Source: Dinoroseobacter sp. (GTDB taxonomy: Bacteria > Pseudomonadota > Alphaproteobacteria > Rhodobacterales > Rhodobacteraceae). Taken from it: a stretch of 64,000 nt of DNA. The number at the start of each line of letters is the position of its first letter. Position 1 is the stretch's first letter. Shown piece after piece: positions 1 through 64,000 of the stretch. Under the pieces are notes generated by a model. It made no database searches. It saw nothing but the letters and a program-made list of their open reading frames with translations, and was not told where the DNA came from. The DNA lies in the NCBI GenBank assembly GCA_017643385.1, contig JAEPNN010000005.1, positions 1 to 64,000 on the forward strand, read 5' to 3'. Position numbers and translations under genes: made by a program.

Positions 1-3
1 CAT
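1..3 (-). CDS. Possible start codon of a gene lying left of the window
   Basis: The first three bases read ATG on the minus strand and are preceded by a short GGAG ribosome-binding-like element (minus strand, about positions 7-10). If real, the gene begins exactly at the window edge and only its start codon is visible, so nothing can be said about the product. The spacing of GGAG to ATG is shorter than ideal, so this is a weak call. Confidence 0.25.
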
Positions 4-467
4 TATCTCCGGTAGTGTGCTTCCCTTCCGTGTCATAAGACCCTTCCAGTGCCCCGTCAGTGCGTCGCCGCCCCTTCGGTGAAGCGGTGTTTACGGTCAG
101 GACAAACCAGCCGCAAGTGCTTTTTGTAGAAAAATGATATTTTTTATGACGCAGCATTTTTCTATGCAAAATATAGTGTTTCTGGGGGTTTGAGACACAA
201 ATCGGCGCCTAGATCCTCGGTTAGTCTTTGGAATCTGCTGTCGATTTCCGACAAACCCATGGCTTTTACGCAATATCCACTGACTCGACCTACGTGTTTG
301 CACACATTTCTTCGGCTGAGCTGCTCTTAAACGTCAGGTTCGGCACGCGTCAGTCTCATCGGAAACCTCCAAACGCTCAGCAGACCCAACCAAAATGCAA
401 AACGAGTCGCTCAATCAAAGACGGAGCGTCTCATTCCTGCCCACTATATAAGCAGTTATTTAGGGTA
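4..467. other. Intergenic region left of msrQ, no gene seen
   Basis: No convincing coding frame occurs here; the open frames have low-complexity, non-protein-like translations. An AT-rich patch at about 118-180 could hold a minus-strand promoter for a gene beginning at the left edge (a TTGCAT-like element about 17 bases before an A/T block). A small inverted repeat AGACG/CGTCT at 419-431 lies downstream of msrQ. Neither is strong. Confidence 0.4.
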
Positions 468-1088
468 TCAGACCTTCTGCGGGGCACTCCGCCAACGCTG
501 TAGATTTGACCTCAACATCAAAAGCGCCAAAATCACGGCGAGATACAGAAGGGGTTCGGTCTGCCAGGTTTTCACGACCATCACGTAGTGAATGCCGCCA
601 GCAAGCAACGCGAGATAGGCGAGCTTATGCAATCTCTGCCATGCAGCCGCCCCCATCCGTCGGATGGCACCATTCCAAGATGTCAGCGCCAGCGGGACCA
701 TCACCACAAAACCAACCATGCCAATCGTAATAGCCGGACGCTTCAGGATGTCTTTCCAGATCTCACCCCAACGGAACTGGATATCGAGACTGAGCCAGAC
801 CATGAGATGCCCAAGGATGTAGAAGAATGCGAGTAATCCGATCGCCCTGCGATACTTCACGAGGTTTAAGCCAACATGTTTTCGGATCGGCGTGATCATC
901 AATGACACGATCAGAAGCTGTAGCCCCCATTCGCCCATCTGGTGCTCCATAGTTTTCACCGGATCCACGCCCAGCGCTCCGGTCACCGCCTGGTAAAAAA
1001 GCCAGGCAGGAGGCAGCAGGCCTAAGATATAGAGAGGCCAGGCTGGAACCTTACGAAGTCCACCGTTGATTTTCTGCGTCAGCGTCAT
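468..1088 (-). CDS. msrQ: MsrQ, heme-binding membrane subunit of the MsrPQ methionine sulfoxide reductase
   Basis: This 206-residue integral membrane protein of the ferric-reductase-like family passes electrons from the inner membrane to periplasmic MsrP, which repairs oxidised methionine in envelope proteins. About six hydrophobic segments are visible, with histidines in the FYILGHLMVW and LHKLAYLALLAGGIHYV segments that fit heme ligation. The ATG at 1088 is preceded by GGAGAG; an upstream in-frame extension is cysteine-rich and unlikely to be translated. The msrP gene lies upstream on the same strand, 285 bases away, with a hairpin terminator between. The two may therefore be partly uncoupled even though they form one system. 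Confidence 0.93.
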   Translation of the reverse strand: MTLTQKINGGLRKVPAWPLYILGLLPPAWLFYQAVTGALGVDPVKTMEHQMGEWGLQLLIVSLMITPIRKHVGLNLVKYRRAIGLLAFFYILGHLMVWLSLDIQFRWGEIWKDILKRPAITIGMVGFVVMVPLALTSWNGAIRRMGAAAWQRLHKLAYLALLAGGIHYVMVVKTWQTEPLLYLAVILALLMLRSNLQRWRSAPQKV

Positions 1089-1325
1089 GTTGCTCTCCGT
1101 TCTCGTTTGTACAGAGATAGCAATCAAGCCCCTACAACGGAGGCCCCCCTCACACGAATGTTGGTGTTGTGACACCAGCTGAAACAGTTCGCCGGATCAA
1201 ACCGCGTGTTTGTTTCACGATTGGGCAAAGATTGCGTCATTCACTCACCGCGCTGTGAAGATGAATGTTTCAGCTCTTAGCCGACACAACTCCACCCTTT
1301 ACTGCTTCTGAAGCTTTCAGAATAC

Positions 1326-1352
1326 AAAAGAGCGCCTCAGTGGGCGCCCTTT
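1326..1352 (-). terminator. Rho-independent terminator after msrP
   Basis: A 10-bp stem (AAAGGGCGCC pairing with GGCGCTCTTT, one G-U pair) is followed by a T run on the minus strand just past the msrP stop. It is nearly symmetric and could act in both directions. Its position implies that msrQ needs read-through or its own promoter. Confidence 0.75.
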
Positions 1353-1373
1353 AGAATGTTCTTTCCGCTTTGC

Positions 1374-2297
1374 TTAGTAAAACTCAGCTAAATCCATACC
1401 TTCATAGAGGCCAGCGACTTCGTCTTCGTAACCGTTGAACATCAGCGTGTCGCGACGGCGCGCAAATAGACCATCGCCAATCCTACGTTCTGAGGCCTGA
1501 CTCCAACGCGGGTGATCCACTTGCGGGTTCACGTTGGAATAGAAACCGTACTCCCGGGACAGGATCTGGTTCCAGGAATTCTCAGGCTGCTCGTCAGTCA
1601 GAGTGATCTTCACGATGCTCTTGATCGATTTGAAACCATACTTCCATGGCACCACCAGCCGGATCGGGGCGCCATTTTGATTGGGGATGGTCTCACCATA
1701 TATCCCTGTCGCCATCATGGTCAGCGGATGCATGGCCTCATCAAGGCGTAATCCCTCGCGATATGGCCACGGGACAGTTGCACGATTTTGGCCAATCATT
1801 TCTTCAGGGCGCACGAGCGTCTGGAAAGCGACGTAGCGTGCACCTGATTGAACTCCGACCTGTTCCAACAACTGGCCAAGCTCGAAGCCCTGCCATGGAA
1901 TGACCATCGACCATGCCTCAACACAACGGAACCTGTAGATACGATCCTCGATCGTCATTCCACTGACAATATCCTCGATACTGTAGGTGCCGGGCCGTTC
2001 GACTAATCCGTCTATTTCAATCGCCCAAGGCGAAGTGGTCAGCCGATGCGCATTTTCCACTGGATCGCTCTTTGCGGTGCCGAATTCATAGAAGTTGTTA
2101 TAGGTGGTGATATCTTCCCAAGTGTTTGCGGTTTCGCCACCGGCCATATCCACCCCTGGCGCCTGATCCGGCGTGCGCGCCATCAAAGGACCGCCAATGC
2201 TGCCGGCAGCAATCCCGCCCAGACCTGCCATGATCTGGCGGCGATTCAGATAAAGGTGCTTTGGAGTTACGTCATCTGCGGTCAAGCGGTTCTTCAT
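1374..2297 (-). CDS. msrP: MsrP, periplasmic molybdopterin methionine sulfoxide reductase catalytic subunit
   Basis: This 307-residue Tat-exported oxidoreductase reduces protein-bound methionine sulfoxide in the periplasm, with electrons from MsrQ. The N-terminus carries a twin-arginine motif (LNRRQIMAG, RR at residues 19-20) followed by a Gly/Ala-rich hydrophobic stretch. The sulfite-oxidase-type molybdopterin domain follows, with the molybdenum cysteine in YRFRCVEAWS (Cys125). The ATG at 2297 is preceded by AGGAGA, so the longer in-frame start at 2360 is rejected. It lies 126 bases downstream of the FMN glutamate-synthase-like gene and upstream of msrQ. Confidence 0.95.
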   Translation of the reverse strand: MKNRLTADDVTPKHLYLNRRQIMAGLGGIAAGSIGGPLMARTPDQAPGVDMAGGETANTWEDITTYNNFYEFGTAKSDPVENAHRLTTSPWAIEIDGLVERPGTYSIEDIVSGMTIEDRIYRFRCVEAWSMVIPWQGFELGQLLEQVGVQSGARYVAFQTLVRPEEMIGQNRATVPWPYREGLRLDEAMHPLTMMATGIYGETIPNQNGAPIRLVVPWKYGFKSIKSIVKITLTDEQPENSWNQILSREYGFYSNVNPQVDHPRWSQASERRIGDGLFARRRDTLMFNGYEDEVAGLYEGMDLAEFY

Positions 2298-2423
2298 TGC
2301 GGGCGTCTCCTGTAAACTCTTGCGCAGTATATAAGGTGTGTTTCCTGTAACCGCTTTCACGTTGCCGTCACGGGTCGCGAGGTTACTGAAACATCACGCA
2401 CGGGTGAGGCACGCCGCTGAGGC

Positions 2424-3920
2424 TCATGCAGCCTTTGGACTTGGACCGTAAGGATAGAGTGTGCTCATTAGGGTCGACGTGCTATCGGGCTGAACGATCC
2501 GAACATGCGAACGCCGCAGCTGTCGAGGCTCCGCGACGCCAACTGAATGAGCGATGGTCTCCACCTCGTGCACGATGCCTTCGGCATATTGCTGCACGCG
2601 CCTCCACTTCTCTTCAACGACAAGGCCTTGCTGCAATCTCGGATCATGCGTGGTGATCCCTGTGGGGCAGGTGTTTTTGTTGCACTTCAGTGCTTGGATA
2701 CATCCGAGGCTGAACATGAAACCACGCGCAGAGGTCACGAAATCGGCGCCCGCAGCCAACGCCCATGCGACGTCACCAGGATTTACGAGTTTACCGCTTG
2801 CAATAAGCCGAATCCGTTCTTCAAGCATGTACTCGGCTCGCAGGTCTGCAACTTTAGGCAATGCCTCACGAACCGACATTCCCACCAGATCAATCAAAGG
2901 CATTGGCGAGGCCCCGGTTCCGCCTTCCCCGCCATCAATGGTGATGAAATCCGGTGCGTAGTCTTCGCTACGGCTTCTAATAAGAGCAAAAAACTCAGCA
3001 ATGGTATCAAGAGATCCAATGCAAAGCTTGATGCCAGTGGGTTTGCCAGTGACCTCCCTGACATGTCCAATAAAGTCCAGAAGGTCGGCCCAGTCGTTCA
3101 CTTCTTCATGTCGATTGGGAGAATATGAGGCTTGCCCAACCTTCAGACCGCGCACCTTGGCTATCTCTGGGGTGACCTTCGCAGCCGGTAGGATACCCCC
3201 TTTCCCCGGTTTCGCACCCTGGCTGAGCTTTATCTCGAACATTCGCACTTGTTCATGTGCCGCTATCTCGGCCAACTTTCCATCATCCAGTTTGCCGTGC
3301 TCGTCGCGCACACCGTATTTGGCCGTACCGATTTGGAACACTATGTCGGCGCCGCCCTTCAAGTGCCATGCGCTGACTGCGCCCTCACCCGTATTCATCC
3401 AAATGCCTGCCGCCTTTGCCCCTTTTGACAAGGCATGCACAGCAGGGGCGGAAATCGCGCCAAAGCTCATACCGGAGAGATTGAAAATAGAAGGCGCAAG
3501 ATAAGGGTGACGCGTGTCGGGTCCTATAAGCATCGGCGGCGCCGGGGTCGCCTGATCGTCAAGCGGCGGGAAAGCCGAGTTTACAAAGATTGGCGTCCCG
3601 GGAACGCGCAGGTCACGCGTCGACCCAAAAGCGACAGTGTTCCCGTGCCCGTCTGCCGCCCGTTCGATCCAATGGCGCTGCGCCCGATTAAAAGGAAGCT
3701 CTTCCCGATCCATGGCAAAGAAATACTGACGGAAGAACTCTCCAAGAGTTGTGAAGAGATGCCGGAACCGTCCGATGACGGGATAGTTTCGCCGGATCGC
3801 ATCACGCGTTTGGGTACGATCAACGATCAACATGACCAACAGCGCCAGCGCGACAATCCCCACCGCCAACACAAACAGGTAGATCAGGCCCTGCAAAACA
3901 TACTCTGTCCAAGCCACCAT
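2424..3920 (-). CDS. Membrane-anchored FMN-binding glutamate synthase family protein
   Basis: This 498-residue protein resembles the FMN/Fe-S domain of glutamate synthase (GltB-type) but lacks the glutaminase domain. An N-terminal hydrophobic segment (about residues 8-32) anchors it to the membrane. The FMN-binding GGEGGTGASPMPLIDLVG segment and the cluster-binding cysteines in GCIQALKCNKNTCPTG are both visible. The family is common in proteobacteria, and its substrate is mostly unknown despite frequent naming as a glutamate synthase. The start at 3920 is followed directly by the transmembrane segment. It may be co-transcribed with msrP. Confidence 0.88.
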   Translation of the reverse strand: MVAWTEYVLQGLIYLFVLAVGIVALALLVMLIVDRTQTRDAIRRNYPVIGRFRHLFTTLGEFFRQYFFAMDREELPFNRAQRHWIERAADGHGNTVAFGSTRDLRVPGTPIFVNSAFPPLDDQATPAPPMLIGPDTRHPYLAPSIFNLSGMSFGAISAPAVHALSKGAKAAGIWMNTGEGAVSAWHLKGGADIVFQIGTAKYGVRDEHGKLDDGKLAEIAAHEQVRMFEIKLSQGAKPGKGGILPAAKVTPEIAKVRGLKVGQASYSPNRHEEVNDWADLLDFIGHVREVTGKPTGIKLCIGSLDTIAEFFALIRSRSEDYAPDFITIDGGEGGTGASPMPLIDLVGMSVREALPKVADLRAEYMLEERIRLIASGKLVNPGDVAWALAAGADFVTSARGFMFSLGCIQALKCNKNTCPTGITTHDPRLQQGLVVEEKWRRVQQYAEGIVHEVETIAHSVGVAEPRQLRRSHVRIVQPDSTSTLMSTLYPYGPSPKAA

Positions 3921-4208
3921 AACAGACGTGCTCCTCAGCTATAACAACGAGAGCCTAGCTGGCCAAAACCTCTCTGACGAGCGCTCTGTCCTTTAAAATC
4001 TGTGTAATATTCCCGCCGGTTCACTCACGAATGCTCGCGCTTTTGTCATGCGACATAAAAAACGGGCTGGGCTTAGCGGGGAAACTCTGCAGGTCAAGGG
4101 CGATGACGCAAATTCTATGTGCATCCAATACGTCTTTTCCAACGTTTTCCTGTTCAGATCGCCACGGTGGCGGTCGCCTGAAAACGACCCTCAAATGGAG
4201 AATGACCC

Positions 4209-4685
4209 ATGTTTCGTAGAACCTTCCTTGCACTCACCGCAGCCACCGCATTGACCGCGACCTCCGCTGTCGCGATGGAAAAAGACATCGTGGATACTGC
4301 CGCTGCAGCAGGCACCTTCGAGACCCTGCTGGCAGCAGCAACTGCAGCCGGTCTTGTGGATACGCTGAAAAGCGACGGACCGTTTACGATTTTCGCACCG
4401 ACCGATGAGGCATTCGCTGCGCTTCCTGCAGGCACAGTAGAGGGTCTGCTCGAGGATATCCCAACATTGACTGCGATCCTCACGTATCACGTGGTACCCG
4501 GCAAAGTGATGAGCGGTGATCTGTCGGACGGCATGATGGCTGCAACCGTGAATGGCGCGGACGTCACAATCGGCACAATGGGCGGTGTTAAGGTTGACGG
4601 TGCAACCGTGATTGCAGCGGACATCGTGGCCTCCAACGGCGTGATCCACGTGATCGATCAGGTCATCCTGCCAGCTGAGGGCTAA
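4209..4685 (+). CDS. Exported fasciclin (FAS1) domain protein, copy 1
   Basis: This 158-residue protein is a signal peptide plus one FAS1 domain. The N-terminus (FRRTFLAL, then an Ala/Thr-rich stretch ending SAVA) suggests export, and the RRxFL pattern hints at the Tat route. FAS1 hallmarks are clear: [18 protein letters not shown] near residues 58-75, TYHVVPGK, and the terminal [13 protein letters not shown]. Such single-domain proteins are usually periplasmic or surface proteins linked to adhesion; the exact role is unknown. The neighbouring gene at 4776 is a paralogue, so the pair looks like a tandem duplication. Confidence 0.92.
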
Positions 4686-4699
4686 GCCCAAACCCTACC

Positions 4700-4725
4700 A
4701 GCGTGGTCCTCAACTGGGCCACGCT
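4700..4725 (+). terminator. Hairpin between the two fasciclin genes
   Basis: AGCGTGG pairs perfectly with CCACGCT across a 12-base loop, 15 bases after the first fasciclin stop codon. No T run follows, so it may stabilise or attenuate the upstream message rather than end it fully. Confidence 0.4.
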
Positions 4726-4775
4726 CCTACTCTCACAAACTATACTTTCTCGAACTAAAATGGAGGAGACATCAC

Positions 4776-5270
4776 ATGAACCGTCGTAATTTCCTGAAAG
4801 CATCCGCTGCTGCCACCCTAGCTGCTGGCCTTGCCACGCCGTCGCTCGCCATGGGCGGAGATATCGTTGATATCGCAGCCGGAAACTCCCAATTCTCGAC
4901 GCTTGTCGCAGCGGTATCCGCGGCTGGATTGGTCGATACGCTAAAGAGCCGTGGACCGTTCACCGTGTTTGCGCCAACCAACGCGGCATTCGCTGCGCTT
5001 CCTCACGGGACCGTAGAAAACCTGCTGCGTCCGGAAAACCGCGACCAGCTGGTCTCAATCCTCACCTATCATGTGCTGCCGGGCCAATTCGATGCATCAC
5101 TTCTTCTTGGACGCCGCGGGCGCCTGATCACCGTACAGGGCGATTCGATCATTTCCGATGGTCGCTCCGGAGCCGTGCACTTGAATGGCAATACAGCCGT
5201 TACATCTCCAAATGTAGGTGCGTCAAACGGGATCATTCACGTGATCAACAAGGTGCTCCTGCCCCACTGA
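4776..5270 (+). CDS. Tat-exported fasciclin (FAS1) domain protein, copy 2
   Basis: This 164-residue paralogue of the preceding gene has an N-terminus (MNRRNFLKASAAATLAAG) that is a good twin-arginine signal, ending near PSLAMG. One FAS1 domain follows, with RGPFTVFAPTNAAFAALPHG, TYHVLPGQ and NGIIHVINKVLLPH. A strong GGAGGAG element precedes the ATG. It differs from copy 1 by a short insertion around RPENRDQLVS and a clearer Tat motif. It ends at a good terminator. Confidence 0.92.
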   Translation: MNRRNFLKASAAATLAAGLATPSLAMGGDIVDIAAGNSQFSTLVAAVSAAGLVDTLKSRGPFTVFAPTNAAFAALPHGTVENLLRPENRDQLVSILTYHVLPGQFDASLLLGRRGRLITVQGDSIISDGRSGAVHLNGNTAVTSPNVGASNGIIHVINKVLLPH

Positions 5271-5286
5271 TAGACATTCAAGTTCA

Positions 5287-5320
5287 AAGGCCCTGCAAAT
5301 CGCGGGGCCTTCTTTCGTTT
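5287..5320 (+). terminator. Rho-independent terminator after the fasciclin pair
   Basis: AAGGCCC pairs with GGGCCTT across an 11-base loop and is followed by a pyrimidine/T-rich tail, 17 bases after the stop of the second fasciclin gene. Confidence 0.75.
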
Positions 5321-5457
5321 GATCGAACGCACTGCTCCAGAAGAAGATGCGAATGCCCTAAATCGTTCCAACGAATGCACCGCGAGCGGTAGGGTCAAAA
5401 CTGATCCCAAACGTTACGTACCGGTCGTATTTTGCATTTCTCAGGACGGCCAGCGTT

Positions 5458-5829
5458 CTATACATGCTGGTCAATAAGAACCGGGTTTCCATCAGGATCG
5501 ACGACAACGAAACTGGCAGGTCCGGATTGTTTTTCCAGCCCCGTTTCCTGGCTGGTTTCAATACCAGCGCCTTTTACCTTGGAAAAAATGTCCCGGACAT
5601 CGTCTCCGGGGACTAAAGTAGCGTTCTGGCTCCACCTGGGGTTGAAAGTGAGCATATTGCCTTCGAACATGCCTTGGAAAATCCCAACAAGGTGATCGCC
5701 GTTTTTCAGGATCAGATATCCATGATCTTCGGTCCCCGCAAAACTTTGAAAGCCTAGCGCCTCATAAAAGGTCTTAGACTTCGCAAGATCTTTAACGCTT
5801 AAGCTGATTGAAAACGCACCCAGTTTCAT
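5458..5829 (-). CDS. VOC (glyoxalase/bleomycin-resistance) superfamily protein
   Basis: This 123-residue protein has two paired beta-alpha-beta-beta-beta modules typical of the vicinal oxygen chelate fold. Hallmarks are FSISLSVKDLAKSKTFYEALGF at the N-terminus (read as a pattern, residues 5-26) and the C-terminal VVVDPDGNPVLIDQHV. Members bind a metal and act as lyases, isomerases, dioxygenases or drug-binding proteins; no substrate can be assigned here. It is divergently transcribed from the SDR gene at 5925, with 95 bases between. Confidence 0.85.
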   Translation of the reverse strand: MKLGAFSISLSVKDLAKSKTFYEALGFQSFAGTEDHGYLILKNGDHLVGIFQGMFEGNMLTFNPRWSQNATLVPGDDVRDIFSKVKGAGIETSQETGLEKQSGPASFVVVDPDGNPVLIDQHV

Positions 5830-5924
5830 TCTCTCCCCCCTTTTGTTTTGTCATAGCATAGCACAACTGGGGTTCCCTCTGGCCGGGTTACGCAAGAAGA
5901 ATGGAAACCTAGGAGGACGACCAC

Positions 5925-6674
5925 ATGACAAAGACTGCCATCGTAACGGGCGCTGCACGCGGTATCGGACTTGCGACGACAAAGCTTTTTCTGGAGGAAG
6001 GGCGAAAAGTTGCGATGATCGATCGCGATGCGGAAGTGTTGATGTCGGAAGCCGCAAAGCTGGATGGGGTAGAGCCGATCATTTGCGACGTGTCCAAGCC
6101 AGATCAGGTTGATAAAATGGTCGCGCAGGCTTTGGACAAATTCGGAAGGGTCGACGCACTGATCAACAATGCAGGCGTTGCAGATTTCGGGCCAATTGAA
6201 AAAACGACGTTCGAACGCTGGCGAAGCGTAATGGAAACCAATCTGGATGGCGTTTTCCTGTGCACTCAGGCGTGTATTCCAGCGCTGAAAAAGACCAAAG
6301 GCACCGTTGTTAACATTGCGAGCATTTCTGGACTGCGCGCCTCTACGCTGCGCGTGGCTTACGGCACATCGAAAGCTGCGGTTGTTCAGTTAACACTTCA
6401 GCAAGCAGTTGAGCTTGGCGAATACGGAATCCGCGTAAACGCTGTTGCACCCGGCCCAGTAAGAACAAAGCTCGCAATGGCCGTACACAGTAAGGAAATC
6501 ATCGATGCCTATCACGATGCCATTCCGCTCAATCGGTATGGGTCAGAGGATGAGATCGGCAATGTGATCGTTTTTCTCTGTTCAGACAAAGCCAGTTTTG
6601 TCACCGGTCAGATGCTGGCGTCAGATGGCGGTTTCGAGGCTACAGGCATTGGGTTGCCTGCGCTTCGTAGCTAA
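5925..6674 (+). CDS. SDR family NAD(P)-dependent oxidoreductase
   Basis: This is a 249-residue classical short-chain dehydrogenase. The cofactor motif TGAARGIG is at residues 8-15, NNAG at 81-84, the catalytic serine region VVNIASISG near 128-136, and YGTSK supplies Tyr146 and Lys150. The C-terminus has PGPVRTKLA and the usual FVTGQMLASDGG tail. The ATG follows AGGAGG. The acidic residue after the second strand (MIDRD) fits NAD(H) better than NADP(H), which is inference. The substrate is unknown. Confidence 0.9.
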   Translation: MTKTAIVTGAARGIGLATTKLFLEEGRKVAMIDRDAEVLMSEAAKLDGVEPIICDVSKPDQVDKMVAQALDKFGRVDALINNAGVADFGPIEKTTFERWRSVMETNLDGVFLCTQACIPALKKTKGTVVNIASISGLRASTLRVAYGTSKAAVVQLTLQQAVELGEYGIRVNAVAPGPVRTKLAMAVHSKEIIDAYHDAIPLNRYGSEDEIGNVIVFLCSDKASFVTGQMLASDGGFEATGIGLPALRS

Positions 6675-6707
6675 GCGCCAACAAGCTTCCGCTCGAAGCG
6701 TGCTGTT

Positions 6708-7175
6708 CTAGACGGGAATCCCAAACCGCTTGTACAGAAAGCTCAGTAACCACGCCGGACCTATCAACAGAAATTGGATGTCTTGGAAGAAAGATGGCTT
6801 CTTGCCCTCTACCTTGTGACCCCAAAACTGTCCGACCCAAGCCAGCACGAAGAGCACCAAAGCAACCTGCCAAACGCTGAAGCCTGCGCTTTCGATCAGA
6901 AGAATGATCCAGTAGCTGACAATGGCATAAAGCGCGACGCCAACTGCAAGGGTTGGCGAAAGGACGAGATAGTAAACCAGCGAAGCGACAAGCACCATCG
7001 TTAGCCAGTTCAACCACAGTATGCTTGACATGAAACCCGGTTGAGGCAGTGCATAGAGCCCCGCCATAACCGTCCAGACAATAACCGGTACGCAAATCCA
7101 GTGGACGGCCTTGTTGGTCGCATTCTGGTGGCTTTCACCGTATTCCGCCAGCAAAGCTTCGATCTTGCGCGCCAT
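6708..7175 (-). CDS. Mpo1-like (DUF962) membrane protein
   Basis: This 155-residue protein has an N-terminal YGESHQNATNKAVHWICVP segment and about four hydrophobic helices, as in the DUF962/Mpo1 family. In yeast Mpo1 is an iron-dependent dioxygenase in 2-hydroxy fatty acid alpha-oxidation; the conserved histidines and asparagines near residues 16-25 fit metal binding. Function in bacteria is not settled. The ATG at 7175 is preceded by GGGGAGG; an upstream in-frame extension overlapping clpB is rejected. It lies 97 bases downstream of clpB, beyond a terminator-like hairpin. Confidence 0.85.
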   Translation of the reverse strand: MARKIEALLAEYGESHQNATNKAVHWICVPVIVWTVMAGLYALPQPGFMSSILWLNWLTMVLVASLVYYLVLSPTLAVGVALYAIVSYWIILLIESAGFSVWQVALVLFVLAWVGQFWGHKVEGKKPSFFQDIQFLLIGPAWLLSFLYKRFGIPV

Positions 7176-7207
7176 TTTCTGTCCTCCCCTGTTGGCTGAG
7201 CACAATA

Positions 7208-7243
7208 GGAAACGCCCGGCCCGCCGCAAAGCATGACCGGGCG
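7208..7243 (-). terminator. Rho-independent terminator after clpB
   Basis: On the minus strand CGCCCGG pairs with CCGGGCG and is followed by TTT. It lies 30 bases past the clpB stop codon and before the Mpo1-like gene. Confidence 0.6.
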
Positions 7244-7272
7244 TCATTTGAGTGAGGTCGATACCGAAACGA

Positions 7273-9888
7273 TTAATGCACAACGGCTTCCTCAGGCGGG
7301 CGCCGGTTCGAAGCTGATACGCGATCGCCAACAAGCAAACCATCTGCCGCAGCGCTGACCTGCACGATCGAACCATCCGCCACATCACCGGCCAGGATCA
7401 TCTCAGCCAATTGGTCCTGTAAAGCTCGCTGTATAACCCGCTTTAGAGGACGGGCGCCAAAGACCGGATCATACCCTTCTTCAGCCAGCCATTCACGGGC
7501 TGCGATGTCCAGATCGAGGCTGATCTGCCGCGCCGTAAGCCGCTTTTCGAGACGCTTCAACTGAATGTCGACGATTCCCGCCATATCGGCCCGAGCAAGC
7601 CGATCAAAGATGATCGTTTCGTCGAGACGATTCAGGAATTCAGGACGGAAATGCGCCCGGACCGCATCCATTACATCGCGCCTGGCCATGCTTGCATCCA
7701 CACCATCGGGCAGCTGACTGAGCGACTGCGCGCCAAGATTGGACGTCAGTACGATCAGCGTCTGCTTGAAATCCACTGTTCGTCCCTGACCATCAGTTAG
7801 CACACCGTCGTCCAGCACCTGCAAAAGTACGTTGAAGACATCTGGGTGCGCCTTCTCGACCTCGTCAAACAGAACCACCTGATACGGTCGGCGGCGCACC
7901 GCTTCGGTCAAAACGCCACCCTCATCGTAGCCCACATAGCCGGGAGGCGCGCCAATCAAGCGAGCCACCGCATGCTTTTCCATGAACTCCGACATATCAA
8001 TCCGAACCATGGCCTGATCATCGTCGAACAGAAACTCAGCAACAGCCTTCGTCAATTCGGTTTTGCCAACACCAGTTGGCCCGAGGAACAAGAACGAACC
8101 GAGAGGTCGGTTCTCGTCATTCAGTCCAGCACGAGCCCGACGCACCGCATTCGAAATCGCTTTCACAGCCGCACGTTGACCAATCACACGCTTGCCGATC
8201 TCATCTTCCATCCGAAGCAACTTGTCGCGTTCGCCTTCGAGCATCTTCGAGGTTGGAATACCCGTCCAGCGCTCCACCACGCTCGCAATCTGTTCAGGAC
8301 GAACCGCTTCTTCGACCATGACCTCTTCTTCACGGGATTCGGCTTCGGAAAGTTGCTTTTCCAGCTCCGGTATCACGCCGTAGGACAGTTCACCCGCTTT
8401 GCCGAGATCCCCCGCGCGCTTGGCCTGATCAAGCTCGGCGCGTGCGCGATCAAGTTGTTCTTTGAGGTTACGCGCAGCATCCAGCTTGTCCCGTTCGGCC
8501 TGCCATTGAGCGGTGAACGCTGCGGATTGTTGCTGCAAATCGGAAAGCTCACGTTCCAGTTTCGCCAATCGATCCTGGGATGCGCTATCGTCTTCTTTTT
8601 TCAGCGCTTCTGCCTCGATTTGTTTCTGCAGGATCTCACGGTCAAGCGCATCAAGTTCCTCTGGCTTGGAATCGACTTCCATACGAAGCCGAGAGGCAGC
8701 TTCATCCATCAAATCGATCGCTTTATCGGGCAGGAATCGGTCGGTGATGTAGCGATGGCTCAGCGTTGCAGCCGATACGAGTGCAGAATCGCTGATCCTG
8801 ACACCATGATGAAGTTCATACTTCTCTTTGATGCCACGCAGGATCGAGACAGTGTCTTCGACCGTAGGCTCCGAAACCACCACTGGCTGGAAACGACGGG
8901 CAAGTGCAGCATCTTTTTCTACGTGCTTGCGATACTCATCCAGCGTTGTTGCACCCACACAGTGCAGTTCACCGCGCGCCAACGCCGGTTTAATCAGGTT
9001 TGCTGCGTCCATCGCGCCATCAGTTTTACCTGCGCCCACCAGTGTATGCATTTCATCGATAAAAAGGATGATCTCACCGGCAGCTTCGGTCACTTCGGTC
9101 AGGATTGATTTCAAACGCTCTTCGAACTCACCGCGGTACTTTGTACCTGCAATCAGCGCGCCCATGTCCAGCGCCATCAGCTTCTTGTTGCGAAGGCTCT
9201 CGGGCACGTCCCCGTCGACAATCCGCAACGCAAGCCCTTCGGCAATTGCGGTTTTACCCACGCCCGGCTCCCCGATCAGTACTGGGTTGTTCTTCGTGCG
9301 CCGGGAAAGCACCTGCATCGCACGGCGGATTTCTTCGTCGCGTCCGATGATCGGATCAATCTTGCCGTCACGTGCCGCCGCCGTCAGATCGCGCGCATAC
9401 TTCTTCAAGGCCTCATAGGTCTCTTCTGCGCTGGCACTATCAGCGGTTCGACCCCCACGGATATCATTGATCGCGGCATTCAAGGCCTGCGCATTGACCG
9501 CGCCAGCTTCCATCGCTTCCTTTGCTTTGGATTTTACCATCGCAAGCGCCATCAGGACCCGTTCAACAGGTACGAAACTGTCGCCCGCTTTCTTAGCGAC
9601 TTTTTGCGACTCATCCAGAACGCGTCCCATCAACGGGTCGAGATAAAGCTGACCAGCATCTCCCGAGACTTTTGGCAACTTCGAAACTGCCATTTCAACG
9701 GCTTGCTTCACGCGCTCTGGCGATCCACCAGCACGTGAAATCAGGTTGGACGCCAACCCTTCTTCGTCATCCAGAATAGCTTTTAGCAGATGCTCCGGCA
9801 CCAAACGCTGGTGACCTTCGCGCATCGCAATTGTTTGGGCCGCCTGTAAGAAACCGCGCGACCGCTCCGTGAACTTTTCAAGGTCCAT
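7273..9888 (-). CDS. clpB: ClpB, ATP-dependent protein disaggregase
   Basis: This 871-residue AAA+ chaperone works with DnaK to pull aggregated proteins apart. Visible parts in order: Clp N-domain (about 1-145), first ATPase with Walker A GEPGVGKT at 206-213, a long coiled-coil middle domain (about 400-530, rich in Glu/Leu/Lys), the second ATPase with [10 protein letters not shown] near 609, and the C-terminal small domain. Length is normal for ClpB. The middle domain separates it from ClpA. The ATG at 9888 follows AAGGAG. A sigma-32-type promoter lies upstream at 9967-9993. Confidence 0.97.
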
Positions 9889-9966
9889 GGCACTCTCCTT
9901 CTATTAGCACCCGAAAATTGCAGCGCCCGCTGTGCGGCACGCCCGGTGTCGGGCCTCACGCTGTAG

Positions 9967-9993
9967 ATGGGGGCCCATCAAGACTTTCTCAAG
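9967..9993 (-). promoter_or_regulatory. Putative sigma-32 (RpoH) heat-shock promoter of clpB
   Basis: On the minus strand CTTGAG (9993-9988) and CCCCAT (9972-9967) are separated by 15 bases. Both match the known sigma-32 consensus (CTTGAA, CCCCAT) closely. The element lies about 80 bases upstream of the clpB start codon. Assignment to sigma-32 is inference from the match and from the known heat-shock control of clpB. Confidence 0.65.
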
Positions 9994-10139
9994 GCCTGAT
10001 CCAAGGCACCTTCAACCTTGCGGTTGTCCATGCGATTGCACGACATCATCGGACCTGGTGGGTCTCAGCATCTAGAAACGCCGGTCCGCTTGACACTTTG
10101 ACTACGGCACAGCACGAAGCCTGAAAATGGAGCGCTGCT

Positions 10140-10829
10140 ATGTCTGATGACCGTCTTATCGTCGCCCTCGATGTCCCGAACGCCCTTGAAGGCCTTTCGC
10201 TTACCGAGAAACTTGGCGACAGCGTTGGTTTCTACAAGATCGGCCTTGGAATGCTCACCGGGGGTGGTCTGGCTTTGGCCAACGAACTTAAACAGGAGCA
10301 TGGCAAGCGGATTTTCCTCGATATGAAGCTGTTCGATATCAGCGCGACAGTTGAAGCCGCTGTACGCGGTTTAGCGCAATTCGATATCGACTTTCTGACA
10401 GTGCACGGGGACCCACATGTGATCCGCGCAGCCAAGGAAGGCGCAGCGGGATCCAAGATGAAGATCCTAGGCGTGACGATCCTGACATCGCTGGACCGGT
10501 CAGATCTTGATGACTGCTTGATCCAAGACGGAGAGGTACAGACCCTTGTTGTCGAGCGCGCAGGGCGCGCCCTTGAGGCGGGTGCTGATGGCGTGATCGC
10601 ATCCCCTCACGAGGCCGCACTGATCCGTGCGCTTCCGGAATCTGCGGGGCGTTTGATCGTGACGCCGGGTGTTCGACCTGCGGGTGCCGAACACGGCGAC
10701 CAGAAGCGCGTCATGACCCCTGCAGAGGCGATTGCCAACGGGGCGGATCATATCGTTGTAGGACGTCCAATCTGGCAGGACCCATCACCTGCAAATGCTG
10801 CAAAAGCTGTGATAGCCGAATTGCCTTGA
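10140..10829 (+). CDS. pyrF: PyrF, orotidine 5'-phosphate decarboxylase
   Basis: This 229-residue cytoplasmic TIM-barrel enzyme converts orotidine monophosphate to UMP, the last step of de novo pyrimidine synthesis. The catalytic Asp-Lys-x-x-Asp motif is present as LDMKLFDI (about residues 60-67), and the phosphate-binding loop segments VTPGVRPAG and IVVGRPIW are near the C-terminus. Length is typical of the group I bacterial enzyme. It is followed after 36 bases by dinB on the same strand. Confidence 0.96.
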   Translation: MSDDRLIVALDVPNALEGLSLTEKLGDSVGFYKIGLGMLTGGGLALANELKQEHGKRIFLDMKLFDISATVEAAVRGLAQFDIDFLTVHGDPHVIRAAKEGAAGSKMKILGVTILTSLDRSDLDDCLIQDGEVQTLVVERAGRALEAGADGVIASPHEAALIRALPESAGRLIVTPGVRPAGAEHGDQKRVMTPAEAIANGADHIVVGRPIWQDPSPANAAKAVIAELP

Positions 10830-10865
10830 CGTGACTTGAACTTAGGGCTGCGGTAAAATTTCAAC

Positions 10866-12119
10866 ATGCCAAGCCTCTGCCGAGACTGCCTGAAGACCTT
10901 TGATGCGCCAGGACGCTGCCCGTCTTGCAGGTCGCCGCGTACGATCTCGCATCCTGAACTGTTTGATCTGAACATCGCGCATATGGATTGCGACGCGTTC
11001 TTTGCCAGCGTCGAAAAGCGTGACCAGCCCGGTCTCGCCGACAAACCCGTTATCATTGGTGGCGGACAACGCGGCGTTGTCTCGACCGCATGCTACGTTG
11101 CCCGTATTCGCGGCGTGAAATCCGCAATGCCGATGTTTCAGGCGCTAAAACTCTGCCCTGATGCTGTGGTGCTGAAGCCAAGGTTTGAGGCCTATGTCGA
11201 AGCAAGCAAGGCCATCCGCGAGATGATGAACGAAATGACCCCAGCCGTGGAACCTTTGTCGCTGGACGAGGCATTTATGGACCTGACCGGTACCACGAAG
11301 CTACATGGCGTACCGCCTGCAGTTCTCTTGGCGCGCTTGACCAAACGCATGCGTGAAGAACTTGGACTTACCGGCTCAATTGGCCTTAGCCACAATAAGT
11401 TCCTTGCCAAGGTTGCAAGCGATCTCGACAAACCGCGTGGCTTTGCGATCATCGGGAAACAGGAAACCGAGCGCTTCCTTCATGACAAACCGGTACGGCT
11501 GATCTGGGGGGTTGGACCAGCGACGCAGGAAAGTTTCGATGCAGCGGGAATTCGCACTTTCGCCGATCTGAAACGATGGGATCAGCGCGATCTTGCGGCC
11601 CGTTTTGGTTCGATGGGTGACAGGCTCTGGAGGCTTGCACGAGGCCAAGACGCCCGACGTGTCTCGGCCCATACACCGATCAAAAGCATCTCGAACGAAA
11701 CCACGTTTCATGAAGATACAAGCGATCCCAAAATACTGGATGGTCACCTCTGGCGGATGGCGGAAAAAGCTGCAAGCCGTGCGAAGGCACGCGATCTTGC
11801 GGGACGTGTTGTGACGTTGAAAGTCAAACGCGCCAATCACAAAAGCCTGACGCGCAGACATTCCCTGCGCAGCCCGACACAACTGGCCGACACGCTTTAC
11901 CGCGAAGGTCGTGATCTGCTTGATCAGGTCTTGGGTGAAGGTCCGTTTCGTCTGCTGGGCGTCGGATTGTCCGACTTGGTTCCCGCAGAAGATGCAGACC
12001 GCATCGGTGATCTGCTGGACCCAGAGGCGGGAAAGCGTGCAGCAGCGGAACGTGCAACAGATGCGATCAAAGCTAGGTTCGGGGATGACGCCATCGTCAA
12101 GGGGCGCGGATTGCGCTGA
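10866..12119 (+). CDS. dinB: DNA polymerase IV (Y-family) with an N-terminal zinc-ribbon-like extension
   Basis: This 417-residue translesion polymerase has a catalytic core starting near residue 36, with Asp41 and Asp43 in HMDCDAFFASVE and the second acidic pair Asp134-Glu135 in LSLDEAFMD. Thumb (helix-hairpin-helix) and little-finger domains follow. Ahead of the core is a short extension with four cysteines (5, 8, 18, 21) in a C-x2-C...C-x2-C arrangement that suggests a zinc-binding knuckle absent from E. coli Pol IV. No alphaproteobacterial LexA box (GTTC-N7-GTTC) is obvious upstream. It probably shares a transcript with pyrF. Confidence 0.93.
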   Translation: MPSLCRDCLKTFDAPGRCPSCRSPRTISHPELFDLNIAHMDCDAFFASVEKRDQPGLADKPVIIGGGQRGVVSTACYVARIRGVKSAMPMFQALKLCPDAVVLKPRFEAYVEASKAIREMMNEMTPAVEPLSLDEAFMDLTGTTKLHGVPPAVLLARLTKRMREELGLTGSIGLSHNKFLAKVASDLDKPRGFAIIGKQETERFLHDKPVRLIWGVGPATQESFDAAGIRTFADLKRWDQRDLAARFGSMGDRLWRLARGQDARRVSAHTPIKSISNETTFHEDTSDPKILDGHLWRMAEKAASRAKARDLAGRVVTLKVKRANHKSLTRRHSLRSPTQLADTLYREGRDLLDQVLGEGPFRLLGVGLSDLVPAEDADRIGDLLDPEAGKRAAAERATDAIKARFGDDAIVKGRGLR

Positions 12120-12122
12120 AGA

Positions 12123-12983
12123 CTATTCGGCCGCCAACCCGACCGCGGGGCGGCCCAGATCAGCAATCTCTGCCATCACGCCTGTAAAGAGCTTGCGAAA
12201 GCTTTCAAAACCTTCGTGCGGTTTAATCGCGTATTCATCCATGTAAAGACCGCGGTCTATTTCCAATTGCACGACATGCACGCCCTGTGCAGGGCGCCCA
12301 TAGGCTTGAGTGATATACGCACCGGCGAAAGGCGCATTGCGCGCCGTAATTAACCCTGCAGACGCCAGTGCTGCCTCGATATGTTCAACGACCCCGCCAG
12401 AAGCGGCTGCGCCAAAGCGGTCTCCAAGGACTACATCCGGCCTTTGCCCAGTTCCATCCCGGAGTGTCGCGATTGCTTCGCGCGGCATGGAGTGACAATC
12501 CACCAGAACTGCATGCCCAAACTGCGCCTTTGTTTGATTCAGGATGTCCCTGAGCTTGCTATGGTAAGGCCGCCAATACTTGTGCAAGCGCATCTGGGCC
12601 TCGGAATAGGGAAGTTTACCCCGGTATATCGCTCTTCCATTTGAAACGACGCGGGGAATCACACCAAGGCCCGAAGCAACGCGAGGGTTGTGCCCCATCC
12701 GTGGCGCGCCCCGCACAACAGCAGAGTCGAGCTCATCCTCGGCACGATTCAGATCCAGATAGGCACGAGGCATAGTTGCTAGGATTGAATGCGCTCCCAA
12801 ATCAGGCGCTGCAGCAATCAATTCATCAACGAACGCATCTTCCGACGATCTCACACCCCGTTCATCCAGAATTGTTTGATTCAGGAAGGATTTTAGGTAA
12901 TTCCGTCCTGAATGTGGGGACGAAAAAACAACAGATGTGGTGCAGACCGGCGGACTGCGCAAAGTATATGCGGCGCTACTCAT
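12123..12983 (-). CDS. N-formylglutamate amidohydrolase family protein
   Basis: This 286-residue protein matches the HutG-like N-formylglutamate amidohydrolase family, which releases formate and glutamate in one branch of histidine degradation. Visible signatures are VVFSSPHSGRNY near the N-terminus, ATMPRAYLDLNRAEDELD, and LVDCHSMPRE around the active site, with histidine and acidic residues that fit a zinc centre. No other hut genes are nearby, so the physiological substrate is uncertain. It is convergent with dinB with only three bases between the stop codons. Confidence 0.85.
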   Translation of the reverse strand: MSSAAYTLRSPPVCTTSVVFSSPHSGRNYLKSFLNQTILDERGVRSSEDAFVDELIAAAPDLGAHSILATMPRAYLDLNRAEDELDSAVVRGAPRMGHNPRVASGLGVIPRVVSNGRAIYRGKLPYSEAQMRLHKYWRPYHSKLRDILNQTKAQFGHAVLVDCHSMPREAIATLRDGTGQRPDVVLGDRFGAAASGGVVEHIEAALASAGLITARNAPFAGAYITQAYGRPAQGVHVVQLEIDRGLYMDEYAIKPHEGFESFRKLFTGVMAEIADLGRPAVGLAAE

Positions 12984-13089
12984 ATTCTTGCATATAGCGC
13001 AAAAATTGAACCAACCAAAAGGCTTGAACCCCTCTCACATCCCTTTTATAGAAGCGCGACTTAGACGGCGGGACAACCTGCCTGTCGAA

Positions 13090-13164
13090 GGGCGATTAGC
13101 TCAGTGGTAGAGCACTTCGTTGACATCGAAGGGGTCACTAGTTCGAACCTAGTATCGCCCACCA
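13090..13164 (+). tRNA. tRNA-Val (anticodon GAC)
   Basis: A full cloverleaf is visible: acceptor GGGCGAT/ATCGCCC, D-arm AGCTCAGTGGTAGAGC, anticodon stem CTTCG/CGAAG with loop TTGACAT (anticodon GAC), and the T-arm loop GTTCGAA. The CCA end is encoded at 13162-13164. The GAC anticodon reads GUC and GUU valine codons. Confidence 0.95.
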
Positions 13165-13233
13165 TCGTTTCCCGAGAAATCGGGGCTGAATTTACTGGCG
13201 CGACATCACGCGCCGCGCCGTAGGAGAAAGACC

Positions 13234-13359
13234 ATGAAGGTCCGTAACTCGCTTCGTTCGCTCAAGTCCCGCCACCGGGATTGCCGCGTGGTACGCCGTA
13301 AAGGTCGTGTCTACGTTGTGAACAAAACTCAGCGCCGGTTCAAAGCCCGTCAGGGATAA
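13234..13359 (+). CDS. rpmJ: Ribosomal protein bL36, 41-residue zinc-free form
   Basis: A 41-codon gene starts at ATG 13234 after TAGGAGAAAG. The product begins [20 protein letters not shown] and ends with RFKARQG, very basic throughout, as expected for large-subunit protein bL36. Only one cysteine is present, so this is the C-minus paralogue type that does not bind zinc. It lies 69 bases after tRNA-Val and ends at a strong terminator. Confidence 0.95.
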
Positions 13360-13386
13360 ACCGATTGCGCAGATTGCGTTTGAAAC

Positions 13387-13420
13387 GCCGCCCGAGCCAA
13401 TGCTCCGGCGGCTTTTCTTG
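13387..13420 (+). terminator. Rho-independent terminator after rpmJ
   Basis: GCCGCC and GAGC pair with GCTC and GGCGGC around a short loop, followed by TTTTCTT. The stem is strong enough to serve also as the 3' boundary of the convergent gene ending at 13435. Confidence 0.8.
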
Positions 13421-13434
13421 TGGGTGCGCCCTGG

Positions 13435-15063
13435 TTAACGTCCAATAGCCTCTGCCAACATGCGAACAGCAGTTGCCTGGTCGACATAACCCGTGACTTC
13501 GATGTCCCGTGCCCGTTGAAAGCGGCGCACAGCTCGGCGCGTATTTTCGTCGAATTGACCGTCCACGCGTCCCGGATCCAAACCAAGTTCTGCCAAACGT
13601 CTTTCAGCCAGCAAACGGATGACCGGGTTTCCGAGAACCTGATTTTCTATCTCCGTCAAACGAGCGGTATCCACCTGCGCTTCCAATTCTGCGAGCGCCG
13701 CTTGCGCCTCGCCGACGAAGGAACCGTTGGGGTATCTTTCAAGGTAAAGGCGGTAAGATTCGGCAGACCCGTTTTGTCGAACTTCGTCCCAGAACAAACG
13801 CTCTTCAGCGCGCGCTTCACGCCTTGCCTGGCGCTCAAACTGGCGCAGGCGACGCTGGGCATCTTCGACATATAAACCGTCAGGGTAGCGCTCTAGATAT
13901 GACCGATAAGCTTCGGGCGTATCAGCGCGTTCCGTGCGCCTCCAGATGGTACCCTCGCGCGCCGCTTCAAGGCGTGCGCGCTCTTCAGCTTCTTCCTCCA
14001 GTTCGGCACGGCGATCTTCCGCCTGAGCATTCAACATCGCAAGCTGTGGGCGATCCAGATAGCCGCTGGCAAAAAGGTTATTGTCCCCCTGCCAATTGCG
14101 AATGCCGTTTCTTGTTCCACGACCAAATATCCCATCGATCCCGCGGGTGTCGTAGCCAAGCAAAACCAGCGCCCGCTGAATGGCGCGTCGCGTGTTCCGG
14201 TCAAGCCTCAAAGCCGCTTCAGCGGCTTCAGCTTCGCGCTGCGGGCGTTCTCTGATATCACTCAGCAGCGCGTCTGCCTCCGCTTTGAAAGCGCCTCGCG
14301 GATACCTTCGCAAATAGCTTTCAACGGCTTCGGACGTTCCGAGATCCTGCACAGCTGCCCAATATCCTTCCTCAATCAAGGCATCCGCATCTTGGGTGCT
14401 TCCCAAACTCTCGCCAAGGAACGGTGTTCGGTGCGAGACGAAACCCTCTACGGCGACCTCGCCGTCGAAGTTTCGGACGCCATCAAGCATGGGTGTCGTT
14501 TCGTCTAGGACGACCAGATCGACAAATTCGGTCACTGCCTCTGGAGTACCAGTAACCAGCGTCACGCCTTGCGGTATTTCGGTTCCACCGATCCCTTCAC
14601 GCCAGCGCTCATCTAAACGGCGCACCGACCCGCGTTCGGTACCGATCGCAACAACTGCTCCGCCAGGACGCGTCGCGGCAATCTGCATGATCTCAGGGAT
14701 CGAAAGCGCGTTGCGTGACATGCGCAATCCGTTTGTCTGGTTCGCTTCGGTTGGCAAATAAATGCTGTTTGAGCCACGGCTTACAACGTGACCAGCCAAT
14801 ACAAAGATCAGTCGGTCCGCATCGTCCAGCCGGTCCAGAACAGAATCGAGCACAAACTCCAGCTCTTCCCCGCTAACATCGCGCCCAGAAATCACGTCAA
14901 ACCCGGCTTGTCGTAATGGAAACTGAAGATCAAACACTGCATCAGCACCCGCAACAGTACCAGCGCGAGTGTGGTCACGATTTCCAAGCAGCACAGCAAC
15001 GTCGTTTGCAAGCGCTGAGCCTGCCCAGAGGCTCATAAGACCTGCCAACATAAAGATACGCAT
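13435..15063 (-). CDS. Secreted caspase-like fold protein with peptidoglycan-binding domains; catalytic cysteine missing
   Basis: This 542-residue exported protein has a signal peptide (about 1-19, ending SALA). Next is a caspase-like (C14) domain at about 20-200 with the family's Gly-His at VLAGHVVSRG (His92). The strand that normally ends in the nucleophile (ACR) instead reads AVVAIGTERG (about 137-145), so the cysteine is gone. Two peptidoglycan_binding_1-like segments follow, one around RNTRRAIQRALVLLGYDTRG and one at the C-terminus with RLAELGLDPGRVDGQFDENT. Between and before them are three copies of a YLRRYPxGxF-type helical repeat and a charged coiled-coil stretch. It is probably a periplasmic binding or scaffold protein rather than a protease. 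Confidence 0.85.
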   Translation of the reverse strand: MRIFMLAGLMSLWAGSALANDVAVLLGNRDHTRAGTVAGADAVFDLQFPLRQAGFDVISGRDVSGEELEFVLDSVLDRLDDADRLIFVLAGHVVSRGSNSIYLPTEANQTNGLRMSRNALSIPEIMQIAATRPGGAVVAIGTERGSVRRLDERWREGIGGTEIPQGVTLVTGTPEAVTEFVDLVVLDETTPMLDGVRNFDGEVAVEGFVSHRTPFLGESLGSTQDADALIEEGYWAAVQDLGTSEAVESYLRRYPRGAFKAEADALLSDIRERPQREAEAAEAALRLDRNTRRAIQRALVLLGYDTRGIDGIFGRGTRNGIRNWQGDNNLFASGYLDRPQLAMLNAQAEDRRAELEEEAEERARLEAAREGTIWRRTERADTPEAYRSYLERYPDGLYVEDAQRRLRQFERQARREARAEERLFWDEVRQNGSAESYRLYLERYPNGSFVGEAQAALAELEAQVDTARLTEIENQVLGNPVIRLLAERRLAELGLDPGRVDGQFDENTRRAVRRFQRARDIEVTGYVDQATAVRMLAEAIGR

Positions 15064-15105
15064 TACACATCTCCCCCCCCAAGACCTTGTCCCGAGACGC
15101 GATGC

Positions 15106-16320
15106 TCAATCGTAGATGCGTCGATCCTCGATCACCAATCCATCATTGGGCAGAGATCCCGGCGTGACAACCTCTACATTGCCCTTCAACTTCAGAGCTT
15201 CGTGAACATGCGCCTCAAAACCGGGATCACGCGCCATCGCCTCAATCTGCACAGTCATCGTGTCAGCATCCCCTTGCCGGTCGGCAATCACCCGCGCTTT
15301 CACAATTTCCGGGTGACGTTTGACCAGATCAGCCACCTGTTCGGGACGCACAAACATACCTTTGATCTTGGTGGTCTGATCAGCCCGCCCCATCCAACCT
15401 TTAATACGCATATTCGTGCGTCCGCAGGGAGATTGGCCAGCCAGTACCGCACTCATATCGCCGGTGGCAAAACGCACCAGCGGGTAATCAGGGTTCAGTG
15501 TCGTCACAACGACCTCGCCGACTTCCCCATCAGGAACCGGGTCACCTGTGCCCGGGCGAACGATCTCTACGATCACGCCTTCGTCCACGATCATACCTTC
15601 TTGCGCGTCGCTTTCATACGCAATGTTGCCCAGATCCGCGGTGGCATAGCATTGCAGACAAGCAATTCCGCGATCCTCGTAATAGGCTCGCAATTGCGGA
15701 AACAGCGCGCCACCTGAAACGGCTGCCTTCGCCAACTTCAGCGTCAGCCCCATTTCATCGGCTTTTTCCAAAATCACCTTCAGGTAGTCCGGTGTTCCCG
15801 CATATGCAGTAGTGCCAATGTCATGCGCTGCACGCGCTTGCAATTCAGTCTGACCGGTCCCTGCAGGAAGCACTGCGGCGCCAACGGCCTGCGCCGCATT
15901 CTCAAACATCATCCCCGCTGGGGTCAGATGATAGCCAAAGCAATTCTGCACAATGTCTCCGGGCCCTATCCCCGCAGCATTAGCAAAACGTCCCAGACGC
16001 CACCAGTTGCGGCTGGTTTGACCAGGCTCATAAATCGGGCCTGGACTTTGAAAGACGTGGGCAAAAGCGTGTTGGCTGAGCGTCGTCAGACCACCAAATG
16101 GTGCATTTGCAGACTGCGCTGCGCTTAGATCTGCCTTCCGTAGAACTGGCAATTCAGCAAGGGCTGCACGACCAGTAACTGATGCTGGATCGATCTCGGC
16201 AAGTCGATCGGCATTTCCATACAATTTTTGAGCCGTTTCGATGAGTTCCGGCAGGCAATCCGCCAAAGAACTTTCGCGCGCGTCTGTAGAACGTGTTTCG
16301 AGATCATCAAAATGCTTCAT
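15106..16320 (-). CDS. PaaK-like AMP-forming CoA ligase (phenylacetate-CoA ligase family)
   Basis: This 404-residue protein of the ANL superfamily resembles phenylacetate-CoA ligases, which activate an aryl or other carboxylic acid with ATP and CoA. The characteristic segments are TSRNWWRLGRFANAAGI, NCFGYHLTPAGMMFENA, CYATADLGNIAYES and the C-terminal lid MRIKGWMGRADQTTKIKGMFV (residue pattern near 300-320). It is slightly shorter than typical PaaK (about 430). It is the last gene of the transporter operon, 65 bases after the ATPase gene, suggesting that it activates the imported compound. Substrate not assignable. Confidence 0.85.
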   Translation of the reverse strand: MKHFDDLETRSTDARESSLADCLPELIETAQKLYGNADRLAEIDPASVTGRAALAELPVLRKADLSAAQSANAPFGGLTTLSQHAFAHVFQSPGPIYEPGQTSRNWWRLGRFANAAGIGPGDIVQNCFGYHLTPAGMMFENAAQAVGAAVLPAGTGQTELQARAAHDIGTTAYAGTPDYLKVILEKADEMGLTLKLAKAAVSGGALFPQLRAYYEDRGIACLQCYATADLGNIAYESDAQEGMIVDEGVIVEIVRPGTGDPVPDGEVGEVVVTTLNPDYPLVRFATGDMSAVLAGQSPCGRTNMRIKGWMGRADQTTKIKGMFVRPEQVADLVKRHPEIVKARVIADRQGDADTMTVQIEAMARDPGFEAHVHEALKLKGNVEVVTPGSLPNDGLVIEDRRIYD

Positions 16321-16385
16321 CTTCCAGCCTATTGTTTTTGCTCATTTCGCCCGTGAAATGCGCGGCTTGCATGATCAGAACAACG

Positions 16386-17210
16386 TTAGGCCAGCCACCG
16401 CTTTCGACGCCGGTACGACCGCACATCGCGGAAGGACTTCCGGCCCGCGTCTGATACGCCAAGGTAGAACTCTTTGACGTCAGGGTTCTCGCGCAGTTCG
16501 GCAGCTTTGCCTTCCATCACAACACGCCCGTTTTCAAGGATATAGCCTGTATGAGCGAAGCGGAGTGCCACATTGGTATTTTGTTCGGCCAAAAGAAACG
16601 AGACGCCCTCTTTCTCATTCAGGTTTTTCACGATGGCGAAGATCTCTTCAACCAGCTGGGGCGCCAGTCCCATGGAGGGCTCATCCAGCAAAATCATCTC
16701 AGGCTTTGACATCAGCGCACGACCAATCGCAGTCATCTGCTGTTCACCGCCAGACGTGTACCCCGCTTGAGATCGCCGCCGCTCCTTCAAACGCGGGAAA
16801 TAGGAATAGACTTTTTCGAGATCCGCATCGACTGCGCCGCGCCCATCGCGTCGCGTGTAAGCACCGGTCAGTAAGTTTTCTTCGACCGTGAGATGTTCGA
16901 AACAATGCCGGCCTTCCATCACCTGGATAACGCCGCGTTTGACCAGATCTGCTGGGTTCAGATGCTGCACGACCTCGCTATTATAGACGATCGACCCTTT
17001 GGTCACCTCGCCGCGTTCGGAATGCAGCAGGTTCGAAATTGCTTTCAGCGTTGTGGTCTTGCCAGCGCCATTACCTCCAAGAAGTGCGGTGATCCCACCC
17101 TTTGGAACACTCAGGGAGACACCTTTCAACACGAGGATCACATGGTTGTAGATCACTTCGATATTGTTGACTTCAAGCAGTGTGTCTTTGGTCGGTGCTG
17201 CATCAAGCAT
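16386..17210 (-). CDS. Branched-chain-type ABC transporter ATP-binding protein (LivF-like)
   Basis: This 274-residue cytoplasmic ATPase has Walker A GGNGAGKTTT near residues 45-54, signature SGGEQQMTAIGRAL, Walker B MILLDEPSMGLAP, and the LivF-type end HTGYILENGRVVMEG. It is about 30 residues longer than E. coli LivF, with a basic C-terminal tail. It works with the LivG-like ATPase at 21144 and the permeases at 18645 and 20108. It lies downstream of the binding-protein gene, separated by a strong hairpin at 17253-17280. Confidence 0.93.
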   Translation of the reverse strand: MLDAAPTKDTLLEVNNIEVIYNHVILVLKGVSLSVPKGGITALLGGNGAGKTTTLKAISNLLHSERGEVTKGSIVYNSEVVQHLNPADLVKRGVIQVMEGRHCFEHLTVEENLLTGAYTRRDGRGAVDADLEKVYSYFPRLKERRRSQAGYTSGGEQQMTAIGRALMSKPEMILLDEPSMGLAPQLVEEIFAIVKNLNEKEGVSFLLAEQNTNVALRFAHTGYILENGRVVMEGKAAELRENPDVKEFYLGVSDAGRKSFRDVRSYRRRKRWLA

Positions 17211-17252
17211 TGCGCGGCCTTTGCTACAATTCGCTTAAATTCTCAGTGGAAA

Positions 17253-17280
17253 CCGGCGGCAGCAGGGATGCCGCCGCCGG
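17253..17280 (-). terminator. Intercistronic hairpin after the substrate-binding protein gene
   Basis: CCGGCGGC-rich arms of about 12 bases pair across a 4-base loop, followed by TTTCC on the minus strand. It sits between the binding-protein stop (17297) and the ATPase start (17210). Such hairpins often stabilise the binding-protein message and let only part of transcription continue, which would give more binding protein than ATPase. Confidence 0.6.
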
Positions 17281-17296
17281 CGTGATCAGACTTGCC

Positions 17297-18589
17297 TTAG
17301 CAATCGTCGTTCGTTGGCCACGGCGCGTTTGCTGCTGCGTAGTCAGCTGCCGCCGCTGCGATCAATGGTTTGATCGCGTCCATATCTGACGTCAGATGAT
17401 CTGAGGCTTGAACAAACTTCTCGCCGTCCCACTGCAGCATCCAGCCACCCGCGTGACCAGTGTGGTTGGAGCACGAAGTCGAGAACGGAGACACCATACC
17501 GGTGGCACCCAGCTCAGCCAGACGATCCGCGGTCAGGTTGATATTTTCCAGACCCCAGCGCAGTTGCGATGCAGAAATCTCAGAAACACCGAACTCAGCC
17601 TGTGCATTGCCGATGGCTTCTGCAAGCATCATGCTCATAACCACACCACGCTGATAGAAGACGCCAGAACGCTCTTCGTCAGATGCCAGCGAGTCGCCTG
17701 CGGATACAACGTGCTCGTTGACCGCCTGCATTACACCACTGTCGTTTTGTGGCTGCGACCATGAGATCGAGCGATAACCAGCGCCATCTGCACCAACCTG
17801 CGCGAGGTCCGCGTCATGACCAGACCACCACACGCCAATAAACTGATCCATCGGATAGCGGGTTTTCACCGCTTCGGTGATTGCACCTGCGTTCATCGCA
17901 CCCCAGCCCCACATGACGACGTAGTCAGGGCGCTCACGGCGGATTTGCAGCCACTGGGCTGACTGGTTCTGCATTTCCGAAAGACCCACTGGGATCGGCA
18001 GGAATTCAAAGCCATGCTCGGCCGCCATGTTCTCAAAGAACGGGATAGGCTCTTTGCCGTAAGGGTGGTCCAGATGCAGGAAGCCGATCTTTTTACCCGC
18101 AAGACCTGCAGGTGTTCCACCACCAAGTTCGTTCAGAATCATGGATGCTGCGTCCCAGTACCCAGCTGGCATATTGAACGCCCACTGGAAAACCTTGCCG
18201 TCAGACATTGGTGAGAAACCATAGCCCGGCGCAAGGATTGGGATTTCGTCTACGTTGGTCAGCGGCAGAACCTGCAAGGTGATACCGGTTGACCAAGGCT
18301 GGGTCACGATCGCCTGACCTTTGGTGCGCTCATAGCATTCGACGCCTTTTTCAGTGGAATAGCCGGTTTCGCATTCCTCAAAGTTCACAGGCACACCGCC
18401 GATGCCGCCATCACGAGCGTTCAGCATCAGCATGTAATCGCGCTGACCGTTCATCAGCGGGATACCAGTCGCCGCAAATGGACCAGTCCGGTAGCTGAGG
18501 TTGGGGGTATAGAGCTCTTGCGCCATCGACGCGGTCGCTGTGACCGCTGCAATCGCACCCGCAAGGGCCAGTTTGGTTAGGTTCTTCAT
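17297..18589 (-). CDS. ABC transporter periplasmic substrate-binding protein (LivK-like, type 1 fold)
   Basis: This 430-residue periplasmic protein has a signal peptide (about 1-23, cleaved after SMA). The body is a type 1 periplasmic binding protein, with the segment IGFLHLDHPYGKEPIPFFENM and the later YQRGVVMSMMLAEAI. It is longer than amino-acid-binding LivK (about 345 mature). Two cysteines in EECETGYSTEKGVECYERT could form a disulfide. The context of two CoA ligases suggests the ligand is a carboxylic acid, but the sequence does not identify it. Confidence 0.92.
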   Translation of the reverse strand: MKNLTKLALAGAIAAVTATASMAQELYTPNLSYRTGPFAATGIPLMNGQRDYMLMLNARDGGIGGVPVNFEECETGYSTEKGVECYERTKGQAIVTQPWSTGITLQVLPLTNVDEIPILAPGYGFSPMSDGKVFQWAFNMPAGYWDAASMILNELGGGTPAGLAGKKIGFLHLDHPYGKEPIPFFENMAAEHGFEFLPIPVGLSEMQNQSAQWLQIRRERPDYVVMWGWGAMNAGAITEAVKTRYPMDQFIGVWWSGHDADLAQVGADGAGYRSISWSQPQNDSGVMQAVNEHVVSAGDSLASDEERSGVFYQRGVVMSMMLAEAIGNAQAEFGVSEISASQLRWGLENINLTADRLAELGATGMVSPFSTSCSNHTGHAGGWMLQWDGEKFVQASDHLTSDMDAIKPLIAAAAADYAAANAPWPTNDDC

Positions 18590-18644
18590 TCTCTTCCTCC
18601 CATGAAAGATAGATGATTGCTCTGTTATTATTGGGCCGCCCCGC

Positions 18645-19721
18645 TTAGTGCGGGAACGGCCAGATCAAAAGTTTCTCGCGGATCAGTGCCCAAAGGCGCG
18701 CCAGACCGTGCGGCTCGACGATCAGGAAAAAGATGATCAGCGCACCAATGATCATGACGTTGATATGCTCAACTGTCGCGGACTTTATCTCAAGTCCGAC
18801 AACGCCCGGGACAGTGTTCAGGATAACAGGCAGGGCAACAATAAGAATTGCACCCAGCCAGTTGCCTAAGATGGAACCCAAACCACCGATAATTGCGATG
18901 AAGAGCACGCGGAACGACAGCTCAATATCAAACAGGTTCGGTTCGGCGGCGCCGCGCCACAGGAAGACGAACATCGCCCCTGCCACGCCAACGATATAGC
19001 TGGAGACCGCAAACGCCATCAGTTTGGACTTCAGCAGATTGATCCCGATAAGTTCGGCCGCGATGTCCATATCGCGTGTCGCTTTCCAGATGCGCCCCTG
19101 ATTTCCACGTGTCAGATTGATGACCAGCACTGTGATCAGTGTCACCACGATCAGAATGAAGTAATACTGAGCCATCGAGGTCGCGAGCGGACCAGCCACC
19201 GCAATCCCGAAGACATCGAGGTTCGGCACCTGGATAGCGCCAGAGGCATTGTAGTTGTACAGCCATGCCCATTTTTCAAAGAGCCAGATCAGAAAGAACT
19301 GCGCTGCAAGCGTCGCAATCGCCAGATAGAATCCCTTGATCCGCAAACTCGGCAAGCCAAAAGCAACGCCCACCATAGCGCTGAAGGTTCCCGACAACAG
19401 CACCGCAATGAACAAGTTGAGGTCAGGGAAGATTGTAACCATCTTGTAGCAGGCGTAGGCGCCAACCCCCATGAATGCGCCGGTGCCCAAAGACAACTGC
19501 CCCGCATAGCCCGTCAGAATGTTCAGACCCGTCGCGGCCAGTGCATAGATCAGCACAGGGATCAAAAGCGTCTGGAAGACAAATTCAGATGCTGTCAGTG
19601 GCAAAATGAGCCACGCAAAAAGCAGAATGATCCCCAGAAGCCACGCGTCTTGTTGGACCGGGAACAGCGCCTGATCCTTCTGGTAGCTCGTCTTGAACTG
19701 TCCTGCGATGCGATAGAGCAT
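18645..19721 (-). CDS. Branched-chain-type ABC transporter permease (LivM-like)
   Basis: This 358-residue inner-membrane permease has about eight to ten hydrophobic segments. The LivM hallmarks are LNILTGYAGQLSLGTGAFMGVGAYA and LPSLRIKGFYLAIATLAAQF (residue patterns near 65-90 and 125-145), plus the coupling-helix segment GRIWKATRDMDIAAELIGIN. The ATG overlaps the stop of the small membrane gene upstream (TAATG), showing tight translational coupling. Confidence 0.93.
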   Translation of the reverse strand: MLYRIAGQFKTSYQKDQALFPVQQDAWLLGIILLFAWLILPLTASEFVFQTLLIPVLIYALAATGLNILTGYAGQLSLGTGAFMGVGAYACYKMVTIFPDLNLFIAVLLSGTFSAMVGVAFGLPSLRIKGFYLAIATLAAQFFLIWLFEKWAWLYNYNASGAIQVPNLDVFGIAVAGPLATSMAQYYFILIVVTLITVLVINLTRGNQGRIWKATRDMDIAAELIGINLLKSKLMAFAVSSYIVGVAGAMFVFLWRGAAEPNLFDIELSFRVLFIAIIGGLGSILGNWLGAILIVALPVILNTVPGVVGLEIKSATVEHINVMIIGALIIFFLIVEPHGLARLWALIREKLLIWPFPH

Positions 19722-19885
19722 TACTCGTTCTTCCCTTTCACCTGTCCTGCAACCCAGAACAGAAGCGCCGCAGCGCTGATCCCTCCTGCCAGCCAGAGCC
19801 AGCGCATTCCGTCTGGACCGAAGCCCATCAGGATGCTGATCACCAAAGCGAGCATTCCCGCGCTGGAAACCAGCTTGGAAACCAA
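19721..19885 (-). CDS. Small two-helix membrane protein inside the transporter operon (TTG start)
   Basis: A 54-codon frame fills the gap between two other operon genes. A TTG at 19885 is preceded by GGAGAG with good spacing, and a later in-frame ATG at 19855 would give 44 residues. The product has hydrophobic stretches around MLALVISILMGFG and WLWLAGGISAAALLFWVAG and a basic end QVKGKNE. Its stop overlaps the permease start (TAATG). It begins one base after the stop of the small gene at 19887. No family is recognised; it could be an accessory microprotein of the transporter. Confidence 0.65.
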   Translation of the reverse strand: MVSKLVSSAGMLALVISILMGFGPDGMRWLWLAGGISAAALLFWVAGQVKGKNE

Positions 19886-19886
19886 C

Positions 19887-20090
19887 TCAGACCTCTCCGG
19901 TCAGCAGGTCCCGGTCGTATCGCCGCTGCAACCAAGGCGTTGCAAGCGATCCCCCCACCATGCCGGCAAATGCCACCAACATGAGAGGAATAATTTTGGC
20001 GGCATCAGACGCCGTCACCGCCAATGCACCGAACGCCCATAAGCCACACCATGCAATCACGGCTACCAATGCGATCAGTGTTGTCTTCAT
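19887..20090 (-). CDS. Small two-helix membrane protein in the transporter operon
   Basis: This 67-residue protein has two hydrophobic helices (about residues 4-24 and 32-50) and a charged C-terminus (LQRRYDRDLLTGEV). It starts 17 bases after the LivH-like permease stop and ends one base before the TTG start of the next small gene. No known family is recognised. Its placement between the two permease genes on the same strand, with no room for another promoter, supports a real gene. Confidence 0.72.
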   Translation of the reverse strand: MKTTLIALVAVIAWCGLWAFGALAVTASDAAKIIPLMLVAFAGMVGGSLATPWLQRRYDRDLLTGEV

Positions 20091-20107
20091 CTCAAATCAC
20101 CCAAACC

Positions 20108-21067
20108 TTAAACACGCTCGATGATTTTCTCGCCAAAGAGCCCTTGTGGCCGGAACAAGAGCACGCCCAAGGCAAGCACATAAGCAAACCACACTTCGGT
20201 ATTGCCGCCCAATAGCGGCTGTCCCCAGTAGATCTCGAACATCTTCTCCAGAACACCGATGGCCAGGCCTCCGATGATGGCACCGGTGATGGACTCGAGC
20301 CCACCGAGCATGAGCACGGGCAGCGCCTTAAACGCGATGATCTCCAATGCAAATGAGACCCCTGCACGCGCGCCCCACGCAATGCCCGTAACAAGCGCGA
20401 TGATGCCCGAGACGAACCAGACCAACACCCAGATTGTTTGCAGGCTAATGCCCACAGACAGCGCGGCCTGATGGTCATCGCCCAGTGCCCGGATCGCGCG
20501 GCCCATCTGCGTCTTGCCCAGAAAAACAAGCAGTGCACAGACAAGAAGCGCTGCTGATATAACGACCGTGATATCGAGATGCTGCAAAAGTAGGAAACCG
20601 CCAAAGGGCTCCAGCACCACGTCTCCCGTCGGGATACCCAGCTCTGAGGTGATCATGACTTTGTTTTCACCACCAAAGATCGTCTCCCCAGTCCCAACAA
20701 GAAACAGCGTAATACCAATCGTTGCCATGAAAAGGATGATATCAGGCTGGCCTACAAGGGGACGCAGAACGATCCGCTCGATGGCCACAGCGATGATGAA
20801 CATCACGACAAGTGTCAGTGCGACTGACACCCAGGCCGGAATGCCCATGGCATGAAGCCCAACAAGGGTCAGTGCCGCGAAAACCACCATGATGCCTTGG
20901 GCAAAGTTAAAGATGCGGCTGGAGCGGAAGATCAACACGAAACCAAGTGCGATCAGGGCATACAGCACCCCCGAGACCAGCCCTTCCCAGATTACCTGCA
21001 TAAGGAAATCAGGGGCCGCGACCATATCTGCGAAAGGTTCTACAAAGATTTTCGACAGCATTTCCAT
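20108..21067 (-). CDS. Branched-chain-type ABC transporter permease (LivH-like)
   Basis: This 319-residue inner-membrane permease has about eight hydrophobic helices. LivH hallmarks include SGVLYALIALGFVLIFRSSR and FNFAQGIMVVFAA near the N-terminus and the coupling segment GRAIRALGDDHQAALSVGI. The start at 21067 (MEMLSK) has AAGGGGG some 12 bases upstream; a second ATG two codons later is possible. It lies 76 bases downstream of the LivG-like ATPase. Confidence 0.93.
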   Translation of the reverse strand: MEMLSKIFVEPFADMVAAPDFLMQVIWEGLVSGVLYALIALGFVLIFRSSRIFNFAQGIMVVFAALTLVGLHAMGIPAWVSVALTLVVMFIIAVAIERIVLRPLVGQPDIILFMATIGITLFLVGTGETIFGGENKVMITSELGIPTGDVVLEPFGGFLLLQHLDITVVISAALLVCALLVFLGKTQMGRAIRALGDDHQAALSVGISLQTIWVLVWFVSGIIALVTGIAWGARAGVSFALEIIAFKALPVLMLGGLESITGAIIGGLAIGVLEKMFEIYWGQPLLGGNTEVWFAYVLALGVLLFRPQGLFGEKIIERV

Positions 21068-21143
21068 ACTTAGACGGCCCCCTTCTGGTGCCGGTGCGTA
21101 AACCGACGCGAATTATCTACAGTGGCGAGAATTAGGTCATTCA

Positions 21144-21962
21144 TCAGTGTGACACCCCCAGATAGGCGTCAATTACAGCCTGATTGTTGCGCACATCATC
21201 TGGCGCGCCATCCCCAATTTTCTTGCCGTAATCCATCACGACCACACGATCGGACAGGTCCATGACAACGCCCATATCGTGCTCGATCAGGACAATCGTG
21301 GTGCCAAATTCATCGTTCACATCAAGGATAAATCGGGACATGTCCTCTTTTTCCTCGACATTCATGCCAGCCATGGGCTCATCGAGAAGCAGGATCTGCG
21401 GGTCAGCGGCCAATGCCCGTGCAAGCTCAACACGCTTTTTCAGACCATATGGCAATCTGCCCACAGGCGTTTTACGAATGTTCTGAATCTCGAGAAAATC
21501 AATGACCTTCTCGACCTTCTCGCGATTTTCGATCTCTTCGGCTTGCGCTTTGCCCCACCACAAAGCCTGACTGATGACAGACGCGTTCATGTGTGTCAGA
21601 CGCCCCGTCATCACGTTATCCAGAACGGTCATACCCTCGAACAACGCAATATTCTGAAACGTCCGGGCAATCCCCTGGCGCGCGACCTGATAGGGTTTCA
21701 TCGGTGGGCGCTTCTTGCCACGATACCAAATTTCACCGATCTGCGGCGTGTAGAACCCAGAGATCACGTTCAGCATCGACGATTTCCCAGCACCGTTTGG
21801 TCCGATAATCGCTCGAATCTCGCCTTCACGGATATCGAACGAGATATCCTTAATTGCGGTTACGCCCCCAAATTTCAGGGTGATATCGCGCATATCCATG
21901 ACAACATTGCCAATCGTGCGGCCGTCTGCTGTGACATAGCTTTCTGGGCTCATGTCATTCAT
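21144..21962 (-). CDS. Branched-chain-type ABC transporter ATP-binding protein (LivG-like)
   Basis: This 272-residue ATPase has Walker A GPNGAGKSSM, the LivG-specific NVISGFYTPQIGEIW and ARTFQNIALFEGMTVLDNVM, and Walker B ILLLDEPMAGMN. The signature motif is degenerate (VGRLPYGLKKRVELARAL instead of LSGGQ), a known feature of the LivG group. The extra segment RGKKRPPMKPYQVARQG is present. The ATG at 21962 follows directly on the TGA of the small membrane gene. Confidence 0.93.
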   Translation of the reverse strand: MNDMSPESYVTADGRTIGNVVMDMRDITLKFGGVTAIKDISFDIREGEIRAIIGPNGAGKSSMLNVISGFYTPQIGEIWYRGKKRPPMKPYQVARQGIARTFQNIALFEGMTVLDNVMTGRLTHMNASVISQALWWGKAQAEEIENREKVEKVIDFLEIQNIRKTPVGRLPYGLKKRVELARALAADPQILLLDEPMAGMNVEEKEDMSRFILDVNDEFGTTIVLIEHDMGVVMDLSDRVVVMDYGKKIGDGAPDDVRNNQAVIDAYLGVSH

Positions 21963-22211
21963 TCACGCAATCCCCCGCGCTTTACGACCCTGTCGAAACA
22001 CAAAGCTTCCGACAACGCCGTAGACAAACAAAAGTCCCAAGGACCATAAGAAATGATCGGCCCAAAGTGCGGGCAATCCAAAGATCAGGCCCGCAACACC
22101 ACACACGCCGACAGCCCCGCCCTGCGCGATATCGGCATATCTCGTCAGATGCCGCCCTATCACGTAGCAAGCCCCCAACCCGAGGACGAAGAAGAGCGCT
22201 CCAACAATCAC
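21963..22211 (-). CDS. Small membrane protein in the transporter operon (GTG start)
   Basis: This is an 82-residue protein with about three hydrophobic helices (FFVLGLGACYVIG, VGVCGVAGLIFGLPALW, LWSLGLLFVYGVVGSFVF) and a basic end (RQGRKARGIA). The GTG at 22211 overlaps the TGA of the preceding small gene (GTGA), which fixes the start better than an upstream ATG whose extension is cysteine-rich and overlaps that gene in another frame. Its stop abuts the LivG-like ATG. No known family is recognised. Confidence 0.68.
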   Translation of the reverse strand: MIVGALFFVLGLGACYVIGRHLTRYADIAQGGAVGVCGVAGLIFGLPALWADHFLWSLGLLFVYGVVGSFVFRQGRKARGIA

Positions 22212-22351
22212 GCCGTCGCCGCCATGATCAAAGCGGCGTTTGCAGTAACCAGCAAGGTGTAGGTCACCGTTCGCGCAATCAAATAGGCAATCAACAGCAG
22301 AAGGAGCACTGCCAGCCACCGCAACCATTTATTCCCGATACGGCTCAGCAC
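22208..22351 (-). CDS. 47-residue membrane microprotein in the transporter operon (GTG start)
   Basis: A 47-codon frame begins with a GTG that overlaps the stop of the acyl-CoA ligase (TAGTG) and ends at a TGA overlapping the next GTG (GTGA). The product has a basic start (MLSRIGNKWLRW), one long hydrophobic helix (LAVLLLLLIAYLIA) and a second moderately hydrophobic stretch to the end. The chained overlaps on both sides are the main support. No family recognised. Confidence 0.6.
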   Translation of the reverse strand: MLSRIGNKWLRWLAVLLLLLIAYLIARTVTYTLLVTANAALIMAATA

Positions 22352-24324
22352 TATTCTGCCGCCTCTACTTTGGGCGTAGAGGTTACAACAGTTTCCGCAT
22401 TTTCAACCTGCAACGTCGCCTTCAAAAGCCCCTTGCGTCCATCTTCGTAGGTGACCTCAGTTTCTGTGCTGATCGACGATGACCCATCATAAAGGGCCGT
22501 TATTAGATCATCGAACTTCTCTTCGATGATACGACGGCGCACTTTTCGGGTACGCGTAAGTTCACCATCATCCGCATCCAGTTCCTTGTGCAAAACAAGG
22601 AAGCGGTGGATCTGACACCCGGACAGCATCGCGTCCGCTGCGACCGAGCGGTTCACCTCTTCGATGTTTGCCTTGATTTGCGAGATCACGTCTGGGTGCT
22701 GAGACAGTTCTTGGTAACTGGCATAGGCGATGTTGTTGCGCTCTGCCCAGTTGCCAACCGCCGTCAGGTCAATATTGATGAAGGCAGCGCAGGTTTCGCG
22801 CCCACTTCCAAAGACCACAGCCTCCAGAATGTTCGGGAAGAACTTCAGTTTGTTTTCGACATATTTCGGCGCAAAGAGTGCGCCCGACGCCATCTTTCCA
22901 ACGTCCTTTGCGCGATCGATGATCCGGAGGTGGCCCGTATCTTCTTCGATGAAGCCTGCATCACCAGTCGCAACCCATCCTTCTGCGTCCTTGGTTGAAG
23001 CGGTGGATTCCGGGTTCTTGTAGTATTCCACAAAGACGCCGGGGGAACGATAATAGACCTCACCACTGTCGGCGATCTTGATCTCCACCCCAGGTGACGG
23101 CACCCCGACAGTATCCGGCCGGACCTCATGATCGGGCTGCTGCGTGATGAAGACGCTGGCTTCGGTCTGGCCATACAGCTGCTTTAGGTTGATCCCAAGC
23201 GCACGGTAGAAGTCGAAAATTTCAGGCCCAATGGCCTCCCCAGCGGTATAACCTACACGAACGCGCGTAAAGCCCAGCGCATTCTTGAGCGGTCCGTAGA
23301 CAAAGAACTCGCCCAACCGGTAGTTCAATCGGTCCATGAAGGAGACAGGCTTTTCATCGAGGATTGCAGGGCCAACGCGGCGCGCGACCTCCATGTAACG
23401 ATCAAAGAGCCACTTCTTGAAAGAACCGGCATCTTCCATACGGATCATGATATTCGTCAACTGCGTCTCAAAAATCCGTGGCGGCGCGAAGTAGTATGTT
23501 GGGCCGATTTCACGCAAATCTGTCATCATGGTGTCCGAGGATTCCGGACAATTGACACAGAAGGCCGTCCAATACGCCTGCCCAATCGAGAAAATGAAGT
23601 CACCAACCCAAGCCATCGGCAGATAGGCAAGCACTTCGTCACCGGCACGCAACTTATCGAATTCAGAAGAATGTCTGGCGGTTTCAATGATGTTGTCGTT
23701 TGAAAGCACCACGCCCTTCGGACGCCCAGTGGTGCCCGATGTGTAAAGCATGACGCATGTCGTGCTTCCGTTTTGTTCTGCCATGCGATCACGAAGCGTT
23801 GCTTCATGCTTCCCGGCATGCTCTCGACCACGTGCTTGTACGTCTGCGAATGGCGACAGCTTGCCATGGTCGTATTTTCGCATGCCCCTTGGATCTAGAT
23901 AAATCATATGGTCCAGGCCATTGAGGCGATCCTGAACCTCGAGTACTTTGTCGACCTGCTCCTGATCCGCAGCGATAATGAAGCGTGCACTACAGTGGTC
24001 GAGCACGTAGGCGATCTCTTCTCCAACCGCGTCCTGATACAGCGGCACAGGGACGGCACCGACCATCTGTGCGGCAACCATTGACCAATAAAGGTAAGGA
24101 CGGTTGCGACCGATTATGGCGATGTGATCGCCGGGGTTTGCCCCGAGCTCGAGAAGACCAAGGGCAAGCGCTCGGGTTTCCGCTTGGGCTTCGACCCAAG
24201 TCCAGCTTTGCCAAATACCGTAGTCTTTCTCGCGATAGGCAGCTTTGCTGCCATAACGATCAGCGTTCCGCGCCAGCAGACGCGGAATCGTATCGAGCTG
24301 ACCCGAAGTCGTCCCGTTGGTCAA
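22351..24324 (-). CDS. AMP-forming acyl-CoA ligase (long-chain fatty acid-CoA ligase-like), first gene of the transporter operon
   Basis: This 657-residue ANL-family ligase has the ATP/AMP signature TSGTTGRPKGVV near residues 196-207, YGQTEASVF near 390, and the VATGDAGFIEEDTGHLRIIDR hinge (residue pattern around 452-472). The C-terminal lid lysine region is TRTRKVRRR. It activates a carboxylic acid to its CoA thioester. The start codon is TTG at 24324, backed by GGGAGG eight bases upstream. It probably acts on the transported substrate together with the PaaK-like ligase at the other end of the operon. Similar ligase-plus-Liv clusters are known for aromatic or fatty acid uptake, so the substrate class is inference. 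Confidence 0.9.
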   Translation of the reverse strand: MTNGTTSGQLDTIPRLLARNADRYGSKAAYREKDYGIWQSWTWVEAQAETRALALGLLELGANPGDHIAIIGRNRPYLYWSMVAAQMVGAVPVPLYQDAVGEEIAYVLDHCSARFIIAADQEQVDKVLEVQDRLNGLDHMIYLDPRGMRKYDHGKLSPFADVQARGREHAGKHEATLRDRMAEQNGSTTCVMLYTSGTTGRPKGVVLSNDNIIETARHSSEFDKLRAGDEVLAYLPMAWVGDFIFSIGQAYWTAFCVNCPESSDTMMTDLREIGPTYYFAPPRIFETQLTNIMIRMEDAGSFKKWLFDRYMEVARRVGPAILDEKPVSFMDRLNYRLGEFFVYGPLKNALGFTRVRVGYTAGEAIGPEIFDFYRALGINLKQLYGQTEASVFITQQPDHEVRPDTVGVPSPGVEIKIADSGEVYYRSPGVFVEYYKNPESTASTKDAEGWVATGDAGFIEEDTGHLRIIDRAKDVGKMASGALFAPKYVENKLKFFPNILEAVVFGSGRETCAAFINIDLTAVGNWAERNNIAYASYQELSQHPDVISQIKANIEEVNRSVAADAMLSGCQIHRFLVLHKELDADDGELTRTRKVRRRIIEEKFDDLITALYDGSSSISTETEVTYEDGRKGLLKATLQVENAETVVTSTPKVEAAE

Positions 24325-24355
24325 AATTAATCCTCCCTTGCCGGTTTCCCGGCGA

Positions 24356-24369
24356 AGCGTTTAAACGCT
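24356..24369. promoter_or_regulatory. 14-bp perfect palindrome upstream of the ligase-transporter operon
   Basis: AGCGTTTAAACGCT is its own reverse complement and lies about 30 bases ahead of the TTG start of the ligase gene, close to the ribosome-binding site. Location and symmetry suggest a repressor operator or a stem in the leader. The regulator is not in the window. Confidence 0.5.
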
Positions 24370-24417
24370 CTTGGAATAATAGTGCGCGAGAGAGCTCGTT
24401 CAGGTCAATACGCTTTT

Positions 24418-24431
24418 TGAACGCTTGTTCA
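24418..24431. promoter_or_regulatory. Inverted repeat overlapping a TATAAT element between divergent genes
   Basis: TGAAC and GTTCA flank four bases, directly followed by TATAAT (24432-24437) on the plus strand. It lies between the ligase operon (minus) and the small gene at 24478 (plus). Such an arrangement is typical of a dimeric regulator site at a promoter, but no regulator gene is adjacent. Confidence 0.4.
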
Positions 24432-24477
24432 TATAATTTCTATCCACGGCTTCGGTTTGCTATGCTAAGCCCCGACC

Positions 24478-24657
24478 ATGGATATCGACCCACTACCGCT
24501 CATATACTACGGCATAATCTGCGCTTTTCTCACTGGCTTCACACCCCGCCTGATCGGAATCAAAAGCCGTATGATTCTGGGCGGTGCCGCCGGGGTGGCC
24601 GCCGCGTTCTGGTGGCCTGAAATTCAGCAGCGATTTGGTGGAATAGTAGGCTGGTAA
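24478..24657 (+). CDS. Small hypothetical membrane protein, 59 residues
   Basis: An ATG frame of 59 codons gives MDIDPLPLIYYGIICAFLTG at the N-terminus, a PRLIGIKSR loop, a second hydrophobic stretch (MILGGAAGVAAAFWWP) and a WPEIQQRFGG...GW end. It therefore has two membrane helices with a basic loop, a protein-like composition. A TATAAT element at 24432 could drive it. It is convergent with the formate dehydrogenase gene, four bases away. No family recognised. Confidence 0.6.
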   Translation: MDIDPLPLIYYGIICAFLTGFTPRLIGIKSRMILGGAAGVAAAFWWPEIQQRFGGIVGW

Positions 24658-24661
24658 ACGG

Positions 24662-27427
24662 TTATTCTGCTGCCACAGCGTTTTGCACCGCGTCCACCTT
24701 TACCGCACAGAATTTAAACTCCGGGATCTTTCCGTATGGATCGATTGCCGAGTTCGTGAGCAAGTTCGCTGCGGCTTCGACAAACGCAAAAGGTAAAAAC
24801 ACCATATCTTCTGCCACGGCACGATCGGCCCGCGCAAGCAACGCCACAGAACCACGGCGCGTGGTCAACTGAACCCTTCCTCCCGGTTCAACGCCAAGTT
24901 TACGTAACGTCCTGGGATGCAAGGAACAGTTGGCTTCCGGCTCCACCGCATCAAGCACAGTTGCGCGTCGCGTCATTGACCCCGTATGCCAGTGTTCCAG
25001 CTGGCGTCCCGTGGTCAGGATCATTGGATAATCGGTATCGGGCGCCTCGTCGGGGGGGATCACATCAGCCGGTGTAAAGCGTGCGCGTCCTTCCGGACGT
25101 GGGAAGCCATCGCCAAACACGATGGGCTGGCCTGGATCTTGTGGGCTGAGCGACGGGTACGTCACAGCATTCTCACCCACAAGCCGATCCCACGTGATAT
25201 TGTCGAGAGAGTTCATGTTTTGCTTCATCTCGGCAAAGACATCCGCAGGGCTATCATAAGACCATGGCAGCCCCAGGCGCTTGGCCAGTTCGACCTCGAT
25301 CAACCAATCTTCCTTCGCTTCGCCCGGCGGCGGGACCGCTGGACGCCCCATCTGAACCTGCCGATTGGTATTGGTGACGGTTCCCGATTTTTCAGCAAAC
25401 GCAGACGCTGGCAAAATCACATCCGCATAGTTCGCGGTTTCGGTGATGAAAATGTCCTGAACAACCAAGTGGTCCAGCTTTGCCAGTGCCGCGCGTGCAT
25501 GATCAACATCCGGGTCAGACATGGCTGGGTTTTCACCAAGAATATACATAGCCTTAATCTGATCACGGTGGACGGCATCCATGATCTCAGTGACAGTCAG
25601 TCCTTTCTCACCGGAAAAATCTTCGCCCCCCCAGACCTCAGTGAAGGCTGAACGTACACCGTCGTCGGTGACCGACTGATAGTCCGGCAGGAACATCGGG
25701 ATCAGCCCCGCATCTGACGCTCCCTGCACATTGTTCTGCCCCCTGAGCGGATGCAGTCCGGAACCGGGCCGGCCAACTTGCCCAGTCATCAGCGCGAGCG
25801 AAATCAGGCAACGCGAATTATCGGTGCCGTGAATATGCTGGGACACCCCCATGCCCCAGAAAATCATGCCCGATTTTGCTGTCGCAAAGGTACGCGCCAC
25901 GTCGCGCAACACCTCAGGCGCGATACCGCAAATCTCGGACATTTTCTCAGGCGCGAAACCCGCAAGATGCGCTTTTTCCGCCTCCCAGTTTTCTGTGTAG
26001 GCGTCAATATACTGTTGATCGTAGAGCCCTTCTTCCACAATTACGTGCATGATTGCGTTCAACATCGACACATCTGCCCCAGGTCTGAACTGCAGCATAT
26101 GCGATGCGAAACGCTTCAGCGCCTGTCCGCGTGGATCCATGACGATCAGTTTGCCACCGCGCTTTGTAAATTGCTTGAAGTAGGTTGCTGCGACGGGATG
26201 GTTCTCAACCGGGTTTGCACCGATCACGATAGCCACATCTGCATTCTCAATCTCGTTGAAGGTCGCTGTGACAGCACCAGAGCCCACGTTTTCCATCAAC
26301 GCAGCCACGGACGATGCGTGGCACAGGCGCGTGCAGTGGTCGACATTGTTGTGACCGAACCCCTGACGGATCATCTTCTGAAAAAGATAGGCTTCTTCAT
26401 TGGTGCATTTCGCCGAACCAAACCCGGCAACTTCACGACCGCGCCCCTTCATTCCATTCGCAGCAAAATCGAGCGCTTCGTCCCAGCTTGCTTCGCGGAA
26501 ATGCGTACGCCAGTTCGCCGGGTCCACGTTGAGACCCTTGGCTGGCGCATCATCGCGACGGATCAATGGTGTCGTCAGGCGATGATCATGGTGGATGTAA
26601 TCAAAACCAAAACGGCCTTTGACACACAAACGACCTTCGTTTGCCGGCCCGTTGATACCTTCCACAAATTTCACCCGATCATCTTTGACCTTGAGTGAAA
26701 CCTGACAGCCCACACCACAGAACGGGCAGACAGAAGCGACCTCTTCGTCATAGTCGGCACTGTCACCGATCTGGTCGTTATCCAAAACCGTTGCGGGCAT
26801 AAGCGCGCCGGTTGGACAGGCCTGAACGCACTCACCACACGCCACGCACGTGCTGTCGCCCATGGGATCATCTAGATCGAAGACCGGATAGGCATCGTGT
26901 CCACGCCCGGCCATGCCAATGACGTCATTGACCTGCACTTCGCGACAGGCGCGCACACAAAGCCCGCATTGGATACACGCATCAAGGTTTACGCGCATCG
27001 CAACATGTGAATCGTCCAAAAGCGGGATGCGCTCTGCCTCAAGCGTGGGCAGACGCGATTCATAGACTTCGTTTGCCTTGGCCATGTCCCAAAGATGGCT
27101 GGACCTGTCATGGGACGCATCACGCTCCGGTTGGTCGGCCAGCAACATCTCGATTACCATCTTGCGGGCGCGGGTCGCGCGCGCAGTGTTCGTGGTCACG
27201 ACCATACCTTCGGAAGGCTCTCGGATACAGGAGGCCGCGAGGTTCCGCTCGCCGTCAATCTCCACCATGCAGGCCCGGCAATTGCCATCCGGACGATAGC
27301 CCGGCGCCGGTTTATGACACAGATGTGGGATCACCAAACCCCGACCATTCGCAACTTCCCAGATGGTCATGCCGGGAGCGGCTTCGACCTGCTCTCCATC
27401 CAAGGTGAATTTGATCGTATCAGCCAT
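24662..27427 (-). CDS. fdhF: Molybdenum formate dehydrogenase alpha subunit (FdsA/FdhF-like, cysteine form)
   Basis: This 921-residue enzyme oxidises formate to CO2. Cysteines 37, 50, 53 and 67 form the N-terminal [2Fe-2S] site. Residues 151/154/157/161 and 194/197/200/204 are ferredoxin-like [4Fe-4S] sites, and 234/237/241/268 form the cluster next to the bis-MGD domain. The molybdenum ligand is Cys369 in HCTRLCHASS (cysteine, not selenocysteine). The domain plan matches NAD-dependent FdsA, but no fdsB, fdsG, fdsC or fdsD lies beside it, so its electron partner must be encoded elsewhere. The gene is monocistronic here. Confidence 0.94.
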   Translation of the reverse strand: MADTIKFTLDGEQVEAAPGMTIWEVANGRGLVIPHLCHKPAPGYRPDGNCRACMVEIDGERNLAASCIREPSEGMVVTTNTARATRARKMVIEMLLADQPERDASHDRSSHLWDMAKANEVYESRLPTLEAERIPLLDDSHVAMRVNLDACIQCGLCVRACREVQVNDVIGMAGRGHDAYPVFDLDDPMGDSTCVACGECVQACPTGALMPATVLDNDQIGDSADYDEEVASVCPFCGVGCQVSLKVKDDRVKFVEGINGPANEGRLCVKGRFGFDYIHHDHRLTTPLIRRDDAPAKGLNVDPANWRTHFREASWDEALDFAANGMKGRGREVAGFGSAKCTNEEAYLFQKMIRQGFGHNNVDHCTRLCHASSVAALMENVGSGAVTATFNEIENADVAIVIGANPVENHPVAATYFKQFTKRGGKLIVMDPRGQALKRFASHMLQFRPGADVSMLNAIMHVIVEEGLYDQQYIDAYTENWEAEKAHLAGFAPEKMSEICGIAPEVLRDVARTFATAKSGMIFWGMGVSQHIHGTDNSRCLISLALMTGQVGRPGSGLHPLRGQNNVQGASDAGLIPMFLPDYQSVTDDGVRSAFTEVWGGEDFSGEKGLTVTEIMDAVHRDQIKAMYILGENPAMSDPDVDHARAALAKLDHLVVQDIFITETANYADVILPASAFAEKSGTVTNTNRQVQMGRPAVPPPGEAKEDWLIEVELAKRLGLPWSYDSPADVFAEMKQNMNSLDNITWDRLVGENAVTYPSLSPQDPGQPIVFGDGFPRPEGRARFTPADVIPPDEAPDTDYPMILTTGRQLEHWHTGSMTRRATVLDAVEPEANCSLHPRTLRKLGVEPGGRVQLTTRRGSVALLARADRAVAEDMVFLPFAFVEAAANLLTNSAIDPYGKIPEFKFCAVKVDAVQNAVAAE

Positions 27428-27608
27428 GGTGTTCCTCCGATTAAGCCAATCCTACCGAACGGGCGCAGGGTTACGACCCCCTTGTTCCGACATTGCGGTT
27501 CTCAATTGCGCCTTCTGAACATTTCCCGCTTCGGATTGACGACTTTGGCTTGCGACAAGACGTATGGGACCTATTGTTCGCAATACTCTCAATCAAACAG
27601 GGGTCGAC

Positions 27609-28262
27609 ATGGCCGAGCTTATTTTAGTCCGCCACGGACAGGCCAATTCTTCTGCGCGCGATGCGGAAAGCTACGACCGCCTGAGTGACTTAGGACAACA
27701 ACAGGCCACGTGGCTGGGCGACTGGTTGCGCCAAACCAACCCCCATTTCGACAGGGTCTATTCAGGCGCGCTCAATCGTCAGAAAAGTACTGTTGAGGCT
27801 ATGGGTTACGAAGACATACTAGAAGTCGACGACCGCTGGAACGAGCTTGATTACTTTGGATTGTCAAAGGCGATGGAAGCCGAGCATGGCCTCAGCTTTC
27901 CAGAGAAACCCGACGATTTTGCAGAGCATGCGCCACAGCTTTTTCGGGCGTGGTTCGAAGGTCGGATATCAGAGCAGCAGGAAACCTTTTTCGCCTTCGA
28001 AACACGGGTGCGCGAAGCACTACTTGACGCCGCCGAACCTGGCGGGCGCGCGTTAATTGTAACCTCTGCTGGTGTGATCAGCGCCCTAACGCGACAGGTT
28101 CTCGGCCTAGACACAGACGGGATGTTCAAGATCGCCTTGCATACCGCGAACTCGTCCATCCACCGCATCGAAGTAATCGGTGGCGTACCGTATCTGAATG
28201 GCTTCAACGGTATGGCTCATCTGGCCCATCCAACCCGGGCGCATGCGCGAACGTATGTCTGA
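27609..28262 (+). CDS. Histidine phosphatase (phosphoglycerate mutase-like) family protein
   Basis: This 217-residue protein has the RHG catalytic motif LVRHGQA with nucleophile His9. Supporting residues are in YSGALNRQKSTVEAM and the second histidine region LHTANSSIHRIEV. Members are phosphatases or mutases acting on small phosphorylated metabolites or phosphoproteins. The ATG at 27609 is preceded by AGGGG; an upstream in-frame start 15 codons earlier lacks such a signal. It is divergent from the formate dehydrogenase gene. Confidence 0.88.
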   Translation: MAELILVRHGQANSSARDAESYDRLSDLGQQQATWLGDWLRQTNPHFDRVYSGALNRQKSTVEAMGYEDILEVDDRWNELDYFGLSKAMEAEHGLSFPEKPDDFAEHAPQLFRAWFEGRISEQQETFFAFETRVREALLDAAEPGGRALIVTSAGVISALTRQVLGLDTDGMFKIALHTANSSIHRIEVIGGVPYLNGFNGMAHLAHPTRAHARTYV

Positions 28263-28735
28263 AACTTCAGACCTGTCCCGTTTCTGTTGCCGCAAAAGGC
28301 ACATAGCACGACCTGGTCAATGATGCCTTCAAGCTCAGTAGGCGGTTTGCCACTGTAACCTAAAACTCAGTCAAGGCCCCCGATTAAAAGTCGTCCTCAG
28401 CCTGCGCAACATCGATGCCCAGCGCGTCCATACCATCTTCCAAATAATCCGCGAGTTCCGGGTTTCCTGACAGGCACTCTTCCGTCGGAGCGGACGCTTC
28501 CTGTCGGACCATTGCTTTGGCCTCACGAGAGCATGCGCATAAAAGTGTCCCGCCCGATCCACATTCATGCCTGAAATGTAATCGGGTAGATGGACGGAGA
28601 ACGGAGCGTTTTCACGCGCCAGCGCAATGACCCTGACAAGTTTTCATGTGCTCATTTCGAGCATCACGGCCCGCTTCGGGTTACCTATCATCGTCAGTCG
28701 AACTCAAGCGTCGCGCACCCCCTCAGGATGAAGGG
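28263..28735. other. Gap of about 470 bases with a possible decayed minus-strand gene
   Basis: No intact gene is convincing here. On the minus strand two protein-like stretches lie in different frames. Upstream is RVIALARENAPFSVHLPDYI (from about 28628), continuing to GHFYAHAL. Downstream is an acidic stretch starting at an ATG (28512) and ending EDGMDALGIDVAQAEDDF at 28384. They would join with one frameshift, which suggests a decayed or misread small gene. The rest of the gap shows nothing recognisable. Confidence 0.35.
28384..28645 (-). pseudogene. Possible frameshifted remnant of a small unidentified gene
   Basis: The two minus-strand segments described for this gap are each free of stops and protein-like but out of frame with each other near 28510-28530. 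A possible start ATGAAAA at about 28645 is in a third frame. The family is not recognised. A sequencing error could give the same picture. Confidence 0.3.
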
Positions 28736-29479
28736 TTAATATCCACCGCTTCCGAATACACGGTAGTACAACCAATCCGGAAAGAACTGGCTTGCACGGA
28801 AAAACAAGCTGAAGAGCCGCGGGAAACTTTTCCGGAACCGGTTGGTGCCCATGAACGCCACCATTTCCCGGGCCGCGTCTTCTGGCTCCATGATGAATGG
28901 CATTGCGTGGGTATTCTTATCAGTTAGGCGTGTACGAATGTAGCCGGGATTGATGATCTGAACCTGAACACCGCTACCACGCAAATCGCATTCCATGGAT
29001 TCCGCAAGGGCCTGCACGCCCCCTTTGGATGCGGCATATCCAATCGCTCCGGGAAGCCCGCGAAATGCCGAAAGCGATCCGGTCAGGACGATGTGCCCCT
29101 CATCGCGCTCAACCATCGGACCAATCACGCTACCGATCACGCGCGCTGCGCCCGTGAAGTTGATGTCACACATGGCTTCGACCTGCTCGGCGTTCCACTG
29201 TCGAGCTGATTGCGGCCAGTAGACACCCGCAAGGAAAACTACGCCGTCAATCTCGCCGGCTTCCTCAGCCGCCGCTTTCACCGACGAAAGGTCAGAAATA
29301 TCGACCGGAACAACCTGTGATTTTCCCGGCAACTCGGCCGCAAGTTCCCTCAAGCGCTCAGCGTTGCGCGCTGAAAGGACAACCTCGACGCCAAGACTGC
29401 TGAGTTGTATCGCGACATCGCGACCAAGTCCTTCCGATGCGCCAACAAGCCAGTAGCGCTTTCCTTGCCAATTTCTCAC
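28736..29479 (-). CDS. SDR family oxidoreductase, last gene of the putative sigma-E operon
   Basis: This 247-residue short-chain dehydrogenase carries GASEGLGRD near residue 13 (cofactor loop), the catalytic serine in LTGSLSAF, and YAASKGGVQ (Tyr and Lys). A C-terminal aromatic-rich tail (LFSLFFRASQFFPDWLYYRVF) suggests membrane association. It lies 10 bases after the DUF3833 gene. As I recall, the same gene type closes the RpoE-controlled RSP1087-1091 cluster of Rhodobacter sphaeroides. Confidence 0.88.
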   Translation of the reverse strand: MRNWQGKRYWLVGASEGLGRDVAIQLSSLGVEVVLSARNAERLRELAAELPGKSQVVPVDISDLSSVKAAAEEAGEIDGVVFLAGVYWPQSARQWNAEQVEAMCDINFTGAARVIGSVIGPMVERDEGHIVLTGSLSAFRGLPGAIGYAASKGGVQALAESMECDLRGSGVQVQIINPGYIRTRLTDKNTHAMPFIMEPEDAAREMVAFMGTNRFRKSFPRLFSLFFRASQFFPDWLYYRVFGSGGY

Positions 29480-29489
29480 GTATTGTCCC

Positions 29490-30107
29490 TTATGCCGCCC
29501 GGCTATCAGTGGAGTCTGTGAGATCGGGCATCACAGCATCGCGTGGAAGCTCAACCGGTACGCGGCGCATTGTTGCTACCAATTCGGCAACCTTGATACC
29601 AAACTTCCGGAACTGGCTTCGGTTCATGATGGTGCCATTTTCCATCAGATACATCCAATCCGTAACATCCAAGGCGTGACCGCCCGCTTCATCTGCAAGT
29701 TTGATCGTATAATTCAACAGCACGCTCGAACCTGACTGGCGTCCAGAACCGCTGCCAACAAGGTCAGGCGCGTCGGCAATGATGCTGCCGTCGTCCTGCA
29801 ATCGCAGGGTCCATTCGCGGTTTTGGGTCGTTCCACTGTCGTAACGAAAGAACTCTGTCATGACGCCGGTATTGCCGTCCCACTTGGCATCAAAGTCAGC
29901 GACAAAACGCGAACTGACCTTACCCGTGGGGCCGTAGATCACACCTTCACATAAAATGGGTCCATTGAGCTGCTCGCGTATATCGAGCTCCGGCGTTTGG
30001 GCAGCGTAGTCCGCAGGCGTTTGCGAGCGAAAACTGAGATATCGATTGACGGCAAAGACGAGCACAAGTGCGGTGCCAAGCCCGAGGAGGAAGACGGTCA
30101 TAAGCAT
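29490..30107 (-). CDS. DUF3833 family protein
   Basis: This 205-residue protein has an N-terminal hydrophobic segment (about 3-22), then a beta-rich domain including GPILCEGVIYGPTGKVSSRF and LDVTDWMYLMENGTIMNRSQ, typical of DUF3833. It is probably membrane-tethered and periplasmic. Function is unknown. The ATG overlaps the stop of the upstream transporter gene (TAATG), so the longer in-frame extension is rejected. It may act with the neighbouring oxidoreductases on lipids. Confidence 0.85.
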   Translation of the reverse strand: MLMTVFLLGLGTALVLVFAVNRYLSFRSQTPADYAAQTPELDIREQLNGPILCEGVIYGPTGKVSSRFVADFDAKWDGNTGVMTEFFRYDSGTTQNREWTLRLQDDGSIIADAPDLVGSGSGRQSGSSVLLNYTIKLADEAGGHALDVTDWMYLMENGTIMNRSQFRKFGIKVAELVATMRRVPVELPRDAVMPDLTDSTDSRAA

Positions 30108-31336
30108 TAAGCGGACTCCGGTAGATCGGTCGTGGCCAATAGGCCAATGGCGATCAGTTTCAGGGCGCACGGGACCAGCGCGTAAAGAACGCTGAGCATT
30201 GTCAGGGCCTCCACCGAATTCGATGCACCCGAGGTGAATCCGGCGGCCTCCAATAGCGGGAGGAGTGTCACAGCGGCAAAAGCCAAGGTGAATTTCGAGA
30301 CGAACGACCAAAGACCAAAGGCCTGAGCCGCGTTAGGCGCAACGACCGACATGTGCCGAGCAAAAATCGCGGGTAGAAGAGTAAGATCGGCGCCCATCGC
30401 GGCACCAGAAGCAAGGCAGATAATCGCGAACGCTGCGGTGTCACCGGCGCCAAGTGCGGCGGCATACCCAAAGGCGAGGATCGCCAGTACCATTGCGGAC
30501 AAAAGAACGCGTTTCGCACTGTAGCGTTGCGCGAGGCGTCCCCAAACCGGGGCAGACATTGCGGCCGCAAGGAAGAACAGAAGCAGTAAGGGGCCTTCCC
30601 AGCCGGGGGCAAGAAGACGACTTTCAACGAAGAACAGAAAGAGCGTCGAAGAGACGGCGACGGGCGCTGCATTCACAAGTGCGATCAGCAACAACCTGCG
30701 TGCTGTCGCGTCGCGCAATACGTCGCGAAACCCTGTCTCACCTGAGATTTCGCTCGCCCGCCATTCACGGCGCATCGCCAGATATCCCAAGACACACACA
30801 ATCCCGAACCCCAGCGCAAAAAGTGCAAAGGGCGAGTCAAATCCCAGAAGTAATGTAGGGGCAGCGGCGGCAGCGCATACACCAAGGAGGGCACCGGTCT
30901 CACGCCACGCGGCCAGACGGAAATGCCCGTCACCCATACCTTCGGCCTTCGTGACGCCTTGAGCATAAAAGCAGATGGTCAAAAACGAAAACGCTGAGAA
31001 GAGGCCCGTCAGGCACAAGGCAAACCAAAGAAGCGGTGCCACTGGGGGCTCGACAGCAAACAGACCAATCATCGACACGGCCAGAACCGCAACGGCGAGA
31101 AAGATCGTAGCCCTGCGCACCTGACGTGTTTTATCAGCCAGCCAGCCAAATGCCGGGTCCTGTACAACATCCAGTAGGCGTAACCCAAAGAGCACAGCAC
31201 CAAGTGAGGCAAGGCTCACACCGTAAGTGTCGACGAAAAACTTAGGCGCATGGATATAAATCGGCAGCCCCGCTGACGCGAGCATAGCTGCAAACAGCGC
31301 GTAGGCCGGCAGTGCGTCTGCGCGAGCATTTTCCAT
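30107..31336 (-). CDS. MFS transporter (GPH sugar/cation symporter-like)
   Basis: This 409-residue inner-membrane protein has about twelve hydrophobic helices. The motif LLDVVQDPAFGWLADKTRQ between helices 2 and 3 is characteristic of the GPH-like group. The ATG at 31336 overlaps the TGA of the DUF1365 gene (TGATG). The substrate is unknown. Its membership in a stress-linked lipid-modification operon suggests it may move a lipid or a small precursor rather than a sugar. Confidence 0.87.
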   Translation of the reverse strand: MENARADALPAYALFAAMLASAGLPIYIHAPKFFVDTYGVSLASLGAVLFGLRLLDVVQDPAFGWLADKTRQVRRATIFLAVAVLAVSMIGLFAVEPPVAPLLWFALCLTGLFSAFSFLTICFYAQGVTKAEGMGDGHFRLAAWRETGALLGVCAAAAAPTLLLGFDSPFALFALGFGIVCVLGYLAMRREWRASEISGETGFRDVLRDATARRLLLIALVNAAPVAVSSTLFLFFVESRLLAPGWEGPLLLLFFLAAAMSAPVWGRLAQRYSAKRVLLSAMVLAILAFGYAAALGAGDTAAFAIICLASGAAMGADLTLLPAIFARHMSVVAPNAAQAFGLWSFVSKFTLAFAAVTLLPLLEAAGFTSGASNSVEALTMLSVLYALVPCALKLIAIGLLATTDLPESA

Positions 31337-32094
31337 CAGGAAACATCCTGCGCCGGCGGTTCCGGGCGTGCACGATACCCGGCACCCTTCCACCAGAGTT
31401 TCAGCGCTTGCCAGTGGATCAAAGTCAGCACGCGTCGCGATCCAAGCGGACGGCGAAACAGCGATGTCAGTATAGACAAATTTGTCATCCGAGCGCGTTT
31501 GCCGGTCAGAGTCGCGTAAAGCTGCTCATTCCCGGTCTGGTAGTTGATCCAAACACCAATGCGCGCATCAGAGATATCAAAGCGGAACGTGTAATCGCCC
31601 TCGATTGGCTGGAATGGGGAGACATGGAAAATTTTCTGAGCCTTAATCAGATCAGACCGCGTGATCGGGCTCCGGTCGTCGTTAAAACACAGATAGGAAT
31701 GTCGATCGCCAAAGGTATTTGACACCTCGGCAATCACCACGCGAAGCGCGCCGTCACGATCATACACCAACCAAAAACTAACCGGGTTGAACACATGGCC
31801 CAAGAACCTTGGTTGAGCCAACAACAGTATATCGCCATCGGCCTCGTCAAGGTTATGAGCACTTAAAACGTCCCGGACCCAATCAGACCCGCGGCCGTCA
31901 CCCTTGGTTCCGCCGTGATCAGCAGTTTGAAGGGAACTTATATTTCCTTTGTTCACCGAAAACAGAGCAGGCGACCTGCAACCCGCTTCTGGGTTTAGCA
32001 AGACGTAATCAATCGAGTATCGAAAAGCGTTCTCGATCGCGCCTTTTCGCCCATGGAAGGTCTCACCTCGAATATGATCGAGTGGCGCGATCAT
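31336..32094 (-). CDS. DUF1365 domain-containing protein
   Basis: This 252-residue protein begins IAPLDHIRGETFHGRKG and contains LLAQPRFLGHVFNPVSFWLV, AEVSNTFGDRHSYL and KIFHVSPFQPIEGDYTF, all DUF1365 signatures. The family regularly sits beside a flavin amine-oxidase-like protein and cyclopropane fatty acid synthase-like genes, which points to fatty acid modification. It overlaps the upstream FAD gene by four bases (ATGA). Confidence 0.9.
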   Translation of the reverse strand: MIAPLDHIRGETFHGRKGAIENAFRYSIDYVLLNPEAGCRSPALFSVNKGNISSLQTADHGGTKGDGRGSDWVRDVLSAHNLDEADGDILLLAQPRFLGHVFNPVSFWLVYDRDGALRVVIAEVSNTFGDRHSYLCFNDDRSPITRSDLIKAQKIFHVSPFQPIEGDYTFRFDISDARIGVWINYQTGNEQLYATLTGKRARMTNLSILTSLFRRPLGSRRVLTLIHWQALKLWWKGAGYRARPEPPAQDVS

Positions 32095-33395
32095 GCAGGC
32101 ACGGCCTCCTGAAGCATTTGGCTGCGTGCGGCCATTCCGGAGACCACATCTACAGCGCTTGCAAGCCCATCTTCATGGAATCCATTCTTCATCCAGGCAC
32201 CGCAGAACCAGGTGTTGCGCATCCCTTGCATCGAACGAATGGCTTCACGGCCATGTTCTGCAACTACATCATAAACGGGATGGGCAAACGTGACCTCGTC
32301 GTAGATCAGATCTTCGCGAATCGGTGTGTTGGAGTTGAGGGTTACAAACATCGGATCCGACAGCGGTATGGGCTGCAACTTATTCATCCAGTAGGTCAGG
32401 TCGATTTTCTCAGGCTTCGTGCCCTTCGGTTCCACGTAATTCCAAGACGACCAGCAGGCGCCGTGATTGGGCATCAAGGTCTCGTCAGCGTGCAGGACTG
32501 CGGTATTGGGCTGGTACTTTATCGCCGCCAAGGCTGCGCGCTCTGCAGGGCTGGGATCGGTCAGCAACGAAAGCGTAGTATCGGAGTGCGTCGCGAACAC
32601 AACTTCGTCGAAAACTTCCCAATCGCCCGCTTCGGCGCGCACCATCGCACCACCTTCAACGCGCTTGACCCCGGCAATCCCAGCGCCTGTTCGAAGCTCA
32701 ACGCCCTGGCGGTGCATCGCAGCGGCCAGCCTATTTACGTACTGTATCGACGCGCCTTGCACCGTATACCATTGGTGCTGCCCATAGACCCCCATCAAGT
32801 TGTGGTTCTTGAAGAACTGAATCATGGCCTTGGCAGGAAAATCGAGTATTTTTTCAACCGGGGTGGACCAGATCGCGCCTGAGAGTGGCAGGATGTAGTA
32901 GTCGCGGAACCAGTCCCCGGTACCGAGCACTTTCAGGAACTGCCCAATCGTCATTTCGGGATCAGTCGCGACGCTGACCGCATGTTTATTGAACCGCAGA
33001 ACGTCGCGACACATGCCCAGAAATTTCGGGCTCATTACGTTCCTTTTTTGGGCAAACAACGCATTGAGCGTTTCGAGACCATATTCAAGCGAGCCCCCGT
33101 TTATGGAAGCCGCGAAGCTCATATTGCTCTCGGCGATCGGGACATCAAGTTCGTCGAACAGCTTAACAAGGTTGGGATAATTGGCGTTGTTAAAAACAAT
33201 AAAACCAGTGTCGACAGGTTGGTCGCCGTTTCGACCTGCCAAGACCGTGCGGGCATGACCACCCAACCGGTTTTCTGCTTCAAAGAGCACAACATTGTTT
33301 TGGCGAGAGAGCATATGCGCTGCTCCCATCCCCGAGATTCCGCCACCGATGACGGCAATCCGTTTTGGCGCACCTTTGAAGGTTTCAAATGGCAT
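32091..33395 (-). CDS. FAD-dependent oxidoreductase (amine oxidase family), first gene of the putative sigma-E operon
   Basis: This 434-residue flavoprotein has the dinucleotide-binding motif IAVIGGGISGMGAAHMLS near residues 12-29 and the following ENRLGGHART. The C-terminal FAD-contact region is FCGAWMKNGFHEDGLASAV. It is the partner of DUF1365 in many genomes and is often annotated as linked to cyclopropane fatty acid synthesis. Equivalent genes in R. sphaeroides are direct targets of the singlet-oxygen sigma factor. The ATG at 33395 has GGGGA upstream and lies about 24 bases from the predicted transcription start. Confidence 0.9.
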   Translation of the reverse strand: MPFETFKGAPKRIAVIGGGISGMGAAHMLSRQNNVVLFEAENRLGGHARTVLAGRNGDQPVDTGFIVFNNANYPNLVKLFDELDVPIAESNMSFAASINGGSLEYGLETLNALFAQKRNVMSPKFLGMCRDVLRFNKHAVSVATDPEMTIGQFLKVLGTGDWFRDYYILPLSGAIWSTPVEKILDFPAKAMIQFFKNHNLMGVYGQHQWYTVQGASIQYVNRLAAAMHRQGVELRTGAGIAGVKRVEGGAMVRAEAGDWEVFDEVVFATHSDTTLSLLTDPSPAERAALAAIKYQPNTAVLHADETLMPNHGACWSSWNYVEPKGTKPEKIDLTYWMNKLQPIPLSDPMFVTLNSNTPIREDLIYDEVTFAHPVYDVVAEHGREAIRSMQGMRNTWFCGAWMKNGFHEDGLASAVDVVSGMAARSQMLQEAVPA

Positions 33396-33425
33396 TTGGT
33401 AGTCCCCACTCACTTCGAGATACTG

Positions 33426-33455
33426 AGCATACGGCTCAAGGCCCATGCCGGATCG
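33426..33455 (-). promoter_or_regulatory. Putative RpoE (ECF) promoter of the oxidoreductase operon
   Basis: On the minus strand CGATCC (33455-33450) is followed after 18 bases by TATGCT (33431-33426). This resembles the TGATCC-type -35 known for the RpoE/ChrR sigma factor. It lies directly ahead of the first gene of the operon. Confidence 0.6.
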
Positions 33456-33487
33456 TTTTCAGATTCTTTAATTTCATTATTTTTCTT

Positions 33488-33517
33488 TGATCCAACACCA
33501 AACTCACCACGTAAATA
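33488..33517 (+). promoter_or_regulatory. Putative autoregulated RpoE (ECF) promoter of rpoE-chrR
   Basis: TGATCC (33488-33493) is followed after 18 bases by TAAATA (33512-33517) on the plus strand. The -35 matches the reported RpoE-type hexamer exactly. Because it overlaps the earliest possible start codons of rpoE, translation must begin downstream. Confidence 0.65.
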
Positions 33518-33576
33518 TCTCTGTGACACACTCGACGACGCAAAGTTTCATGATGCATCCGGCAGGCGCGGCCCCT

Positions 33577-34194
33577 ATGGTCGACGCAGTAGACGCCCCT
33601 CGCGTATTGAAACGGAGCTCCGGAAAGGTGCAAGTCGCACAAACTACAAAAATTCGGGACCAAGACGAGCAATATTGGCTCAGCTTGATTGTGCGTGTGC
33701 GCGATGACCAGGACAAGAAAGCCTTTGGTGATCTGTTCCGTCATTTTGCGCCTCGGATAAAAGGGTTCCTTATGAAGTCGGGCTCCAGCGACACGCTGGC
33801 GGAAGAAGTGGCACAGGACGTGATGGCAACGGTTTGGCAAAAGGCAGGTTTGTTTGATCCCGCGCGGGCAAGCGTGGCAACGTGGATTTTCACGATCGCC
33901 CGAAATCGCAAAATCGACATCCTGCGCAAGCAGCGCCGCCCCGAGCCCGAAGACCTACCATGGGGCCCCTCCGCGGAGCCCGACCAAGAAGACACAATAG
34001 CGCTGCAACAAGACACAGTCAGGTTGCGCGCAGCAATCGCAGAACTCCCTGAGAAGCAGAGAGATCTTGTAAAACAGGCATATTTTGGCGAGTTGAGCCA
34101 CAGTGAAATCGCAACCGAAACGGGACTGCCCCTTGGCACAATCAAGTCTCGCATTAGGTTGGCGCTAGAGCGCTTGCGCCACGAATTGAAGTAA
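33577..34194 (+). CDS. rpoE: RpoE, ECF sigma factor of the ChrR (singlet oxygen) group
   Basis: This is a sigma-70 family ECF factor of about 205 residues. Region 2 reads FRHFAPRIKGFLMKSGSSDT...AEEVAQDVMATVWQKA, with FDPARASVATWIFTIARNRK. Region 4 has FGELSHSEIATETGLPLGTI and KSRIRLALERLR. It directs transcription of stress genes when released by ChrR. The start is uncertain: ATGs at 33550 and 33577 are both possible, neither with a strong ribosome-binding site. A start at 33487 would lie inside the predicted promoter. The N-terminus is longer than in R. sphaeroides RpoE. Confidence 0.93.
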   Translation: MVDAVDAPRVLKRSSGKVQVAQTTKIRDQDEQYWLSLIVRVRDDQDKKAFGDLFRHFAPRIKGFLMKSGSSDTLAEEVAQDVMATVWQKAGLFDPARASVATWIFTIARNRKIDILRKQRRPEPEDLPWGPSAEPDQEDTIALQQDTVRLRAAIAELPEKQRDLVKQAYFGELSHSEIATETGLPLGTIKSRIRLALERLRHELK

Positions 34195-34201
34195 TGAAGT
34201 G

Positions 34202-34870
34202 ATGACATACGAAATCAAACATCATCTAACCGAAGCGGTTGTTATGGCTTATTCTGCTGGCACATTGCCAGAAGCGTTTAACCTGCTGGTCGCAGCGCAT
34301 ATAAGCATGTGTGACGAATGCCGCGCGCTTGTCGCAGCCCATGAATTCGTTGGTGGCGCAATTCTCGAGGATTGCGAAGAAATTGCTTTGTCTGATGACG
34401 CTTTGGAAGCATGCTTCTCAAAGATCGAAACAGGAGCAAAAGATCAAATTTTGGTTCCAGCCACGCCTGTGTCTTCACAGAACGAAAATAGCGTACTCCC
34501 TCAGCCCCTGCAGGATTATGTAGGCGGAGATTTGGATGCCGTGAAATGGCGTAAGGTTGGCGGCGGTGTCCAGCAGGCAATCTTGCGGACGTCGAAGGAG
34601 GCCACTGTTCGACTTTTGCGTATTCCGGGGGGCTGTGAAGTTCCGGATCACGGACATCATGGAACCGAGATGACGCTCGTTTTGCAGGGGGCATTCCGTG
34701 ACGAATTCTCGGAATTCCGTGCAGGTGACGTCGAGATCTGCGATGCAGATGTAGAGCATACACCGATCGCACTTGAGGGCGAAGATTGCATTTGCCTCGC
34801 GGCAACCGACGCGCGCCTGAAATTTGCGGGTTTCCTGCCAAAAATAGCGCAGCCTTTCCTGCGCATCTGA
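34202..34870 (+). CDS. chrR: ChrR, zinc-binding cupin anti-sigma factor of RpoE
   Basis: This 222-residue cytoplasmic anti-sigma factor has an N-terminal anti-sigma domain with zinc ligands His8, His33, Cys37 and Cys40 (AAHISMCDEC). The C-terminal cupin has VPDHGHHGTEMTLVLQG and VEHTPIAL (His149, His151, Glu155, His185). The layout and spacing match R. sphaeroides ChrR, whose cupin domain is needed for the response to singlet oxygen. An ATG at 34202 is chosen over a GTG one codon earlier. It follows rpoE by seven bases, as expected for a sigma/anti-sigma pair. Confidence 0.95.
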   Translation: MTYEIKHHLTEAVVMAYSAGTLPEAFNLLVAAHISMCDECRALVAAHEFVGGAILEDCEEIALSDDALEACFSKIETGAKDQILVPATPVSSQNENSVLPQPLQDYVGGDLDAVKWRKVGGGVQQAILRTSKEATVRLLRIPGGCEVPDHGHHGTEMTLVLQGAFRDEFSEFRAGDVEICDADVEHTPIALEGEDCICLAATDARLKFAGFLPKIAQPFLRI

Positions 34871-34874
34871 GGCG

Positions 34875-36035
34875 TCAGGGCTTCGGTCGGTGCAGCGACA
34901 GCGGATCGCCAGTATCGTCATCAAATTCAAACGTGTCGAGCCGCGTGGCCCTTTTGCCTGCCCGCTCGGCCGCAGTGGTAATATCCTCAAGATCGCGCCG
35001 AGCTTGGCCAAAATGCGTGTTTAGCTTTCCAACGCGTTCTACAACCAACTCAACATCGCGATGTAGCATAGCGAGCTGCTTGCGAATATTACCCGCCTGC
35101 TCGCGCATGCGCGCATCTTTGAGAACCGCGCGCATCGTATTTAACGTGGCCATGCATGTGGTCGGAGACACGATCCAGACCCTGGCCGCAAACCCTTCAC
35201 GAACAACCTCAGCGAAATTTGCATGAAGCTCGGCATAGACGGCCTCGGACGGCAAAAACATCAAAGCACCGTCAGCGGTCTCGCCTTCCAGAATATACTT
35301 CTCGGAAATTGCCTTGATATGCGCGCGCACTGCGACACGGAATTGCCTGGCTGCTAACTCAGCTTCCGTTTTGTTGACTGAACTCCGGAGGGCTTCGTAA
35401 GCCTCAAGCGGGAATTTCGAATCAATCACAATCGGACCGGGAGGATTTGGCAAATGGATCAGGCAATCAGCCCGTTTGCCGTTCGACAGTGTCGCCTGCA
35501 TTGAAAAGGCGTCTGCCGGAAGTGCCTTACCAACGATATCGTTCAGCTGAATCTCTCCAAACGCACCCCGGGTCTGTTTGTTAGACAGGATGTCTTGAAG
35601 GCCCAGAACGTCACCCGACAGCTTCTCGATATTGGCTTGGGCCTTGTCGATCGTTTCAAGTCGTTGCTGCAACTCACCCAAGGAACGCGCCGTCCGAGTG
35701 GAAGATCCGTGCAGAGACTCGCCCATGCGCACCGTGACGTCCTCCAGTCTTTTTTCCATCGTTGCTATCATCTGTGCCTGACTGGCAGCCTGAGCCTCAC
35801 TTACTGCATGCAATCCGCCTGCGAGTTGCTGTTGCCCGTTGGCAAGGTTCTGCACAGACTGCCCTAGATGGGTCATATGCTGGAACATTGGTTCCGTCAT
35901 GCGCGCCGTCTTCGATAGTCCGCGCAGTGTGACGATCAGAAGGATCAGAATCGCGAAAATGGCAATCACCCCACCTGTTACGGCAAGGACACTTGGGTCA
36001 TCCAGTGTGTAGGTTTGGTCACCGATCTGGATCAT
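34875..36035 (-). CDS. rmuC: RmuC family DNA recombination protein
   Basis: This 386-residue protein has an N-terminal transmembrane helix (about 15-38), a long Gln/Glu-rich coiled coil (about 45-145), then the RmuC nuclease-like domain with [31 protein letters not shown] and [17 protein letters not shown]. RmuC is linked to limiting inverted-repeat recombination; the mechanism is unsettled. The start overlaps the mutL stop by four bases (ATGA), so the two are co-translated, a physical link between mismatch repair and RmuC. Confidence 0.93.
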
Positions 36036-37849
36036 GTACGCCCAAACAAACGTTCAATGTCAGATAGTTTCAGGGAAACATATGTGGGTCGTCCGTGGTT
36101 GCATTGTCCGGAATGGGGTGTTGCTTCCATCTCCCGCAAGAGGGCGTTCATCTCATTTGCCTGCATGCGACGTCCGGAACGGATTGAGCCATGACAGGCC
36201 ATGCGGGACAAGATCGCTTCCACTTTTGCCTGCAAATTTGCGGATTGGCCCAGATCATGAAGCTCATCGAGAATATCGCGTAGCATGGCCTCGGCGTTAA
36301 CCGTTCCCAATATCGCCGGGGTTTCGCGCACTGCCACGGTGCCCGATCCAAACGGCTCGAGCGTCAGACCATATTTGGCAAGTTCATCGGTGTGGCTCAG
36401 CAACAAGGCAGCGTCGCTTTCCGACAGCGAGACAATTTCTGGAATAAGAAGCGCCTGCGCCGCAACGCCATTTTCTGCCATCTGCCGCTTCAGACGCTCA
36501 TAAACCAAGCGCTCATGGGCGGCGTGTTGGTCCACAATGACAATACCGTCAGATGTTTGCGCGATAATGTAGTTCTCATGCAACTGCGCACGCGCGGCGC
36601 CCAGTGGCGTTTCCACTGCGGCCGCTTCCTCGACAACCTCCTCGACCCTTGCCGAAGGGGCGTGCACGATCGGTGCATCAAAGACCTGAGGCGTATGGTA
36701 AGGATCGCGCGGTCTATCCATCTGATAGACCCGCGCCTCACTTGGCTCAGGTTGCATGGCCCCCAAGGTTGCGTTCGAAACTGTTGTCGAGGCGCGATGT
36801 CCAGCTTTGGCCAAAGCATGTCTCAGAGCCGTTACAATCAAGCCACGTACCAGCCCGGGATCCCGGAATCTGACTTCGGATTTCGCAGGATGTACGTTTA
36901 CATCCACCAGCTCGGTTGGGAGCTCAACGAACAAAACGGCTGCCGGATGCCGGTCTCGGCTCAGGAAATCTGCATAGGCCCCGCGCAGCGCCCCAAGGAG
37001 CAACTTGTCGCGAACAGGCCGCCCATTCACAAACAAGAATTGTGCCACAGCCGCTCCGCGCGAATAGGTCGGCAGTGCAGCATAACCTTTCAGATGAATA
37101 GCTTCGCGGTGCGCGTCGATGCGCAAGGCATTTTCCGCAAACTCCGCCCCCAAAATGCGTGCAAGACGACGGTGCAGCGCGTCAAAAAGATCACCGGTCT
37201 CAGCTGGCGCTTCAAAAGTAACACGCCCTGCCCCACCACCTGACACATCGCGCAATGTGAATCCCACATGGGGTTCCGCCATCGCGAGACGTTTCACAAC
37301 ATCCCCAATAGCTTGGGTCTCAGCCCGGTCGGAACGCAAAAACTTCAATCGCGCCGGGGTGGCGGAAAAAAGGTCCCGCAAGGTTACAACCGTACCTTGG
37401 CTCAGGGCGCTTGGACGAACTGAAGATACCTGTCCCCCCGACACCTTGATCTCAGAAGCATTGTCACTGCCCGCTGAACGCGAGGTCAAAGTAAGTTTTC
37501 CGACAGCCCCGAGACTTGGAAGTGCCTCCCCGCGAAAGCCGAACGAATGAATATTCAGCAGATCGCTACCATCGATTTTGGAGGTCGCGTGACGCGACAA
37601 CGCAAGCGGCAGATCCTCGGCAGCGATCCCATGTCCGTTATCTGTTACGCGCAGCAGGGTTTTGCCCCCGTCCGCGTAAGCGACTTCAATTCTGGTTGCG
37701 CGTGCATCAAGTGCATTCTCAACCAGTTCTTTAATTGCAGACGCTGGGCGCTCGACCACCTCGCCTGCCGCAATCCGGTTAATCGCCGCTTCGTCAAGCT
37801 GGCGAATTACAGGCAATCCGGTGGATATGTTGGGGTCGTGGGCGATCAT
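36032..37849 (-). CDS. mutL: MutL, DNA mismatch repair protein with endonuclease motif
   Basis: This 605-residue GHKL ATPase has motif I in [20 protein letters not shown], motif II DNGHGI and motif [17 protein letters not shown]. The C-terminal dimerisation domain carries [12 protein letters not shown], which fits the DQHA-x2-E-x4-E endonuclease motif of MutL proteins from organisms without MutH. The variant zinc motif QCNHGRP is near the end. The ATG is at 37849 with the M16 peptidase genes upstream on the same strand. Confidence 0.96.
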
Positions 37850-37893
37850 GACGCTAAACCTAGCATGACCGCCCGCGAGTCGGAAGCTATGTC

Positions 37894-39207
37894 TTAATTG
37901 GTTGTTTCAAGACCTTCCGGCTTTCCCACAACAACGAAGTGCAGGTTTTCCGGTTGCAGCAACCGCGCCGCAATCGTGCGAATCTCGTCAAGCGTGACTG
38001 CGTTTACCTTATCGTTCCTTGTCGGAATATAGTCCGTCCCGAGGTCTGACATCTGCATGCCAACCATGATGTTCGCGATCCGGCCATTTCCATCAAACCG
38101 AAGTGGATAAGCACCAGTCAAATAGGTCTTTGCCGCCTCCAGTTCATCTTGGGTGATGCCGTTTTCGGCGATATCCACCCATTGATCACGCACAACCTCG
38201 ATCGCGTCGGCGACCCGTTCATTGTCGGACGAAAACTGGCCCAGATAAAGTTCGCCATGATCAAGTGGAAGCAAATAGCTTCCGATACCATAGGTCAGGC
38301 CACGCTCTTCGCGCACTTCGGTCATCAACCGCGAGGCAAAACCGCTGCCCCCAACAACAGAATTCAGGATGAACGCAGGAATGTAATCCGGGTCATCGCG
38401 AAAAATGCCCTGATGTCCAAAGACAACGACAGATTGTGGGGTTTCGAAGTCGACGACCGAGACGCCACCGTTTAAAGCGTAGTCCGCGCGATCCGGCATT
38501 GGTGCGCCTTCTGCGGGAAGTCCCCCGAGAAGTGTATCAAGCAGGAGACCCAGTTCTTCGCCTGTGATGTCACCAGACGCCCCAACGTAAACCCGGTCCA
38601 ACGCCAACGCACCTTGGTGCGCCGCGATCAAGTCATCTCTCGTTAGGCCTGCGAGCGACTCCGCAGTCCCTTCGCGCTTGCTGCCGTAAGGATGGTTGCC
38701 CCAAGCAAGCTGGTTGAAGGTTGCGCTGGCAATGTCCTCCGGATCATTCGCATCCCCCATAATGATGGACTGAACCTGCGCACGCACCCGCTCGATCGCA
38801 TCTTCCGAAAAACTTGGTGACACGACCGCCCCACGCAGGTGTGCAATAGCGTCGTCCCGGTTTTCAGTCAGCATTTGAGCCGAGATTGAAATCGCATCAT
38901 CGTAAGCTTCAAACTCGAAGCTCGCGGCAAGCTCTTCCAAACGCTGCGCATAAGCGATCGCGTCCATGTTTCCCGTTCCTTCCTCGAGAAGGCCCGTCAT
39001 CAGATAAGTCGCGCCACGCTTACCTGGGAGATCAAGCGATGCCCCGCCGCGAAACCGAATTTCAAGCGACACGAAAGGGATCGAGTGATCCTCAACCAAC
39101 CAGGCTGTTATGCCACCCGGCGAAGTTACGGGTACAATATCAACAGTTGCTCTGGCTGGTAGCGCCGCAAACAGAGCAAGCCCCAAGACTGATATGAAAC
39201 GGATCAT
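37894..39207 (-). CDS. M16 family peptidase-like protein, inactive subunit
   Basis: This 437-residue exported protein has a signal peptide (about 1-20, FAALPARA) and two M16-type halves. The position of the zinc motif reads [15 protein letters not shown], so HxxEH is missing. The second half has the [13 protein letters not shown] segment typical of the substrate-binding partner. It overlaps the active M16 gene upstream by four bases. The two probably form a periplasmic heterodimer like the alpha/beta mitochondrial processing peptidase. Confidence 0.9.
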
Positions 39208-40559
39208 TGGCCCACCTCCTGCTCAGCTGCTTCTGGGGCCAACAAGAACCCCGTAACAGCGCGACGCCTGTCAAACACTTGCGCAGCTGCCTCCATGATG
39301 TCTTCCGGCGTCACCGCCTGCAAAACCTCAGGCCAAGCCTGCACATCCTCAATCGTCAGGCCAGATGTCAGTGCTGCCCCATACTTGCGTGCGGTGCCCT
39401 GTACGGAATCAAGCTCATAAATCTCAGACGCCCTGATCTGCATTTTGATCCGTTCAAACTGTTCCAGATCCACCCCTGTTTCCATGAACTCTGCAATCAC
39501 ACGATCCATGTCGTCTTCAGCTTCTTCAAGGCTGCGCCCCTCCACCGGGGCAACCAAAACGCCAAATTCGCCGTGATCCAACGACAGGCCGGAATAGAAC
39601 GCCGTCGTAAACAGGGCAGTTGGATCAACGAATTGCAGCGAACGACCAAGAACAGACGTCTGAGAGCTTCCACCCAGAATTTCGGCAAGGAACGTAAGCG
39701 CAGCCGCCGTTTTCTGATCGCCCGCATTGCGTTCAGGGGCCAGATAGCTGCGGATCACATATGGCGTAGAGACCCTTGGGTCTTCGTACACCACGCGGCG
39801 CTCTGCAATATGTGGAGGCTCAGCGGGTCTGACCCGTGGCTTCAGGTCTGGATTTGCTGCAATCAGTCCGTAATGTTCTTTCGCCAAAGCCAAGGCATCT
39901 TCAGGATATACGTCTCCTGCGACAATCACGATTGCGTTGTTGGGCGCATAATGCTCGTCGTAAAAGTCGACAGCATCCTGCAACGTCAGCCCTTCCATTT
40001 CGTGACGCCAGCCGATGACGGAACGCCCGTATGGATGATTGAGGTACATGGCAGCACGACGCTGCTCCCCAAAAAGACCGCCAGGACTGGAATCGGTCCT
40101 TTGGCTGCGCTCTTCTAGAATGACTTGCAGCTCTGGCGCGACTTCTTCTTCGGTCAGCACGAGGTCACGCATTCGATCCGCTTCCATCTGCATCATCAGG
40201 CCCAGTCGATCGGCAGCAACCCTCTGAAAGTACCCTGTGTAATCGTAAGATGTGAACGCGTTGTCAGACCCACCATTAGCCCGCACCACTCTGGAGAACT
40301 CGCCCGGTTCAAGGTCGTCGGTCCCCTTGAACATGAGGTGTTCCAAAAAGTGTGCAATCCCAGACTTACCGGGGGGCTCGTCTGCGGAGCCAACCCTGTA
40401 CCACGCCATATGCGTCACAGCAGCAGCACGGTGATCTTCGATGACCACGAGCTGCAAACCATTTTCGAGCATAAAGCTTGTGACATTCTCGGCTGCCGTT
40501 GCCATCGCTGCTGGCACTGCAAATACCGCAGCCAGTAGCGTCGCATGCAAATTGCGCAT
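39204..40559 (-). CDS. M16 family zinc metallopeptidase, active subunit
   Basis: This 451-residue exported peptidase has a signal peptide (about 1-23, ending ATAA). The inverted zinc motif HFLEH is His70, Glu73, His74, with the downstream third ligand region LTEEEVAPELQVILEE. It starts at ATG 40559 after GGAGG; an upstream in-frame extension lacks such a site. It is the catalytic partner of the inactive paralogue at 37894. The substrate is unknown. Confidence 0.93.
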   Translation of the reverse strand: MRNLHATLLAAVFAVPAAMATAAENVTSFMLENGLQLVVIEDHRAAAVTHMAWYRVGSADEPPGKSGIAHFLEHLMFKGTDDLEPGEFSRVVRANGGSDNAFTSYDYTGYFQRVAADRLGLMMQMEADRMRDLVLTEEEVAPELQVILEERSQRTDSSPGGLFGEQRRAAMYLNHPYGRSVIGWRHEMEGLTLQDAVDFYDEHYAPNNAIVIVAGDVYPEDALALAKEHYGLIAANPDLKPRVRPAEPPHIAERRVVYEDPRVSTPYVIRSYLAPERNAGDQKTAAALTFLAEILGGSSQTSVLGRSLQFVDPTALFTTAFYSGLSLDHGEFGVLVAPVEGRSLEEAEDDMDRVIAEFMETGVDLEQFERIKMQIRASEIYELDSVQGTARKYGAALTSGLTIEDVQAWPEVLQAVTPEDIMEAAAQVFDRRRAVTGFLLAPEAAEQEVGQ

Positions 40560-40648
40560 TCGCCATCCTCCAGATTTCTCTTCGTGTTGAAGTGGGGCCC
40601 AACGTGTGCAGTTCAAGCGCACTGACGGCGTCGTGACCTGATCTGTGA

Positions 40649-41188
40649 TTACTGAAGCTGATCGATGATCAAAGGGTCAGGCGGCGCACTGACGGTCCGG
40701 ATACCAGCACGGCGGAACCGCTGTAATTCAAGATGCTGGTCCAGCGACTGTTCTTCGTAGGCCTTAAAATAGACGTTCACATTCATCAGACGTTCCAGAA
40801 TGCGGCCGTCATTTTCACGTCGAAACTCGAGATCTTCAGCTGCAAGGGTCTGCCGGATATTCGGATCAACGCCATAACGCGATGCGTATGTGACAACGCT
40901 TCCAGCATTGATAGGGCCTTCGACGCGGGAAGGACGGCCACCCAGCGCTGCGATGGCATCTGCGCGCGGAGTCTGATCACTGCGGTTCGACCCTCCGGGC
41001 GTGGGCTCGGGCAGACTGGCGAGATCGCGCGGAAGTTCAATTGGTTTACCGGGCACGACGGCGAATTCATCAGGAGATGATGTGTTGGACGCAATATTCA
41101 TCAGCGAGGGTTGGTCCGGCCCGCCACAAGCAGCCAGTCCAAGACCAAGCGTCGCCACACCAAGAATTCGGCCCGCGCTGCGCAACAT
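40649..41188 (-). CDS. DUF3035 (BamF-like) outer-membrane lipoprotein
   Basis: This 179-residue lipoprotein has a lipobox LGLAAC (acylated Cys near residue 21). The body contains PDEFAVVPGKPIELP and DLASLPEPTPGG, typical of DUF3035. Related alphaproteobacterial proteins have been described as a BamF subunit of the outer-membrane protein assembly machine. It lies between lspA, whose enzyme matures such lipoproteins, and the M16 pair. Confidence 0.88.
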   Translation of the reverse strand: MLRSAGRILGVATLGLGLAACGGPDQPSLMNIASNTSSPDEFAVVPGKPIELPRDLASLPEPTPGGSNRSDQTPRADAIAALGGRPSRVEGPINAGSVVTYASRYGVDPNIRQTLAAEDLEFRRENDGRILERLMNVNVYFKAYEEQSLDQHLELQRFRRAGIRTVSAPPDPLIIDQLQ

Positions 41189-41253
41189 CTCTGCCTCCGG
41201 TTCGTCTTTGGTCTCAGCATGTAACGCATAACAATGCGCAGGTCACGCGAGGA

Positions 41254-41724
41254 TTACGCTTTTGGCTTGTCCTTGCCGGTCCACAAGATCAACCCTACTG
41301 CACCTGTAAATACAAAGATATCAGCAACATTGAAGGCAAACGGGTTCTGAAAGCCACAGCACGACATGTTGAGAAAGTCAGCCACAGCCCCATAGACAAG
41401 CCGATCCAACACATTGCCGAGCGCTCCGCCGATCAGCAATCCAGCTGAGATCAGCACCCGCGCACCACCTTCCCTGAGCGCCCAACGGGCGACCAGAACG
41501 CAGATCACGAGTGCCAGAACGACCAAAAACCAACGCATCGTCGCTACGTCATTTGAAAACAGACCAAAGTTGATCCCGTGGTTCCATCCCATGCGAAAAT
41601 TGAGGAAAGGCGGAAAAACATCCAGTGCGCCGCGATTGATCAGATCCAACCCGTGAACCACACCCCACTTGGTGAGTTGGTCCAGTGCGAAGGCAATCAG
41701 GGCCGAGAAAACAATCAGGCGCAT
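41254..41724 (-). CDS. lspA: LspA, lipoprotein signal peptidase (signal peptidase II)
   Basis: This 156-residue inner-membrane aspartyl protease removes signal peptides from prolipoproteins. It has about four helices. The catalytic aspartates lie in GGALGNVLDRLVYGAVADFL (Asp107 and Asp116). It starts five bases after the purH stop, so the two are co-transcribed. The next gene encodes a lipoprotein that would be a substrate. Confidence 0.95.
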   Translation of the reverse strand: MRLIVFSALIAFALDQLTKWGVVHGLDLINRGALDVFPPFLNFRMGWNHGINFGLFSNDVATMRWFLVVLALVICVLVARWALREGGARVLISAGLLIGGALGNVLDRLVYGAVADFLNMSCCGFQNPFAFNVADIFVFTGAVGLILWTGKDKPKA

Positions 41725-41728
41725 CTGA

Positions 41729-43318
41729 CTAATGTCTAAAGTGCCGCTGGCCGGTCAGCACCATGGCAAGACCAGCTTCGTCTGCCGCTGCTATGACCTC
41801 ATCATCACGCATCGAGCCTCCGGGCTGGATCACGCAAGACGCCCCTGCAGCGGCTGCTTCCATCAGGCCATCCGCGAAGGGAAAGAACGCATCCGACGCG
41901 ACCGCCGAGCCTTGCGTCAATGGGGAAGGCAGCCCAAGCGCCTCTGCCATGCGTTCAGCCTTCTTGGCCGCAATCAGCGCACTGTCGAGGCGGCTCATCT
42001 GACCAGCCCCGACACCGACCGTTGCACCGTTTTTGGCGTAAACGATCGCATTCGACTTCACGTGTTTCGCGACCGTCCATGCAAACAGCAAATCGTCCAG
42101 CTCAGCTTCGGTGGGCTGGCGCTTCGTTACCACTTTCAGATCATCCCGGCCGATATGTCCGGTATCCTTGTCCTGCAAAAGAAACCCGCCAGCGACCTGT
42201 CGAATGGCCGCGATCGGCGTTTGCGGATCAGGCAGACCGCCGGTGGTCAGCAAGCGAAGGTTCTTTTTCTTTGCGAACACCTCAATCGCGGCAGGCGCTG
42301 CATCTGGTGCAATGACGACCTCGGTGAAAATCTCGCAAATCGCTTCAGCAGTTGCAGCGTCCAGTGTCTGGTTCAACGCAACGATCCCACCAAAGGCCGA
42401 AGTACGGTCGCAATCATAGGCCCCACGATAAGCGTCCAGAAGTGTCTTGCCGCGCGCCACTCCCGACGGGTTTGCGTGTTTGATTATCGCGCAAGCCGGC
42501 CCCGCATCTGGCGCGAACTCGGACACAAGCTCAAAGGCTGCGTCCGTGTCGTTGATATTGTTGTAACTCAACTCTTTGCCTTGCAGCTGCTTGGCCGAGG
42601 CAACGCCGGTTCGTGAAGGGCTCGCAATGTAAAGCGATGCCGACTGGTGCGGGTTTTCACCGTAGCGCAATGTCTGTGTCAGCTTGCCTGTGAAACTGCG
42701 GCGGCGCGGTGTCTCAATTTCAGCAGCACCAGCCAACCATGTTGAAACTTCTGTGTCATACGCAGCCGTCCGAGCATACGCAGTCTGAGCCAGTTGCTGT
42801 CGGAACCCGTAGCTGGTCGCACCGTTTTGTGCGTCCATTTCCGCAAGCACAGCATCATAATCCTCAGTATCCACAACAACACCGACAAACGCATGGTTCT
42901 TGGCCGCTGCCCGGATCATCGCTGGCCCACCGATGTCTATGTTCTCGATGGTCTCGTCATAGCCCGCTCCACGCGCAACGGTTTCCTCAAACGGGTAGAG
43001 GTTCACGATCAGCAGATCGATCGGACCGATCCCGTGCTCCTCCATCGCCGATATATGTTCTGGTTTGTCGCGCAGTGCGAGCAGGCCGCCATGCACGGCA
43101 GGGTGCAGCGTCTTGACGCGCCCATCCATCATTTCCGGAAAACCTGTGATGTCCGCCACATCCGTCACGTCCAAGCCAGCATCTCGCAGCATTCCCGCCG
43201 TTCCACCAGTGCTCAGCAACGCAACACCGCGCGCGGCAAGGCCCTTGGCAAAATCAAGCAGGCCAGTTTTGTCAGAAACGGAAATGAGTGCGCGCTTCGG
43301 CGTCACGAGATCGGTCAT
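41729..43318 (-). CDS. purH: PurH, bifunctional AICAR transformylase / IMP cyclohydrolase
   Basis: This 529-residue enzyme carries out the last two steps of purine synthesis to IMP. The N-terminal cyclohydrolase has [18 protein letters not shown] and [11 protein letters not shown]. The C-terminal transformylase has [10 protein letters not shown], the Lys-His pair in [10 protein letters not shown], and [12 protein letters not shown]. The ATG at 43318 is preceded by AAAGGAG; the upstream extension is rejected. It is between the heparinase-like gene and lspA in a conserved Rhodobacteraceae order. Confidence 0.97.
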
Positions 43319-43361
43319 GGGATACGGGGCTCCTTTGGCGCAGGTCGCGCTGGAAATGTTG

Positions 43362-45134
43362 TTAATTCGCGGCCAGAAGGTCATCGACCTCCAGGTCACG
43401 CGCCGCAGGAGATGCATCCTGCGCTTTCGCGAGGCTCCAACCGACTTCGGTGACATAGTCCAGAGCCAACGCAGATAGAACGATCTGTTTTGTCGCGCGT
43501 GGTTTCAGTCGGCCCTTCTCGAGATATACGGAAGGCTGAAGCGTCAGGTCCGCCTCACCCGCCCGGAATACCCAGACCTCACCAGACCGCGGCAAAAGCG
43601 ATATCGCCCGCCCCCCCATATCGACATGGGCTTCAACATCCGGGTGCAAATGAAAGCGAATGGAAAACGGAATGCCGTTTAAATTAGCGACATCCATAGC
43701 GAGCTCAAACGAACGCCGGTCAGCATCATCGGTCACGCTCAATGTATCGACGCCGATCAATCCACGCCCATCCAGTCCAAGTTCCAGATAGCGTGAATGG
43801 GTCAGCCCATGTGTCCGCCGATACCCGTCATGTGATGCAAGTAATGTAACGGCTGTCTCTTCGGTTTGAACGCGTTGCGTGACAAGGTTGGGAACCTCGA
43901 CCAGTACTTCTTGCCAGATCGGGCCACTTTTGCGCGTGCCAAGACGAGAGGATGAATAGCCATCGATACAGAGTGTCGAATGGGACGGTGTCGCGCGACC
44001 CGCACGACGCCAATCCTCGCCGAAGGTGCCCCCCGGGCCGCAATTCACGATAAGGGGCCGTCGCGCCGAGGTCACCTCCATCGCCATGGAACTGGCATGC
44101 GCATCTGGTGTGATTGTTCCAAGCGGAGGTGCGCCAACATCGACGAGAACGGATGTGCGCCCCCCAGACAGCCGGGCATATCCCATGACGGGGGTCTCTG
44201 CTGGTGCAGGACGAACGCCGGCCATGGCCAGCGCCTGATCAAGGCGACCATCTAGTCCGCGTCCGCCACCGTGAAAACGGGCCAGCGCCCCGTCCGTGTG
44301 TCTGAGCGCACGCAGTGTCGCAGCCACCTTTTCGATCGCATCAGAAACGGCTTTCGGCACCATCTGATCGCTTTCACTAACCGCGGCCGAAGCCCACGTA
44401 AGCAGCGTGAAGATCTCCAGCAATTCTTCGGGGTTCCGCGATGCAATCCCACCGTTCATGTCAATCTGGCGGCCACACTCCAACTCAAGTGCCTTCAGGG
44501 CAGGTTTTACGTGTTGTTCCATCCCCTGCAGCGACAGTCCCGCATAGATTATTCCGGTAAGCGCCTCAAAACGCGGCAACCCAGGCGCTGTCGACGGCCA
44601 GCGGCGGGCAAGGAATTTCGTTTGATGGGCCAAGGACGCAAAATAGTCCTTCGACATAGCGGACCCTTCACCCGCCAGCAAAAACAGCGCATGGTTAATC
44701 CAGCGGATCAGTCGGCGGCCTGTCAGATCGGGGACCCAACCAACACCACGTCCCTTGCCGTAGTGATTGATCCAATCACGAAGCCAGTTTTGCGCCTGCA
44801 CCCGCGCGTCAACACTGCCCACAGCTGCAAGATCATCCAGCCACGCAAAACCATGCAGTTCCATCTCGTATGAAAGGCTCGGCATGGGCAGATCCCAAAG
44901 CGTGTTTAGCCCGGACGGCGCTTCGACAAGATGCCCTGCAAACAGGAAGTTTCCTGCAAGCATCTGACGACCACGCGCAAAGCGACCAATGGTGCGTGGC
45001 TCGGGTGCAGAGTGAAATCCCGTTGCAGGCCGGCCAAGCCCACTGACAAACGCCTGAAAGCGATCCAGCGAGCGATACCGAAATCCGCGTGACGCTGATC
45101 GCTTCCAAATATCCGCTTTGTGCTGCTCTGCCAT
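43362..45134 (-). CDS. Heparinase II/III family protein
   Basis: This protein of about 590 residues has an N-terminal alpha-toroid (helix-rich, [33 protein letters not shown]) and a C-terminal beta-sandwich lyase-like domain ([30 protein letters not shown]-type segment, [20 protein letters not shown]). The family cleaves acidic polysaccharides. In this neighbourhood (between rsmB and purH) the gene is conserved but of unproven role. A TTG at 45152 is an alternative start six codons earlier. Confidence 0.87.
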
Positions 45135-45216
45135 TGTGCTCGTGAGGTTCAACTTCTAGCGCACATTACGGGCGAGACCAAACACTGTCACCGCCTATTG
45201 CACTGTTCGGGTCAAC

Positions 45217-46527
45217 TCATGCGGGTTTCCGCAAAGCTCCGATAAAAAACCCATCAATGCCACCGTGATCCGGCCAGTAATCCGGTCGCAAGCGAAGTGC
45301 GGATTTCTTGGTCAGCCATCTGTCGGGTATGCCCAGCTCCAAAGCCTGCATTGGCATGATTTCAACGCTAGGATTTCTCATCAGCGCCCCATCCAGCTGT
45401 GCCTCGCCTTCAGCGGCGAGAAGCGAACAGGTACAATACACCAACCGCCCACCCGGCTTTAGCAGGCTCAGGGCGTGATCAATCATTTTTGCTTGCAGGT
45501 TCAGCAAACTGTCGATGCGATCGCCGGACCTCAGAAACGGCAGCTCAGGGTGACGCCGGATTGTGCCGGTCGCGGAACAAGGTGCATCCAGCAAAATCGC
45601 ATCAAGGGGCGCATCGGGCGTCCATGTCTGAGCATCCCCGACCTGCACATCAGCCTCCAACCCGCATCGGTCAAGGTTCTCGTGCAGACGTTTCAAACGC
45701 TCTTTCGATGAATCCAAGGCAACAACCGAAGTCCCGGCCGCGGCCAATTGCAGGGTCTTGCCACCTGGCGCCGCACAAAGATCAGCAATGCGCTCGCCTG
45801 AAACTGGTTTCAGGACCTTGACCGCCAGCGCCGCACCCGCGTCCTGAACCCACCAGTCCCCGCTGTCGTAGCCTGGCAAAGCGGTCACCTGAGCCTGGGA
45901 TTTCAGCCTGACAGAGCCTGTTGGCAGCATCTCCGCTTCAGTTTCTTCTGCAAATATGCGCGCTCCTTCGGGGGTTTTGAAGGACAGATCAATCGGCGCA
46001 CCCGCCATATGAGCCGCCTCCATCGCTGCAACGGCCTTTGGGCCATAGCGCGGGGTCAGTTTCTTGCGGAGTGGTCCAGGAAGACGGGGGACTGGCAGGT
46101 TCGACCATTGAACATTCCCGTCCTCTGCAATTTTGCGCAGCAACGCGTTCACGAGACCCGCCGAACCAGCATGGCGCTGACGCATTCGTGTAAGCGTAAC
46201 CGCGGCGTCCACGACACCATGCGCCGCCGCGCGATCGACGCACAGTTCAATAACACCAAGACGTAGGATGTCCCGAACTGCAGCTGCCGGTGGTTTTTGT
46301 AGGTGCGCATCCATCAGTTTGTCCGCACGCGCACGGTAGCGAAATAGCTCTGCCGCCAATCGTTGTGCGCGCGCCCGGTCCTCAGGTGTCAGGTCAGCCA
46401 ATGGACCATCAGGATCGGAGACTTGTTCTCCCATCGTCTTACCGTGCTCTCGCACGCCGGTCGACAAAGCCAACGCAGCACGCCGCGCTGCAAGACCGAG
46501 TTTGTCAGGTCGGGCAGTCTTGGACAT
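45217..46527 (-). CDS. rsmB: RsmB-type RNA cytosine-C5 methyltransferase
   Basis: This 436-residue SAM-dependent enzyme has an N-terminal NusB-like RNA-binding domain (about 20-150, LIRKIA-type helices with RMRQRHAGSAGLVNALL) and a Rossmann methyltransferase domain. Motifs are DLCAAPGGKTLQLAAAG (SAM), LLDAPCSATGTIRRHPE (Cys), and VYCTCSLLAAEGE (nucleophilic Cys). The expected product is m5C967 of 16S rRNA. Start ATG 46527 is preceded by AAAGGAAG. Confidence 0.93.
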   Translation of the reverse strand: MSKTARPDKLGLAARRAALALSTGVREHGKTMGEQVSDPDGPLADLTPEDRARAQRLAAELFRYRARADKLMDAHLQKPPAAAVRDILRLGVIELCVDRAAAHGVVDAAVTLTRMRQRHAGSAGLVNALLRKIAEDGNVQWSNLPVPRLPGPLRKKLTPRYGPKAVAAMEAAHMAGAPIDLSFKTPEGARIFAEETEAEMLPTGSVRLKSQAQVTALPGYDSGDWWVQDAGAALAVKVLKPVSGERIADLCAAPGGKTLQLAAAGTSVVALDSSKERLKRLHENLDRCGLEADVQVGDAQTWTPDAPLDAILLDAPCSATGTIRRHPELPFLRSGDRIDSLLNLQAKMIDHALSLLKPGGRLVYCTCSLLAAEGEAQLDGALMRNPSVEIMPMQALELGIPDRWLTKKSALRLRPDYWPDHGGIDGFFIGALRKPA

Positions 46528-46627
46528 CGTCTTCCTTTCATCCGCGCAAATTAAATGCGCAGGGGTGTCACCAAGAGCCACGGCGCTATATCAAGAAGGC
46601 AACCCGATCAAGTCAGAGCACATCCCG

Positions 46628-46834
46628 ATGTCCGACACACCCAAGCTTTCCACAGAAGAATTAGCCAGACGCGCACAGCTTCCAGAAACCGCCCGCCGCG
46701 CATTGGAAGAAGCTGATGCACGCAAAGCCAAGCAAAAACCGCTGAATTTGCCGACCGAACTTGGCGGGCGCGATGGGCCCGAGGCCGTGCGCTTCGGTGA
46801 TTGGGAAAAAAAAGGGATCGCGATCGATTTCTAA
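46628..46834 (+). CDS. DUF1674 / SdhAF4-like protein
   Basis: This 68-residue soluble protein ends with TELGGRDGPEAVRFGDWEKK and then GIAIDF, the signature of succinate dehydrogenase assembly factor 4 (DUF1674). In eukaryotes SdhAF4 binds flavinylated SdhA before complex II assembly. A bacterial role in assisting SdhA is inference. The ATG at 46628 has no strong ribosome-binding site but defines the conserved N-terminus. Confidence 0.88.
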   Translation: MSDTPKLSTEELARRAQLPETARRALEEADARKAKQKPLNLPTELGGRDGPEAVRFGDWEKKGIAIDF

Positions 46835-46838
46835 TCGG

Positions 46839-47213
46839 TCACTGCAGTTCAAAATATGCCGTGCGAAACAAGCCGCGGTCCGAGACAAACTTCAGTGTGT
46901 CTCCATTTTTTGAAACTGCCTGGCAAGAGAAACGCACATTGAAGCCACCCCAATCCATTTGCCGGCAAAAACGTCCATCGGTCCACTGCCAGGCGCCGTT
47001 CAGTTCATACCCCCTCGCTTCGCCAGTCAGGCTGCCATTGCGCTGCACCTGAATAGCGATCGGACGTGCAATGCCCGGTCGGGTTAGAACCAATGTGCGT
47101 CCACCCACGATTCGCATAAATTCATTGCGGTCCTCGACAGCGGCGTATTCCGCCGTCGCGGCGCCAGCCGATATTACCAGTCCAAAAACAATCGAAACAA
47201 ACAGGCGGATCAT
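46839..47213 (-). CDS. Small exported protein of unknown function
   Basis: This 124-residue protein has a signal peptide (MIRLFVSIVFGLVISAGAAT, cleaved near ATA). The mature part contains RIVGGRTLVL, GSLTGEARGYELNGAWQWTD and FCRQMDWGG...FSCQAV, with two cysteines likely in a disulfide. It resembles a group of small Rhodobacteraceae secreted proteins that are sometimes given an unrelated 'dihydrodipicolinate reductase' label. That label is not supported by the sequence. The ATG at 47213 directly precedes the signal peptide. Confidence 0.78.
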   Translation of the reverse strand: MIRLFVSIVFGLVISAGAATAEYAAVEDRNEFMRIVGGRTLVLTRPGIARPIAIQVQRNGSLTGEARGYELNGAWQWTDGRFCRQMDWGGFNVRFSCQAVSKNGDTLKFVSDRGLFRTAYFELQ

Positions 47214-47309
47214 AGCAGTGCTCTCAAAAAGTAATGTCTTGAGGATTACGAATTCTAGCGCAAACCAGATCAATCGTCCAAATTCTATCCGTAACAACCC
47301 CAAGCATAG

Positions 47310-50300
47310 TTACTCAGCAGCCTGTAACGGAACCGAAATCGCAGCTTCTGGAACAAGCTGTGCTGCCAGCGAGGTCGGCATCGCTTCAGGCTCACTTGTA
47401 TCGACCACATTCAGCGGAGCGCGACCGGTCAAGCGACGCAATGCGTTTGCCGCGCGCCATTGTGCCATAAAGACCGCGGGAACCGTGATTATGATAACAA
47501 CTGTGCCAAACAGTACGCCGTACCCTATTGAAACGGCCAAGGGGATCAGGAACTGTGCCTGAAGCGAGGTTTCCATGATCAGCGGGAAAACGCCCAAAAA
47601 GGTTGTAAGCGACGTCAACAAAATCGGGCGGAACCTGTCCTTGGTGCCTTCGATAACCGCACGCCGGACCTCGTACCCTTTTGAAAGATATTCATTGTAG
47701 AGATCTAGCATGACCAAGCTGTTGTTAATTACGACACCGGCTAGGCCAATGATCCCGAATATCGACAGCAAACCCAATGAAATCCCCATAATGAGGTGCC
47801 CTGCAACAGCCCCCATCAAACCAAGCGGAATCGCTGTCATCACCACAATCGGTTGGACATAACTTCGGAATACAAGCGCAAGAAGCGCAAAGATGACAAA
47901 CAGCGCTATGCCCGAGGCCGCGCCCAAAGCGCCTGCCGCATCGCCCTGCTCACGTTGTTCACCGCCGAGCTCGATAATCAGCCCCGGGTATTGGTTCTGC
48001 AACGGGGGCAGAATTTGACCTGTGATGATTTCGTTTGCCTCGCGGCCAGTTATGACAGAGGTGTCCACATCGGCTGTGATGGTTGTGACAGTTCTGCCAT
48101 CACGGCGCAAAATCTCAGTCGGTGCACGCGCCTCACGAATCTCAGCCACAACCGATAATGGAATGAGATCGCCAGCGGTCGTGCGAATCTCTGTATCTAA
48201 CAAATCTGCCAAGCTGTCGCGCTCGTCCTCAGGAAGGCGAACGAAGACACGTACATCGTCAGCACCGCGCTGAACGCGTGTGGCTTCTATCCCGAAGAAA
48301 CCCGCTCGCATTTGTTGTGCCAGATCTGACAGGGAAACGCCGTAGACGCGCGCATCTTCACGCAGCGCAAGCGTATACTCGAGCCGCCCCGCGCTGAGAT
48401 CGTCGCGAATTCCAAAGACCCCCGGGATCCCCAACAAACCTTCTTCAACCGCATCTACGATGGGGCCAATATCCTGACCGTCAGGCAGTGACATTTCGAT
48501 CGCGATGGGATCGCCTGCTCCGAACAAAGACGCAGAGACAACCATCGACTTCACACCCGCGATTGCGCCGATTTCTTCGCGCCAAATTGTCTCGAAATCC
48601 GAGGATGGCCAGGACCGGAGCTCTGCATCGGTGACTTTGATCACGACGTTGGCGACCGTTCCTCCGGAACCAGCAGAACCACCAAACGGCCCCCCGCCGC
48701 CTGCGGCGACGCCAACCACCATATTGGTGTTTTCAATCACGTCAGGGGCACCTGCTGGCAGGCGTTGCCTAATCCTGTCGCCCGCACGCAATCCTGCGCG
48801 GCGTACTTCGTCAGCCACGTCTTGCGTGCGCGAGAATGCGGTGCCATCGTTCATCTCAATATTTGCGGTGATGAAAGCGCCGTCAATTGACGGGAAGAAC
48901 TCAAACTTCACGTACCCATGCGCCATGATCGCAACCGTCATGAACATCATGCCGATGGTTGCGCCAATCGGCACCAGCCAACGCCGCGTGACGAAGTCCA
49001 GTATGGCTTCGAGCGGTTTACGGATAAACCATTGAAGCGCTGCGTCGATAACCCGCCGGACTAGTCCGATAATGCGCAACGGCAGAACCGGGCGGTAGTT
49101 TTCAGACACGTCAAGACGCGACAGATTTCGCGGCAAGATCAACAAGGCCTGAAGCAATGACAGCGTCAGGACAATGATTACAACGGTTGGGATATCGCCT
49201 AAAAACTTGCCCAAAACGCCAGGCAGCTGCAACAGGGGCGAGAATGCAACGATCGTCGTCAGCGCCGAGAAGATAACCGGGACGGCGACACGTTGTACGC
49301 CCTGAACGGCCGCATTCATTGGTGTCTTGCCGCTTTCACCCTCGGTATAAATCTTCTCCCCGATGACAATCGCATTATCCACCACGATCCCGATGGCGAG
49401 GATGAACCCAAACAGCGAGATCATGTTGACGGACATTCCCATTATACCCATCACTGCGAAAGACCCTGCAAAACTGACACCAATGCCAGCCGCCGACCAA
49501 AACGCGAGCCGGAAGTCGAGAAAGAGCGTCAGGCATAACACGACCAGCGCCAGCCCGATCGCCGCGTTCTTCACGAGTAGATCGATCCGGTTTTGCAATT
49601 CTTCGGCATCGTTCTGCCAAAGTGTCACTTCCAGTCCCGGCGGAAGACTTACTTCAAAACTGTCTGCCAGATGGGCTTTGGTGGCAGCCACAACGTCGAG
49701 GACCTGCTCGTCACCGATACGAAACACATTGACCGTTGCTGCAGGAGCATCGCCAAACCGGGTGGAGATATCGGTGTCTTCGAAACCGTCCACCACCGTG
49801 GCCACATCCCGTAGAAGAACTTTGCCGCCAGCGTCGCTGGTCAGAATGACAATATTTTCAAAATCTGACCTGTCGTAGTTCCGACCGAGCGTCCGCAATG
49901 GGATCGTCAACGTATCCGTTTCAAGCTGACCCGCAGGCAGTTCAAGTGAGTTTGCCGCGACGATACTGGCAACCTGCTGTAGCGTAAGCCCATAAGATTT
50001 CAGGGTGTCGCGATCAATCTCGATCGATATTTCAAAATCTCTCGTATTGGCCGTTTCGGTGAAACTGATCTCTGGCAGCAGGACAAGTTCATCTTTCAGA
50101 CGCTCGGCTTGCGCTTTGAGAACCTCTTCAGGTGCGTCACCGCTGATCGTAATTTCCAGAACGCGGCTGCGATTGGACCGCTGCACTACGGTTGGTTCTT
50201 CTGCGTCCTCAGGAAATACGGTTATCCGATCGATTTCAGATTTTACGTCGTCGAGCGTTGCGGCAACGTTTGCCCCTAGGCTCAGGTTTAAGGCAACCTG

Positions 50301-50570
50301 ACCACTGCCTTCGCGCGCGGTTGCGGTCAGTTCATCAACCCCTTCAATGCCAGAAAGCTGGTCTTCAATCGGGCGAATTATGGATTGCTCGATCTCAGAG
50401 GGTGATGCGCCCGGGTAGGTCACACGCACATCGATCACATCAAGTGAGAAATCCGGAAAGGTTTTCTGAGGCAGAGACATCGCGCTCAGCAGACCAACAG
50501 CCAGAACGAGCACCATGATAAGGTTTGCTGCGACCGGGTGTTCGGTCATCCATTTGATCGTCGCATTCAT
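47310..50570 (-). CDS. RND-family multidrug efflux transporter (inner-membrane pump)
   Basis: This 1086-residue protein has two sets of six transmembrane helices and two large periplasmic loops. It begins MNATIKWMTEHPVAANLIMV and has the charged helix-4 motif AIGIVVDNAIVIGEK. The repeated permease motifs are GIGVSFAGSFAVMGI and LGLLSIFGIIGLAGVVINNS. It exports drugs or metabolites by proton antiport. A single Asp in VDNAIV (not Asp-Asp) places it outside the AcrB subgroup. It lies six bases after its adaptor gene. No outer-membrane channel gene is adjacent. Confidence 0.93.
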   Translation of the reverse strand: MNATIKWMTEHPVAANLIMVLVLAVGLLSAMSLPQKTFPDFSLDVIDVRVTYPGASPSEIEQSIIRPIEDQLSGIEGVDELTATAREGSGQVALNLSLGANVAATLDDVKSEIDRITVFPEDAEEPTVVQRSNRSRVLEITISGDAPEEVLKAQAERLKDELVLLPEISFTETANTRDFEISIEIDRDTLKSYGLTLQQVASIVAANSLELPAGQLETDTLTIPLRTLGRNYDRSDFENIVILTSDAGGKVLLRDVATVVDGFEDTDISTRFGDAPAATVNVFRIGDEQVLDVVAATKAHLADSFEVSLPPGLEVTLWQNDAEELQNRIDLLVKNAAIGLALVVLCLTLFLDFRLAFWSAAGIGVSFAGSFAVMGIMGMSVNMISLFGFILAIGIVVDNAIVIGEKIYTEGESGKTPMNAAVQGVQRVAVPVIFSALTTIVAFSPLLQLPGVLGKFLGDIPTVVIIVLTLSLLQALLILPRNLSRLDVSENYRPVLPLRIIGLVRRVIDAALQWFIRKPLEAILDFVTRRWLVPIGATIGMMFMTVAIMAHGYVKFEFFPSIDGAFITANIEMNDGTAFSRTQDVADEVRRAGLRAGDRIRQRLPAGAPDVIENTNMVVGVAAGGGGPFGGSAGSGGTVANVVIKVTDAELRSWPSSDFETIWREEIGAIAGVKSMVVSASLFGAGDPIAIEMSLPDGQDIGPIVDAVEEGLLGIPGVFGIRDDLSAGRLEYTLALREDARVYGVSLSDLAQQMRAGFFGIEATRVQRGADDVRVFVRLPEDERDSLADLLDTEIRTTAGDLIPLSVVAEIREARAPTEILRRDGRTVTTITADVDTSVITGREANEIITGQILPPLQNQYPGLIIELGGEQREQGDAAGALGAASGIALFVIFALLALVFRSYVQPIVVMTAIPLGLMGAVAGHLIMGISLGLLSIFGIIGLAGVVINNSLVMLDLYNEYLSKGYEVRRAVIEGTKDRFRPILLTSLTTFLGVFPLIMETSLQAQFLIPLAVSIGYGVLFGTVVIIITVPAVFMAQWRAANALRRLTGRAPLNVVDTSEPEAMPTSLAAQLVPEAAISVPLQAAE

Positions 50571-50576
50571 CGTCGT

Positions 50577-51779
50577 TTACTCCGACGCGTCTGCGCGACG
50601 CGACTCGTCGTCTGCCTTGCGCACTTTCATGCCGGCAAATGCCGTATCGAGGCTCGACGTAACAATCTCCGCACCCTCTGGCAGATCGCCTATGCGCACG
50701 AAGCTTTGTTCCCCATCCACATGCACTCTTTCTGCGCCTGCCACCGTGAGGGTCCCGTCAACATAGAGCCAAACGGTATCTCTATCTCGGTAGGCGGTCG
50801 AAGGAATTGCGTAGAGGCTGTTGTCTTGCACGCCATCAATCACGACGCGGGCAAAAGAATTTATCAGGGCTGGCGGCGCACCAGATGCAGCCGCCGTTCC
50901 TGATACCTGTTGGCCCATCATATCTTCCAGCCTGAGCGTCACATCCAATGTGCGTGTTCGCTGATCGAGGGCGTTGTCGACGCGCGCGATGCTTGCGTTC
51001 CACTGATAGGTGCGGCCCGCAAAGTCAGCCTCGACACGCGCAGAGCCCTGGGCCTCTTCAAACAAGCCAGGTATCAGTGCAGCCTCCGCTTGTCGCACAG
51101 GAACTGTCACCTCCAGTTGATCCACGGAATACAGGTTTGCGAGGGACAGTCCCGGACTTGCAACTGCACCAAGCTCTACGGTGGAATTTAGAACAGCGCC
51201 ATCGAAGGGGGCATGGATTGCCGTGCGCTCCAGTGCAATCTCAGCATTGCGCCGCCCGGCCCGCAGCGCGGTCAAACTGGCGGTCAGTTCGGTTTGTTGT
51301 GACTCGAGTTGATCGAGCTGATCTTGTGGAATTACACCGCGCGCGCGTAACGTTTCAGCGCGCGCCAGCTGTGTCTCGACCAGATCAAGCCGCGCCTCTG
51401 TTGACGCGATGTTTGCGTCTGTCTGCTCGAGAGACGCGCGCGCCGCGGCATCGTCAAGCCGCACGAGTATATCACCCTTCGAAAAACGTCCGCGCGCTTC
51501 CAAAGACGGATGCATCTCAACGACACGGCCCGCTGTCTCAGTTGCAAGCGCCACTTCGCGGAAGGGCTGAATAAAGCCCTCGCCTCGGATTGGGATCGGT
51601 ACGGTGAAAGCTTCAGGGACCGCGGTGTCAACAAGAACAACGGGGCGTTCGACAGATTGTGCCACGACTTCAGGGCGAATTTCTCCGAGATACCGGAACC
51701 CAAACACGCCGGCCCCAACCAAAGCGACTGCCACGATCAACCAAAAAACATCCTTGGTCCAATTCCAAAGTCGCTTCAT
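50577..51779 (-). CDS. RND efflux periplasmic adaptor (membrane fusion) protein
   Basis: This 400-residue adaptor has an N-terminal membrane anchor (about 10-32) and a lipoyl/barrel-sandwich half RVVEMHPSLEARGRFSKGDI. It then has an alpha-hairpin (QTDANIASTEARLDLVETQL...LETQ heptads, about 115-190), second lipoyl half TAIHAPFDGAVLNSTVELG, and beta-barrel. The ATG at 51779 follows AAGGAA. The next gene downstream is the RND pump. It is divergent from a TetR regulator. Confidence 0.93.
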   Translation of the reverse strand: MKRLWNWTKDVFWLIVAVALVGAGVFGFRYLGEIRPEVVAQSVERPVVLVDTAVPEAFTVPIPIRGEGFIQPFREVALATETAGRVVEMHPSLEARGRFSKGDILVRLDDAAARASLEQTDANIASTEARLDLVETQLARAETLRARGVIPQDQLDQLESQQTELTASLTALRAGRRNAEIALERTAIHAPFDGAVLNSTVELGAVASPGLSLANLYSVDQLEVTVPVRQAEAALIPGLFEEAQGSARVEADFAGRTYQWNASIARVDNALDQRTRTLDVTLRLEDMMGQQVSGTAAASGAPPALINSFARVVIDGVQDNSLYAIPSTAYRDRDTVWLYVDGTLTVAGAERVHVDGEQSFVRIGDLPEGAEIVTSSLDTAFAGMKVRKADDESRRADASE

Positions 51780-51811
51780 CTTGTAATTCCTTCGAACTCT
51801 CCGATGCATTT

Positions 51812-51827
51812 ATGACCCATCGGTCAT
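51812..51827. promoter_or_regulatory. Likely TetR operator between the efflux operon and its regulator
   Basis: ATGACC and GGTCAT form a perfect 6-bp inverted repeat with a four-base spacer. It lies 33 bases upstream of the adaptor start and 180 bases upstream of the TetR gene, the usual place for a TetR-family repressor of an RND operon. Confidence 0.6.
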
Positions 51828-52007
51828 TAACGCAAGTACGCTGTATCCAAATGCGCTTATTTCAGCAGAACTTGCAGCCCTTGAGGTTTGCAAAGGTCCG
51901 TTTCAGCACGTATTTAGAAGAGTATACGCACGAAGCGCGCAGTTGGATGCTTAGTGACCGCATGGGCAGTCATTGTGCCAAACCTTCCAAAGCAAAGGAC
52001 GGGTCAG

Positions 52008-52631
52008 ATGTCTGAAGCTCTCCCTTCTGTTCCCAGAAAAAGACGCAAGTCGGCTCGTCCCGGCGAAATCGTCGAAGCAGCAGCCCAGAGCTTCATTGAG
52101 CATGGATACGCTGGAACGAAGCTGGACGACGTCGCACGCCGAGCCGGGATCGCAAAAGGCACGATTTATCTCTACTTTGCAGCCAAACAGGATCTGTTTG
52201 AGGCAGTCATCCGAGACACGCTTGAGCCCTTGATCAGCGGCGTCGAAACCATGGTGGACAGCTACGACGGGGCGACAGACATCCTGCTTCAGATGGTAAT
52301 TACGAAAGCTTACGAAAACATCGTGAAATCAGATGCGCGACACGTGATGCGAATTATCATCGGCGAAGGACACAAGTTTCCGGAACTTCGTGAGCTTTAT
52401 TACGAAACCTCAATCAAGCATGGCGTGGCTTTAATCAGCAGGGTTGTGCAACGCGGTGTGGATCGGGGTGAATTTCGACCGGGACCCGCAACGCAAAACC
52501 CTCGCTTGATCATGGCACCTTGTATCATGGCCGCAATCTGGTCGATGACCTTTGACGAGTTCGCGCCAATGGACATCGACAGTTTCATGGCCGGGCATCT
52601 GGACGTGATGCTGAACGGGTTGCGCGCTTAA
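52008..52631 (+). CDS. TetR/AcrR family transcriptional regulator of the RND pump
   Basis: This 207-residue repressor has an N-terminal [23 protein letters not shown] and [20 protein letters not shown] (about 20-62). The C-terminal ligand domain includes [13 protein letters not shown] and [11 protein letters not shown]. The ATG at 52008 has GGAC upstream; a start at 51954 is less likely. It is divergent from the efflux operon, and the operator-like palindrome between them points to local repression. Confidence 0.9.
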
Positions 52632-53446
52632 CCGTCGCTTAATCCCAGGACATCCATCATATCGTATTGGCCGGGCTTCTTGTCCTGCCCCCAAAGTGCC
52701 GCGCGCAAAGCCCCACGGGCAAAAATCTTGCGATCAGTTGCAAGATGCCGCAGCACGATGCGTTCACCTTCGCCAGCAAAAATGACGTCATGCTCACCAA
52801 CAACGTCGCCTCCGCGAATGGCCGAGAACCCGATATCGCCAGATATGCGCGCGCCCGTGATACCGTCACGACCACTATCGCGCACATCTGAAAGCTTTAC
52901 GCCTCGACCTTCGGCGGCAGCCTCTCCCAGCATCAAAGCCGTGCCTGATGGCGCATCAACCTTGTATCGGTGGTGTGCTTCGACAACCTCTATATCAAAC
53001 TCTTCGCCCAGTGCCGCAGCGACCCGCTTGGTCAATCCAGTCAATAGGTTCACACCGAGGCTCATGTTGCCCGCCCGAACGATCACCGCGTGGCGTCCGG
53101 CGTGTACGAAGTATTCGAGTTGCTCATCTGTGAAACCTGTTGTTCCGATCACATGAACGGCGCGGGCCTGTGCAGTAAGTTCGGCGTGGGCCAACGTTGC
53201 CGCGGGGCTTGTAAAATCAATGACTGCTTGCGCCTTGGCAAACGCCTCTAGCGGATCGTCAGTGACGGGAACGCCCATTTCTCCCTGTCCCATCGCGACC
53301 CCGAGATCCTGTCCGACCCAGTCATGCCCAGGGCGCTCTGTCACGCTGACAAGTTTCGCCGCGTCGCTCGCCCGGACGGTTTCGATCAACATCTGGCCCA
53401 TGCGGCCTGATGCGCCTGTAATCACGATCCCTGGCAAATCCGACAT
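52628..53446 (-). CDS. dapB: DapB, 4-hydroxy-tetrahydrodipicolinate reductase
   Basis: This 272-residue enzyme of the lysine/diaminopimelate pathway has the N-terminal cofactor loop GASGRMGQM. The catalytic [16 protein letters not shown] has the conserved His-His and Lys, and [15 protein letters not shown] and the C-terminal [11 protein letters not shown] follow. The substrate is 4-hydroxy-tetrahydrodipicolinate with NAD(P)H. It overlaps the TetR gene's stop by four bases on the opposite strand. Confidence 0.96.
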
Positions 53447-53563
53447 GACGTCTTTCCTTCTGTTTTCGTCCTGCCCTGTTAGCGCGGCTAGGACCGCATA
53501 GCAAAGGCCCGTTGCGCGAAACGCGTTGAAGGCTTAGATGGGCGCTCTGAAATGGAGTGTGTA

Positions 53564-53959
53564 ATGGCGCAAAACCTGAACATTGCTGGCAAACCGCCAA
53601 CGCAACGCCAACTGCGCGTGGGCGAACTGATCCGTCGCACGCTTTCGGACCTTCTGATGCGGGGCGATATTCATGATCCCGAACTGAATGCGATGTCCAT
53701 AACCGTGGGCGAAGTGCGCATGTCTCCCGACCTGAAAGTGGCAACTGCCTATGTGTTGCCTTTGGGCGGGAAGAACGCAGAGGCAGCACTTGCGGCACTG
53801 CGAGAAAACCGTCGCGAAGTGCGCCGCGCCGTGTCAAAGGCATTGACGTTGAAATTCGCCCCCGAAGTACGCTTCGCGATCGACACCACCTTCGATCAGA
53901 TGGACGAAACCAACCGGATTCTAAATAGCGCCGAAGTGCGCCGGGATCTGGATCGCTGA
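53564..53959 (+). CDS. rbfA: RbfA, 30S ribosome-binding factor
   Basis: This 131-residue protein helps 16S rRNA processing and 30S maturation in the cold. It is a KH-like fold with [40 protein letters not shown] and the closing [19 protein letters not shown]. The GGAGTG element before ATG 53564 favours this start over an in-frame ATG four codons upstream. The truB gene follows two bases later. Confidence 0.95.
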
Positions 53960-53960
53960 A

Positions 53961-54869
53961 ATGGGCCGGAAGAAAGGGCGCAATATTTCGGGCTGGCTCG
54001 TTGTCGACAAACCTGCCGGACTGACATCCACTGCGGTCGTCAACAAAGTTCGCTGGGCTTTTGACGCAAAAAAAGCAGGGCACGCCGGTACGCTGGACCC
54101 CGAAGCGACAGGTATTCTTGCCGTGGCTCTTGGAGAGGCTACAAAGACGGTTCCCTTCATTACCGAGGCCAATAAAGCGTATGAATTCACCATTCGTCTC
54201 GGCGCCGCGACAAACACGGACGATGCAGAAGGCGAAATCATCGAGACCTCAGACCTTCGTCCAGCCGAGGACGATATTGTCGCCGCTTTGCCAGACTTCA
54301 CTGGCGAGATCATGCAGGTGCCCCCTCAGTACTCAGCCGTAAAAATAGATGGCGTCCGGGCTTATAAACGTGCACGCGAGGGTGAGGCGATGGCACTCGC
54401 AGCACGGCCCCTTTTCGTCGAAAGTCTCGAATTGCTGTCCAGATCTGATGCTGACACGGTCACCCTGAAAATGGTCTGCGGCAAAGGCGGCTACGTTCGC
54501 TCGATCGCCCGAGATCTCGGCGATGCTCTGGGATGCAAGGCCCACGTGCTTTCGCTGCGTCGCATTTGGTCCGGACCCTTTGACCTTGAAGACGCCGTCA
54601 CACTGGAAGACGTCGAGGCAGGCGCGAAGTCGCCCTCTATTGACGATTTGCTCCTTCCCCTTGAAGTTGGCTTGGCAGCCCTTCCAGAATTGCGCTGCAC
54701 AGAGGCAGGCGCCTCCAAATTGCGCAACGGGAACCCGGGAATGGTAATCACGGCAGATGCCGAGTACGGCGAAGAAGCGTGGGCCTCTCTGAATGGACAA
54801 GCTGTTGCCGTCGGAGTGTATCGTTCCGGTGAATTGCATCCCTCGCGCGTGTTCAATCGCGAGGCATGA
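53961..54869 (+). CDS. truB: TruB, tRNA pseudouridine-55 synthase
   Basis: This 302-residue enzyme makes pseudouridine 55 in the T loop of tRNAs. The catalytic Asp46 is in [12 protein letters not shown]. Also present are KRVGRK-like [14 protein letters not shown] at the N-terminus, [18 protein letters not shown], the [16 protein letters not shown] segment and [15 protein letters not shown]. It starts one base after the rbfA stop. It overlaps the next gene by four bases. Confidence 0.96.
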
Positions 54870-55369
54870 TCGAGCGCCATCATACCAAGGGTGACGCAGA
54901 GTCCGTCGCGATTTACTCAGACTGCGAGAGCTACCGCTATTCTTTGACCCGGGTATGGGCACCGGGGAATAAAGCGCTGTTCATTATGTTAAACCCTTCA
55001 ACCGCAACCGAGGTTCAGAATGATCCGACGGTTGAACGCTGCGAAAGACGGGCCCGTGCCCTTGGCTTTGGGGCGTTTCGCGTCACTAATATTTTTGCTT
55101 GGCGCGATACAGATCCACGAAAAATGCGCGCGGCACAGGACCCAATAGGTCCCGAAAACGACGCTGCGATCTTAAGCGGTACAAATTGGGCAGACCAGAT
55201 TATCTGCGCCTGGGGCACACATGGCGCACATTTGAACCGTGGCGCGGCGGTCCATGATTTACTGAGGACGACAAACCGCGAGCTGCATCATCTTGGGCTA
55301 ACAAAGGACGGCCATCCAAAGCATCCGCTTTACATTGCCTATACGCAACAGCCCGAGCGTTGGACCTAA
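54866..55369 (+). CDS. DUF1643 domain-containing protein
   Basis: This 167-residue cytoplasmic protein shows DUF1643 signatures [40 protein letters not shown] and the closing [17 protein letters not shown]. Function is unknown. The ATG is part of ATGA overlapping the truB stop, so it is translated with the RNA-modification genes. It converges with and overlaps by four bases the RTX gene at 55366. Confidence 0.88.
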
Positions 55370-56619
55370 GTCATCTCGGTCTCAAGAATTTGCAGCGCCT
55401 TCAAGATACCGTCTTCTGCTACAAGCTCTGGAGCGTAAGGGATCAACGGGATGGGGTCGCCAGTGAAATCGCCACCAACGAGAACCAAAACAGGTTTGCC
55501 ATTGCTCCGGACTTCAGTCTCCAGCAGATCTTCATCATAGACCAATTCAAGGACCGGATCAGGTTTGGTCTGGTCGTGTAGAAAGCCCACGACATTTGAA
55601 CCAAACGCCATGCCTTCGATTACAGGGGGGAGTTGCCCGTCACCCGGCTGTACAAAATCTCCGATCAGAAGCGTATTTGATCCACCTTCGATCATCACGT
55701 CATCGTTGGTACCAATCACGACCAAATTCTCACCGACTGTCAGACTGATCACATCTCCTTGGTCGGTATCAATGATGTTATCCGACTGATTTTCTAGCTC
55801 GGCTGCGAGCACCACGTCGACGCCAGGACCGGGATCGATTGTATCTTCCCCAATACCACCGATGATAACGTCATCACCGCCGCGGCCGAAAATCACGTCA
55901 GCGCCGCGTTCTCCAAGGATGAGATCGTCTCCGCCGCCACCATCAAGGCGGTCTGCCCAAGTCCCACCAACCAAGACATCCGTACCAGCGCCCCCAAAAA
56001 GTACGTCTTTCTGATCGCCCCCAAACAGAACATCATCCCCTTGGTTGCCAAAGAGCGTATCTTTTCCACCCTGCCCATAAAGCGCATCGTTATCCGCGCC
56101 ACCGTAGAGGGTGTCCTCACCGCCATTGCCCAATAGCACGTCTTCGTCAGAGCCCCCGCGCAATACGTCGGCGCCGGGTCCACCGACGAGATAGTCGCTT
56201 CCAGCGTCACCCGTCAGGGTATCATTTCCCCAGTTCCCACGGATGATGTCGTCACCATCCGCCCCCTGAATCCTGTCGTTACCGCCTTGGCCAAACCCCA
56301 CATCATCGCCGCGTCCAAGATAGATCGTGTCATTGCCTTTACCCGCAAGGACAACATCATCTCCGCCCCATGAACTGATGAGATTGTTTGCGTCGTCTCC
56401 CTCAAGAAGATCACTTCCAGACGTACCTGTCACCAAGCTTTCGCCCGTAGCGTTGATCGCGTCGAGAAGATCAAGATTGTCGAAAGCATCATTCTGCGGG
56501 GCGCTGGGTGGTGTCTCACTGATTGGATCGGGTTCTTCGTCCCCGTCCAAGGGCAGGAGCATTGAAATGGTGGTCCCACCAAAAAGAAGGGCAACGATGA
56601 CGCCTGAGGCAAACAGCAT
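55366..56619 (-). CDS. Membrane-anchored RTX calcium-binding protein, paralogue 1
   Basis: This 417-residue protein has an N-terminal transmembrane helix (about 4-23) and an acidic Pro-rich linker. About ten to fifteen RTX nonapeptides of the GGxGxDxLx type follow (about 65-255; examples GGDDVVLAGKGNDTIYLGRG, GGADNDALYGQGGKDTLFG). A beta domain (about 255-417) closes it. RTX repeats form calcium-binding beta-rolls. The helix makes a tethered rather than type-I-secreted protein likely. The ATG follows AAGGAG. Confidence 0.88.
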   Translation of the reverse strand: MLFASGVIVALLFGGTTISMLLPLDGDEEPDPISETPPSAPQNDAFDNLDLLDAINATGESLVTGTSGSDLLEGDDANNLISSWGGDDVVLAGKGNDTIYLGRGDDVGFGQGGNDRIQGADGDDIIRGNWGNDTLTGDAGSDYLVGGPGADVLRGGSDEDVLLGNGGEDTLYGGADNDALYGQGGKDTLFGNQGDDVLFGGDQKDVLFGGAGTDVLVGGTWADRLDGGGGDDLILGERGADVIFGRGGDDVIIGGIGEDTIDPGPGVDVVLAAELENQSDNIIDTDQGDVISLTVGENLVVIGTNDDVMIEGGSNTLLIGDFVQPGDGQLPPVIEGMAFGSNVVGFLHDQTKPDPVLELVYDEDLLETEVRSNGKPVLVLVGGDFTGDPIPLIPYAPELVAEDGILKALQILETEMT

Positions 56620-56666
56620 GACGGGGGCTCCTTGTCACTTAGACGGCCGCAAGGTTTGCTTACAGA

Positions 56667-56699
56667 ACATGGGCCCCAAGAAAACAAGGGGGCCCATGT
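56667..56699 (-). terminator. Strong hairpin between RTX genes
   Basis: ACATGGGCCCC pairs perfectly over 11 bp with GGGGCCCATGT across an 11-base loop, between the stop of RTX paralogue 2 and the start of paralogue 1. No clear T run follows on the minus strand, so it may be an attenuator or RNA stabiliser rather than a full terminator. Confidence 0.5.
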
Positions 56700-56737
56700 G
56701 TCAGTTTATGGCCGCGCCCCAATCGGGACGCAGGCTA

Positions 56738-58072
56738 TTATATTACCGGTGCAGGTGCGGGTGCCGGCGGCATTGGGATCGTATCTGGATAGGCCTCCAG
56801 TTCGATCTCGCTGCCATCCAGTTCAACACCCTGAACAACCATCACCAATGCGCCATCCATACGGATTTCAGTGTCACCATCCACAATGAACAGTTCGACA
56901 TCAGGGATATCACCGCCCCCATCTGGCTCTTTGTAGTACAAGCGGATCGCATCATCTTCGGCGGTGTAGTCCTGCACGATGGCAGGGAACCCACCCGTGA
57001 AGTCACCCGCAGCGAAGGTATCATCGCCCTCGCCACCAATGCCAACGTCGTCGCACCCCATCAGAAGTGTATCGTCGCCATCACCACCCTGCAATTTGTC
57101 GGCATCATCGGTGTCTTGGAACATGCCAGTTGTCTGATCGGTCCAGAGACCCACCAGCACGTCATCACCTTGGCCGCCCCGCATGTCATCCTTGCCGAAG
57201 TTACCAAATAAGGTATCCGCACCATCGCCACCGTTGAGGAAATCGTTCCCGTCGCCCCCGAAGAGAACGTCGTCCCCGTCGTTTCCATAAACGCGGTCTG
57301 CTTGGTCGCCGCCATAAGCTACGTCGTCACCGTCTCCGCCAGAAAGCGTATCTTTGCCGCTTCCGCCCACGAGCACGTCTTCGCCGTCGCCACCAAGCAA
57401 TCGGTCATTGCCTGCGCCGCCTCCGACGATGTCGTCGCCATCACCGCCAGACACCAGATCACGACCCGTACCCCCGGATACAAGGTCGTTGCCATCATAC
57501 CCGTAGACGCGGTCAGCACCGCTACCGCCGTAGACCTCGTCATTGCCGGCACCGCCACGAACAATGTCGTTGCTGGTTCCGCCGATCACGATATCATCGC
57601 CTTCGGCTCCATCGACATCATCTTCACCGGAGCCTCCGTCTACGTAGTCAGCGCCTTCGTTTCCGTTCAGGAGATCATTGCCACTCCCGCCGAAAATGTT
57701 GTCTTTGCCCGGACCACCATTTGCCGTGTCGTCACCAGGGTTGCCGTAGATGACGTCGTCGCCTTCATTACCAGCTAGATAATCATCGCCTGCTTTACCT
57801 GTGAGGTAATCGTTGCCGATACGACCCCGCAGAACATCGTCCCCCGCGCGACCGTTAATGTAGTCGTCCCCAGACGTTCCACCAAGAAGAGGGTCATCGC
57901 CATTGGTGCCGCGAATCTCGTTCAAAAGACTCAAGTCATCATCAAGCGGGCTATCGGGTTCTGCAGGTGGTGCAAAATCGGTCTCGTCTTCTTCCGGTGT
58001 GCCGTCCGGCAGAACAAAAGATACGGCAGTCCCTGCGAACAAAAGGGCAAGCAGCCCAGCAATCCCCAACAT
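56738..58072 (-). CDS. Membrane-anchored RTX calcium-binding protein, paralogue 2
   Basis: This protein of about 444 residues has an N-terminal transmembrane helix (MLGIAGLLALLFAGTAVSFV), an acidic linker (GTPEEDETDFAPPAEPDSPL), and the longest RTX block of the three, about 55-330, for example GGAGNDRLLGGDGEDVLVGG. A C-terminal domain beginning GEGDDTFAAGDFTGGFPAIV and ending in a Pro-rich tail follows. The start at 58072 has AGGAG nine bases upstream; a TTG at 58093 is less likely. Its linker and first repeat resemble paralogue 1. Confidence 0.88.
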   Translation of the reverse strand: MLGIAGLLALLFAGTAVSFVLPDGTPEEDETDFAPPAEPDSPLDDDLSLLNEIRGTNGDDPLLGGTSGDDYINGRAGDDVLRGRIGNDYLTGKAGDDYLAGNEGDDVIYGNPGDDTANGGPGKDNIFGGSGNDLLNGNEGADYVDGGSGEDDVDGAEGDDIVIGGTSNDIVRGGAGNDEVYGGSGADRVYGYDGNDLVSGGTGRDLVSGGDGDDIVGGGAGNDRLLGGDGEDVLVGGSGKDTLSGGDGDDVAYGGDQADRVYGNDGDDVLFGGDGNDFLNGGDGADTLFGNFGKDDMRGGQGDDVLVGLWTDQTTGMFQDTDDADKLQGGDGDDTLLMGCDDVGIGGEGDDTFAAGDFTGGFPAIVQDYTAEDDAIRLYYKEPDGGGDIPDVELFIVDGDTEIRMDGALVMVVQGVELDGSEIELEAYPDTIPMPPAPAPAPVI

Positions 58073-58294
58073 TTGTGTAACTCCTACGTACAAATCCCCA
58101 GTGGGGCAACGGTATAGAAAGCTGGCGATTGAGGCAGTGTATTCTGAATTTAGTCTATATTTTGCCGTAATTTAGCAGGTTTCGTTCAACAATTCAGCGC
58201 AGTGCATATTTATTGTTTCAGGTATTAACACGACCTTAACGTTTCGCCCTACCACCACTCGAATCGCGACACAGAGCTTCGATACGGCATTGGC

Positions 58295-58326
58295 ATAAAA
58301 AAAGGCGCCCGAGGGAACGGACGCCT
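58295..58326 (-). terminator. Rho-independent terminator after RTX paralogue 3
   Basis: AGGCG-TCCG pairs with CGGG-CGCCT and is followed by seven T on the minus strand, about 25 bases past the stop at 58352. Confidence 0.8.
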
Positions 58327-58351
58327 ATCCTTACTGAAGCGTTGGACTTTT

Positions 58352-59398
58352 TTAGCCCAACGGCAAAAGTTGTACGTCGTCTGTCGAACCAAGTGCGCCC
58401 AAACCAGCCTTCTCGAGCAATGCAATTTCGTCGCCATCCAATGATACCTGCACAACCTGTGACAACTCGGTAGTCGAGAATTGAACAATCGGTATACCGG
58501 CATACTTCGAAGGATCGTATTGAATGACCAAGCGATCGCCTTCGTCAAAGTCGAAATCGGTGATCAACGCACCGCCTTCGCCCACATCAATCTGATCGGA
58601 AAGGATGAATTCATCGCCACCATTATTGCCAGTCGCAATATCCCCGCGGCCAATCCAAATCGTATCATTACCGATACCACCAACAGCTTCGTCCGATGTT
58701 TCTGTATCGTTATTTGTGTATTTCGTGGGATCAACCAGGTTCAATTCACCTGAAACGAGCAGATCGTCAGCATTCCCACCGTTGATTGTATCTGCCCCTT
58801 GCCCACCGATGACGACATCAAGGCCCTTGCCACCAGAAACGATGTCCGCACCAGCCCCCCCATCAACAAAGTCGTAGCCGCGACCACCATCAATGATATC
58901 GTTGCCCGCCTCGCCGAAGAGTTCATCGTATCCCTGACCACCCAGGATTTCGTCTGCATTATCGCCACCAAAGATCCGGTCGCTGTCGTTGCCACCGTCA
59001 ATAAAGTCAGCACCGCCATCACCAAAGATCAGGTCGCTGCCAAAATTACCAAATAGGCGGTCGGCATTTTGTTCGCCGCGGATCGTATCATTCCCACCTC
59101 GGCCTTCGATCGTATCTTCGCCTGCCCCTCCAAGGAGGATGTCCGCACTGGAGAAACCATCAATCGTATCGTTGCCGTCGCCGCCATCGATCTTGTCAGG
59201 AAACTTTGTCCCGACCAGAGTGTCATCCCCTTGCGTACCGATAATTCCTGGAGCCGAAATGCTAGATGCCCCAAATTCGGGGGTAGCCAACGCATCTTCA
59301 GAGCTCTGCTCGCTATCGTCATCGTCTTCCGTTACGAAGTCATACACCAGAAAGCCTATCGCGACAGGCGCCACCAAGGTCAGAAGTAGAAAAAGCAT
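58352..59398 (-). CDS. Membrane-anchored RTX calcium-binding protein, paralogue 3
   Basis: This 348-residue protein has an N-terminal transmembrane helix (MLFLLLTLVAPVAIGFLVYDF), an acidic EDDDDSEQSSEDALATPE linker, and RTX repeats at about 60-230 (GGAGEDTIEGRGGNDTIRGE). A C-terminal domain ends VSLDGDEIALLEKAGLGALG. The start at 59398 follows GGGAG. It is the most divergent of the three. Its own terminator separates it from paralogue 2, so the three are probably transcribed separately. Confidence 0.88.
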   Translation of the reverse strand: MLFLLLTLVAPVAIGFLVYDFVTEDDDDSEQSSEDALATPEFGASSISAPGIIGTQGDDTLVGTKFPDKIDGGDGNDTIDGFSSADILLGGAGEDTIEGRGGNDTIRGEQNADRLFGNFGSDLIFGDGGADFIDGGNDSDRIFGGDNADEILGGQGYDELFGEAGNDIIDGGRGYDFVDGGAGADIVSGGKGLDVVIGGQGADTINGGNADDLLVSGELNLVDPTKYTNNDTETSDEAVGGIGNDTIWIGRGDIATGNNGGDEFILSDQIDVGEGGALITDFDFDEGDRLVIQYDPSKYAGIPIVQFSTTELSQVVQVSLDGDEIALLEKAGLGALGSTDDVQLLPLG

Positions 59399-59652
59399 CG
59401 TCACACTCCCGGGCAAAACCGCCCAAATCCACCTGAAAAGATCATTCAGGTTTAGGCCGACTCGCAGTCCAACGCGATGCTTACAAAAGAAACATACTGT
59501 TTCACGCTATGTTTTCTTCTGGGAAATGCCTCTTTCCTTTTATCAGGAACGCGCCTATACGCCCCCATCCGCGATCGCGGACCATACCTCCATGGGCCCT
59601 GCTGGACGACATCCCGGCTTGCGCCATTCCTCTAACTGACAAGGAGACCCCG

Positions 59653-59922
59653 ATGTCGATTACTGTCGAAGAAAAGAACCGCCTGATGAAGGAATACGCG
59701 ACCAAGGAAGGCGACACCGGTTCGCCTGAAGTCCAGGTTGCAATTCTGTCGTCGCGCATCGCGACCCTGACCGAGCACTTCAAAACGCATAAGAAAGACA
59801 ACCACTCTCGTCGTGGCCTTCTTATGATGGTTGCCCAGCGCCGCAAACTGCTGGACTACCTGAAGGGTAAGGATGAGGCGCGTTACACCGATCTGATCAA
59901 GCGGCTGGGCCTGCGTCGTTAA
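59653..59922 (+). CDS. rpsO: RpsO, small-subunit ribosomal protein uS15
   Basis: This 89-residue protein binds 16S rRNA early in 30S assembly. The product starts [20 protein letters not shown] and contains [14 protein letters not shown] and [20 protein letters not shown], all uS15 signatures. AAGGAG precedes the ATG at 59653; a longer in-frame start is noise. It is followed by a perfect terminator. The usual downstream partner pnp is separated here by about 525 bases holding a decayed gene. Confidence 0.97.
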
Positions 59923-59947
59923 TCGCGGCCAATCCAGACCAACGCGG

Positions 59948-59970
59948 CGCGCCCCACGGGGCGCGTTTTG
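59948..59970 (+). terminator. Rho-independent terminator after rpsO
   Basis: CGCGCCC pairs with GGGCGCG over 7 bp across a short loop, followed by TTTT. Confidence 0.8.
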
Positions 59971-60088
59971 CGTTTGAGGACCGTGTTGTCCGGGAGTATC
60001 GTATAGCATCTATCCAACAGGTCTCTGAAACGTGTCTTTGAATTTCTCCTGAGCCTTCTGAAATCGGGCCCAAACCAAAGGGGAGCCG

Positions 60089-60282
60089 ATGCGCGTGAAA
60101 GCTGAATTCGACGAACGTGTCGTGATCTGATCCGCCCAGAAAACCGGAAACGGGTACCTTCTTCCGCCGGAGGTGTCGAGCGGTGCATGTTGGACAGGAT
60201 CGGTGATGAAGTTGCACGGGCCACATCGCTGGTTCGGATTGCGGCCAACTCCAGTTTTCCGCCCCATTCCCACGGCGGCTAA
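60089..60282 (+). pseudogene. Decayed ChrR-type cupin (anti-sigma-like) gene
   Basis: A good ribosome site (AAGGGGAG) precedes ATG 60089. The frame reads [13 protein letters not shown] then hits TGA at 60128. In a shifted frame it continues as [38 protein letters not shown] and [12 protein letters not shown], then TAA at 60280. [19 protein letters not shown], followed by a PPHxHGGGEE cupin motif, is characteristic of ChrR cupin-like proteins. The gene has thus lost frame and everything after the first metal-binding histidines. The family identification rests on recall of this segment. Confidence 0.55.
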
Positions 60283-60448
60283 CTCCTTCCTTTTCAAATT
60301 CGATAAAAACCTGTAAGGCCCGCGCATCTGAGACGACGCGCTTTGATCCCGGCGTTCGCGAAAGGACAGGGATCGGCGGCAATGGGGCCGCCATTATCAA
60401 TGGAAGACCCGGGAGGGCCCGGGAGAGCTTCCTGACAGGAAACGACAT
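60283..60448 (+). other. Remaining part of the rpsO-pnp gap, leader of pnp
   Basis: No gene is seen here. Hairpin-forming elements near 60372-60392 (GGCGGC/GCCGCC) and 60406-60425 (CCCGGGAGGGCCCGGG-like) lie in the pnp leader and could be processing sites, since pnp leaders are RNase III and PNPase targets in other bacteria. That role is inference. Confidence 0.4.
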
Positions 60449-62587
60449 ATGTTCAAAGAAGTGAAAAAATCCGTCGAGTGGGGCGAAGATACGCTGACAC
60501 TCGAAACCGGCAAAGTTGCCCGCCAGGCAGACGGCTCGGTCATCGCGACCTATGGTGAAACCTCCGTCATGGCCAACGTCACCTTTGCCCGTGAACAAAA
60601 GCCAGGACAGGACTTCTTCCCGCTGACCGTTCACTACAACGAAAAATATTATGCCGCCGGTAAGATCCCGGGCGGCTTCTTCAAACGTGAAGCGCGTCCG
60701 ACCGAAAAAGAGACGCTGACCTCGCGCCTCATCGACCGGCCGATCCGTCCACTGTTTGTCGATGGCTTCAAAAACGAAGTCCTCGTCATCTGTACCGTGC
60801 TCAGCCACGACCTCGATAACGATCCAGACATCGTTGCGATGATCGCAGCCTCTGCTGCGCTGACCATCTCCGGTGTTCCGTTCATGGGTCCGATCGCTGC
60901 CGCACGCGTTGGTTTTGAGGATGGTGAATATGTTCTGAACCCGACCGTCGATGACATGCACGAGCTGCGCAACAATCCAGACCAGCGTTTGGACCTTGTG
61001 GTTGCCGGCACCAAAGACGCGGTGATGATGGTAGAATCGGAAGCCTATGAGCTCTCCGAAGCTGAAATGCTGGGCGCCGTGAAGTTCGGCCACGAGCAGA
61101 TGCAGCCGGTAATCGACCTGATCATCGATCTTGCAGAAGACGCGGCCAACGAACCATTCGACTTCTCAGCCCCTGACTATTCCGCACTTTACGAAAAGGT
61201 GAAGTCCATCGGCGAAGCGCAGATGCGCGACGCCTACGGCATTACCGACAAGCAAGAGCGTGTAGCCGCAGTGTCCGCTGCAAAAGAGGCGATCAAGGCT
61301 GAGCTGTCTGAAGAAGAGTTGGGCGACGCTAACCTTGGTACCGCCTTGAAGAAACTGGAATCCGGTGTTCTGCGCGGCGATGTGGTCAAGAACGGCAAGC
61401 GGATCGACGGCCGTGCACTCGACACCGTGCGCCCGATCAACTCTGAAGTAGGCTTCCTGCCTCGGACACACGGGTCTGCACTGTTCACCCGTGGGGAGAC
61501 CCAGGGCCTCGTTGTCACCACCCTCGGGACCGGCGACGATGAGCAGATGATCGACGCGCTACAGGGCACCTACCGGTCGAACTTCCTGCTGCATTACAAC
61601 TTCCCTCCCTATTCGGTGGGTGAAGTTGGCCGCTTCGGTCCTCCCGGACGTCGCGAGATCGGTCACGGCAAGCTTGCATGGCGTGCGCTGCAGGCGGTTC
61701 TGCCGGCGGCAACCGATTTCCCTTACACCATCCGCGTTGTCTCTGAGATCACCGAATCCAACGGATCATCTTCGATGGCTTCGGTCTGCGGCGGTTCGCT
61801 GTCGATGATGGACGCAGGTGTGCCACTGAAAGCACCGGTTGCCGGTGTGGCCATGGGTCTGGTGTTGGAAGATGACGGCGACTACGCCGTGTTGACCGAC
61901 ATTCTGGGCGATGAAGATCACCTCGGTGACATGGACTTCAAAGTGGCCGGGACCGCCGAAGGCATCACCTCGCTGCAGATGGACATCAAGGTGGCAGGCA
62001 TCACGCCCGAGATCATGGAAAAAGCGCTCGATCAGGCAAAAGCTGGTCGTCTGCACATCCTGGACGAAATGGGCAAAGCCTTGACCGAGGGACGTCAGGA
62101 GTTCTCTGAACACGCACCGCGCATCGAAACCATGCAGATCCCTACCGACAAGATCCGTGAAGTGATCGGCTCGGGCGGCAAGGTTATCCGTGAGATCGTG
62201 GAAACCTCGGGCGCCAAGGTCGACATCAACGACGACGGTATCATCAAGATTGCATCGGCCAATGGCGAGGCGATCAAGAAGGCCTACGAGATGATCCATT
62301 CGATCGTGGCCGAGCCCGAAGAGGGCAAGATCTACACCGGTAAGGTCGTGAAGATTGTCGATTTCGGTGCCTTCGTGAACTTCTTCGGCAAGCGCGACGG
62401 TCTGGTCCACGTGTCCCAGATCGAAAACCGCCGCCTGAACCACCCTTCAGATGTTCTGAAGGAAGGTCAGGAAGTGAAAGTGAAACTTTTGGGCTTCGAC
62501 GATCGCGGCAAGGTTCGTCTGGCCATGAAGATGGTCGACCAGGAAACCGGCGAAGAGATCAAGAAAGAAGAGAAGAGCGACGACTAA
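60449..62587 (+). CDS. pnp: Pnp, polynucleotide phosphorylase
   Basis: This 712-residue phosphorolytic 3'-5' exoribonuclease of the RNA degradosome has two RNase PH-like domains (about 1-215 and 310-545) and an alpha-helical linker. They are followed by a KH domain ([15 protein letters not shown]) and an S1 domain ([20 protein letters not shown]). The C-terminus is Glu/Lys-rich. It makes nucleoside diphosphates from RNA and phosphate. AGGAAA precedes the ATG. A strong terminator follows. Confidence 0.98.
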
Positions 62588-62615
62588 GGCGTCCTTTTCT
62601 CACACAAACGCTGCA

Positions 62616-62646
62616 AAGCCCCGGTGGAAACGCCGGGGCTTTTTTC
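62616..62646 (+). terminator. Rho-independent terminator after pnp
   Basis: AAGCCCCGG pairs with CCGGGGCTT across eight bases and is followed by six T. Confidence 0.9.
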
Positions 62647-62676
62647 GTATGGCGGAAAAGAACTCCGGAGAACGAC

Positions 62677-63375
62677 GTGATCGAAACCCTCGATACAGGC
62701 AGAGCACTTGCTCGAGAACTAGAGCTTCTGGATCGCGTGTCCCGCGATCCCTCGCAGCGGCTTTTGTGGCTGTGGCAGGGGTCGCAAAGCCTCGTGGTTC
62801 CCCGCAAACTGGCCGTGCACCCACGGTTCACAGAAGCGCAAGCCGAGCTTTCAAGCAGCGGCTGGACCGTCGAAACCCGTGCGACGGGCGGTGATGCGAC
62901 ACCTCAGGGCAAGGGGATCGTGAATGTCACCCACGTCTATGCCCTGCCCCCAAGCGCTCATTTTGATATGGACGCGGAATATGACCGTCTGTGCAGCCCC
63001 ATCGAGACCGCACTGGGGCCGCGCGCCTCGCGCGGATGGCAACCCGGCGCTTTCTGTGATGGGGCGCACAACGTGCAATGGAACGGCCTGAAATTTGCAG
63101 GAACCGCCATGCGCTTTCGCCCCAGCAGGGCCGACCGTTCCCGGGTGACCGTGATGGCCCACGCTTTGATGCTCTTTGATAGACCCGAAGAACACGCTAT
63201 CGCGGCAATCAACCGTTTGTTGTCAGCGTTGAATCAGGACCGCGTGATCCAGATCGGCGCGCATACAGGGCTTCCGCCAGGCAAAGACCCGGAGACCTTT
63301 TGCGAACACTTGATATCTGCGTTTGCACAGCTTCCGTTGCCCGAGAGCCCCACATTGGTCGAGCCAGCGGCCTAG
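62677..63375 (+). CDS. Lipoate-protein ligase / biotin ligase-like (BPL_LplA_LipB) family protein
   Basis: This 232-residue cytoplasmic protein has the catalytic-domain signatures LLWLWQGSQSLVVPRKLAVH, the mid segment GRASRGWQPGAFCDGAHNVQ-like stretch (about 110-130), and LKFAGTAMRFR with the catalytic-type Lys. Members attach lipoate or an octanoyl-like group to carrier proteins. The start is GTG 62677 with GGAG upstream. Whether it acts on lipoyl domains here is unknown. Confidence 0.75.
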   Translation: MIETLDTGRALARELELLDRVSRDPSQRLLWLWQGSQSLVVPRKLAVHPRFTEAQAELSSSGWTVETRATGGDATPQGKGIVNVTHVYALPPSAHFDMDAEYDRLCSPIETALGPRASRGWQPGAFCDGAHNVQWNGLKFAGTAMRFRPSRADRSRVTVMAHALMLFDRPEEHAIAAINRLLSALNQDRVIQIGAHTGLPPGKDPETFCEHLISAFAQLPLPESPTLVEPAA

Positions 63376-63920
63376 CCACCTTTCTGAAACATGCCCGTGC
63401 TTGCCTCGCGCTGGGCGGCAACGAACGCGTGCATGCCTTCACCTTCTTTTCGCAATCGATGGGCATCCGCCAAGTCCCAGACGCCGTATTTCGGAAGGTC
63501 CGTGGTTTTACTAAAGGCCCAGACGCCCAAGAGGACCCCGTATTCCAGCAAACCCCGCTTGCTTGCAGCCTCCAAAACAGGACCCAGCCGCCTGCGGTCG
63601 GCAGGCTTTGTGAATGACCGACCAAGCTTGGCCAGAAGATCGCCATATGAAATCGGACGACCCTTGCGCGCGGCCTTTTGCAACAGCTTGATCACTTTCT
63701 TGACCTCGGCTTCCAGCGCGGCATGCCATTGCTTCAGCGATAGCACCGAAACGAATGTGACACTTCCGATACTGACGCGTTCCAGAACCCCGCGCCTGAG
63801 CATAGCGCGTACCGCGGGCGGTGTGACATTCATCCAACGGGCAACAACGGGAATGGGCAGAACGCTGGATGACGTCGTCTCTGCCTCACGCAGATAGGTT
63901 TCGAGATTGGCGTAATGCAT
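63372..63920 (-). CDS. Small HTH-like protein of unknown function
   Basis: This 182-residue protein has a possible helix-turn-helix around PIPVVARWMNVTPPAVRAML and RRGVLERVSIG. A basic helical middle follows (AEVKKVIKLLQKAARKGRP) and a second helical domain (LLAKLGRSFTKPADRRRLG). No family is recognised with confidence. AGGGAG precedes ATG 63920. An 11-bp palindrome at 63942-63952 in its own leader may be an autoregulatory site. It converges with the ligase gene, overlapping by four bases. Confidence 0.7.
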   Translation of the reverse strand: MHYANLETYLREAETTSSSVLPIPVVARWMNVTPPAVRAMLRRGVLERVSIGSVTFVSVLSLKQWHAALEAEVKKVIKLLQKAARKGRPISYGDLLAKLGRSFTKPADRRRLGPVLEAASKRGLLEYGVLLGVWAFSKTTDLPKYGVWDLADAHRLRKEGEGMHAFVAAQREASTGMFQKGG

Positions 63921-63941
63921 ATTACTTCTCCCTCAATTTCT

Positions 63942-63952
63942 GCATAATATGC
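63942..63952. promoter_or_regulatory. Palindrome in the leader of the HTH-like gene
   Basis: GCATA-A-TATGC is a perfect inverted repeat 22 bases upstream of the start codon of the HTH-like gene at 63920. Confidence 0.35.
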
Positions 63953-63976
63953 TTTTGCAAATGATGCGAGAAGAAA

Positions 63977-64000
63977 CAAAAAAGGCCTCGGAAATCCGAG
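63977..64000 (-). terminator. Terminator of a gene right of the window (truncated)
   Basis: On the minus strand CTCGG and CCGAG pair around ATTT, flanked by GGCC and followed by at least six T. The outer left arm lies beyond the window edge. Confidence 0.55.

Follow-up and report, generated by a model that had tools for sequence, protein, structure and literature searches.

The minus-strand gene at positions 13435-15063 of the window, by which we mean the whole 64,000-nucleotide stretch of Dinoroseobacter sp. DNA analysed here, belongs to a family of pseudo-orthocaspases, present in many Roseobacter-group relatives, that we read, with a probability of about 0.55, as wall-anchored proteins of exported type in which a dead p20 domain serves as a non-cutting scaffold, adaptor or sensor. 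Computation establishes the caspase fold, the loss of the catalytic residues in the members examined, the architecture, the purifying selection and the lack of association with either photosynthesis genes or other C14 proteins, and the results support the description of the window protein itself as an exported-type, putative cell-wall-binding protein with a non-catalytic caspase fold. The dead caspases described so far mostly accompany live ones or, where bacterial, make up a group supposed to be tied to photosynthesis. Here, selection maintains the dead domain in many genera, mostly in genomes with no other strong C14 match (77 of 119), and the family is well suited to the question of what role is left to a caspase fold unable to cut.

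Architecture of the protein

The open reading frame, taken from the ORF listing of the window, encodes 542 amino acids, and a purine-rich stretch resembling a ribosome-binding site lies before its start. Its N-terminus, MRIFMLAGLMSLWAGSALA followed by ND, reads by eye as a predicted Sec-type signal peptide (residues 1-19; 15007..15063, minus strand, as for all features of the protein), with an AxA cleavage pattern before Asn20 and with Ala19 in 70 of the 88 aligned family members, in agreement with the signal peptide proposed in the first-pass annotation. Residues 20-214 (14422..15006) are assigned to the pseudo-caspase (C14/p20) domain from the AlphaFold2 model, its fold match to the MALT1 paracaspase and the match of the family profile to the same protein. 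Within this domain lie Gly91-His92, the site of the catalytic His (14788..14793), Glu143, in the column of the catalytic Cys (14635..14637), and PQGVT, residues 164-168 (14560..14574), which is the best-conserved run of the dead domain, its five residues being kept in 84, 78, 87, 85 and 72 of the 88 members. The Gly-His pair and the strand AVVAIGTERG (residues 136-145) were both found where that annotation had located them.

The segment C-terminal of the p20 part matches the repeat and peptidoglycan-binding profiles built in this work, and what had been noticed as repeats and two peptidoglycan-binding segments resolves into three repeats, recognized by our own profiles, and two PG_binding_1 stretches, recognized by Pfam as well (96.7 bits in the window protein against a cut-off of 23; whole-genome coordinates agree). 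Repeat 1, of a YLxRYPxG, BamD/TPR-like type and helical in the model (residues 233-270; 14254..14367), is followed by the first PG_binding_1 domain (residues 278-341; 14041..14232), with a weak fold likeness to SltB3/SleB, then by repeat 2 (residues 373-408; 13840..13947), repeat 3 (residues 423-460; 13684..13797) and, at the end of the protein, the second PG_binding_1 domain (residues 472-538; 13450..13650). PG_binding_1 is matched in 30/30 family members at E<=0.01. Pfam describes this domain as ‘putative’, and peptidoglycan binding is here a prediction. The likeness of the repeats to BamD is weak, the YfiO/BamD profile matching 15 of 30 members. Residues 228-542 are predicted to be all-helical (pLDDT 85.7, pTM 0.50); when this model was searched by fold against the PDB, nothing reached E<=0.001, BamD and peptidoglycan-binding domains ranking high with weak scores, among them the SltB3/SleB peptidoglycan-binding folds (probability 1.00, E about 0.1-0.3). 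The number of repeats varies within the family: the member L195 (genome G124; ORF 7031-9121, plus strand) carries seven YLxRYPxG-type repeats in comparison with the three of the window protein, one before and six between its two peptidoglycan-binding domains.

The caspase fold

Taken from its sequence alone, the window protein gives a weak match to caspases: the Pfam Peptidase_C14 profile covers residues 22-102 at E 0.0025 and 18.0 bits, under the cut-off of 21.4, and phmmer reaches MALT1 at E 0.0009. The same Pfam profile matches 21 of 30 family members at E<=0.01. A profile built from 33 family members, including the window protein, reaches MALT1 among PDB sequences at E 1.9e-9, followed by caspase-1, an ancestral effector caspase and caspase-4 at 3e-4 to 6e-3. 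The AlphaFold2 model of residues 20-262 (pLDDT 76.9, pTM 0.74), for which five sequences were the only input and two of the five models stayed near pLDDT 50, has MALT1 as its top Foldseek match (E 8.9e-9), and in VIA-align, a re-examination of Foldseek's own matches, it superposes on MALT1 with Z 15.2 and rmsd 2.8 over 168 aligned residues, while caspases, procaspases and a plant metacaspase follow at about Z 12-13. The caspase identity is clear because of the family profile and the fold together, and profile, model and fold search all place the window protein among proteins with the caspase-hemoglobinase (p20) fold; the structure prediction suggested earlier as a check therefore did yield a caspase fold.

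Loss of the catalytic residues

The alignment joined 88 family members, a subset of the matches from the family and order genome samples with four from a separate search, to 47 other alphaproteobacterial C14 proteins. L036, L037 and L121, which duplicate loci in use or the family, and L172, a repeat of L141, were excluded before counting; L077-L101 come from genomes already represented and served for neighbourhoods only, and L193, L195, L177, L179 and L196 stand outside the 88.

In the column of the catalytic Cys, a Cys occurs in 0/88 family members and in 42/47 other C14 proteins, a comparison in which the family was gathered by similarity to a Cys-less profile, so that a Cys-bearing orthologue could sit among the other C14 proteins. 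None of these 47 has two strong family-type peptidoglycan-binding matches, many of their loci being incomplete. The family has at this position Asp (28), Glu (27, including Glu143 of the window protein), Ala (7), Ser (7), Thr (5), Gly (5), Asn (3) or others (6). The Asp of the DxC motif, two residues before, is likewise found in 0/88 family members against 45/47 other C14 proteins. No Cys lies elsewhere in the domain among the 88 aligned homologues, the one Cys in all 88 stretches being that of L022, at the signal-peptide junction, and the catalytic Cys is absent from each of five further members read one by one, with Ala in L196. The alignment of homologues proposed as a check thus shows the Cys to be missing throughout the members examined, and the reading of the domain as non-catalytic agrees with the absence of both Cys and DxC Asp from a modelled caspase fold.

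The catalytic His has a less uniform history. It is kept in 37/88 family members, with Arg in 36/88, whereas 45/47 of the other C14 proteins have it; on a quick tree the state of this column requires at least 16 changes, of which the starred branches force 5. The Gly-His pair pointed out in the first-pass annotation is therefore real in the window protein (His92), but it is the Gly, kept in 88/88, and not the His after it, that is a trait of the family. With one or both residues of the dyad substituted, the family falls within the pseudo-orthocaspases as defined in PMC6426788.

The surroundings of the active site have changed too. A regular expression for a substrate-loop motif of the DG...SPFT type found it in 0/88 family members (residues 130-205 searched) and in 31/47 other C14 proteins (residues 130-230). 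The spacing between the next strand's conserved Gly and a Pro-Gly is most often 22 residues in the family (37 of the 44 members, out of 88, with both marks) and 34 in the other C14 proteins (9 of the 10, out of 47, with both marks). The counterpart of PQGVT in true orthocaspases, by alignment, is the AP-x-GT(L/F)I strand. The best-conserved residues of the domain are mostly glycines, prolines and core positions, and no polar residue is invariant among the 88, the best kept being a Tyr at the position of residue 31 of the window protein (80/88; His in that protein itself) and Gln165 (78/88).

Five of the other alphaproteobacterial C14 proteins also are without the catalytic Cys (L040, L048, L051, L060 and L062; Ala in three and Gly in two), and they are placed among ordinary C14 proteins on the quick tree, apart from the family.

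Selection on the dead domain

In 20 within-genus pairs, which share sequences and are not independent, dN/dS is 0.05-0.29 for the dead domain and 0.00-0.23 for the rest of the protein; the simple method used saturates in the 9/20 pairs where the dS of the domain is >= 1. Because these ratios lie far below 1, we conclude that the dead domain is under purifying selection. In 16/20 pairs dN is higher in the domain than in the rest, and the domain may therefore be a spacer with little specific function, a reading weighed below.

Genomic context

Upstream, 42 bases before the start, lies an AMP-binding, acyl-CoA ligase-like gene (15106..16320, minus strand), which closes a branched-chain-type ABC transporter cluster that reaches 24324, and downstream an N-formylglutamate amidohydrolase gene (12123..12983, minus strand). 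Neighbourhoods were counted by tblastn with the window's own neighbours in 44 loci, some of which end at contig ends. The AMP-binding and ABC transporter genes are found upstream on the same strand in 29/44, the N-formylglutamate amidohydrolase in 28/44 and dinB in 26/44; the AMP-binding gene is absent, within the bases covered, from 15/44. A synteny based on the greedy choice of the longest ORFs was dropped, having missed the gene in 13/45 stretches, since GC-rich DNA has long antisense ORFs.

Where the AMP-binding gene adjoins, a median of 32 bases separates the two genes, with <=100 in 30/33 loci (including four added after the 44-locus count), and co-transcription is therefore likely. The transporter genes also occur without the family gene, both within the window's genus and in others: nine loci with the AMP-binding gene and no family match (L184-L191 and L194) have the AMP-binding and a second ATP-binding gene in 9/9 and the N-formylglutamate amidohydrolase in 8/9, while the genome of L196, at L192, has the AMP-binding gene alone. 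The tie of the family gene to the operon is thus positional, perhaps transcriptional, and non-obligate. An explanation of the function through the operon was rejected, since the AMP-binding and ABC genes are found both with and without the family gene.

Two other observations concern the window itself. The transporter cluster at 15106-24324 (minus strand) lies between two AMP-binding genes, one long and one short, the short one scoring under Pfam's cut-off, and is kept in many related loci; and a 451-residue protein with many RTX calcium-binding nonapeptide repeats is encoded at 56738-58093 (minus strand).

Origin of the family

On quick trees, in which many forks are open, the family forms one side of a branch with SH-aLRT 99 (49 rows) and 97 (53 rows). 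Catalytically intact proteins with a C14 domain, repeat and PG_binding domain in that order occur in other alphaproteobacterial families (L047, the same as L200; L054 and L199, both of one genome), and the likely ancestor would be a catalytically intact protein of this orthocaspase-repeat-PG_binding kind. A possible intermediate between true orthocaspases and the family is L196 (4065-5888, plus strand), from genome G004 of the window's taxonomic family. It has the family architecture and keeps GH and the Asp, with Ala for Cys (VDAAQ in comparison with LDACR in true orthocaspases); it adjoins the family with a support of only 60, and the rows nearest to it by path are mostly ordinary C14 proteins. 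The simplest history would be one in which the Cys was lost first, then the pocket and loop, and then the His in several lineages. Genome G001 was considered as a carrier of an intact orthologue at the locus and rejected, as the gene there (L177) is a further-eroded member without the Gly-His; the strong C14 match of this genome (E 1.9e-34) is presumably another gene.

Distribution

With the domain profile at >= 102 bits, 119 of 295 genomes (294 genera) of the window's taxonomic family are carriers. Few candidates were scored per genome in each search, and the score separates imperfectly, since the 119 include G004, with the possible intermediate, and leave out the eroded members of G001 and G074, which score < 102 bits. 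A search with the window protein reaches 157/295 genomes at E<=0.001, ordinary C14 proteins included. Among 289 genomes sampled from the class, of which four belong to the window's taxonomic family, no match outside that taxon spanned the full length, the best scoring 81 bits and those listed stopping by about position 162 of the 198 of the domain profile; for the full-length profile, the best outside match among those listed has 109 bits and covers positions 223-356 of 547. In the sample of the order (149 genomes), a gap in scores falls between 93 and 85 bits.

The photosynthesis genes pufLM are present in 122/295 genomes, and they are not associated with the family (47/119 carriers and 75/176 non-carriers; OR 0.88, p 0.63; 49/121 when G001 and G074 are added by hand). 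Nor are other C14 proteins, at thresholds that are choices and that a divergent active caspase could escape: a C14 match at E<=1e-11 is found in 42/119 carriers and 67/176 non-carriers (OR 0.89, p 0.71), and at E<=1e-20 in 33/119 and 62/176 (OR 0.71, p 0.20). In 40/119 carriers no C14 match is seen at E<=0.001, and because of this weak Pfam C14 score the family may be overlooked.

Function and alternative explanations

In the reading that we prefer, the protein would sit in the periplasm on the cell wall, the dead domain would be a protein- or peptide-binding platform without enzymatic action, used as a scaffold, adaptor or sensor, and the repeats would add contact surface. The operon neighbours, which are transport and acyl-CoA genes with no wall genes among them, count against a role at the wall. 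A more detailed version, which we put forward tentatively and consider rather doubtful as a whole, is that of a single-origin lineage of Rhodobacteraceae type, about one third of it unseen by the standard C14 profile, in which the former substrate groove has been rebuilt round PQGVT into a wall-anchored peptide sensor involving neither an active caspase nor photosynthesis. The possible alternative that deserves most attention, though it too is well short of an even chance, is a plain structural protein that binds the wall, its caspase fold being folded but inert and serving as a spacer or for dimerisation. The disappearance of both the active site and the substrate-loop motif, the glycines, prolines and core positions that dominate the conserved residues and the faster dN of the domain all suit such a protein; it accounts less well for a dN/dS so far below 1 and for PQGVT and other positions being held although the 32 members compared have only 21-39% identity to the domain of the window protein.

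Other roles for the domain appear improbable. The presence of Asp or Glu in the Cys column of 55/88 members, in a protein that also has peptidoglycan-binding domains, would suggest that the old active site has been rebuilt as a different enzyme, this acidic residue working on peptidoglycan or peptides. This is an unlikely outcome: ten other residues (A, S, T, G, N, L, K, Y, P and F) occupy the column in 33/88, the flanking columns are partly acidic, the acidic state requires at least 18 changes on the quick tree, which has many weak forks, and no invariant polar residue accompanies it. The new enzyme is not our main reading because the Cys column is too variable. About as improbable is the decoy role raised in the first-pass annotation, here taken as that of a decoy or regulator of a catalytically active caspase in the same cell, on the pattern of c-FLIP-L and caspase-8; it could apply to the 42 carriers that also have a C14 match at E<=1e-11, but it is disfavoured by the 77/119 that have none, by the lack of association and by the window's own genome, in which no C14 match besides the window protein is seen at E<=0.001, a search that a divergent active caspase could escape. 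Least probable, and very unlikely in our view, is a function linked to photosynthesis, as PMC6426788 proposes for pseudo-orthocaspases: the window's genome does have pufLM, but carriers have these genes no more often than non-carriers. The scaffold, adaptor or sensor at the wall remains our preferred reading.

Comparison with known systems

The closest counterparts in architecture are the intact orthocaspases L047 (L200), L054 and L199, in which a C14 domain is likewise followed by a YLxRYPxG repeat and then by PG_binding; they differ in keeping GHG and DACR and in having one PG_binding domain each instead of two, the locus of L054 being incomplete. By solved fold and by sequence profile the closest protein is the MALT1 paracaspase, which has no peptidoglycan-binding domain and is an active human enzyme with Ig domains.

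Pseudo-orthocaspases have been surveyed in PMC6426788, whose available text counts 582 in Alphaproteobacteria, only 14 of them in Rhodobacterales, and gives as common architectures prolonged tails without known domains, TPR, and trypsin-like plus DUF4384. Among the proteins that it describes are some with His-Ala or other dyads and a subgroup bearing TPR, and some of its carriers have no active counterpart; the c-FLIP-L/caspase-8 analogy is named there too. Our family shares with these proteins the p20 caspase fold and the substituted His-Cys dyad, and differs from them in its peptidoglycan-binding domains, a term that does not occur in that text, and in having no link to pufLM. The same paper proposes a link with photosynthesis, and its Discussion limits alphaproteobacterial pseudo-variants to photosynthetic organisms; the 72/119 carriers without pufLM speak against this limit. 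The pseudo-orthocaspase of Synechocystis, SyOC, whose deletion leads to higher tolerance to oxidative stress (PMC7889975), also has a dead p20, but it is cyanobacterial and the abstract mentions no peptidoglycan-binding domain.

The pairing of the two kinds of domain has a precedent in PMC3501461, where a putative peptidoglycan-binding domain is counted in 11 prokaryotic caspase homologues. Some of these 11 proteins, or of the 14 from Rhodobacterales in PMC6426788, may belong to our family. The open-access literature, in the portions available, yielded no paper on the architecture of the family, and those of PMC7901474 do not mention it either. We therefore regard the family as an apparently undescribed form of the known pseudo-orthocaspases, bigger in this group than had been reported, with an architecture of its own and free of a photosynthesis link.
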